NCBI GenBank assembly: GCA_027315365.1
Contig: DAHUYF010000024.1
Coordinates: 1-37,309, forward strand
Reading direction: 5' to 3'
Source of the DNA: Rhodospirillales bacterium
GTDB lineage: Bacteria > Pseudomonadota > Alphaproteobacteria > ATCC43930 > CGMCC-115725
DNA: 37,309 bases
Shown here: one piece after another, positions 1 to 37,309 of the stretch
Numbering within the stretch: the first letter of the stretch is position 1
Layout: the number at the start of each line of letters is the position of its first letter
Notes under the pieces: generated by a model
Told to the model about the DNA's origin: nothing
Database searches by the model: none
Seen by the model: only the letters and a program-made list of their open reading frames with translations
Position numbers and translations under genes: made by a program

Positions 1-159
1 GGCAAGGCGGGCCTGGCGGTAGCCGCGAAAATCGCTCAGCACGAGGCGCCTGACCGCAAGCCGTCCGGGCTGCACCGCCGCCGCCCGGGGCAGTCCATCC
101 GGTGCCATGTCGCGCATATGGGCATGTTCGCCGGCGTTTGCCAGGCGAGAGGCGCTCAT
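1..159 (-). CDS. recF: RecF, N-terminal fragment (runs off left edge)
   Basis: This is the first 53 codons of a minus-strand gene that continues past the left edge. After a poorly conserved leader of about 35 residues the frame reads VRRLVLSDFRGYRQARL, the usual first beta strand of RecF (family pattern L-x-L-x-x-F-R-N-Y). RecF is an ABC-type ATPase that loads RecA at single-strand gaps; its Walker motifs lie outside the window. The ATG is 39 bases after the dnaN stop, and dnaA-dnaN-recF is a classic bacterial order, which supports the call. The leader is longer than usual, and the ATGs at codons 15 and 18 are possible later starts. The identity rests on a short motif plus context. Confidence 0.8.
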   Translation of the reverse strand, partial: MSASRLANAGEHAHMRDMAPDGLPRAAAVQPGRLAVRRLVLSDFRGYRQARLA

Positions 160-177
160 TACGGCCGTATGTCCAAG

Positions 178-203
178 GCGACCGTCACACGCGACCGTCA
201 CAC
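178..203. repeat. 13-bp tandem duplication over the dnaN stop
   Basis: GCGACCGTCACAC is present twice in a row (178-190 and 191-203). The second copy contains the dnaN stop codon (198-200), so the stop context is duplicated just beyond the gene. It looks like a small slippage duplication; no function is apparent. Confidence 0.8.
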
Positions 204-1316
204 CCGCATCGGCATGAGGACATAGAGCGCGCTCGTATCGGCGCGCTCATGGACGACCGTCGGCGAGGCCGCGTCGGCCATCTGAAAGGCCACCCATTCG
301 CCGCTCATCTGATCGGTGATATCGAGGAGATATCGCGAATTGAAGCCGATCTCGATACTGGGACCGTTGTAACGGACCTCGATCTCCTCGACCGCCGTCC
401 CGTTCTCCGGGCTGGTCGCGGAGAGCGTCAGACTGCCGCGCTCCAGTGCCAGCTTCACCGCGCGACTCTTCTCCGTCGAGATCGTCGACACCCGGTCGAC
501 CGCTTCGGCGAAGGGCTTGCACTCGACCTCGAGGAAGCGGTCATTGCCCGCGGGGATGACCCGTTCGTAATCCGGGAAGGTGCCGTCGATCAGCTTCGAG
601 GTCAGCACCGCGTTGCCGAAGCCGAAGCGGATCTTGGTGTCGGACAGCGAGATCTGCACGTCCTGGTCGATCTCGTCGATGAGCTTGCGGAGTTCGTTCA
701 CCGTCTTGCGCGGTACGATCACGCCGGGCATGCCGGCGGCGCCCTCCGGCAGCGGAACCTCCATCCGTGCCAGGCGATGGCCGTCGGTCGCGACCGCGCG
801 CAGCATCGGCACGTCGTTGCTCTTGGCGGCATGGAGGAAGATGCCGTTCAGGTAGTAGCGCGTCTCCTCGGTCGAGATGGCAAAGCGCGTGCGATCGATC
901 AGCCGCTTCACGTCGGCCGCCGACAGCGTGAAGCCGTGGGCGAGTTCGCCATCCGCCATCAGCGGGTAGTCTTCCGGCGGCAGGCAGGCCAGCGTGAAGG
1001 TGGATCGGCCGGAGCGGACCGTCATCGCCCCTTTGTCGCCGGCGGCGTCGATCTCGATCTGCGCGCCCTCGCGCAGCTTGCGGACGATGTCGTAGAGCGT
1101 GTGTGCCGGCGCGGTGGTCGAGCCCTTGCGCACGCCTTGCGCCGCCACCGAGGCGACGATCTCCAGGTCCATGTCGGTGGCGGACAGCGCCAGTTCGCCG
1201 CTTTCGGCGCGCAGCAGCACGTTCGACAGGATCGGGATGGTATTGCGGCGCTCGACGACGCTCTGCACATGACCCAGGGCGCGAAGCAGGGCGGTGCGTT
1301 CAATGGTCAGTTTCAT
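198..1316 (-). CDS. dnaN: DNA polymerase III beta subunit (sliding clamp)
   Basis: A 372-residue protein, the normal length for DnaN. It starts MKLTIERTALLRALGHVQSV and ends YVLMPMRV; the C-terminal L-M-P-M-R-V/L is the clamp signature. The family forms a ring of two subunits with three domains each that encircles DNA and tethers Pol III, MutS, ligase and other clamp-binding proteins. Motifs such as TDGHRLA (centre) and FPDYERVIP fit domain 2. It lies between dnaA and recF, all on the minus strand. The ATG agrees with the family N-terminus. The 346-bp gap to dnaA suggests it may have its own promoter, but I could not identify one. Confidence 0.97.
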   Translation of the reverse strand: MKLTIERTALLRALGHVQSVVERRNTIPILSNVLLRAESGELALSATDMDLEIVASVAAQGVRKGSTTAPAHTLYDIVRKLREGAQIEIDAAGDKGAMTVRSGRSTFTLACLPPEDYPLMADGELAHGFTLSAADVKRLIDRTRFAISTEETRYYLNGIFLHAAKSNDVPMLRAVATDGHRLARMEVPLPEGAAGMPGVIVPRKTVNELRKLIDEIDQDVQISLSDTKIRFGFGNAVLTSKLIDGTFPDYERVIPAGNDRFLEVECKPFAEAVDRVSTISTEKSRAVKLALERGSLTLSATSPENGTAVEEIEVRYNGPSIEIGFNSRYLLDITDQMSGEWVAFQMADAASPTVVHERADTSALYVLMPMRV

Positions 1317-1662
1317 GGCGGCGGGTTCACGCTCGTTGTGGCGGTTCTTGGCCCCGGAAACCCCTTCGGAAGGCCTACGGGTACCCCCGCCCCAGCGGCC
1401 CCTCGGAACCCCAGCGGAACGGTGGGGAACTATAGCATGACGGGCGGCCGTGGTACACCCGCCGACAGGCGGGAAAACCGCGGAAAAATTGGGGGTTGGG
1501 GAGAGCTGTCAGCTGTCAGCCGTCAGCCGTCAGCGAGCCGGGTGAGGCAGGCTTGCCTGGCGTCGACGCCCGCCCGCCCGCGCGCTTCCTGCGGCGCCGC
1601 GCAGAGGCGCCGCCACTGACGACTCAGCTGCCGGCTGAGAGCTGATCGCTGACGGCTCCCCC
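1317..1662. other. dnaA-dnaN intergenic region (346 bp)
   Basis: This region should hold the dnaN promoter and the end of the dnaA transcript. It contains the AGCYGTC heptamer array and its inverted partner, described separately. I see no strong -35/-10 pair, no DnaA box and no open frame that resembles a protein. The part nearest dnaN (about 1370-1435) is rich in CCCC/GGGG runs and has no recognisable element. Confidence 0.6.
1504..1657. repeat. AGCYGTC heptamer array with distal inverted copy
   Basis: Four head-to-tail heptamers (AGCTGTC twice, then AGCCGTC twice) occupy 1504-1531. The 11-mer AGCCGTCAGCG at 1525-1535 is exactly complementary to CGCTGACGGCT at 1647-1657, just after the dnaA stop, so the two ends can pair around a loop of about 110 bases. 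Further GCTGAGAGCTG-like units lie between. It could be degenerate repeat DNA or a long-range hairpin in the dnaA 3' region; there is no T-tract. Confidence 0.6.
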
Positions 1663-3075
1663 TCATGTTTCCAGCATCCGTCGCAGCAGCTCGATGTCCT
1701 CGGCCAGCGTTCGGTCGTTGGCCCGCAGCTCCTCGATCTTGCGCACGGCATGCATCACCGTGGTGTGGTCGCGGCCGCCGAACTTGCGGCCGATCTCGGG
1801 CAGCGAGCGCGGCGTCAGCTGCTTGCACAGATACATCGCCACCTGGCGCGGCCGTGCCACGGCGCGGGCGCGGCGGGCGGAATGCATGTCGGCGAGGCGG
1901 ATGTTGTAGTGCTCGGCCACCCGCTTCTGGATCTCGTCGATGGTGACGCGCCGGTCGTTGGCGCGCAGCAGATCGTGCAGCACCTCCTGCGCGCTTTCGA
2001 TGGTGATGGCGCGGCCGACGAGCTGGGCGTGGGCGACGATACGATTGAGTGCGCCTTCGAGCTCGCGCACGTTGGAGGTGATTTTGTGCGCCAGGAACTC
2101 CAGCACCTTAATCGGGATCTGCATGCCCTGATGCTCGGCCTTGGCCTGCAGGATGCCGAGACGCAGCTCGTAGGTGGTGGGGTGGATGTCGGCGACCAGG
2201 CCCCAGCCCAGCCGCGAGCGCATGCGCTCCTCCATCCCCTCGAGGTCGGACGGCGACTTGTCGGCGGAGATGATGACCTGCCGGTTCTGGTCGACTAGCG
2301 CATTGAAGGTATGGAAGAACTCCTCCTGGGTAGAGTCCTTGCCGCTGATGAACTGCACATCGTCGATCATCAGCACATCGACCGAGCGGAACTGCTCCTT
2401 GAAGGCCATGGTGTCCTTGAAGCGCAGCGCCCGGATGAACTGGTACATAAATTTTTCGGCCGAGAGGTAGATCAGCTTGCGCGACGGCTCGTGCGTGCGG
2501 ATGTGCCAGGCGATGGCGTGCATGAGATGCGTCTTGCCAAGCCCGACCCCGCCGTAAAGGAAGAGCGGGTTGAAGGGCACGGAACGACCTGGGCCGACCG
2601 AGGATTCCGCGACCCGGCGCGCGGCCGCGTGAGCGAGTTCATTTGGCTTGCCGACGACGAAATTCTCGAAGGTGAAGCGCGGATCGAGCGCGGCACCGAT
2701 CTCCTTTTCCTCGCCCTGCTCGTGCGCGGCGGCGCTCTCCTTTTCCCGGCCGGCGGCGGGCTCCCGGCCGACCGGGCTCGCCGGTGCGGCGGGCTCGGCG
2801 GCGCCGCTGACGAAGATGTCGATGACCGAGATCGCCGTGTTCTCGGCGTTCCACAGCGCCCGGATGCGATCCGCGTAATGCGCGGCCACCCAGTCGCGCA
2901 GGAAGCGCGTCGGCACGCCAATACGCACGCGGCCCTCCTGAACCTCGGCGAGCGTCATCGATTTCAGCCAGCTGCGGAAGGCGGCCTCGCCGAACTCTTC
3001 GCGTAGTCGCCCGCGCACGCGCGCCCATTGCCCCTGAATGTCGCTGCCGCTCGCCGGCGTCATCGGCTTCGCCAT
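1663..3075 (-). CDS. dnaA: Chromosomal replication initiator DnaA
   Basis: 470 residues from the chosen ATG. An upstream in-frame ATG at 3099 exists, but 3075 has AAGGAG 7 bases before it and gives the usual N-terminus. Domain I is about residues 14-90 ([14 protein letters not shown]). A low-complexity Ala/Glu linker (domain II) covers about 91-130. The AAA+ domain follows, with Walker [11 protein letters not shown] near 175-184 and Walker [10 protein letters not shown]. Domain IV at the C-terminus carries the DnaA-box-binding signature [17 protein letters not shown]. DnaA-ATP binds TTATCCACA-type boxes and opens the origin. It stands alone between long gaps, with rpsT upstream and dnaN downstream, an arrangement common in Alphaproteobacteria. 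No key residue is missing. Confidence 0.98.
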
Positions 3076-3565
3076 GCCGTCACTCCTTCGCGCGAGCATG
3101 CGGTGCGGCCTTGCCGGTTGGATGGAGCGCGGGCTGCCGCGGCTTATCCATCGTTGTTGCAGGAAGAGTTTGCCAACCGTTTCCCGACGCGCAATGCGCT
3201 GTCGAGCTTGATTTTGTTGTCACCACATCCCCCCGGAAGAAACTCACTCACTCGGACGCAAGTTCCCTCGCTCGACGCTGGAGCCGCTCTCCCTCGCCGA
3301 TTTCGTGACCCGGTAAGCGCAGTTACACGAACGTGCTAACCCTCTACTTACCCGCCCACCGCTAAACGCTTGTCAGCAGTCGCCGGCAACGCAGTTCAGG
3401 CCCTTGGCCGTGTCTCGGATCTGCAATTGCCGCCCGTCGAGAACTCTAACGAAGCATCCGGCTTGAAGGCAATATGACCGAAAGGTGAACGCCCCAGATT
3501 TTTTCCGCCTGTGGCGGCGAACACGCAATGACGCGCGCGTCACGATTCATCTCGACAAAGAAAAA
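3076..3565. other. dnaA upstream region; possible but unproven origin
   Basis: About 490 bases without a gene between dnaA and the rpsT terminator. It must carry the dnaA promoter and leader. I find one good DnaA-box-like site, TTATCCATC at 3144-3152 (7 of 9 to TTATCCACA), and somewhat AT-richer stretches near 3200-3240 and 3480-3500. I do not find the cluster of boxes or the AT-rich 13-mers expected of a full oriC. The single box close to dnaA would suit autoregulation. No clear sigma-70 promoter could be chosen. Confidence 0.4.
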
Positions 3566-3593
3566 GCGCCGCAGCTCCTATGGCCTGCGGCGC
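3554..3593 (-). terminator. Intrinsic terminator of rpsT
   Basis: On the minus strand a perfect 9-bp stem, GCGCCGCAG / CTGCGGCGC (3593-3585 with 3574-3566), encloses a 10-base loop and is followed at once by TTTTTCTTT. It starts 31 bases after the rpsT stop, the textbook form of a rho-independent terminator. Confidence 0.9.
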
Positions 3594-3623
3594 GTTCTTC
3601 GTGCGGCGTGTCGTGTGTGACGG

Positions 3624-3884
3624 TCAGAGCGCCTTGATGCGCGCGGAGAGGCGCGACAATCTGCGCGAGACGGTGTTCTTGTGCATCACGCCCTTTTGCG
3701 CGCCGCGATGCATCTCGGGCTGCGCCTCCTTCAGCGCCGCCCGCGCTCCTTCTTTGTCGCCGGCGGCGATCGCGGCTTCGATCTTCTTGACGAATGTGCG
3801 GATGCGGGAAACCCGCGCGCGATTGACCGCGGTGCGCCGTGCGGTCTGGCGGATGCGCTTTTCTGCCGAAACATGTGTGGCCAT
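3624..3884 (-). CDS. rpsT: 30S ribosomal protein S20
   Basis: 86 residues, very basic, starting [20 protein letters not shown] and containing the S20 features [15 protein letters not shown] and [18 protein letters not shown]20 is a three-helix bundle that binds 16S rRNA early in assembly. Its length is normal. It is monocistronic here: its own promoter (-10 at 3928-3933) and its own intrinsic terminator flank it. The position next to dnaA on the same strand is a conserved alphaproteobacterial arrangement. The ATG gives the standard N-terminus. Confidence 0.97.
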
Positions 3885-3927
3885 GGGCCGACCTGCCGTC
3901 TTTCAACTTGTCCTGCGGAGAGCGGCG

Positions 3928-3956
3928 CTTATAGCCGCGCGAGCCGCGCGCGTCAA
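3928..3956 (-). promoter_or_regulatory. Sigma-70-type promoter of rpsT
   Basis: On the minus strand, TTGACG (3956-3951), a 17-base spacer and TATAAG (3933-3928) make an almost ideal housekeeping promoter. The -10 ends 43 bases before the rpsT ATG, giving a leader of about 36 bases. This is the clearest promoter in the window, as expected for a ribosomal protein gene. Confidence 0.8.
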
Positions 3957-3993
3957 GCGCGCGGGGCGGACCGTGTGGGGCGGACCGCACGGC

Positions 3994-4010
3994 GTTAACC
4001 GAGGTTAACC
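3994..4010. promoter_or_regulatory. Tandem GTTAACC sites upstream of rpsT
   Basis: GTTAACC occurs at 3994-4000 and again at 4004-4010, one helical turn apart, just upstream of the rpsT promoter. TTAACC is the half-site of the cell-cycle regulator CtrA, but the classical full site has TTAA-N7-TTAA and here the spacer is 6. It could be a CtrA-like site, another operator, or chance. Confidence 0.3.
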
Positions 4011-4039
4011 CGGGCCCGCCCGTGTGCCGGCGGGCCCGG
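4010..4039 (-). terminator. GC-rich hairpin after echA
   Basis: CCGGGCCCGCC (4010-4020) and GGCGGGCCCGG (4029-4039) form an 11-bp perfect stem with an 8-base loop, starting 21 bases after the echA stop. There is no U-tract on either strand, so it is a weak or factor-assisted terminator, or an mRNA 3'-end stabiliser, rather than a standard intrinsic terminator. Confidence 0.5.
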
Positions 4040-4060
4040 CCCGGTTGCCGAAAAATGAGG

Positions 4061-4837
4061 CTACCGATTCCTGAAGTTCGGCTTTCGCTTCTCGACGAAG
4101 GCGGCCATGCCTTCCTTCTGGTCCTCGGTCGCGAAGAGCGAGTGGAAGACGCGCCGCTCGAAGCGCACGCCCTCGGCCAGCGTCGTCTCGTAGGCGCGGT
4201 TGACGGCTTCCTTGGCAATCATCACCGCCGGCCGCGACAGGCCGGCGATGCGCCGGGCGACGCCGAGCGCCTCCTCCAGCAGCGTCGCGGCGGGCACCAC
4301 TCGGCTGACGAGGCCGCTGCGCTCGGCCTCGGCCGCATCCATGGTGCGGCCGGTGAGGACCATCTCCATCGCCTTCGCCTTGCCGACGAAACGCGTCAGC
4401 CGCTGCGTGCCGCCGGCGCCGGGAATGACGCCCAGCAGGATCTCCGGCTGGCCGAACTTGGCGGTGTCGGCGGCGATGATGGTGTCGCACATCATCGCCA
4501 CTTCGCAGCCGCCGCCCAGCGCATGGCCCGCCACGGCGGCGATGATCGGCTTGCGGCAGGTGGTGATGCGCTCCCAGCCATCGGTGATGAAGTCCGAGAG
4601 ATAGACGTCCATATAGCCGCGTCCCGCCATCTCCTTGATGTCGGCGCCGGCGGCGAAGGCCTTGTCGCTGCCGGTGATGATGACGGCGCCGATCGCCTCG
4701 TCCGCCTCGAAGCCGTCGAGCGCCCGGCCGAGCTCGCGGACCAGCGCATCGCACAAGGCATTGAGCGCCTTGGGGCGGTTGAGCCGGATGAGGCCCACAG
4801 GGCCGTGCGTCTCGACCAGGATGTTTTCATAAGCCAT
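4061..4837 (-). CDS. echA: Enoyl-CoA hydratase (crotonase family)
   Basis: 258 residues, normal for a bacterial crotonase. The oxyanion-hole region [11 protein letters not shown] lies at about 60-70. The two catalytic glutamates are visible as E112 (GGGCEVAM) and E132 ([19 protein letters not shown]), 20 apart as in rat mitochondrial hydratase. The family adds water to trans-2-enoyl-CoA in beta-oxidation, giving (S)-3-hydroxyacyl-CoA. It lies 39 bases after the small secreted-protein gene, in the same direction as mutM. Having both glutamates favours a true hydratase over an isomerase; the exact chain-length preference cannot be read. echA next to rpsT and mutM is a recurrent alphaproteobacterial order with no obvious metabolic logic. 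Confidence 0.92.
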
Positions 4838-4876
4838 CGAAGACCTCCGCAGATGAGCCGGCGCCGCAACAGACTC

Positions 4877-5239
4877 CTAACGCGGCGACAGGGTGAAGCC
4901 CACGGTGAGCGCCCCGTCGGACCCGTGGAAATCGAGCCGCAGCGTTTCGCCGTCCCGCCGCCATGCATCGGCGCCGGCCGCCTTCCAGCCGAGCTGCGGC
5001 AGCGTCGCCGCATAGAAGCGCTGCACCGCGCCGCGTGCGAGCGCGCCGCGGGCTTGCGCCTCGACGATGCGGCCCTGCGGCTTGTCGAAGGTGAGCGCCG
5101 AGCCCGCCACCGGCTGCAGTCCCGGCATCAACGGCACGTCCTCGGTGCCGGCGACGAAGCTGTCGGCGAGCGCCGGCGCTGGGACCAGCAGCAGCAGCAG
5201 GAGTGCGACGCGGCGAAGCATGGGGGATCGTAGCCTCAT
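4877..5239 (-). CDS. Small exported protein of unknown function
   Basis: 120 residues. The ATG overlaps the mutM stop as ATGA (5239-5236), so translation is probably coupled. The N-terminus is a clear Sec signal peptide: Arg-rich start, a VALLLLLLVP core and an ALA cleavage site near residue 25. The mature part of about 95 residues has no cysteine and no transmembrane segment. It contains DVPLMPGLQ, a GRIVEA stretch, RFYAATLPQLGW and a C-terminal alternating pattern (LRLDFHGSDG, LTVGFTLSPR) suggesting a small alpha/beta fold. I do not recognise a named family; the order mutM / small secreted protein / echA seems recurrent in related bacteria, from memory. A periplasmic role is inferred only from the signal peptide. 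Confidence 0.8.
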   Translation of the reverse strand: MRLRSPMLRRVALLLLLLVPAPALADSFVAGTEDVPLMPGLQPVAGSALTFDKPQGRIVEAQARGALARGAVQRFYAATLPQLGWKAAGADAWRRDGETLRLDFHGSDGALTVGFTLSPR

Positions 5240-6075
5240 CGCTGGCGCTTGCCGCAATAAAAAGTCGAGCGGCCGGCCTGGACGATCCGCTTGATGCCGT
5301 AGCGGCAGGCGCAGTCGGGGCAACGCTCGCCCTCCTTGCCGTAGACCGCCCACTGATGTTGGAAATAGCCCAGTTCCCCCGACGCCTGGACGTAATCCCT
5401 GAGGCTCGACCCGCCGGCGGCGATGGCGCGCTCCAGCACCTCGCGGATGGCCTGCGCCAGCCGCTCGGCGCGCATGCCGGTCACCGTGCCGGCGAGCCGC
5501 TTGGGCGAGAGCCCGGCATAGTAGAGGCTTTCCGACACATAGATATTGCCGAGCCCGGCAACGACGCGCTGATCGAGCAGCGCCGCCTTGATCGGCGTCG
5601 CCTTGCCGTCGAGCCGCGCGGCGAGCGCCGGCCCGTTGAACGCGTTGCCGAGCGGCTCGGGCCCGAGATGCGCGAAGAATTTATGGTGCTCGATCTCCTC
5701 GGCGCGGGCGTAGTCGAGCAGGCCGAAGCGGCGGGCATCGTTGAAGCGCAGCTCGGTGCCGTCCTCGAGCGTGAAGATGACGTGATCATGTGGATCGGCG
5801 GGTGCTGTCGCGCCGTTTCCCGGCGCCGACAGCACCAGCCGCCCGGACATGCCGAGATGGGCGATGACGACGCCGCCATCATCGAGATGGAGCAGGATGT
5901 ACTTGGCGCGCCGGCCGAGGCGCAGGACGCGCCGCCCCTCGACGCACTGCCTGAGGTCGGGCGGCATCGGCAGGCGCAGGTCGGCGCGGTTGAGCCTCAA
6001 TCGCGTCACCCGCCGTCCCTCTAGGCGCAGCGCCAGGCCGCGCCTTACCGTTTCGACTTCCGGCAGCTCGGGCAT
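5236..6075 (-). CDS. mutM: Formamidopyrimidine-DNA glycosylase (Fpg/MutM)
   Basis: 279 residues beginning MPELPEVETVRRGL. After Met removal Pro1 is the Schiff-base nucleophile and Glu2 assists; the beta-turn lysine is K58 (GRRAKYILLH). The enzyme excises 8-oxoguanine and formamidopyrimidines and nicks the strand. An upstream in-frame start at 6105 is rejected because Pro must be residue 2. The helix-two-turn-helix region (DQRVVAGLGNIYVSE) is present. Oddity: the C-terminal zinc finger reads CPDCAC early and then STFYCGKRQR, so the fourth family cysteine (C-x2-C-Q-R/K) is Arg; an extra Cys (the C of ACR) occurs near the first pair. It is divergent from ubiE across 46 bp and translationally coupled to the next gene. 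Confidence 0.95.
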   Translation of the reverse strand: MPELPEVETVRRGLALRLEGRRVTRLRLNRADLRLPMPPDLRQCVEGRRVLRLGRRAKYILLHLDDGGVVIAHLGMSGRLVLSAPGNGATAPADPHDHVIFTLEDGTELRFNDARRFGLLDYARAEEIEHHKFFAHLGPEPLGNAFNGPALAARLDGKATPIKAALLDQRVVAGLGNIYVSESLYYAGLSPKRLAGTVTGMRAERLAQAIREVLERAIAAGGSSLRDYVQASGELGYFQHQWAVYGKEGERCPDCACRYGIKRIVQAGRSTFYCGKRQR

Positions 6076-6121
6076 GGCCGCTGGTGTAGCGCCTCCGGGC
6101 CTCAAGCGCTATGGTCCGGGC

Positions 6122-6865
6122 ATGGCGGAGAGCGAAACCGATTTCGGCTATCGCCGGGTCAAATCGGAGGACAAGGCGCGGCTGGTGCGCCAGGTCTTCG
6201 ACAGCGTGTCGCCGCGTTACGACCTCATGAACGATCTCATGAGCGGCGGGGTGCATCGCTTGTGGAAGGCGGAGCTCATCGATCGGCTGGCGCCGCGCCC
6301 GGGGCAGGTCCTGCTCGACGTCGCCGGCGGCACCGGCGACGTCGCCGAGCGCTTCCTGGCGCGCGCCGGTGACGGCATCGCCATCGTCTGCGACATCAAC
6401 CAGAGCATGATCGCCCAGGGCCGCGACCGCGCCATCGATGCCGGCCGGCTCTCCGGCATCGCCTGGGTGTGCGGCGACGCCGAGCATCTGCCCGTGGCCG
6501 ATACCAGCGTCGACGCCTATACCATCGCCTTCGGCCTGCGCAACGTCACCGACATCGCGGCGGCGCTGGCCGAAGCGCGGCGGGTGCTGAAGCCCGGTGG
6601 CCGCTTCCTGTGCCTGGAGTTCAGCCGGGTCGAGGCGCCGCTGCTGCGCCAAGCCTACGACTTCTACTCCTTCGCCGTGCTGCCACTGCTCGGCGCGGTG
6701 GTGGCGCGCGACCGCGACGCCTATCAATACCTGGTCGAGAGCATCCGCCGCTTCCCGCCGCAGGCCGAGCTCGCGCGGATGATGGAGGAGGCCGGGCTCG
6801 AGCGGGTGAGCTTCCGCAATCTCACCGGCGGCATCGCCGCGCTTCATTCCGGCTGGCGGCTTTAA
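6122..6865 (+). CDS. ubiE: Ubiquinone/menaquinone C-methyltransferase UbiE
   Basis: 247 residues. The typical N-terminus (TDFGYRRVKSEDKARLVRQV) is followed by FDSVSPRYDLMNDLMSGGVHRLWK, the UbiE signature, SAM motif I DVAGGTGDVAERF and the second signature around YTIAFGLRNVTD. The enzyme C-methylates the quinone ring precursor (2-polyprenyl-6-methoxy-1,4-benzoquinol) using SAM. The ATG at 6122 was chosen over earlier frame starts because it gives the family N-terminus; the Shine-Dalgarno sequence is weak. ubiB follows after 7 bases, forming a quinone operon. The divergent gap to mutM is only 46 bp, so the promoters must be very compact or overlap the coding ends. Confidence 0.96.
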   Translation: MAESETDFGYRRVKSEDKARLVRQVFDSVSPRYDLMNDLMSGGVHRLWKAELIDRLAPRPGQVLLDVAGGTGDVAERFLARAGDGIAIVCDINQSMIAQGRDRAIDAGRLSGIAWVCGDAEHLPVADTSVDAYTIAFGLRNVTDIAAALAEARRVLKPGGRFLCLEFSRVEAPLLRQAYDFYSFAVLPLLGAVVARDRDAYQYLVESIRRFPPQAELARMMEEAGLERVSFRNLTGGIAALHSGWRL

Positions 6866-6872
6866 GACCGCC

Positions 6873-8420
6873 GTGCTGCGCGCCCTGCGCAACCTCCTGC
6901 GCCTCGTCGAGATCGCCTTCATCCTGGCGCGCTTCGATGCGTTTTTCCCGCTCGAATACGTGCCATTCGCCCGCCTGATCTATCCCGCTGCGCGGCTCTT
7001 GCGTCGCCGCGACGCCGCGCTCGCCGGCTTGCGTCCGGGCGAGCGGCTGGCCGCGGCGCTGCACGCGATGGGACCGAGCTTCATCAAGCTCGGCCAGGCG
7101 CTGTCGATCCGCGCCGATCTCATCGGCGAGACGCTGGCGGCGGATCTTGCCGCCCTTCAGGACCGGCTGCCGCCCTTTCCGGGGGAGCAGGCGCGGCGAA
7201 CGGTCGAAACCGAGCTGGGACAGCCCATCGCCGCGCTTTATCGCGCCTTCGACGACCGCCCGGTCGCCGCCGCTTCGATATCCCAGGTGCATTTCGCCGA
7301 GACCATCGAGGGCGGCGAGGTCGCGGTCAAGGTGCTGCGCCCCGGTATAGAGGCCGCCTTCGCCCGCGATCTCGACCTCTTTGTCTGGCTGGCGCGTCTC
7401 GCCGAGCGTACCCAGCCGGCGCTGCGCCGGCTGAAGCCGGTGGCGGTGGTGGAGACGCTCGCCGAGACGGTGCGCCAGGAGATGGATCTGCGCCTCGAGG
7501 CGGCCGCCGCCTCGGAGCTGCGCGCGAACTTCGCCGGCGATCCCGGCTTTCGCGTGCCGTTGGTCGATTGGCAGCGCACCGGGCGGAGGGTGCTGACCCT
7601 GGAGCGGGTCGGCGGCATACGCGTCGACGACCGCGCCGGGCTGCTCGCCGCCGGGCACGACATTCATGCGCTGATGGCGAATGCGGCCGGCGCCTTCTTC
7701 AATCAGGTCTTCCGCGACGGCTTCTTCCACGCCGATCTTCATCCCGGCAACCTCTTCATCGATGCCTCGGGCGCGATCGTGGTCGTCGATTTCGGCATCA
7801 TGGGTCGGCTCGATCGCAGGACGCGCTACTACCTTGCCGACATGCTCCTGGCCTTTCTCACTGGTGACTACCGCCGGGTCGCCGAGGTGCATTTCGAGGC
7901 CGGCTATGTGCCGGCGCGGCAGTCGATCGAGGCCTTCGCTCAGGCCTGCCGCTCGATCGGCGAGCCGATCCTGGGCCGGCCGATCGCCGAGATCTCGCTC
8001 GGCCGGCTGCTGGCGCAGCTCTTCCAGGTGACCGAGCAGTTCCAGATGGAGACGCAGCCGCAATTGCTGCTGCTGCAGAAGACCATGGTGCTGGCCGAAG
8101 GCGTCGGCCGGTTGCTCGATCCCGGCGTCAACATGTGGAGCCTGGCGCAGCCGCTGATCGAGGAATGGATGCGCGAGAATCGCGGGCCGGAGGCGCGGCT
8201 CAGGGATGCTGCCGGCGATGTCGTCGCGACGCTGGAGCGGCTGCCCGCCCTGGTGCGGGACCTGCAGAAGCTGGGTGCGGCGATCACCGAGGGCGGCGGC
8301 CTGCCGCTTCATCCCGACACGCTGGCCGAGCTTGCGCGGCGCGACGCCATCGACCTGCTAGGCCTGCCGCTGTGGATCATTGCCCTGGCGCTGGCCGCGA
8401 TCGCCATCTCTCTTTGGTAG
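6873..8420 (+). CDS. ubiB: UbiB, ABC1/ADCK-type atypical kinase
   Basis: 515 residues from a GTG 7 bases after the ubiE stop. The KxGQ motif (SFIKLGQALSIR, about 69-80) that marks ABC1/ADCK proteins is present, as are the ATP-binding lysine in GGEVAVKVLRPG, the catalytic loop FHADLHPGNLF and the metal-binding VVDFGIMGRL. The C-terminus carries a hydrophobic tail (PLWIIALALAAIAISLW), a membrane anchor typical of UbiB. The family is needed for aerobic ubiquinone biosynthesis, probably as an ATPase that helps lipid intermediates leave the membrane. The fit of length, motifs and the ubiE neighbour leaves little doubt. Confidence 0.96.
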   Translation: MLRALRNLLRLVEIAFILARFDAFFPLEYVPFARLIYPAARLLRRRDAALAGLRPGERLAAALHAMGPSFIKLGQALSIRADLIGETLAADLAALQDRLPPFPGEQARRTVETELGQPIAALYRAFDDRPVAAASISQVHFAETIEGGEVAVKVLRPGIEAAFARDLDLFVWLARLAERTQPALRRLKPVAVVETLAETVRQEMDLRLEAAAASELRANFAGDPGFRVPLVDWQRTGRRVLTLERVGGIRVDDRAGLLAAGHDIHALMANAAGAFFNQVFRDGFFHADLHPGNLFIDASGAIVVVDFGIMGRLDRRTRYYLADMLLAFLTGDYRRVAEVHFEAGYVPARQSIEAFAQACRSIGEPILGRPIAEISLGRLLAQLFQVTEQFQMETQPQLLLLQKTMVLAEGVGRLLDPGVNMWSLAQPLIEEWMRENRGPEARLRDAAGDVVATLERLPALVRDLQKLGAAITEGGGLPLHPDTLAELARRDAIDLLGLPLWIIALALAAIAISLW

Positions 8421-8444
8421 CCGCGATCGCCCTCGACGCTCGTC

Positions 8445-8482
8445 GGCGGCGTCAGCAGTTGCGCAGCAACTGCGGGAGCCGC
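8445..8482 (+). repeat. Dispersed palindromic element, copy A
   Basis: A core hairpin AGTTGC / GCAACT around a short GCA loop is flanked by GGCGGC on the left and GAGCCGC on the right. It lies in the gap between ubiB and coaBC. The same layout with different but still paired stem bases occurs at 14869-14904 and, inverted, at 25283-25317. It resembles a REP-type element. Confidence 0.7.
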
Positions 8483-8496
8483 TCCGTGCATACCCG

Positions 8497-8534
8497 TCTC
8501 CGCTCTGCTGTCTCCGCTCTGCTGTCTCCGCTCT
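8497..8534. repeat. 14-bp tandem repeat before coaBC
   Basis: TCTCCGCTCTGCTG is repeated at 8497-8510 and 8511-8524, with a partial third copy (TCTCCGCTCT) at 8525-8534. The tract is pyrimidine-rich on the plus strand and lies about 70 bases before the coaBC start, in the leader or promoter area. It is likely to be length-variable. Confidence 0.8.
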
Positions 8535-8601
8535 CCTTGCCTCCCCGGCCTCCGCCTTATAGGCTCCCTGATCTGAGCTTTCGGCGTGACCGGGGGTCCC
8601 T

Positions 8602-9810
8602 TTGCCGCTCCAGGGCCGGCGCATCCTGCTGATCATCGCGGGCGGGATTGCGGCCTATAAGAGTCTCGATCTCATCCGCCGCCTGCGCGAGCGCGGCGCC
8701 CGGGTGCGCGTCATCATGACGGCGGCGGCGCAGCGCTTCATCACCCCGCTCGCCGCCGCTTCGCTCAGCGCGGAGACCGTCTATACCGATCTCTTCTCGC
8801 TGACCGAGGAGAGCGAGATGGGGCATCTGCGGCTTGCCGCCGAAACCGATCTCGTCGTCGTGGCGCCGGCGACGGCCGATCTCCTGGCCAGGATGGCGGC
8901 GGGGCGCGCCGACGATCTCGCCGCCACCGCGCTGCTCGCCACCGAGCGGCCGATCCTGGTCGCGCCCGCCATGAACACGCGCATGTGGCGCCACGCCGCC
9001 ACCCGCGCCAATCTCGCGCTGCTGGAAAGCCGCGGCGTCGCCCGTATCGGCCCCAATGCCGGGCCGCTCGCCGAAGGCGAGACCGGGCCTGGCCGCATGG
9101 CGGAGCCGCTAGAGATCGTCGCGGCGGTCGAGCAGATGCTGGGCGTCGGGGCGCTCAGCGGCCGGCGCGCCCTGGTCACCAGCGGCCCCACCCACGAGGC
9201 GATCGATCCCGTGCGCTACATCGCCAACCGCTCCTCGGGCAAGCAGGGCCATGCCATCGCCGCGGCGCTGGCGCGGCTGGGCGCCGAGACGGTGCTGGTT
9301 TCCGGCCCGACATCCGAGCCTGATCCGCCCGGCGTGCGCGTCGTCCACGTCGAGTCCGCGCGCGCGATGCTGGCGGCCTGCGAAAAGGCGCTGCCGGCGG
9401 ACATCGCGGTCTGCGCCGCCGCGGTGGCCGATTGGCGCGCCGAGCCGGCGGCGCAGAAGATCAAGAAGAAGAACGGCGCCCCGCCCGCGCTCAAGCTGGT
9501 GGAGAACCCCGACATCCTGGCGAGCCTGAGCAAGCCCGGCAACCGCCGGCCGCGCCTCGTGGTGGGCTTCGCCGCCGAGACCGAGAATGTGGTCGAGCAT
9601 GCCCGCGAGAAGCGCGTGCGCAAGGCCTGCGACTGGATCCTCGCCAATGACGTCTCGCCCGCCACCGGTACCTTCGGCGGCGATGCCAACACCATCCATC
9701 TGGTCGACGAGGCCGGGGTCGAGGATTGGCCGCCGCTGCCCAAGCGCGAGGTCGCCGAGCGGCTGGCGCAGCGCATCGCCCGCTTCTTTGCGGGGAAAGC
9801 CGCGGAATGA
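8602..9810 (+). CDS. coaBC: Bifunctional CoaBC (PPC synthetase/decarboxylase)
   Basis: 402 residues from a TTG start that gives the normal N-terminus ([21 protein letters not shown]). The CoaC flavoprotein half carries His75 (SEMGHLRL) and the P-x-M-N-x-x-M-W motif with N125. The CoaB half has [21 protein letters not shown] and the Lys-rich KKKNG loop. Together they join cysteine to 4'-phosphopantothenate and decarboxylate the product, two steps of CoA synthesis. Oddity: the E. coli ACGD motif, whose Cys158 reduces the enethiol intermediate, reads A-E-G-E here, with Glu158 at that very position. dut overlaps the stop as ATGA. The 181-bp upstream gap holds the repeats listed, not an obvious promoter. 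Confidence 0.95.
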
Positions 9811-10256
9811 GCGTGGTCGCCGTGGCACTGCAGGTGCTTCCGCATGGCGATGGGCTGCCGCTGCCGGCCTATGCCACCGCGGGGAGCGCCGGCGTCGATC
9901 TCGCCGCGGCGCTGGACGCGCCCGTCGTGCTGACCCCCGGCGGGCGCGCCGCGGTGCCGACCGGCATCGCGCTGGCGCTGCCCGAGGGTTTCGAAGCCCA
10001 GGTGCGGCCGCGCTCGGGTCTGGCGCTGCGCCACGGGCTCACCGTGCTCAACAGCCCCGGCACGATCGACGCCGATTATCGCGGCGAGGTGCAGGTCATC
10101 CTCGCCAATCTCGGCAGCGAGCCCGTCACCATCGCCCGCGGCGAGCGCATTGCGCAGCTGGTCGTGGCGCCGGTGAGCCGCGTCGCCTTCGAGCACGTCG
10201 CGGCCTTGCCGCCAAGCGGGCGCAGCAGCGGCGGCTTCGGCTCTACGGGGCGCTGA
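9807..10256 (+). CDS. dut: dUTP pyrophosphatase
   Basis: 149 residues, normal for trimeric dUTPase. Visible motifs are [10 protein letters not shown] (motif I), [12 protein letters not shown] (motif II), [16 protein letters not shown] (motif III, with the catalytic Asp), [10 protein letters not shown] (motif IV) and the C-terminal GGFGSTGR arm (motif V). The enzyme hydrolyses dUTP to dUMP, keeping uracil out of DNA and feeding thymidylate synthesis. The ATG overlaps the coaBC stop (ATGA) and the next ATG directly abuts its TGA, so this is one polycistronic unit. coaBC-dut adjacency is widespread in Proteobacteria. Confidence 0.97.
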
Positions 10257-10712
10257 ATGTTGCGGCTCACCAAGAAGCTGCTCTTCGCCATCGAGGCGGT
10301 GCTCGACATCGCCTACAACGCCGGCACGCTGCCGGTGCAGTCGAGCGAGATCACGCGCCGGCAAGGCATTCCGCGCCGCTATCTCGAGCAGGTGCTGCAA
10401 CAGCTGGTGCGCGATGGCGTGCTGGTGGGGGTGCGCGGGCCGCGCGGCGGGTATCGCCTGGCGCGCGAACGCCGCCGCATCACCGTCGGCGAGATCGTCC
10501 GCGTCGTGCGCTCGCTGGAAAGCGGCGAAGACCCGATCGAGACCGACGCCGGCGCCGAACTCGGTCACAAGGTGGTGCGGCCGCTTTGGCTTGAGCTGCA
10601 GGAGGAACTGATGCAGCGCCTCGACGGCGTCACCATCGAGGATCTCTGCACCCGCGCACACCAGGCCGGCGTCGCCGGCGAATACGCCGCCCGTTTCGAC
10701 TACAGCATCTGA
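10257..10712 (+). CDS. Rrf2-family regulator lacking Fe-S cysteines
   Basis: 151 residues that abut the dut stop with no spacer. The winged helix is clear: LFAIEAVLDIAYNAG, the recognition region ITRRQGIPRRYLEQVLQQLV and the wing GVRGPRGGYRLARERRRITVGEIV, all Rrf2/IscR hallmarks. Rrf2 proteins such as IscR, NsrR and RirA sense through a cluster held by three cysteines; here the only Cys is in DLCTRAH near the C-terminus, so a cluster is unlikely. CymR, which controls cysteine metabolism in Firmicutes and partners with CysK, is an Rrf2 member without a cluster. cysK is two genes downstream, so a CymR-like role is an inference worth testing. Possible target sites are not obvious because the operon has almost no gaps. 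Confidence 0.88.
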   Translation: MLRLTKKLLFAIEAVLDIAYNAGTLPVQSSEITRRQGIPRRYLEQVLQQLVRDGVLVGVRGPRGGYRLARERRRITVGEIVRVVRSLESGEDPIETDAGAELGHKVVRPLWLELQEELMQRLDGVTIEDLCTRAHQAGVAGEYAARFDYSI

Positions 10713-10723
10713 GGATCGGGCCG

Positions 10724-11362
10724 GTGACCCGCAGCGGCTTGAAGCTGGGATTTCTCGCTTCGCACGGCGGCAGCAGCATGAAGGCGATCGTCGACGCCAT
10801 CGCCCGCGGCACGCTGCGCGCCGGCGCCGGCGTCGTCATCTCCAACAACGCCGACGCGCCGGCGCTCGCCCACGCCCGCGCGTTGGGCATCGCCGCCGCG
10901 CATCTGAGCCAGACCCAGCTCGGCAGCGCCGAGGCGGTCGACCGCGCCATCGCCGAGACGCTGGCAGCGCATGGCGTCGAGCTCGTGGTGCTGTCGGGCT
11001 ATCTGCGGAAGCTTGGGCCGGTCACGCTCGGGCGCTATCGCAACCGCATCCTCAACATCCATCCCGGCCGGCTGCCGGAGTATGGCGGGCGCGGCATGTA
11101 TGGCCGCCACGTGCACGAAGCGGTGATCGCCGCCGGCGAGCGGCGCAGCGGCATCGCCATCCATCTCGTCGACGAGGAATACGATCACGGCCCGGTGATC
11201 GCCGCGCGCGATGTCCAGGTCGAGCCGGGCGACACGCCGGAGACGCTGGCCGCCCGCATCCAGGCGCTGGAGCCGGAATTCTTCGTCGACACGCTGCGGC
11301 GCATCGCGGCAGGGCGGTTGGCGCTGCCCGGCGGCGTTGCGCCCCCCGGCGAAAGCGCCTAG
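10724..11362 (+). CDS. PurN-like formyltransferase
   Basis: 212 residues from a GTG start, the size of PurN. The formyl-transferase catalytic residues are recognisable: Asn and His in ILNIHPGRLP and Asp in DEEYDHGPVIA. Known PurN enzymes transfer formyl from 10-formyl-THF to glycinamide ribotide. Two features depart from the E. coli type: the phosphate-binding loop reads SHGGSSM rather than G-x-G-S-N, and the stretch GGRGMYGRHVHEAV replaces the usual PGLHTHRQAL. From memory the GMYG-x-x-VH form resembles the PurN of Bacteroidetes. It is not next to purM; its partners are an Rrf2 regulator and cysK, so the substrate may not be GAR. It is 11 bases after the regulator and 42 before cysK. Confidence 0.8.
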   Translation: MTRSGLKLGFLASHGGSSMKAIVDAIARGTLRAGAGVVISNNADAPALAHARALGIAAAHLSQTQLGSAEAVDRAIAETLAAHGVELVVLSGYLRKLGPVTLGRYRNRILNIHPGRLPEYGGRGMYGRHVHEAVIAAGERRSGIAIHLVDEEYDHGPVIAARDVQVEPGDTPETLAARIQALEPEFFVDTLRRIAAGRLALPGGVAPPGESA

Positions 11363-11404
11363 AACCGGCGCTATCGGGCCGAAGACCCGCATCGGGGAGG
11401 GATC

Positions 11405-12397
11405 ATGGCTGACGCGCAGAAGCAGGAGAAACCGGGGATTCCGGCCGCCGGCGAATTCCGCGGCCGCATCTATGACAGCATCACCGACACCATCGGCGCC
11501 ACGCCGCTGGTGCGGCTGTCGCGCCTCGCCGAGAAGCATGGCGCCAAGGCCGACATCCTCGGCAAATGCGAATTCTTCAACCCGCTCGCCTCGGTCAAGG
11601 ACCGCATCGGCCTCGCCATGATCGAGGCGGCGGAGGCGGCGGGCAAGATCCGCCCGGGCAAGACCGTGCTGGTCGAGCCGACCTCGGGAAACACCGGCAT
11701 CGCGCTCGCCTTCGTCGCCGCGGCCAAGGGCTATCGCATCGTGCTGACCATGCCCGACAGCATGTCGGAAGAGCGGCGCAAGATGCTAAAGCTCTTGGGC
11801 GCCGAGCTGGAGCTGACACCGGCGGCGCAGGGCATGCGCGGCGCCATCGCGCGCGCCGAACAGCTGCGCGAGAGCCTGCCCGACAGTTTCATGCCGCAGC
11901 AATTCGACAACCCCGCCAATCCCGAGATACATCGCCGCACCACCGCCGAGGAGATCTGGCGCGACAGCGGCGGCAAGGTCGATGTCGTGATCTCCGGCGT
12001 CGGCACCGGCGGCACGCTCACCGGCGTCGGCTCGGTGCTGAAGCCGCGCAAGCCGGGGCTGCGCATGGTCGCGGTCGAGCCCGAGGACAGCGCCGTGCTG
12101 TCGGGCGGTCCGCCGGGTCCGCACAAGATCCAGGGCATCGGCGCGGGATTCGTCCCCACCATTCTCGATACCGGCCTCATCGACGAGGTCGTTCGCATCG
12201 CCAATGAGACCGCATTCCGCACCGCGCGCGAGGCGGCGCGGGTCGAGGGGCTGCCGGTCGGCATTTCCTCGGGAGCGGCGATCGCCGCGGCACTCGAACT
12301 CGGCAGCCGGCCGGACATGGCGGGCAAGATGATCGTCGCGGTGCTGCCGAGTTTCGCCGAGCGCTACTTGTCGACGGCGCTGTTCGAAAACATGTAA
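11405..12397 (+). CDS. cysK: Cysteine synthase A (O-acetylserine sulfhydrylase)
   Basis: 330 residues of the PLP fold-type II family. The Schiff-base lysine is K65 in [11 protein letters not shown]. The substrate loop TSGNTGI is at about 93-99 and the phosphate-binding [10 protein letters not shown] at about 198-207. [12 protein letters not shown] near the C-terminus is the usual PLP-ring-contact region. It makes cysteine from O-acetylserine and sulfide. It begins with a good Shine-Dalgarno sequence (GGGGAGGGATC before ATG) and a short N-terminal extension of about 20 residues ahead of the family start. It sits between the PurN-like gene and moeB. Cystathionine synthase and CysM are alternatives but fit less well. 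Confidence 0.94.
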
Positions 12398-12427
12398 AGC
12401 CGCAGGAGTTAACGAGCTTCGCCACCG

Positions 12428-13186
12428 ATGCCCCTGACCGACGCGCAATTCGAGCGCTACGCCCGCCATCTCATCCTCGACGAGGTCGGCGAGGAGGGGC
12501 AGGAAAAGCTGATGGCCGCCCGCGTGCTGGTGGTGGGGGCGGGCGGGCTCGGCTCGCCGCTGCTGCTCTACCTCGCCGCCGCCGGCATCGGCACGCTGGG
12601 GGTGGTCGACGACGACACCGTCGACCTCTCCAACCTGCAGCGCCAGATCGTCCATCCCACGGCGCGCATCGGCCGGCCCAAGGTCGAGAGCGCGCGCGAT
12701 ACGCTGGCGGCGATCAATCCCGAGATCCGCGTCGAGATGCATCGTCTGCGCCTCGATGCCGCCAATGCCGTGGCGCTGGTGCGGGACTACGACATCGTCG
12801 CCGACGGCAGCGACAATTTCGCCACGCGCTATCTTCTCAACGATGTCTGCCACGCCGAAGGCCGCACGCTGGTGGCGGGCTCGCTCTCGCCCTTCGACGG
12901 CCAGCTCGCGACCTTCAAGCCCTATCTCGGGCCGCCGCACCCCTGCTATCGCTGCCTCTTCCGCGAACCGCCGCCGCCCGATCTGGTGCCGCGCTGCGAG
13001 ACCGCGGGCATCCTGGGGGCGGTGGCCGGGGTCATCGGCACGCTGCAGGCGGTCGAGGTGCTGAAGGAGCTGCTGGGCCTGGGCGAAAGTCTGTCGGGCC
13101 GGCTGCTGATGTACGATGCGCTACGCACCGGCTTTCACGCGATCAAGCTGCCGCGCGACCCCGACTGCCCGACCTGTGGCGGCTGA
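12428..13186 (+). CDS. moeB: MoeB/ThiF-type adenylyltransferase
   Basis: 252 residues. The E1-like fold shows GAGGLGSPL (about 37-45) for ATP, VVDDDTVDLSNLQRQ, the conserved SDNFATRYLLND and a Cys at 190 (PRCETAGILG) matching the MoeB active-site-region cysteine. Two C-x2-C pairs (C173/C176 CYRC and C247/C250 CPTC) form the zinc site. MoeB adenylates the C-terminal Gly of the sulfur carrier MoaD; ThiF does the same to ThiS. No rhodanese domain follows. It is 30 bases after cysK, so a sulfur-carrier role tied to cysteine or cofactor sulfur supply is likely. MoaD and ThiS are not in the window, so the partner is open. It ends 1 base from the convergent dehydrogenase stop. Confidence 0.9.
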   Translation: MPLTDAQFERYARHLILDEVGEEGQEKLMAARVLVVGAGGLGSPLLLYLAAAGIGTLGVVDDDTVDLSNLQRQIVHPTARIGRPKVESARDTLAAINPEIRVEMHRLRLDAANAVALVRDYDIVADGSDNFATRYLLNDVCHAEGRTLVAGSLSPFDGQLATFKPYLGPPHPCYRCLFREPPPPDLVPRCETAGILGAVAGVIGTLQAVEVLKELLGLGESLSGRLLMYDALRTGFHAIKLPRDPDCPTCGG

Positions 13187-13187
13187 G

Positions 13188-14174
13188 CTACAGCATCGTC
13201 TCCAGTACGCGGTCGGGCGGGCGGTGGCCGTCGGCGAAGGTCTTGATGTTGATGATGACCTTCTCGCCCATGTCGATGCGCCCCTCGATCGTCGCCGAGC
13301 CCATATGCGGCAGCAGCACCACGTTGTCGAGTTTGAGCAGTTTCGGGCTCACTGCCGGCTCGTGCTCGAAGACGTCGAGCCCTGCGCCGGCGATCTCGCG
13401 CGCCATCAGCATGCGCGTCAGCGCGTCTTCGTCGATCACCTCGCCGCGCGCGGTGTTGACGATGACCGCGTGCGGCCGCAGCAGCTTGAGCCGCCGCGCC
13501 GACAGCAGGTGATATGTCGCCGGCGTGTGCGGGCAGTTGACCGAGATGATGTCGACGCGCGCCAGCATCTGGTCGAGGCTCTCCCAGAATGTCGCCTCGA
13601 GTTCGTGCTCGACCGCTTCCGGCGCGCGGCGCCGGTTGTGGTAGTGGATCGAGAGGCCGAAGCCGCGGGCACGGCGCGCCACCGCCTGGCCGATGCGGCC
13701 CATGCCGACGATGCCGAGCCGCTTGCCCCAGAGGCGATTGCCCAGCATCGAGGTCGGGCCCCAGCCGGTCCATTTGCCCTCGCGGATCAGCCGCTCGCCT
13801 TCGGCCAGCCGCCGCGAGACGGCGAGGATCAGCGCCATGGTCATGTCGGCGGTATCCTCGGTCAGCACCGCGGGCGTGTTGGTGACGGTGATGCCGCGGG
13901 TGCGGGCGCTGGCGATGTCGATGTGGTCGACCCCGGTGCCGAAGGAGGCGATGAGCTTGAGTCGCGGCCCGGCCTGGGCGAGCACGGCGGCGTCGATGCG
14001 GTCGGTGATGGTCGGCACCAGCACATCGGCCTGCTGCACGGCGGCGACCAGCTGCGGCTGGGTCAGCGGCGTGTCGTCCAGATTGAGCCGTGCATCGAAC
14101 AGCTCCATCATCCGCGTCTCGATCGCGTCGGGCAGCTTGCGCGTGACCACGACCAGCGGCTTTTTCGACGGCAT
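13188..14174 (-). CDS. Glyoxylate/hydroxypyruvate reductase type 2-hydroxyacid dehydrogenase
   Basis: 328 residues starting MPSKKPLVVVTRKLP, with GAGGGAGCC just before the ATG. Longer upstream frames are rejected for lack of family similarity. It is a D-isomer-specific 2-hydroxyacid dehydrogenase: NAD-binding GMGRIG (about 157-162) and catalytic R243 (NTARGEVID), E272 (DVFEHEP) and H290 (LLPHMGSAT). HNRRRAP after the second beta strand, with basic residues, suggests NADP preference, as in glyoxylate reductases (GyaR/GhrB type). It reduces glyoxylate or hydroxypyruvate to glycolate or D-glycerate. No neighbour fixes the substrate. It is divergent from the SH3 gene with 147 bp between, and convergent with moeB without a shared terminator. 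Confidence 0.9.
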   Translation of the reverse strand: MPSKKPLVVVTRKLPDAIETRMMELFDARLNLDDTPLTQPQLVAAVQQADVLVPTITDRIDAAVLAQAGPRLKLIASFGTGVDHIDIASARTRGITVTNTPAVLTEDTADMTMALILAVSRRLAEGERLIREGKWTGWGPTSMLGNRLWGKRLGIVGMGRIGQAVARRARGFGLSIHYHNRRRAPEAVEHELEATFWESLDQMLARVDIISVNCPHTPATYHLLSARRLKLLRPHAVIVNTARGEVIDEDALTRMLMAREIAGAGLDVFEHEPAVSPKLLKLDNVVLLPHMGSATIEGRIDMGEKVIINIKTFADGHRPPDRVLETML

Positions 14175-14285
14175 GGCTCCCTCATTCCCGGCCGTTCCCG
14201 GCCCGTGCCAAGCCCATACCAAGCGCCGCCGCGGGTGTCCAGCCTGGGCAAAGGGGGCGGGACAGGAGATCGCCCCGGGTTCGGC

Positions 14286-14314
14286 TTGACCCGGAGAATC
14301 GCCGGGGTTAGAGC
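14286..14314 (+). promoter_or_regulatory. Possible promoter of the SH3 protein gene
   Basis: TTGACC (14286-14291), a 17-base spacer and TAGAGC (14309-14314). The -35 is good but the -10 is poor (3 of 6). The -10 ends only 7 bases before the GTG start, so if used the transcript would be almost leaderless. Confidence 0.35.
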
Positions 14315-14321
14315 AGGCCCC

Positions 14322-14840
14322 GTGCAGCCTGCGCCGCGGTATCGCCTGTTGGTCTTTCGCCTTCCCTGGTGGCTGGCGCTGCTGACCCTGCTGCACGGCC
14401 TGGGCCATCCCGCCGGCGCCGCGGAGAAGGCGCTGCCGGTGCCGCGCTTTGCCAGCCTGCGCTCGGGCGAGGTCAATCTACGCAGCGGCCCCGGCGAGCG
14501 CTACCCGATCGAGTGGGTGCTGACCAAGAAGGGCTTGCCGGTGGAGATCGTCCAGGAGTTCGACGTCTGGCGCAAGATCCGCGACGCCGAGGGCAGCCTC
14601 GGCTGGGTGCATCAGCGCATGGTGAGCGGGGCGCGCACCGTCATCGTCATCGGCGCGGTCCGCACCCTGCACGCCGATCCCGACGCCGCGGCGCCAGCGG
14701 TGGCGCGGGCCGAGCCGGGGCTCGTCGCCCGGCTGCTGGAATGCCGCGGCGGCTGGTGCCGGATCGAGGCTCAGGACGTCAAGGGCTGGCTGACGCGCGG
14801 CGAGGTCTGGGGCGTGTTTGCGGACGAGGCGGTACCCTAG
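14322..14840 (+). CDS. Exported bacterial SH3-domain protein
   Basis: 172 residues from a GTG start; TTG at codon 10 is an alternative. The N-terminus is a signal peptide (basic RYR, then VFRLPWWLALLTLLHGLG, with possible cleavage near AGAAE). Then follows a bacterial SH3 repeat beginning FASLRSGEVNLRSGPGERYPI with W and G landmarks (VWRKIRDAEGSLGWVHQRM), and a second SH3-like half (LHADPDAAAPAVARAEPGLVARL, CRGGWCRIEAQDVKGWL). COG3807-type SH3 proteins of this size are common in Alphaproteobacteria; they are exported and thought to bind peptidoglycan or other ligands, but the function is not established. The two cysteines around GGW could form a disulfide in the periplasm. It has no operon partner. 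Confidence 0.85.
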   Translation: MQPAPRYRLLVFRLPWWLALLTLLHGLGHPAGAAEKALPVPRFASLRSGEVNLRSGPGERYPIEWVLTKKGLPVEIVQEFDVWRKIRDAEGSLGWVHQRMVSGARTVIVIGAVRTLHADPDAAAPAVARAEPGLVARLLECRGGWCRIEAQDVKGWLTRGEVWGVFADEAVP

Positions 14841-14868
14841 CGCGAAGGCACAAAGCGTCGTACGCCGC

Positions 14869-14904
14869 GGCGGCAGCGGTTGCGCAAGCAACCGCGAGAG
14901 CCGC
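14869..14904 (+). repeat. Dispersed palindromic element, copy B
   Basis: Same layout as copy A: GGCGGC, then GGTTGC / GCAACC around a short GCA loop, then GAGAGCCGC. The stem bases differ from copy A but remain paired. It lies between the SH3 gene and the SDR gene, about 64 bases before the SDR start. Confidence 0.7.
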
Positions 14905-14967
14905 TCGGGGGTGGCGATGACTCTCCAGAGGGCCTAGAGAGCCCCTCAAAATCCGGGGAGGCGGAGG

Positions 14968-15813
14968 ATGGGCGTTCTCGACGGCAAGGTCGCGGTGGTG
15001 GCCGGCGGCACCAGCGGCATCGGCGCCGGCATCGCCGAGCGCTTCGTCGAGGCGGGCGCCAGCGTGGTGCTGGCCAGCCCGGTCGTCGAGGAGGGCGAGG
15101 CGCTGGCGGCAAGGCTCGGCGACAAGGCCCGCTTCCACCGCACCGACGTCACCGAGGAGGCGGAGGTTTCGGCGCTGGTGGCGGCGGCGGTTGCCGCCTA
15201 TGGCCGGCTCGACTGCATGGTCAACAACGCCGGCATCGCCGGCCGCTTCGGCGGCATCGCCGGGCTCGACCTGGCGCAATACGAGCGCACGCTGGCGGTG
15301 GTGCTAAAGGGCGTCGTGCTCGGCACCAAGCATGCGGCGGCGGCGATGCTGCGCCAGGGCTCGGGCAGCATCATCAACACCGGCAGCGTCGCCGGCTCGC
15401 GCGCCGGCTACGGCCCCTATGACTATTCCGCCGCCAAGGCGGCGGTGATCCACTTCACCCGCTGCGTCGCCATGGAGCTGGGCGAGAAGGGCGTGCGCGC
15501 CAACAGCATCTCGCCCGGCGGCATCGTCACGCCGATCTTCGCCAAGGCGCTGCAGCTGCCGCCGGAGCAGGTCGGGCAGAGCTTCGCGCCACTCGAGGCC
15601 GCGCTCGCCAGATGGCATCCCATCCCGCGCGCCGGCCGCCCCGACGACATCGCCGGCGCCGCGCTCTTCCTGGCGAGCGACGCCGCGAGCTTCGTCAACG
15701 GCCACGACCTCGTGGTCGATGGCGGCCTCGTCGCCGGCCGGAGCTGGCCGCAGCAGCGCGCCGCGACCGAGGAGCTGGTGCGCGCGCTCCGGCCGCCGCC
15801 GCCCGGCGCTTAG
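14968..15813 (+). CDS. Short-chain dehydrogenase/reductase
   Basis: 281 residues with classical SDR features: GGTSGIGAG (13-21) for the cofactor, NNAG (86-89), Ser140 (INTGSVAG), Tyr153 and Lys157 (YSAAK), and the PGGIVTPIF segment after the active site. The ATG follows GAGGCGGAGG. After VVLASPV there is no obvious Arg for NADPH; residues there do not settle the cofactor. The family oxidises or reduces alcohols and ketones; the substrate cannot be read. The C-terminal tail of about 30 residues (RSWPQQRAATEELVRAL) is longer than in minimal SDRs. It stands alone; its stop overlaps the convergent DUF3501 stop by 4 bases (TTAG). Confidence 0.92.
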   Translation: MGVLDGKVAVVAGGTSGIGAGIAERFVEAGASVVLASPVVEEGEALAARLGDKARFHRTDVTEEAEVSALVAAAVAAYGRLDCMVNNAGIAGRFGGIAGLDLAQYERTLAVVLKGVVLGTKHAAAAMLRQGSGSIINTGSVAGSRAGYGPYDYSAAKAAVIHFTRCVAMELGEKGVRANSISPGGIVTPIFAKALQLPPEQVGQSFAPLEAALARWHPIPRAGRPDDIAGAALFLASDAASFVNGHDLVVDGGLVAGRSWPQQRAATEELVRALRPPPPGA

Positions 15814-16400
15814 CCGAGATCCTCCGCCAGCGCCGCGCGCGTCGCCTCGGGCATCACCGCCAGGTGGCCGTAATTCGGGTGGTCGATGCCGACCATCACC
15901 GCGGTGCCGGGTTTGCGGAATGTCGCCGTCTGCGCCGCGGTGAAGGGAAAGCGCAGGAACTGCACCGAGGAGGCCTTGCCGTCGGCCGTGGTGTTCTCGC
16001 GCGTCGGGTCGGCGACGCCGGCGACGCGCTCGCCGCCGACCGAGAGGAACATGTGGTCCTCGACGCCGCCCAGGCGCGCCAGCGCGCGGTCGCGCTGCTG
16101 CGGGTCTTCGATCTCGAACATCACCGTGGCGACGATCTCGTCGCCCTTGGGGACGAGCGGGTTGTAGGCATCGAGCTCGTCCTTGATCTGCGCCTCGCCG
16201 CCGCGCTCGATGTGCAGCATCTCGTGCACTTGCAGCCACATCGTGTCGAAGCTCTCGAAATAGAAGGTACAATAGGGCCCGACTTCGATGCGGCGGCCAC
16301 GCTTCGCCTCGCCGATGCGGCGGCGATGCTCGCGGCGCTCGGCGGCATATTGCTCGGCGGGCAGGATGTCGGCGCGGGTGATCTCGCGCTTGGTCGGCAT
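15810..16400 (-). CDS. DUF3501 family protein
   Basis: 196 residues. The ATG at 16400 follows GGGAGC and is 11 bases after the Fe-S gene stop. Recognisable features are an N-terminal ITRADILPAEQY, then RRIEVGPYCTFYFESFDTMWLQVHEML and IKDELDAYNPLVPKGDEI, and a C-terminal HPNYGHLAVM. This matches the DUF3501 proteins I know beside rubrerythrin and a GlpC-like Fe-S protein in Proteobacteria. No function is established. His/Glu-rich segments (QVHEMLHIERG) would allow metal binding, but that is only a guess. There is one cysteine, no signal peptide and no membrane segment, so it is probably cytoplasmic. It is the last gene of the rubrerythrin operon. Confidence 0.87.
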   Translation of the reverse strand: MPTKREITRADILPAEQYAAERREHRRRIGEAKRGRRIEVGPYCTFYFESFDTMWLQVHEMLHIERGGEAQIKDELDAYNPLVPKGDEIVATVMFEIEDPQQRDRALARLGGVEDHMFLSVGGERVAGVADPTRENTTADGKASSVQFLRFPFTAAQTATFRKPGTAVMVGIDHPNYGHLAVMPEATRAALAEDLG

Positions 16401-16411
16401 GGCGGCGCTCC

Positions 16412-17758
16412 CTAGCTTTGCAGCAGCCCATAGGCGCGGGCGAAGAGCTCGATCGGATGGAACGCCGCGCCGGGCGGCTTGGTTTCGCCGTCGAGCAGTT
16501 CCATACCCTGCAGGATATGCGTGGCGGCGAGCGGGCATTCCGAGGCGAGGAAGGCCTTGTCGTTCTTCAGCGCCTGGCGCGACACCGGCTTGCCCACCTT
16601 GAGCGCCACGTCGAAATTCTCCTTGAGAACGCCCCAGGAACCGCCATGGCCGGAGCAGCGCTCGATCACCGCGACGTCGGGTTCGGGGAGCAGCCGCAGC
16701 ATCTCGGCCGCCTTGGGTCCCATGTTCTGCGCCCGGGCATGGCAGGCGAGATGCAGGCTGACCCCGCCCGGCAGCGGCGCCAGGCCGGGCGCCAGCCCTT
16801 CCTTCTTGGCGATGTCGACGACGTATTCGCTGATGTCGAAGGTGGCCTGCGCCAGTCGCTTCACCGCCGCGTCCTCCGGCAGAATCAGCGGCCATTCGAA
16901 TTTCAGCATCAGCGCGCAGGATGGCGTCAGCGCCACGATGTCCCAGCCCTCGGCGATGCGCGGGGCAAGCGCCGCCGCTACCTCGCGCGCATGCTCGGCG
17001 ACGCGCGCGAGATCGCCCTGCTCCAGATGCGGCATGCCGCAGCAGCGGGGATATGCCGCCTCGACGCTGACGCCGTTGCGCGCGAGCACGGCATGCGCCG
17101 CCTCGCCGATGCGCGGGTTGTTGTAGTTGACGAAGCAAGTGGCGTAGAGCAGCGCCTTGCGCTTGGCCGCCGGCGCGCCGGCATCGCGCTCGGGCGGCGC
17201 GGCTTCGGCACGCGCCACGAAGCTCTTGGCGTGGAATTTCGGCAGCTCGGCACGGCGGTCGATATCGGCGAGCTTCTCCATCACCGGCCGGGTCAGCGGG
17301 TTGCCCGTCCGGCTTGCCCAGTTGGCGAGCGGCGCCACCGCGCCGGCGAGCGCGCCGTTGCGGTCGGTTTCGACCAGCTGGCGCTGCGACCAGGAGAGCC
17401 TGCCCTCGCGGAAATCGGCGGCGCGATAGCGCAGCATCAGATGCGGGAAGTCGACCGCCCACTCGTGCGGCGGCACATAGGGGCATTTGGTCATGAAGCA
17501 CATGTCGCAGAGCGTGCAGGCTTCGACCACCTTGCGGTAATCGCCGCGATCGACGGCATCGACCTCGCCGGTGGCGGAATTGTCGACGAGATCGAAGAGG
17601 CGCGGGAAGCTGTCGCAGAGATTGAAGCAGCGCCGACAGCCGTGGCAGATGTCGAAGACGCGGTGCATCTCTGCGTCGATCTTGGCGCGGTCGTGGAAAT
17701 CCGGATTCTGCCAGTCGATCCGGTGCCGCGTCGGCGGCTCGAGACTGCCTTCTCGCAT
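16412..17758 (-). CDS. GlpC/HdrD-like Fe-S oxidoreductase subunit
   Basis: 448 residues. The N-terminal half carries two ferredoxin-type clusters: C38/C41/C44/C48 ([11 protein letters not shown]) and C81/C84/C87/C92 ([12 protein letters not shown]). The C-terminal half has CCG-type (DUF3483/Cys-rich) domains: YPRCCGMPH with an upstream ATC, and a second one with [11 protein letters not shown] and [10 protein letters not shown], where the CCG pair is degenerate (C-S-G). Such proteins resemble GlpC and the HdrD C-terminal unit and pass electrons between a flavoprotein and a quinone or thiol; no flavoprotein partner is adjacent. With rubrerythrin upstream and DUF3501 downstream it is likely to be part of an oxidative-stress electron path. 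This is an inference from context. Confidence 0.88.
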
Positions 17759-17785
17759 CGTCGGTCTCCGCTTCTCGCCAAGCGC

Positions 17786-17811
17786 GAAGGGGCGCAGCGC
17801 TGCGCCCCTTC
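17786..17811. repeat. 26-bp perfect palindrome between rubrerythrin and Fe-S gene
   Basis: GAAGGGGCGCAGC (17786-17798) is followed directly by its exact reverse complement (17799-17811). In RNA it would form a strong hairpin about 25 bases after the rubrerythrin stop and 27 before the Fe-S gene ATG. No U-tract follows on the minus strand. It probably sets the relative expression of the two genes, by mRNA stability or partial termination. Confidence 0.8.
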
Positions 17812-17836
17812 CCGTTTTCCCGCCGCCGCAATCGCC

Positions 17837-18256
17837 TCAGGCGAGCGCGTCGAGCGCCTTCTGGAACCGGCCGGCATGCGACTTCTCGGCCTTGGCGAGC
17901 GTCTCGAACCAGTCGGCGATCTCGTCGAAGCCTTCGTTGCGCGCGGTGCGCGCCATGCCGGGATACATGTCGGTGTATTCGTGCGTCTCACCGGCAATGG
18001 CGGCCTTGAGGTTGTCTCCGGTCGGGCCGATCGGCTTGCCGGTGGCGGGATCGCCGGTCTCCTCGAGGAATTCGAGATGGCCGTGGGCATGGCCGGTCTC
18101 GCCCTCGGCGGTGGAGCGGAACACCGCGGCGACGTCGTTGTAGCCTTCGACATCCGCCTTTTGTGCGAAATAGAGATAGCGGCGGTTGGCCTGGCTCTCG
18201 CCGGCAAACGCGGCCTTCAGATTGTCCTCGGTCTTGGTTCCCTTGAGTTTGGCCAT
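17837..18256 (-). CDS. rbr: Rubrerythrin (single ferritin-like domain)
   Basis: 139 residues. The diiron ligands are visible in two half-repeats: [17 protein letters not shown] with [16 protein letters not shown], then [18 protein letters not shown] with [12 protein letters not shown]. The C-terminal rubredoxin domain of classical rubrerythrins is absent, so electrons must come from another protein, plausibly the Fe-S protein encoded next. The family reduces hydrogen peroxide at a nonheme diiron centre in the cytoplasm. An Irr-type site and a TTGACA-containing promoter lie 60-110 bases upstream, and irr itself is the preceding gene, so iron/haem-responsive control is likely. Confidence 0.95.
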
Positions 18257-18314
18257 GAGCTCCTCCTCGATCGAACGTGGAACGTCCTGCTGCGTGGTAC
18301 GCGTGCGGTGGCTG

Positions 18315-18345
18315 ATTCTATGACCCCGCCGGGCGCGAGTGTCAA
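18315..18345 (-). promoter_or_regulatory. Promoter of the rubrerythrin operon
   Basis: On the minus strand a perfect TTGACA (18345-18340) is followed after 19 bases by TAGAAT (18320-18315, 5 of 6 to TATAAT). The spacer is 2 longer than ideal, and with 17-18 bases CATAGA or ATAGAA could serve. The ICE-like site lies just upstream of the -35. Confidence 0.55.
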
Positions 18346-18348
18346 TAG

Positions 18349-18365
18349 ATTAGACAAATTCTAAA
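18349..18365 (-). promoter_or_regulatory. Irr-binding (ICE-like) site
   Basis: On the minus strand TTTAGAATTTGTCTAAT (18365-18349). The remembered Irr/ICE pattern is TTTAGAA-N3-TTCTAAA: the left half matches 7 of 7, the right half 5 of 7. It lies 3 bases upstream of the rubrerythrin -35 and in the gap directly after irr. Upstream placement would suit activation, overlap would suit repression; the sequence alone does not decide. Confidence 0.6.
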
Positions 18366-18406
18366 GAAGCGTCGGTGCTGAAGCGGCGGCTTGCGCCCGC
18401 CGCCGG

Positions 18407-18829
18407 TCAGTCCTCGTCGCGCTCGACGCGGATGATCACGTCCACCCGCCGGATGGCGGTGCCGGCCGGCGGCAAGGGCACGTTGCTGACATCGATGCGG
18501 TCGCCCGGGATGTCGACCAGCCGGCCGCTCTCCTCGAGGAAGAAATGGTGGTGGTCGCTCACATTGGTGTCGAAATAGGAGCGGCCGGGATTGACCACCA
18601 CCTCGCGCAGCAGGCCGGCGCCGATGAACTGGTGGAGTGTGTTGTAGACCGTGGCGAGCGACACCGGCACCGCGGCGGACACTGCCTCGCCGTGGAGCTG
18701 CTCGGCGGTGACGTGACGGTCGGCCTTGTCGAACAGCAGCCGCGCCAGCGCCAGCCGCTGCCGCGTCGGGCGTAGGCCGGCGCTGCGCAGCATTTCCAAC
18801 GCATTGGCGAAGGGGCGTGGTCCGCTCAT
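18407..18829 (-). CDS. irr: Iron response regulator Irr (Fur family)
   Basis: 140 residues. The winged helix reads EMLRSAGLRPTRQRLALARL and PVSLATVYNTLHQF. The haem/metal region SDHHHFFLE has three consecutive histidines (93-95), the alphaproteobacterial Irr hallmark, in place of the zinc cysteines of Fur; there are no cysteines at all. The N-terminal GCP haem-regulatory motif of the Bradyrhizobium protein is absent. Irr acts under low iron, binding ICE boxes to repress or activate haem and iron genes, and is inactivated when haem is plentiful. An ICE-like site lies just downstream before rubrerythrin. Its own upstream gap of 157 bp has no confident promoter. Confidence 0.93.
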   Translation of the reverse strand: MSGPRPFANALEMLRSAGLRPTRQRLALARLLFDKADRHVTAEQLHGEAVSAAVPVSLATVYNTLHQFIGAGLLREVVVNPGRSYFDTNVSDHHHFFLEESGRLVDIPGDRIDVSNVPLPPAGTAIRRVDVIIRVERDED

Positions 18830-18986
18830 GGCTCCGACGATACCGGGACTAGAAAACGAACCTTAGCGCAGGACGGGGGCGCTGGCAAAGGTCGCCACGA
18901 CCGTCGCCCTCCTGATCGCCCGCCGGGCCGGGCCGCCCGACCCTACCCCTCCCGATCGCCCGCGCGCCACCGCCGGGCGGCGGCGG

Positions 18987-20384
18987 TCAGTCGCCGGTCT
19001 GCAGCCGCTCGATCAGCTCGCGTACGGTGGGAATGAAGCCGTTGGCGTAGAACGGGTCGCGGGAGAAGCGGTAGGCGTTGTGGCCGGCGAACATGAGCTG
19101 GAACTCGACGTCGTCGGAATGGCTGATGGTCTGCAGTGTCTTCTGGATGCAGAAGCTGCGGGGATCGGCCTTCTTGCCGGTCGTGCCGTCCTCGTTCTGC
19201 GCCCAGTTGGAGAACTGGCAGGCGGACAGGCAGCCCATGCAGTTGATCTGATCCTCGCGGATCTCCAGCGCTTTCTCCGGCGCGACGAAGATCAGCGTCG
19301 AATCCGGCGTGCGCAGCGCCTCGGTGAAGCCCTGGCTCATCCAGGTCAGCGCGCGCTCGCGGTCGTGCGGCGTCAGGTAGACGACGCGACCGCGGGCGCC
19401 GACCTCGAGCGGCGCGAGATGGTCGCCCACCGCCTCGATGGCGTAGGCCACCTGATGCTCGGCGCGCTGCTGCAGCTCTCCCAGGAAGTCGTTGCGCACC
19501 GCCGAGGAATAGAAGCCGGTCGGGCTGAAGCGGTTGAGGTAGACGTCGCCTTCCTTGAGCGTCAGCAGCCGGCGCTTCCACGCCTCGGAGATGGGGCTCT
19601 CCTTGGTGAGCAGCGGCCGCGTGCCGAATTGGAAGGCCATCGGCCCGAGTTCGGGGCTGTCGATCCAGTCGCGCCACTCCTTGAGGCACCAGACGCCGCC
19701 GGCCATGAAGATCGGCGTCGCTGCCAGGCCCCATTCGCGCATCATCTGGCGCAGCTCGCGCACCCGCGGGAACGGTGCCTCCGGCTTCTCGGGATCCTCG
19801 CTGTTGGACAGGCCGTTATGGCCGCCGGCGAGCCAGGGGTCTTCGTAGACGACGCCGCCGAGCCAGTCGCGGAATTTGTGGTAGGCGCGCTTCCACAGCG
19901 CGCGGAAGGCGCGTCCCGAGGAGACGATCGGATAATAGTGGACGCCGTAATGGGCGCAGATCTCGGCGATCTTGTACGGCATGCCGGCGCCGCAGGTGAC
20001 GCCGTGGACGAGGCCGCGGGCGCCTTCGAGCACGCCGTGCAGGATGCGCTCGGCCGCAGCCATTTCCCACAGCACGTTCATGTGGATGCGGCCCTGGCCG
20101 TTGGAGCGCTCATGCGCGATGCGCGCCTGGGCGATGCCGCCGGCGATCGAATAGGCGATCAGCTCCTCATGCCGCTCGCGCCGGGTGCGGCCGCGATAGA
20201 TCTGGGCGAGGTAACCGCCCTCGGCGTCATAGGTATCGGCGTTGACGCCGGAAAAGGTGCCGACGCCGCCGCAGGCGGCCCAGGCGCCGGAGCTCTCGCC
20301 GTTGGACACGGAGATGCCCTTGCCGCCCTCGACCAGCGGCAACACCTCGCATCCGGAAATCACCAGCGGTTTAAGTCCGATCAC
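18987..20384 (-). CDS. Nitronate monooxygenase / PfaD-like flavin oxidoreductase
   Basis: 465 residues from GTG, preceded by GAGGGC. It is a TIM-barrel FMN protein of the nitronate monooxygenase/PfaD group: N-terminal SGCEVLPLVEGGKGISVSNG, glycine-rich GVTCGAGMPYKIAEI, PIFMAGGVWC and FGTRPLLTKESP. It is longer than the 320-350 residues of simple nitronate monooxygenases. The extra C-terminal part holds a cysteine cluster, C-x2-C-x3-C (INCMGCLSACQFSNW) with a further Cys in SFCIQKTL, possibly an Fe-S or zinc site. The substrate is unknown; nitronate oxidation is only the generic annotation. An AT-rich inverted repeat lies 54-76 bases upstream of the start. Confidence 0.8.
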   Translation of the reverse strand: MIGLKPLVISGCEVLPLVEGGKGISVSNGESSGAWAACGGVGTFSGVNADTYDAEGGYLAQIYRGRTRRERHEELIAYSIAGGIAQARIAHERSNGQGRIHMNVLWEMAAAERILHGVLEGARGLVHGVTCGAGMPYKIAEICAHYGVHYYPIVSSGRAFRALWKRAYHKFRDWLGGVVYEDPWLAGGHNGLSNSEDPEKPEAPFPRVRELRQMMREWGLAATPIFMAGGVWCLKEWRDWIDSPELGPMAFQFGTRPLLTKESPISEAWKRRLLTLKEGDVYLNRFSPTGFYSSAVRNDFLGELQQRAEHQVAYAIEAVGDHLAPLEVGARGRVVYLTPHDRERALTWMSQGFTEALRTPDSTLIFVAPEKALEIREDQINCMGCLSACQFSNWAQNEDGTTGKKADPRSFCIQKTLQTISHSDDVEFQLMFAGHNAYRFSRDPFYANGFIPTVRELIERLQTGD

Positions 20385-20437
20385 TTGCCCTCGCCACGCC
20401 CGCGACGCCTCCGGCGCCGCCCTCGCTGCACTATGTA

Positions 20438-20460
20438 TTGATTATCCCTGGGATAATCAA
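20438..20460. promoter_or_regulatory. AT-rich perfect inverted repeat before the flavin oxidoreductase
   Basis: Arms TTGATTATCC (20438-20447) and GGATAATCAA (20451-20460) match perfectly across CTG. It overlaps the stop codon of the glycerophosphodiesterase gene and stands out against the GC-rich surroundings. There is no U-tract, so an operator for the downstream gene is more likely than a terminator. It is not an FNR box, since the TTGAT/ATCAA halves are too far apart. Confidence 0.6.
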
Positions 20461-21215
20461 ATGGGATGAGCGCCGAGCCCGGCGGCCAGCCGATCCGGGC
20501 AGTCGCTGAACACCGCCGCGACGCCCCAGGACCACAGCGTGCGCGCCCGCTCCGGTTGATTGACGGTGTAGGCGAACACCGCCAGCCCGGCTGCAGTCAG
20601 CGCCGCCACGGTGTCGTGCTCGAGCTGGCGCTGCTCGGCATGCAGCCCGGCGCAGCCCAGCGCCTCGACCTGCGCTCGCCAGGAGGGCGGTACCGTTTCC
20701 ACCAGCAGCGCCCGCTCGATCGCCGGCGCTGCCGACCTGGCCGCCGCCAGCGCCGCGGGCTTGAAGCTCGATAGCAGCGGCGCCGGCAGGACATCCGGCC
20801 AGCGCTCCGCCACCAGCGCCGCCACCCGGCCGCCGGTCGCGGCTTCGGCGCCCGGTGCCGGCTTCAGCTCGATCACCGCGCCGAGGCCAAGCTCGGCCAA
20901 CAGCGCGATCGTCTCTTCGAGGCCGGGCACGCGCTCGCCGCGGAACGCCGGGCCGAACCAGGCGCCAGCGTCGAGGCGGCGGAGCTCGGCGAAATCGAGC
21001 GCAGCCGCCTCGCCCCGTCCCGTCGTGGTGCGCTCCAGCGTGTCGTCATGCAGCACGATCGCCTGCCCGTCACGGCTCAGCCGGACGTCGAACTCGACCC
21101 AGCCGACCCCCAACGCCGCCGCCTTGCGGAAGCCCGCCAGCGTGTTCTCGGGCGCCGCCTGCGCCGCGCCGCGATGGCCGATGACGCGCGGCCAGTCTCG
21201 TGCGGCGCCGGCCAT
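20457..21215 (-). CDS. ugpQ: Glycerophosphodiester phosphodiesterase (UgpQ-like)
   Basis: 252 residues, no signal peptide, so cytoplasmic. GDPD-family motifs: VIGHRGAAQAAPENTLAGF at the start with the catalytic His-Arg, WVEFDVRLSRDGQAIVLHDDTLERTT with the metal-binding Glu/Asp and second His, and VIELKP later. It hydrolyses glycerophosphodiesters such as glycerophosphocholine to glycerol-3-phosphate and alcohol. The gene starts 7 bases after the pnp stop, so it is likely read through from pnp, although no functional link is evident. Length and motifs fit UgpQ; there is no ugp transport gene nearby. Confidence 0.93.
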   Translation of the reverse strand: MAGAARDWPRVIGHRGAAQAAPENTLAGFRKAAALGVGWVEFDVRLSRDGQAIVLHDDTLERTTTGRGEAAALDFAELRRLDAGAWFGPAFRGERVPGLEETIALLAELGLGAVIELKPAPGAEAATGGRVAALVAERWPDVLPAPLLSSFKPAALAAARSAAPAIERALLVETVPPSWRAQVEALGCAGLHAEQRQLEHDTVAALTAAGLAVFAYTVNQPERARTLWSWGVAAVFSDCPDRLAAGLGAHPI

Positions 21216-21222
21216 CGGCGGC

Positions 21223-23355
<2,133 letters not shown>

Positions 23356-23451
23356 CTCTCTCTTCCTTCTCTCTCAGAAACGTGTCGGGGCGCGCGCGCG
23401 GCCGCTGCGGCCATCGCTGCGTATCCAGCCCCGGTGGATGGGATGGGCGTC

Positions 23452-23492
23452 ATAAAACGCCGCTGCGGCCCGCGAAGCGCCGGCCGCGGCGT
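23452..23492 (-). terminator. Intrinsic terminator after rpsO
   Basis: On the minus strand ACGCCGC and GGCC pair with GGCC and GCGGCGT (23492-23458, with a small bulge), giving a hairpin followed directly by TTTTATG. It lies about 50 bases after the rpsO stop and before the pnp leader, so pnp probably has its own promoter or relies on partial read-through. Confidence 0.7.
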
Positions 23493-23540
23493 GCCCCGGA
23501 ACCGGGGCCGCTTTCCGTCGGCCGGCAGGGAGGGCGGCGC

Positions 23541-23810
23541 TCAGCGCCGCAACCCCAGACGCTCGATCACCGTCTCGTAGCGGGCCACATCCTTGCCCTT
23601 GAGGTAATCGAGCTGGCTGCGGCGCTGACCGACCATGACCAGCAGGCCGCGCCGGGAATGAAAATCCTTAGGGTGGGTCGCCAGGTGGTCGGTCAGATTC
23701 TTGATGCGCTCCGACAGCAGCGCAATCTGCACCTCCGGCGAACCGGTGTCGCCGTCCTTGCGGGCATATTCCTTGACCAGCTCATGCTTGCGCTCGAGCG
23801 AGATCGACAT
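23541..23810 (-). CDS. rpsO: 30S ribosomal protein S15
   Basis: 89 residues, exactly the usual size. It starts [20 protein letters not shown] and contains [37 protein letters not shown] and the basic C-terminus [13 protein letters not shown]15 binds the 16S central domain and helps join the subunits. The ATG has AAGGAGATGCCC before it. It lies 17 bases after truB, and truB-rpsO-pnp is an almost universal proteobacterial order. Confidence 0.98.
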
Positions 23811-23827
23811 CGGGCATCTCCTTCAAT

Positions 23828-24754
23828 TCACAGGTTCAGCACACGCACCGGCTTGATGCCGCCCGCCACCGTCTGGGCGACCGCCACCAGCTTGCCGCCG
23901 GTGGTGGCACGGACCGTCGCGCCGTCGCCGAGTTGGTCGATGCGCGCCCGATCGGAAGGGCGCAACGGCGTCACGGCTTGGCCGCAACGCAGCCGGCCGG
24001 CCTCGTCCTCCGTCAGGGCGAGCGCCGGGATGTCGTCCAGCGCCGTCTCGACCGGAAGTATGTGGCCGGAAGCGGCCGCACTATGCCCCAGCGAGGCCAG
24101 ATTATCCAGGGAAATCGCGTCTTCCGCCCGGAACGGGCCGACCCTGAGGCGGCGCAGTGCGCTGACATGGGCGAGCGTGCCCAGCGCTTCGCCGAGATCG
24201 CGGCCGATCGCCCGTATGTAGGTGCCCTTGCCGACCATCGCTTCGAGCTCGGCATGGTCGGGATCCGGCTGGCGCAGCAGGCGCAGCTCCAGGATGTCGA
24301 CCGGGCGGGGGGCGAGGTCGACCGCCGCCCCGCTGCGCGCGAGGTCATAGGCCCGCTCGCCGGCGATCTTGAGCGCGGAGAAGGCGGGGGGCCGCTGGCG
24401 GATGGTGCCGATGAAGCCGGGCAGTGCCGCGGCGATCGCCGCCGTCGACGGCCGCTCGGCGCTGCTGGCGGTGACCCTGCCGGCGGCGTCGTCGGTGTCT
24501 CGGGCTTCGCCCCAGCGCAGCGTGAAGCGGTAGACCTTGCGTCCCGCCATGGCCCAGGAGACCGTCTTGGTGGCTTCGCCCAGCGCGATCGGCAGCACTC
24601 CGGTGGCGAGCGGATCGAGCGTGCCGCCATGGCCGGCCTTGGCGGCGTCGAGCAGGCGGCGCACCGCGCCCACCGCCTGGCTCGAGCTCATGCCCAGCGG
24701 CTTGTCGAGGATCAGCCAGCCATGGATCGCTTGGCCGCGCCGCCTAGCCGCCAT
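23828..24754 (-). CDS. truB: tRNA pseudouridine-55 synthase
   Basis: 308 residues. The catalytic Asp is in GHGGTLDPLATGVLPIALG (about residues 42-60), the TruB signature. AGRKVYRFTLRWGEARDTDD, RQRPPAFSALKIAGERAYDLAR and KGTYIRAIGRDLGEAL follow in family order. The C-terminal PUA-like part is short, ending IKPVRVLNL. It makes the T-loop pseudouridine of tRNAs. The ATG overlaps the rbfA end by 11 bases, so the two are translated in tandem. Confidence 0.97.
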   Translation of the reverse strand: MAARRRGQAIHGWLILDKPLGMSSSQAVGAVRRLLDAAKAGHGGTLDPLATGVLPIALGEATKTVSWAMAGRKVYRFTLRWGEARDTDDAAGRVTASSAERPSTAAIAAALPGFIGTIRQRPPAFSALKIAGERAYDLARSGAAVDLAPRPVDILELRLLRQPDPDHAELEAMVGKGTYIRAIGRDLGEALGTLAHVSALRRLRVGPFRAEDAISLDNLASLGHSAAASGHILPVETALDDIPALALTEDEAGRLRCGQAVTPLRPSDRARIDQLGDGATVRATTGGKLVAVAQTVAGGIKPVRVLNL

Positions 24755-25163
24755 CCCCGGGCTCTTCCTCCGCCGCCGCGCCGAGATCGCGCTCCACCTC
24801 CGGGCGATGCAGCAGCTCGTTGATGCGGTTGGCGTTGTCGAAGGAGGTGTCGAGCGCGAAGGCGAGCGACGGCGAAAAGCGCAGCGGCACTTCGCGCGCG
24901 AGCTGCCCGCGCAGATACCCGGCCGAGCGCGTGAGTCCGGCGATCACCTCGGCGCGATGCTCGCCGGCCAGCGGCATGACATAGGCGGTGGCATTCTTCA
25001 GGTCCGGGCTCATCCGCACCTCGGTGACGGTCACCGCCACGCCCTGCAGCGCCGGATCGCGCAGTTCGCCGCGCTGCAACAGGTGCGAGAGCGCGTGGCG
25101 TAGCTCCTCGCCGACGCGCAACTGCCGCTGGCTCGGCTCCTGGTGTTTGTGACGCTTTGGCAC
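24744..25163 (-). CDS. rbfA: Ribosome-binding factor A
   Basis: 139 residues from the GTG at 25163 (VPKRHKHQEPSQRQLRVGEE). A longer start at GTG 25193 adds ten residues, but that stretch lies in what looks like repeat-derived DNA and has no family counterpart, so I chose the shorter form. The KH-type fold shows RVGEELRHALSHLLQRGELRDP, VTVTEVRMSPDLKNATAYVMPL and PLRFSPSLAFALDTSFDNANRI. RbfA binds the 30S subunit during late 16S maturation. The order infB-rbfA-truB is standard. The gene follows infB after 155 bp that contain two repeat elements. Confidence 0.93.
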   Translation of the reverse strand: MPKRHKHQEPSQRQLRVGEELRHALSHLLQRGELRDPALQGVAVTVTEVRMSPDLKNATAYVMPLAGEHRAEVIAGLTRSAGYLRGQLAREVPLRFSPSLAFALDTSFDNANRINELLHRPEVERDLGAAAEEEPGDGG

Positions 25164-25186
25164 GATGCTCGGCTCTGGTGACAAAA

Positions 25187-25234
25187 GTCCCACTCCGCCG
25201 CGATGCGGGGGAGAGGGACGGGGTGAGGTGGTCC
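25187..25234 (-). repeat. CTCACCCC-GTCCCTCTCCCC type intergenic repeat fragment
   Basis: On the minus strand the infB-rbfA gap carries CCTCACCCCGTCCCTCTCCC, followed by CGCATCGCGGCGGAGTGGGA. Strings of this kind are, from memory, a very common dispersed intergenic repeat in Proteobacteria. If so, the first ten codons of the longest rbfA frame are repeat-derived. Only one copy is seen in the window. Confidence 0.45.
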
Positions 25235-25282
25235 GCGCAACGTGCAGCGTCGTCGGTGCCGCGCAACACTAGCCCGCCCGAT

Positions 25283-25317
25283 GCGGCTCTCGCGATTGCT
25301 GCGCAATCGCTGCCGCC
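25283..25317 (-). repeat. Dispersed palindromic element, copy C
   Basis: In minus orientation: GGCGGC, then GATTGC / GCAATC around a GCA loop, then GCGAGAGCCGC. It is the inverted third copy of the element at 8445 and 14869, again with a changed but still paired stem. It lies directly after the infB stop (25319). Confidence 0.7.
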
Positions 25318-25318
25318 G

Positions 25319-27922
25319 CTACAGCACCCGCGCCACTTCCTCCATCTCGAAGCACTCGATGACGTCGCCGACCTGGATGTCGTGGTAGTTCTCGAAGGCC
25401 ATGCCGCATTCGAAGCCTTCGCGCACCTCGCGGACCTCGTCCTTGAAGCGCTTCAGCGTCTTGAGGCTGCCTTCGTGGATCACGACGTTGTCGCGCAGCA
25501 GCCGCACCTTGGCGCCGCGCTTGACCACGCCTTCGGTCACCATGCAGCCGGCCACCTTGCCCACCTTGCTGATGGTGAAGACCTCGCGGATGGCGGCGTT
25601 GCCGAGGAAGCGCTCGCGCAGGCTCGGCGCCAGCAGGCCGGACAGCGCCGCCTTCATGTCGTCGATCACGTCGTAGATGATCGAATAGTAGCGGATCTCG
25701 ACATTGTCGCGCCGCGCCAGATCGCGCGCCTGCGGGTTGGCGCGGACGTTGAAGCCGATGATGACTGCGTTCGATGCCTTGGCCAGGATCACGTCGCTCT
25801 CGTTGATGCCGCCCACCGCGGCGTGCAGCACGCGCATCGCCACTTCCTTGGTGGAGATCTTCTCGAGCGAGCCGGTGATCGCCTCGAGCGAGCCCTGCAC
25901 GTCCGACTTGACGACGACGGGGAGCTCTTTCGCGACGCCGGCGGCGATCTGCGAGAACATCTGCTCGAGCGTGCCGCGCGCGCCGGCCGCCGCCTGCTGT
26001 TCGCGCCGGCGGCGCTGGCGATAATCGGCGATGTCGCGCGCCTTGGCCTCGTTCTCGGCGACGACGAAATCGTCGCCGGCCAACGGCGTGCCGTTGAGCC
26101 CCAGCACCTCTACCGGGGTCGCCGGGCCAGCCGCGGCGATGGCGTTGCCGCGGTCGTCGATCAGCGCGCGCACGCGGCCCCATTCGCTGCCGGCGACGAA
26201 GATGTCGCCGGTGTGCAGCGTGCCGCGCTTGATCAGCACGGTGGCAACCGGGCCGCGGCCGCGCTCGAGCTTCGCCTCGATGATGCTGCCCTCGGCCGGT
26301 CGGTCGGGATTGGCCTTGAGATCGAGGATCTCGGCCTGCAGCAGGATCGCCTCCTCGAGCCGGTCGAGGCCGGTCTTCTTCAGCGCCGACACCTCGACGT
26401 CGAGCACGTCGCCGCCATGGTGCTCGACCACGATCTCGTGCTGCAGCAGTTCCTGGCGCACGCGGTCGGGCTTGGCGTCGGGCTTGTCCATCTTGTTGAT
26501 GGCGACGATCATCGGCACCTTCGCCGCCTTGGCGTGGCGGATCGCCTCGACCGTCTGTTCCTTGATGCCGTCATCGGCCGCCACCACCAGTACGACGATG
26601 TCGGTGATGGTGGCGCCCCGCGCCCGCATGGCGGTGAAGGCCTGGTGGCCGGGGGTGTCGATGAAGGTGATGCGCTGGCCGGATTTGAGCCGCACCTGAT
26701 AGGCGCCGATATGCTGGGTGATGCCGCCGGCCTCGCCGCCGGCCACGTCGGTGCCGCGCAGCGCGTCGAGCAGCGAGGTCTTGCCGTGATCGACATGGCC
26801 CATGATGGTGACCACGGGGGGCCGCGGCACCAGATGCTCCTCGGCATCGGCCTCGCCGCCCAGCCCGATCTCGATGTCGCTTTCGGCGACGCGCTTCAGG
26901 CGGTGGCCGAACTCGGCGACCACCAGCTCGGCGGTGTCCGCGTCGATCACCTGGTTGATAGTCGCCATGACGCCCATCTTCATCAGCGTCTTGATCACGT
27001 CGACGCTGCGCTCGGCCATGCGGTTGGCGAGTTCCTGCACCGTGATCGTCTCGGGTACCACTACGTCGCGCACGATCTTGACCTGTTCCTGCTGCGCCTG
27101 CAGCGCGCGCAGCCTCTCGCGCTCGCGATGCCGGCGCACCGAGGCGAGACTGCGCATCTTCTCGTCATCGCTCTCGTTGAGAACGCGGGTGACGGTGAGC
27201 TTGGGGTTGCGCCGCCGCGGCTCTTCGCGCCGTGTCGGCGTCGGCACCTTCCTGACCTCGGCGGGGCGCGGGCCGCGCCGGACCGGGGATTCTTCCTCGG
27301 TCTCTTCCTCGGGCTTGACCTTGCCGGCCTTTTCGAGCGCGGCGACCTTGTCGGCCGCGGCCTTGCCGGCGCGCTCGGCGACCTGGCGGCGCGAATCCTC
27401 TTCGGCCTTGCGCTTGGTCTCGTCGTCGGATTTGCGCTTGGTCTCGTCGTCCGTCTTGCGCTTCTGCTCTTCCTCGACGCGGTGGCGGGATTCCTCCTCG
27501 GCGCGATGCCGCTCCTCCTCGATCCGCCGGAGGGCTTCTTCCTCGCGCTCGCGGACGGCGTCGACGACGGCCTGCTTCTTGGCCTCCTCGTCGGCGCGGA
27601 TGGCGCCTTTCAGCGCGCTGGCGCGCGCGGCGCGCTCGCCGGCGGTGAGGTTGTGCGTCGACAGCACCGCGGGCCGGCGCGTCGGCTGCGCCTGCGGCGG
27701 CGCGGCGACCCGCACCGTCTCGGCCGGCGGCGCCTCCGGGCGCTCGGGTTGGCCCGGTGTCGGTGCGCGCTTCTTGCGCACCTCGACGGTCACGGTCTTG
27801 GAGCGGCCATGCGGGAAGCTCTGGCGCACCTGGCCGGATTCGATCGGCCGGCGCAGCTCCAGCTTGCCGCCCGGACGCCCCAGGCTCAGCGGTCGCTTCG
27901 TATCTTGATCGTTATCGCTCAT
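25319..27922 (-). CDS. infB: Translation initiation factor IF-2
   Basis: 867 residues. The N-terminus has the IF2-associated region and then a charged Lys/Glu/Arg coiled-coil-like linker (about 110-230) with an internal repeat (TDDETKRK / SDDETKRK). The IF2_N domain [20 protein letters not shown] precedes the G domain, which has [15 protein letters not shown] (about 373-387), DTPGHQAF and NKMD, followed by domains II-IV ending in [16 protein letters not shown]-2 places fMet-tRNA on the 30S subunit with GTP. The start overlaps the YlxR stop as ATGA. No truncation is seen; the linker is a plausible site of length variation. Confidence 0.98.
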
Positions 27923-28608
27923 CGTGATCCGGTACCGTCACTCTCCAAAACCGCCTCGGCCTCCCGAGGATCTGTCCGAAATCCGGCGAGACGCGCCGCG
28001 TCGGCGATCAGCGCCTGGGCGATCCGCCCCGGCGCCAGCGCCGCGTGAACCACGTGCTCGCGGCCGAACGATGCTCCCAGCTCGTCGCTGGTGAGCTGCT
28101 CGACCAAAGGCACCCCCGCCGCCAGCGTCCTGAGCTTGCCGCGCCCGTCCGCCGCGCCGTCTCCCGCCGCCAGCAGCACCGCCGCCTTGCCCTGCGCCAG
28201 CGCCGCCTCGACCTTGCCGAAACCCATCACCGCCTGGCCGGCGCGCCGCGCGAGCCCGATCCGGTCGCGGCAGCGCTCGGCCAACAAGGCCTCCACCCGA
28301 TCGGCCAGATCGTCATCGACGACGACCGGCTGCCGCGCCGCTCGGGCGAACAGCCGCTTGGTCACCGCCAGCTCCACTATATCGCGCCGGGCCGTCAACC
28401 ACAAACCCCGCCCCGGCAGATTTCCCGCGACGTCGGGTACGATCCTGCCTTCGGGGCCGAGAACGAAGCGAATCAGGGCCGCTTTCGGGCGCACCGCGCC
28501 GGTGGCGAGGCAGCGCCGCTCCGGCCCTGTCTCCGCCTCGTCGCCCGCGTCTCGGCCTGCCGCGGCGGCCGTGGCCCTACTCCCCGTCCGGGCTGTCGGC
28601 CGCCGCAC
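27919..28608 (-). CDS. ylxR: YlxR (DUF448) - L7Ae fusion RNA-binding protein
   Basis: 229 residues from a GTG (28608) lying inside the nusA end (32-base overlap); no ATG, GTG or TTG start lies between it and the conserved core, so this is the nearest one. The DUF448/YlxR domain is [19 protein letters not shown] and [16 protein letters not shown]. The second half is an L7Ae/YlxQ-like domain ([35 protein letters not shown]). In Firmicutes these are separate genes, ylxR and ylxQ; in Alphaproteobacteria the fusion is usual. It is probably an RNA-binding factor in transcription or ribosome assembly, consistent with its place between nusA and infB. Confidence 0.92.
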
Positions 28609-30127
28609 TCGGCTGCGCCTCGTCGGCGAACCAGTGGGCGCGTGCCGCCATGATGATGGCGTTGGCGGTTTCGGGTTCGAGCTTGACGGCGCTGCCCGCG
28701 ATCTCGATGAGCTCGTCGCCGGCGAGATCGGCAAGGTCGTCGAGCGTCTTCACGCCCTTTTCGCCGAGCGCCACCAGCAGCGCCGGCGTCACGCCCTCCA
28801 GCGCCGCGATGTCGTCGCTGACGCCGAGTTCCTTGCGCTGCGCCTCGAGCTTGGCGTTCTGCTCCTCGAGGAAGACGCGGGCGCGCTGTTGCAGTTCGCC
28901 CGCGACATCTTCGTCGAAGCCCTCGATGCCGGCGAGATCTCCGATCGGCACGAAGGCAACCTCCTCGACCGAGGAGAAGCCTTCGGTGACCAGCAGATGG
29001 GCGATGACGTCGTCGACATCAAGCGCCTCGATGAACATCTTCGAGCGCGTGCGGAATTCCTCCTGGCGCCGCTCGCTTTCCTCGGCTTCGGTGAGAATGT
29101 CGATGTCCCAGCCGGTAAGCTGCGAGGCCAGCCGCACGTTCTGCCCGCGCCGCCCGATGGCGAGCGACAGCTGATCGTCGGGCACTACCACCTCGATGCG
29201 GCGCTGTTCCTCGTCCATCACCACCTTGGCGACCTCCGCCGGGGCGAGCGCGTTGACGACGAAGGTGGCGGGATCCTGCGACCACGGAATGATGTCGATC
29301 TTCTCGCCCTGTAGCTCCGCCACCACCGCCTGGACGCGCGAGCCGCGCATGCCGACGCAGGCGCCGACGGGGTCGATGCCGCTGTCGTTGGAGATGACGG
29401 CGATCTTGGCGCGCGAGCCGGGATCGCGCGCCACGGCGCGGATCTCGATGATGCCGTCATATATCTCGGGCACTTCCTGGGCGAACAGCTTGGCCATGAA
29501 TTGCGGATGCGTGCGCGACAGGAATATCTGCGGCCCGCGCACTTCCTGGCGCACGTCGTAGATGTAGGCGCGCACGCGCTCGCCCTGATGGAAATTCTCG
29601 CGCGGCAGCAGCTCGTCGCGGCGCAGGATCGCCTCGGCGCGGCCGAGATCGACGACCACGTTGCCGAATTCGACGCGCTTGACCAGGCCGTTGACGATCT
29701 CGCCGATGCGGTCCTTGTATTCGTTGTACTGGCGCTGGCGCTCGGCGTCGCGCACCTTCTGCACGATCACCTGCTTCGCCGTCTGCGCGGCGATGCGGCC
29801 GAAATCGATGGGCGGCAGCGGGTCGGTGATGAAGTCGCCGATCTCGGCTTCCGGATTGAGCCGTTTGGCCTCGGCCAGCGGGATCTGCGTCGCCTCGTTC
29901 TCGACGGGGTCGGCGACCTCGCGGAAGCGCATCAGCCGGATCTCGCCGCTCTTGCGATCGATCTCGGCGCGGATGTCGTATTCCTGGCCGTATTTCGAAC
30001 GCCCGGCCTTCTGGATGGCCTGCTCCATCGCCTGCAGCACCTCGTCGCGGTCGATGCCCTTGTCGCGGGCGACGGTGTCTGCGGTCTGCAGCAGCTCGGG
30101 GCGGGGATAACTGGCTTGAACTTGCAT
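28577..30127 (-). CDS. nusA: Transcription termination/antitermination factor NusA
   Basis: 516 residues. The N-terminal RNAP-binding domain (about 1-130) includes AMEQAIQKAGRSKYG. The S1 domain (about 135-200) has VEFGNVVVDLGRAEAIL. Two KH domains follow, with VGACVGMRGSRVQAVVAELQ and LSLAIGRRGQNVRLASQLTG. At the C-terminus are two helix-hairpin-helix acidic repeats (SVEEVAFVPIGDLAGIEGFD and LDDLADLAGDELIEIAG), usual in Proteobacteria. NusA modulates pausing, termination and rRNA antitermination. It is the second gene after rimP (27-base gap) in the rimP-nusA-ylxR-infB operon. NusA could control the hairpin leader before rimP. Confidence 0.98.
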   Translation of the reverse strand: MQVQASYPRPELLQTADTVARDKGIDRDEVLQAMEQAIQKAGRSKYGQEYDIRAEIDRKSGEIRLMRFREVADPVENEATQIPLAEAKRLNPEAEIGDFITDPLPPIDFGRIAAQTAKQVIVQKVRDAERQRQYNEYKDRIGEIVNGLVKRVEFGNVVVDLGRAEAILRRDELLPRENFHQGERVRAYIYDVRQEVRGPQIFLSRTHPQFMAKLFAQEVPEIYDGIIEIRAVARDPGSRAKIAVISNDSGIDPVGACVGMRGSRVQAVVAELQGEKIDIIPWSQDPATFVVNALAPAEVAKVVMDEEQRRIEVVVPDDQLSLAIGRRGQNVRLASQLTGWDIDILTEAEESERRQEEFRTRSKMFIEALDVDDVIAHLLVTEGFSSVEEVAFVPIGDLAGIEGFDEDVAGELQQRARVFLEEQNAKLEAQRKELGVSDDIAALEGVTPALLVALGEKGVKTLDDLADLAGDELIEIAGSAVKLEPETANAIIMAARAHWFADEAQPSAAADSPDGE

Positions 30128-30154
30128 GTCGGCCTCTCGGCGTTCCCTGTTTTT

Positions 30155-30643
30155 CTAGTGATGCGATGACGATCGGCTTGCCGCCAGCAACTCGTCGGTG
30201 AGCACGAGCTTGGCGCGGGTCACCTGCGCCAGCGGCAGATCGATCGGTGCGGCGTCGACGAGCAGGCGGACCGCCTCACCCTCGACACCCAGCAGCTTGC
30301 CGCGGAAGCGGCGCCGGCCGGCCACCGGCTGGCTCATCTCGACCTTGGCCTCGAAGCCGGCAAAGCGCGCGAAATCCTCGCGCCGCACCAGCGGCCGGTC
30401 GATGCCGGGCGAACTCACCTCGAGCGTATAGGCGCCGGCGATCGGGTCGGCGACGTCGAGCAGCGCCGACACCGTGCGGCTGATCTCGGCGCAATCATCG
30501 ACCGTCATCGCCTGATCGTCGGCACGCTCGGCCATGATCTGCAAGGTGGCACGCCGCCCGCCGCTGACGGCGACGCGCACCACACGGTAGCCCATCGCAT
30601 CGAGCGAGGGCGCGATCATCGCCTCGATCTTGCCGGTATCCAC
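30155..30643 (-). CDS. rimP: Ribosome maturation factor RimP
   Basis: 162 residues from a GTG preceded by AAGGGAAGC. Family features are SLDAMGYRVVRVAVSGG near the start, TVDDCAEISRTVSALLDVADP, and the signature YTLEVSSPGIDRPLVRREDFARFAGFEAKV, with a C-terminal SH3-like part. RimP helps assemble the 30S subunit. It leads the nusA operon, as in most bacteria. A candidate promoter in the trmB end and a leader with two hairpins precede it. Confidence 0.96.
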   Translation of the reverse strand: MDTGKIEAMIAPSLDAMGYRVVRVAVSGGRRATLQIMAERADDQAMTVDDCAEISRTVSALLDVADPIAGAYTLEVSSPGIDRPLVRREDFARFAGFEAKVEMSQPVAGRRRFRGKLLGVEGEAVRLLVDAAPIDLPLAQVTRAKLVLTDELLAASRSSSHH

Positions 30644-30670
30644 TCAGCTTCCCTTGGTCGCCGCCGAAAC

Positions 30671-30723
30671 AAAAAAAGTGGGCCCTTCGGCCCACCCGTT
30701 GATAAGCCCGGACGAGCCGGGCT
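30671..30723 (-). terminator. Tandem hairpins with U-tract between trmB and rimP
   Basis: On the minus strand a first hairpin AGCCCGG / CCGGGCT (30723-30705, 5-base loop) is followed by GTGGGCC / GGCCCAC with a GAAG loop and then TTTTTTTG (down to 30671). The second is a textbook intrinsic terminator. It ends trmB transcripts, but it also lies downstream of the candidate promoter at 30742-30769, so it may act as an attenuator of the rimP operon. Confidence 0.85.
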
Positions 30724-30741
30724 ATGGGACTTTTTTGTCGG

Positions 30742-30769
30742 AATATAGTCATTTTCGCGGGTCCTGCAA
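30742..30769 (-). promoter_or_regulatory. Candidate promoter of the rimP-nusA-infB operon
   Basis: TTGCAG (30769-30764), a 16-base spacer and TATATT (30747-30742) on the minus strand, overlapping the last codons of trmB. A transcript would begin near 30735 and run through both hairpins before rimP. The -10 is good, the -35 fair. Confidence 0.5.
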
Positions 30770-31498
30770 GCCTGAAGCGCCGCGCGCGCGCGGCCGGCGC
30801 CGGAAGCGCAGGAAGGCGGGCGTGCGCCCCGCCGCCAGCGCCTTCTGCTCGTAGCGCGTCGCCGGCCAGTCGGCGGGCCGCTGCCGCCAGTCGCCGGGAC
30901 CGCGCGCCAGCCACTCGAACAGCGGATGCGTCGTCGCGCGCTCCAGCATCCAGGCGAGATAATCGGCATCGTCGGTGGCGAGGCGCAGCTCCGCGCTGTC
31001 GGCGAGGATCACGGCGAGCCGGTCGAGCGTCTCGGCCGAGACCATGCGGCGCTTGTGATGGCGCAGCTTCGGCCAGGGATCGGGAAAGAGGATGAAGGCG
31101 CGCGCCACCGATGCCTCGGGCAGCGCCGCGATCAGCAGGCGCGCATCGTCGATGAACAATCTGATGTTGCCGAGCGCGCGCCGGTTGATTTCGGCGAGCA
31201 GCTTGACGACGCCGTTCTCAAACACCTCGCAGCCGATCATCCCGATCTCGGGATGCGCCGTAGCCTGGCCGGCCAGATGCTCGCCGGCGCCGAAGCCCAC
31301 TTCGAGCCAGACCTCCGCGACCGGCGGCGCGAAGAGCGCGCGCGGGTCGAGCGCGCTGTCAGCCGGCAGCGCGATGCGGCGCTCGGGAAGCAGGGTCTCC
31401 ATCAGCGCCTGCTGACCCGGCCGCAGCTTGCGGCCGCGGCGTCGGCCATAGACCAGGCGCCGGCGCGCCGCCGCGCCGGCCTCCGAGGCTGCGCTCAG
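30749..31498 (-). CDS. trmB: tRNA (guanine-N7-)-methyltransferase, probable CTG start
   Basis: The enzyme methylates G46 of tRNA with SAM. Motifs [12 protein letters not shown] (SAM loop), [14 protein letters not shown] (TrmB signature) and a C-terminal [13 protein letters not shown] are clear. The first ATG in frame is at 31402 (217 residues), but the conserved N-terminal stretch [20 protein letters not shown] begins upstream of it, and there is no in-frame ATG, GTG or TTG between it and deep inside metK. CTG at 31498 forms a CTGA overlap with the metK stop, equivalent to the usual ATGA coupling, and gives 249 residues. I therefore annotate from CTG, with 31402 as the conservative alternative. 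A sequencing error is the other possibility. Terminator hairpins follow. Confidence 0.85.
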
Positions 31499-32661
31499 AA
31501 CGCTCGGCGCAGCGCGTCGACGAGATCGAGCCGCTCCCAGGAGAAGCCGCCGTCGCTCTCCGGGGCGCGGCCGAAATGGCCATAAGCGGCGGTGCGGGCA
31601 TAGATCGGCTTGTTGAGCGCGAGATGGGTGCGGATGCCGCGCGGCGAGAGATCCATCAGCTCCTGCAGCACCCGGGACAGCTTGTCCTCGTCGACCTTGC
31701 CGGTGCCGCTGGTGTCGATATAGACCGAGAGCGGCTTGGCGACGCCGATGGCATAGGAAAGCTGGATGGTGCAGCGCTCGGCGAGTTCGGCCGCGACCAC
31801 GTTCTTGGCGAGATACCGCGCGGCATAGGCGGCCGAGCGGTCGACCTTGGTCGGGTCCTTGCCCGAGAACGCGCCGCCGCCATGCGGCGCCGCGCCGCCA
31901 TAGGTGTCGACGATGATCTTGCGGCCGGTCAGGCCGCAATCGCCGTCCGGGCCGCCGATGACGAAGCGGCCGGTGGGATTGACGTAGAAATGCTCCTCGT
32001 CGCACATCCAGCCGCGCGGCAGCACGTTCAGCACGTGCGGCCGGACGATCTCGCGCACCTCGTCCTGATCGATCGATTCGTCATGCTGCGTCGAGACCAC
32101 GACCGAGGTGGCGCCCACCGGCTTGGCGTCGATATATTGCAGGCTCACCTGGCTCTTGGCGTCGGGGCCGAGCATGGGGGCCGCGCCGGAATGGCGCGCC
32201 TCGGCGAGCGACTTCAGGATGGCGTGGGCATAATAGATCGGCGCCGGCATCAGTTCCGGCGTCTCGCGGCAGGCATAGCCGAACATGATGCCCTGGTCGC
32301 CCGCGCCCTCGTCCTTGTTGCCGGCGGCATCGACGCCCTGGGCGATGTCGGAGGACTGCTTGTGCAGATAGCACTCGATGGTCGCGTGCTTCCAATGGAA
32401 GCCCTTCTGCTCGTAGCCGATGTCCTTGATCGCGTGCCGCGCCACTTCGATCAGCCGCTCGGACGTGACCGAGTCCGGCCCGCGCACCTCGCCCGCCAGG
32501 ACCACACGGTTGGTGGTCGCGAGCGTCTCGCAGGCGACGCGCGCCTGCGGGTCGGCGGCGAGGAAGGTGTCGACCACCGCATCGGAAATGCGGTCGCACA
32601 CCTTATCCGGATGTCCTTCCGAAACGGATTCGCTGGCAAATACATAGTCGCGCTTGGCCAC
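31495..32661 (-). CDS. metK: S-adenosylmethionine synthetase
   Basis: 388 residues from a GTG ([20 protein letters not shown]) with GGGAAGGGGATTGACC before it; longer upstream frames are not family-like. Visible are [35 protein letters not shown], and the phosphate-binding [19 protein letters not shown], with [18 protein letters not shown] before it. The enzyme makes SAM from methionine and ATP. A GGCGGCCCCGGGGCCGCC palindrome lies just upstream of the Shine-Dalgarno sequence (32684-32702 region) and could mask it. The 172-base leader was checked for SAM-II-like sequences without success. metK and trmB are joined by the CTGA overlap. Confidence 0.97.
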
Positions 32662-32833
32662 GGTCAATCCCTTCCCCTTGCTGGCGGCCCCGGGGCCGCC
32701 TCGACGGCGGCTGGTATACGCCCGGTCGGCAAAACCGCTCCTCACCCACAAATGGGGGGACGCGGAAAGCAGCGACATGTGGCAAGGGCAGGCGGGTGCC
32801 GTCAACCCATTTTTATCGTGGGCAGGGACGGTC

Positions 32834-33301
32834 TCAGCTCTCGCTGGCGCAGGCGTTGGCGATCGCCTTGGTGAGGTCGAACAGGCGCCGCCGGATCTGC
32901 GAATCCGGGATGCGGTAATAGGCTCGCACCAATTCCAGGGTCTCGCGCCGCATCATCGGGTCGGGCTCGTAGCGCGGGGCGGCGTCCTCGCCGCCGCCGC
33001 CGCCGGCGGCCGCCAGTGCCGCCGCCGCTGCCTCGGGGTTGATGTCGTCGAAGAAAAACGACACCGGGACGTCGAGCACGCGGGACAGGTCATAGAGCCG
33101 GCTGGCGCCGATGCGATTGGCGCCGCGCTCGTATTTCTGCACCTGCTGGAAGGTCAGGCCGATCGCGTCGCCCAGCTTCTCCTGGCTCATCCCCAGCAGC
33201 GTGCGCCGCAGTCGGACCCGCGAGCCGACGTGAACGTCGATGGGGTTGGGTTTATCCGATTTGCGACGGCGCCTGCGTCCAACCGGTGGCTTTTGGTTCA
33301 T
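32834..33301 (-). CDS. XRE-family regulator, PhrR/PraR-like
   Basis: 155 residues. A basic N-terminus ([13 protein letters not shown]) precedes an XRE helix-turn-helix: [36 protein letters not shown] and [20 protein letters not shown] Gly/Ala linker and a helical C-terminus ([20 protein letters not shown]) follow. Its position between lnt and metK is that of PhrR in Sinorhizobium (adjacent to actA, an lnt gene) and of the related PraR, a repressor of quorum-sensing and biofilm functions in rhizobia. The orthology is inferred from context and the HTH sequence. The upstream gap holds a possible promoter and AT-rich repeats that may be its own operator. Confidence 0.87.
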
Positions 33302-33332
33302 TATCCGCCTTCGACCCTTCGGGGACAGGGCC

Positions 33333-33362
33333 TACTTAGGTCACGCGATCGTATGCGGTCAA
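33333..33362 (-). promoter_or_regulatory. Possible promoter of the XRE regulator
   Basis: TTGACC (33362-33357), an 18-base spacer and TAAGTA (33338-33333) on the minus strand; the -35 is good and the -10 weak. The -10 ends 32 bases before the ATG. Confidence 0.35.
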
Positions 33363-33366
33363 CCGT

Positions 33367-33408
33367 CGATATGATTTATCGCGCAGAATATTTGCGAATA
33401 ATGCGAAT
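33367..33408 (-). promoter_or_regulatory. AT-rich repeat cluster, candidate autoregulatory operator
   Basis: On the minus strand ATTCGCA occurs at 33408-33402 and 33399-33393 (9-bp period), with a related ATTCTGCG at 33389-33382. Beyond lies the inverted repeat CGATA-N5-TATCG (33367-33381). All lie just upstream of the candidate -35 of the XRE regulator and directly after the lnt stop, in an unusually AT-rich stretch. Confidence 0.45.
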
Positions 33409-33415
33409 CGCTTGG

Positions 33416-35024
33416 TCAACCCCGACTAAAACGGGAAACAATTCCGGCAATCGCCAGCAGAAGGAGCGCCAATCCCCAGAAGAGCTGATTGCCCACCGCC
33501 TCGTAAGGGGTTGGCGATAGCGCTTCCGGCAGGGGTTCGTCGAGCACGCCCACGGCGTCAAGATCGAGTCGGGCGAGCACCCGGCCATAGCCGTCGATGA
33601 CGGCGGAGACGCCGTTATTGGCGTCGCGCACCAGCGGCAGGCCTTCCTCGATGGCGCGGACCCGCGCGATGGCGAGATGCTGGAAGGGGCCGGAGCTGAC
33701 GCCGTACCAGGCGTCGTTGGTGACGTTGAGCAGCCAGCCCGGGCGATGCGCGGGATCGATCACCGCCCCGGGAAAGATCACCTCGTAGCAGATCAGCGGC
33801 GACACCGGCGGCAGGCCCGGCAGGTCGAGGGTGCGCGGGCCGGCGCCGCGCGAGAAATCGCCAATGCCGGGCACGATCCTCTCCACCGGCAGGATGCCGC
33901 GCAGCGGCACGTATTCGCCGAACGGCACCAGATGCGCCTTGTCGTAGGTGGCGATGACGGCGCCGGTGTCGTCGAGCGCCAGCAGGCTGTTCCACACATG
34001 ACGCGGCGGCCAGCCCTGCAGCGGTTCCGCGCGCTCGGCGCCGGTGAGCAGCAGCCCGCCCTTGGGGATCGCCGCGGCGATGCGCCGGCGCAGCTCGGGA
34101 TAGCGTTCCAGCAGCGGTGGCGCCGCCGCTTCCGGCCAGATGAGGTCGCTGATCCCCGCCGTGCCCGGCGCCGCGCTCAAGCCCATCAGCCGCTGGAAAT
34201 TCGCCGTCAGCGCCCGCGGGTCGTTCTTGAGCGTCTCGGGGATCGATGGCTGCACCAGCCGGAGCCTGACGCCGGGCACGCTGGCGCGCGAGGCGTCGGC
34301 GAGCCGCCAGGCGCCGCCCGCTGCCGCGCCCGCGACCAGCAGCAGCGCCGCGAGCGGCGCCCAAGCCCGTCCGCGCCCGAGATCGCCCAGCCGCGCCGGC
34401 AGCGCCGCCGCCGTCACGGTCAGCAGGCTCAACCCGTAGATGCCGAAGACGGCGGTCGATTGCAGCACGGCGAGAGCGCCGGGAAAGGCGCCGGCCCAGG
34501 CGTATCCGACGAGGTTCCAGGGAAAGCCGGTCAGCACATGGCCGCGGGCGTATTCCGCCAGCGCCCAGGCGACGGCGAGGACGAGGACGCGTGCGCTGCC
34601 GCCCAGCCGCAGCCTCTCGTAGGCCTCATAGGCGGCAAGCTGCGCCAGCGCAGTGAAGATCGCGAGCCCGGCGGGCACGCCGGCAACGGCGAGCGGCACC
34701 ATCCACCAGAACCGGGCGATGTCGACGAAGAGCGCCGCGGCGATCCAGTAGAGCCCGGCGACGAAGAAGCCGAAACCGAAGCTCCAGCCGAGCAGCAGCG
34801 CGCTGCGCCGGCTGGTCGTGCCGTCGGCGAGCCAGACCAGGCCGGTAAAGGAGACGACGAGGATCGGGGTCAGGTCGACCGGCGAGAGTGCTGCCGCGGC
34901 CAACGCGCCGAGCAGCGCCGCCATGCCGTAGCGCCGCCAGCCGGCGAGCCCGGCGCACCACAGCGCGGCGCGCTGCAGCGGCGCCAGCGGCCCGACGGCG
35001 CGGAACGCCATCCCGGCGCGGGCG

Positions 35025-35032
<8 letters not shown>
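33416..35032 (-). CDS. lnt: Apolipoprotein N-acyltransferase
   Basis: 538 residues from the ATG at 35032, which overlaps the CorC stop by 8 bases; ATG 35011 is a later alternative. About six hydrophobic segments fill residues 35-240, then a nitrilase-type periplasmic domain carries the catalytic triad: Glu301 (LIWPEAA), Lys365 (TYDKAHLVPFGEY) and Cys415 (SPLICYEVIFPG). A final membrane helix (QLFWGLALLLLAIAGIV) ends the protein. Lnt transfers an acyl chain from phospholipid to the N-terminal Cys of lipoproteins in the inner membrane. The gene ends the phoH-ybeY-corC-lnt operon, each member overlapping the next. Confidence 0.96.
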
Positions 35033-35907
<875 letters not shown>

Positions 35908-35915
<8 letters not shown>

Positions 35916-36429
35916 GGCTCGCCTCCGCCACGCGATAGGGATCGGCGATGCCGAGCCCGGCGAGCAGCCGGATCTCCAACGCCTCCATGCGTTCGGCCTC
36001 CCCGGCGATCTCGTGATCGAAGCCCAGGAGGTGCAGCACGCCGTGAATGACCAGATGGGCGAGGTGGTCGGCGAGCGGCTTGCCCTGCGCTGCGGCCTCG
36101 CCCGCCACGGTCTCGAAGGCCAGCACCACGTCGCCGAGCAGCAGCGGCGCTCCCGACGCCGCGGGCGCGCCGCCGCTTGCAGCGAAGGACAGCACGTTGG
36201 TCGGCGCGTCGCGGCCGCGCCACTCGCGGTTGAGCGCGCGCAGCAGCGCGTCGTCCGCCAGCACGATCGCCAGCTCGGCCGGCGCGGGCGGCGCTCCGCC
36301 GCCGGCCAGCGCCGCCCGCGCCGCGCGCTCGCAGACGCCGTCCACCGCGGGCAGCGCCTGACGCCACAGCGGCGATTGCTCGGCGAGATCGATCTCGACC
36401 GCGCGGGCGGGGTCAGTTGCGTCGGTCAT
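35908..36429 (-). CDS. ybeY: Endoribonuclease YbeY
   Basis: 173 residues. The ATG at 36429 overlaps phoH by 17 bases and gives the family start (MTDATDPARAVEIDLAEQS); a longer frame upstream is not needed. The zinc motif is HGVLHLLGFDHE (H-x3-H-x5-H), preceded by the NREWRGRDAPTNVLSFA signature. YbeY is a metal-dependent RNase involved in 16S 3'-end maturation and ribosome quality control. A Gly/Ala-rich insertion (AASGGAPAASGAPLL) follows the signature. It sits between phoH and corC as in most bacteria. Confidence 0.96.
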
Positions 36430-37309
36430 CGTTCTTCCCGCCGCGTGCGCCCGTGCGCCTGCGGTCGCGCTGGTCATAGGCGCGCACGATGCGCGAGACC
36501 AGCGGATGGCGCACCACGTCGGCCTCGGTGAACTCCACCACGGCGATGCCCTCGACCCCGTTCAGCGTGTCCAGCGCGTCGCGCAAGCCGCACTGCGCGC
36601 CCGGCGGCAGATCGATCTGCGACAGGTCGCCGGTCACCGCCATGCGCGCGTTTTCGCCGAGCCGCGTCAGGAACATCTTCATTTGCACCGGCGTCGTGTT
36701 CTGCGCCTCGTCGAGAATGACGAAGGCGTTGGCGAGGGTGCGGCCGCGCATGAAGGCGAGCGGCGCGATCTCGATCTCGCCGGAATCGAGCCGCTTCATC
36801 ACCTGCTCGCCCGGCAACATGTCATGAAGCGCGTCGTAAAGCGGGCGGAGATAGGGATCGACCTTCTCGCGCAGATCGCCCGGAAGGAAGCCGAGCCGTT
36901 CGCCCGCTTCGACCGCGGGCCGCGACAGGATGATGCGCTCGACACCGCCGCTCATCAGCATGTCGACCGCCATGGCGACGGCAAGATAAGTCTTGCCCGT
37001 GCCCGCCGGCCCGATGCCGAACACCAGCTCGTGCGAGCGAAGCGCCTTGACATAGGCGGCCTGGTTGGCGCTGCGCGGGCTGACGCGACGCTTGCGGGTG
37101 CGGATCTCCTCGCTTTCGCCCCATTGCTCGTCGCTCTGGAGGCTGGCGCGCTTCACGGCCGCATCGACCGCCGCGGCGTCGACCTCGAGACCGCGCTTTA
37201 AACGCTGATAAAGGCTCATCAACGCGTTGCGCGCGACGTCGGCGCTCGCCTGCGGTCCGCTGATGGCGAGACGATTGCCGCGCGACACCAGCGAGACGCC
37301 AAGCTCGCG
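36413..37309 (-). CDS. phoH: PhoH-family ATPase (runs off right edge)
   Basis: 298 codons visible. The open frame continues to the edge (RELGVSLVSRGNRLAISG), and that sequence is the normal PhoH N-terminal region, so the gene begins outside the window; the in-frame GTG at 37288 is not the start. Walker A is GPAGTGKTYLAVAMAV, Walker B VILDEAQN, with TPVQMKMFLTRLG and MAVTGDLSQIDLP after it, and a basic, Arg-rich tail (RRRTGARGGKNDDRRN). PhoH/YbeZ proteins are cytoplasmic ATPases linked to RNA processing alongside YbeY. Its end overlaps ybeY. Confidence 0.96.
   Translation of the reverse strand, partial: RELGVSLVSRGNRLAISGPQASADVARNALMSLYQRLKRGLEVDAAAVDAAVKRASLQSDEQWGESEEIRTRKRRVSPRSANQAAYVKALRSHELVFGIGPAGTGKTYLAVAMAVDMLMSGGVERIILSRPAVEAGERLGFLPGDLREKVDPYLRPLYDALHDMLPGEQVMKRLDSGEIEIAPLAFMRGRTLANAFVILDEAQNTTPVQMKMFLTRLGENARMAVTGDLSQIDLPPGAQCGLRDALDTLNGVEGIAVVEFTEADVVRHPLVSRIVRAYDQRDRRRTGARGGKNDDRRN

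Follow-up and report, generated by a model that had tools for sequence, protein, structure and literature searches.

The window, which was the whole stretch of 37,309 nucleotides analysed, carried on its minus strand a regulator gene followed by a three-gene unit, in the order irr, rubrerythrin (rbr), RFO (an Fe-S protein) and DUF3501. A gap of 150 nt separated irr from rubrerythrin and contained a predicted Irr box (ICE) and a promoter. The features were as follows.

18407..18829, minus strand: irr, Fur-family haem-responsive regulator (IrrA, NF045678) with an HHH motif at residues 93-95
18349..18365, minus strand: predicted ICE (Irr box) TTTAGAATTTGTCTAAT, two mismatches to the consensus, conserved before rbr
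18348..18346, minus strand: the 3 nt CTA between the ICE and the -35 element, read from the sequence
18340..18345, minus strand: -35 element TTGACA, 3 nt after the ICE, read from the sequence, register conserved
18317..18322, minus strand: probable -10 element CATAGA, weak, read from the sequence at a 17-nt spacer
17837..18256, minus strand: rbr, single-domain rubrerythrin without rubredoxin, 139 aa (PF02915, 106.9 bits)
16412..17758, minus strand: RFO, 448 aa, two 4Fe-4S-type cysteine motifs and a CCG region (PF02754)
15813..16400, minus strand: DUF3501 protein, 195 aa from the ATG at 16400 (PF12007, 208.9 bits)

The preliminary description had placed TTTAGAA-N3-GTCTAAT 3 bases before TTGACA, between irr and rubrerythrin, which was exact to the base, and its three-gene unit of a rubrerythrin without rubredoxin, an Fe-S protein and DUF3501 was borne out by the domain matches. 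The consensus used for scoring was TTTAGAAN3TTCTAAA, and the window site reads TTTAGAA-TTT-GTCTAAT. It was the sole place with three or fewer mismatches in the 37-kb window, and 100 shuffles of the window gave a mean of 0.01 such sites. The CATAGA element matched the -10 consensus at three of six positions by manual count, and a mechanical promoter scan with stricter criteria reported nothing at the rbr promoter. A second in-frame ATG for DUF3501 was present at 16415. The gene upstream of irr encoded a nitronate monooxygenase-like protein (18987-20384, minus strand; PF03060, 33.7 bits).

Irr and the proteins of the rubrerythrin operon

The irr product passed the NCBIfam IrrA model NF045678 with 215.5 bits (cut-off 150), and the HHH at residues 93-95 provided the HXH haem-binding motif. 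This motif was found in 122 of the 123 Irr proteins encoded next to rbr, with a gap in the remaining one. Irr of the Bradyrhizobium type has an N-terminal haem regulatory motif, GCP[WYFL]H. It was present in none of the 123 adjacent Irr reading frames, including that of the window, and a looser motif, CP[WYFLM], was present in two; haem-triggered degradation of the Bradyrhizobium type is not claimed for these proteins. According to the review PMC7762939, apo-Irr binds the ICE and releases it on haem binding, and the sign of control is set by the position of the ICE.

The rubrerythrin contained only the domains PF02915 and PF00210, and the rubredoxin domain was absent. It matched the solved rubrerythrins 9onm and 4di0 over the full length and sulerythrin (1j30) over residues 2-137. 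Sulerythrin and ferriperoxin of Hydrogenobacter thermophilus are likewise single-domain rubrerythrins, both from thermophiles. The protein failed the MbfA model NF045676 (19.1 bits, cut-off 450) and thus differs from the “rubrerythrin-like” blr7895 of the Irr literature, which is an MbfA homologue (PMC3413700) and the rubrerythrin meant in PMC6515984.

RFO contained a CCG domain, and 15 cysteines were kept in all 151 aligned sequences. It fell short of the GlpC equivalog cut-offs, scoring 182.4 bits where 278 are required and 107.3 bits where 279.9 are. The C-terminal half of the RFO model superimposed on LutA (Z 23.6, rmsd 2.2, 225 residues) and on HdrB (Z 19-20, about 240 residues), and the model matched EtfD of M. 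smegmatis along the chain (Z 22.3, rmsd 3.6, 367 residues). These fold relatives are Fe-S proteins of electron-transfer systems, and GlpC, LutA, HdrB and EtfD share with RFO the two 4Fe-4S motifs and the CCG region; the gene partner of RFO is rubrerythrin and not a dehydrogenase. A scan of the loci found no fusion of RFO with DUF3501.

The DUF3501 protein scored above the gathering cut-off of 25 bits for PF12007. Its model had a pLDDT of 96.9 and the fold of 3fjv (Z 25.4), and invariant charged residues among 98 sequences included R22, E49, E60, E65, E75 and R103. A function could not be read from the fold, since the only clear relative, 3fjv, is itself of unknown function. The other fold matches had Z scores from 4.4 to 7.3, below the meaningful level of the tool, and a second fold search gave no entry besides 3fjv with E below 0.001 among the matches listed; no relative is excluded by being missing from these matches.

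The same three gene families are clustered in the “aerobic-type” rubrerythrin cluster (PMC5114695), in which the rubredoxin domain is absent and DUF3501 has no known role. The window cluster belongs to this type, with no rubredoxin domain and with RFO and DUF3501 co-localised. A role of RFO as the electron transfer protein of the cluster was already proposed there (PMC5114695), and RFO may plausibly supply rubrerythrin with electrons. Alternatively, the rubrerythrin could be reduced by another donor, such as ferredoxin:NADP reductase (FNR) with NADPH, and RFO could have a different job. This would agree with ferriperoxin, a peroxidase that uses NADPH and FNR to reduce both H2O2 and organic peroxides (PMC3317640), but RFO and rubrerythrin are neighbours in the fetched loci as in the window and the fold relatives of RFO transfer electrons, and another donor is considered rather unlikely. 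The peroxide-reducing system proposed in the preliminary description gained partial support from ferriperoxin, a single-domain relative, as regards the peroxidase, although ferriperoxin received its electrons from NADPH and FNR (PMC3317640), which leaves the Fe-S protein a putative donor. The operon could also serve iron handling (as ferroxidase or in iron or Fe-S supply) or oxygen removal instead of peroxide defence, with Irr control as iron housekeeping. A haem/iron sensor as the controller of the operon would suit such a role, the authors of the Pelagibacter study labelled rubrerythrin a putative ferroxidase (PMC2864753), and RFO and DUF3501 have no demonstrated part in peroxide removal. 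The single-domain ferriperoxin, however, is a peroxidase required for the aerobic growth of its host (PMC3317640), and we regard an iron-handling or oxygen-removing role as unlikely.

Conservation of the ICE and its dependence on Irr

Of 387 alphaproteobacterial genomes, 194 had DUF3501; in a sample of 299 genomes from the phylum the number was 22. A strong Irr was defined by E below 1e-20, and by reading of the listings, made for DUF3501 genomes only, 16 of the 194 were without one. Regions around 175 listed DUF3501 places were fetched; not all of the 194 were listed, so genomes with a weak DUF3501 were under-sampled. Five short loci without rbr, L136 (a duplicate of L230) and 18 loci with no rbr match or with rbr at the edge were dropped from the counts, 11 of the last 18 being from Irr-lacking genomes. 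Ten extra Irr-lacking genomes were fetched and rbr was obtained from one of them (L216). The final set, including the window, consisted of 152 loci, 136 from Irr-bearing genomes and 16 from Irr-lacking genomes (nine alphaproteobacterial and seven of other classes).

Within 300 nt upstream of rbr, an ICE with up to two, three or four mismatches was present in 91, 121 and 135 of the 136 Irr-bearing genomes, compared with 1, 3 and 4 of the 16 Irr-lacking genomes (Fisher p of 3e-6 at two mismatches and 7e-9 at three). The contrast persisted when one locus was taken per 65%-identity DUF3501 cluster (58/67 vs 2/10 at three mismatches in a 350-nt stretch). Random 300-nt stretches of Irr-bearing loci had such sites in 1, 5 and 24 of 605 cases, and when 139 upstream stretches from the class were shuffled, the values were 0.0019, 0.017 and 0.096. 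In real DNA of the same loci, sites with up to three mismatches were found upstream of RFO in 3/136 and upstream of DUF3501 in 1/136. The best site had more than three mismatches in 15 of the 136 Irr-bearing loci. The ICE-like site that had been linked to Irr in the preliminary description was therefore kept before orthologous operons where Irr exists and was mostly gone otherwise; the outcome named there as refuting, a site not conserved at orthologous operons, did not occur (121/136 vs 3/16).

In 123 of the 136 Irr-bearing loci, irr was the immediate upstream neighbour of rbr and had the same orientation. Among the 13 loci without an adjacent irr, 12 had an ICE with at most two mismatches and the thirteenth (L188) had the palindrome ATTAGACTTTGTCTAAT, which indicates that the motif belongs to rbr and not to the 3' end of irr. 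Nine DUF3501 genomes were from other classes, and an Irr-like protein was found in only two of them, G582 and G649 (126 and 116 bits), while the others had Fur-level scores of 50-62 bits. The rbr genes of these two genomes (L177 and L188) were preceded by the ICE TTTAGATTGATTCTAAA and the palindrome ATTAGACTTTGTCTAAT, respectively. The best site of the other seven loci, in L178, had four mismatches and was non-palindromic; the ICE of L188 also has four mismatches, and the contrast outside the class therefore rests on the palindrome at that locus. In 80 named loci, in which Irr was looked for within the fetched stretch only, an ICE with up to three mismatches was present in 45 of the 53 with Irr in the stretch and in 9 of the 27 without. 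Six of the named loci, labelled sphingomonad or caulobacter (L249, L290, L292, L300, L304 and L305), had neither irr nor an ICE in the stretch (five to seven mismatches); the labels of metagenome-assembled genomes (MAGs) were from record titles and may be wrong.

Symmetric substitution between the two halves of the palindrome was significant for pair 3/15 (nine changed sites in total) and marginal for pair 4/14 (p 0.04, eight sites pairing G on one side with C on the other), and it was not significant in the other five pairs. The co-variation of Irr residues with half-site bases showed no signal, the best column reaching 0.183 bits against a permutation 95% level of 0.208.

The palindrome might not be the site of Irr, having arisen by chance, as part of the irr 3' end, or as the site of another Fur-type regulator. 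Sites of the Fur family can resemble each other, and L230 (genome G201, AT-rich) had a perfect ICE 84 nt before rbr with no Irr found above Fur level, for which a divergent Irr, an assembly gap or a recent loss may be the explanation. Against this stand the random-stretch controls, the dependence on Irr, the retention of the ICE where irr is elsewhere and its general absence in Fur-only genomes, and we consider an origin other than Irr very improbable. The comparison gave strong support to the Irr link in the haem/iron-controlled system of the preliminary description; the sign and the binding are what we infer.

The contig of L299, labelled as a gammaproteobacterial symbiont of Ctena, carried an Irr-like gene (L299:1755-2318, minus strand) with 43% identity and an HHHH stretch. 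This gene was divergent from rbr and about 0.7 kb upstream of it, and an ICE with one mismatch lay 65 nt before rbr. The arrangement suggests Irr-like control outside the alphaproteobacteria.

Promoter register and a second layout

Of the 121 Irr-bearing sites with up to three mismatches, 97 had a -35 element with five or six matches of six no more than 10 nt past the ICE; displaced control windows gave 3, 4, 4, 6 and 10 of 121. Among the 107 sites with a -35 element of at least four matches of six, 103 had a distance of 2-6 nt, 66 of them exactly 3 nt, and a -10 element of at least four of six followed at a 16-18-nt spacer in 70 (shifted control, 0.076). Two cultivated species share the layout, Parvibaculum sedimenti HXT-9 (L245) and Vineibacter terrae CC-CFT640 (L280), each with irr next to rbr, an ICE of one mismatch and, 3 nt further on, a -35 element matching 5 of 6. 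Given usual promoter spacing, the ICE would occupy positions from about -55 to -39. A promoter classifier was run on the 122 irr-adjacent loci with up to four mismatches; it assigned the ICE before the -35 element in 101, called another layout in 5 and was undecided in 16, and the criterion for the other layout fired in 14.

In five loci outside the class (L177, L188, L295, L297 and L298), full -35 and -10 elements were present and the ICE started 10 nt after the -10 element, covering roughly +4 to +20. L295, L297 and L298 are labelled beta- or gammaproteobacterial, and these MAG labels may be wrong. L188 and L298 had been called as ICE before the -35 element on the -35 alone, but the full promoter scores, out of 12, were higher for the other layout (L188, 11 vs 8; L298, 10 vs 6), and both were counted with it, whereas L283 tied at 9 vs 9 and was left out. 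The position 10 nt past the -10 element appears to be a second fixed register, in the place expected of a repressor. In the methylocystis-type loci L262, L264, L265 and L187, the ICE seemed by eye to overlap the -10 element, a position resembling that at mbfA, and the classifier was undecided on all four.

The mbfA genes were used as a position control. Eleven loci were over the cut-off, L197 was excluded because its truncated flank had led to a reading at the wrong position, and ten were readable; three of these had an ICE with at most two mismatches and one more had a site with three, further upstream. In the three loci, by our own reading, the ICE lay around the -10 element and the start, in contrast to the rbr ICE, which abuts the -35 element from upstream.

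Irr as the probable regulator of the operon and the sign of control

Since the ICE is conserved, nearly restricted to Irr-bearing genomes and constrained in its place next to the -35 element, the rbr-RFO-DUF3501 operon is very probably a direct target of the neighbouring Irr, a judgement from sequence comparison that concerns control and not its sign. In the model that we favour, Irr from the adjacent upstream gene would occupy the 17-bp ICE abutting the -35 element under haem shortage and leave it once haem, as a read-out of iron, is abundant. At low haem, Irr would block an otherwise strong promoter and thereby hold back an iron-rich system consisting of a di-iron enzyme and a multi-cluster Fe-S protein; with iron and haem plentiful, the operon would be released. 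RFO would hand electrons to the rubredoxin-less rubrerythrin, which would reduce peroxide, and the DUF3501 protein may be a scaffold or assembly partner.

For the alphaproteobacterial rbr promoter, repression by Irr is only slightly preferred over activation. A near-consensus core promoter requires no activator. This feature, the repressor position in the other layout, the iron-rich products, ccpA and mbfA account for the preference. In R. sphaeroides, ccpA starts about 40 nt after its Irr box and was slightly higher in an irr mutant at low iron, and mbfA, whose start site is inside the Irr box, was higher in the irr mutant (PMC3413700). The rubrerythrin gene of Pelagibacter (SAR11_0399) increased 1.57-fold (P 0.025) on iron limitation (PMC2864753), which is the opposite of repression and counts against it. 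Three Pelagibacteraceae loci of our set, SAR11_0399 not being among them, had the ICE followed by a -35 element of 5, 6 and 4 matches of 6. In M. gryphiswaldense, a rubrerythrin gene was 2.1-fold lower in anoxia (PMC9549626).

Activation at low haem, with Irr recruiting RNA polymerase from just upstream of the -35 element so that a haem-free peroxidase is made, is possible, though somewhat less probable. The tight register between the ICE and the -35 element, the position-dependent sign described in the review (PMC7762939) and the Pelagibacter response all agree with it, but the register could persist through shared ancestry alone, the layout outside the class is that of a repressor, and ccpA was higher and not lower in the irr mutant (PMC3413700). 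The -35 element is moreover near consensus, unlike that of many activator-dependent promoters. A reading with two opposite switches, in which Irr upstream of the -35 element activates at low haem in the alphaproteobacteria and the site past the -10 element makes it a repressor outside the class, is doubtful. If it held, a shift of the site along the promoter would have reversed the sign of Irr control, and a haem-free peroxidase would stand in for haem enzymes when haem is short. The window offers an exact predicted site for testing, and the two site positions are a natural experiment on repression and activation by the Fur family.

The three-gene unit, Irr and the ICE are each already known. 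The Irr/ICE system of rhizobia and Rhodobacter (mbfA, bfr and ccpA) shares both its regulator family and its 17-bp palindrome with the rbr locus. In the literature searched, no earlier description was found of the class-wide irr-ICE-rbr arrangement, its register, its loss with Irr and the second layout, and an earlier prediction is possible. The 2006 study of the Irr regulon was outside the literature search, in which no paper tying Irr to the rbr operon was recognised; reportedly, Rodionov et al. 2006 may already list a rubrerythrin gene among the predicted Irr targets. The main text of Cardenas, Quatrini and Holmes 2016 (PMC5114695) contains neither “Irr” nor “regulat”, and the adjacent irr and the ICE/promoter layout were not found there. 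Term look-ups in PMC7860042, PMC8007024, PMC6532209, PMC5459824 and PMC10374146 gave nothing on a link between Irr and the rbr operon. A widespread rubrerythrin system for which no regulator was found described in the literature searched would thus be placed under a named haem/iron sensor.

Genome-wide counts of the ICE were rejected as proof of an Irr regulon because 20 of 32 genomes were not above the reversed-pattern control at up to two mismatches. Good sites at this threshold numbered one in G012, two in the genome of the window, two in G011 and three in G038. In some genomes, therefore, the site between irr and rbr was accompanied by no more than two other good ICEs or by none, and since good sites are so few there, Irr may act almost exclusively on the rbr operon.

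Weak ICEs upstream of irr itself (two or three mismatches) were found in 19 of 122 loci, for example L071, L079 and L056, at scattered distances, compared with 5/605 for random stretches at up to three mismatches. The best match upstream of irr in the window had seven mismatches. These sites hint at autoregulation in scattered lineages and are outside the main claim.

The 4.97-Mb genome of the window did not stand out at three mismatches, with 11 sites against 9 for the reversed pattern. At up to two mismatches it had two sites, the rbr site and one near an rpoH-like gene, and the reversed pattern had none. The second site, TTTAGATTACTTCTAAT, was located at G000:C59:82774-82790 (L002:1501-1517), where an rluD-like gene ends, some 100 nt ahead of the rpoH-like gene (both named from their translations), and it reflects either a link of Irr to heat shock or chance.
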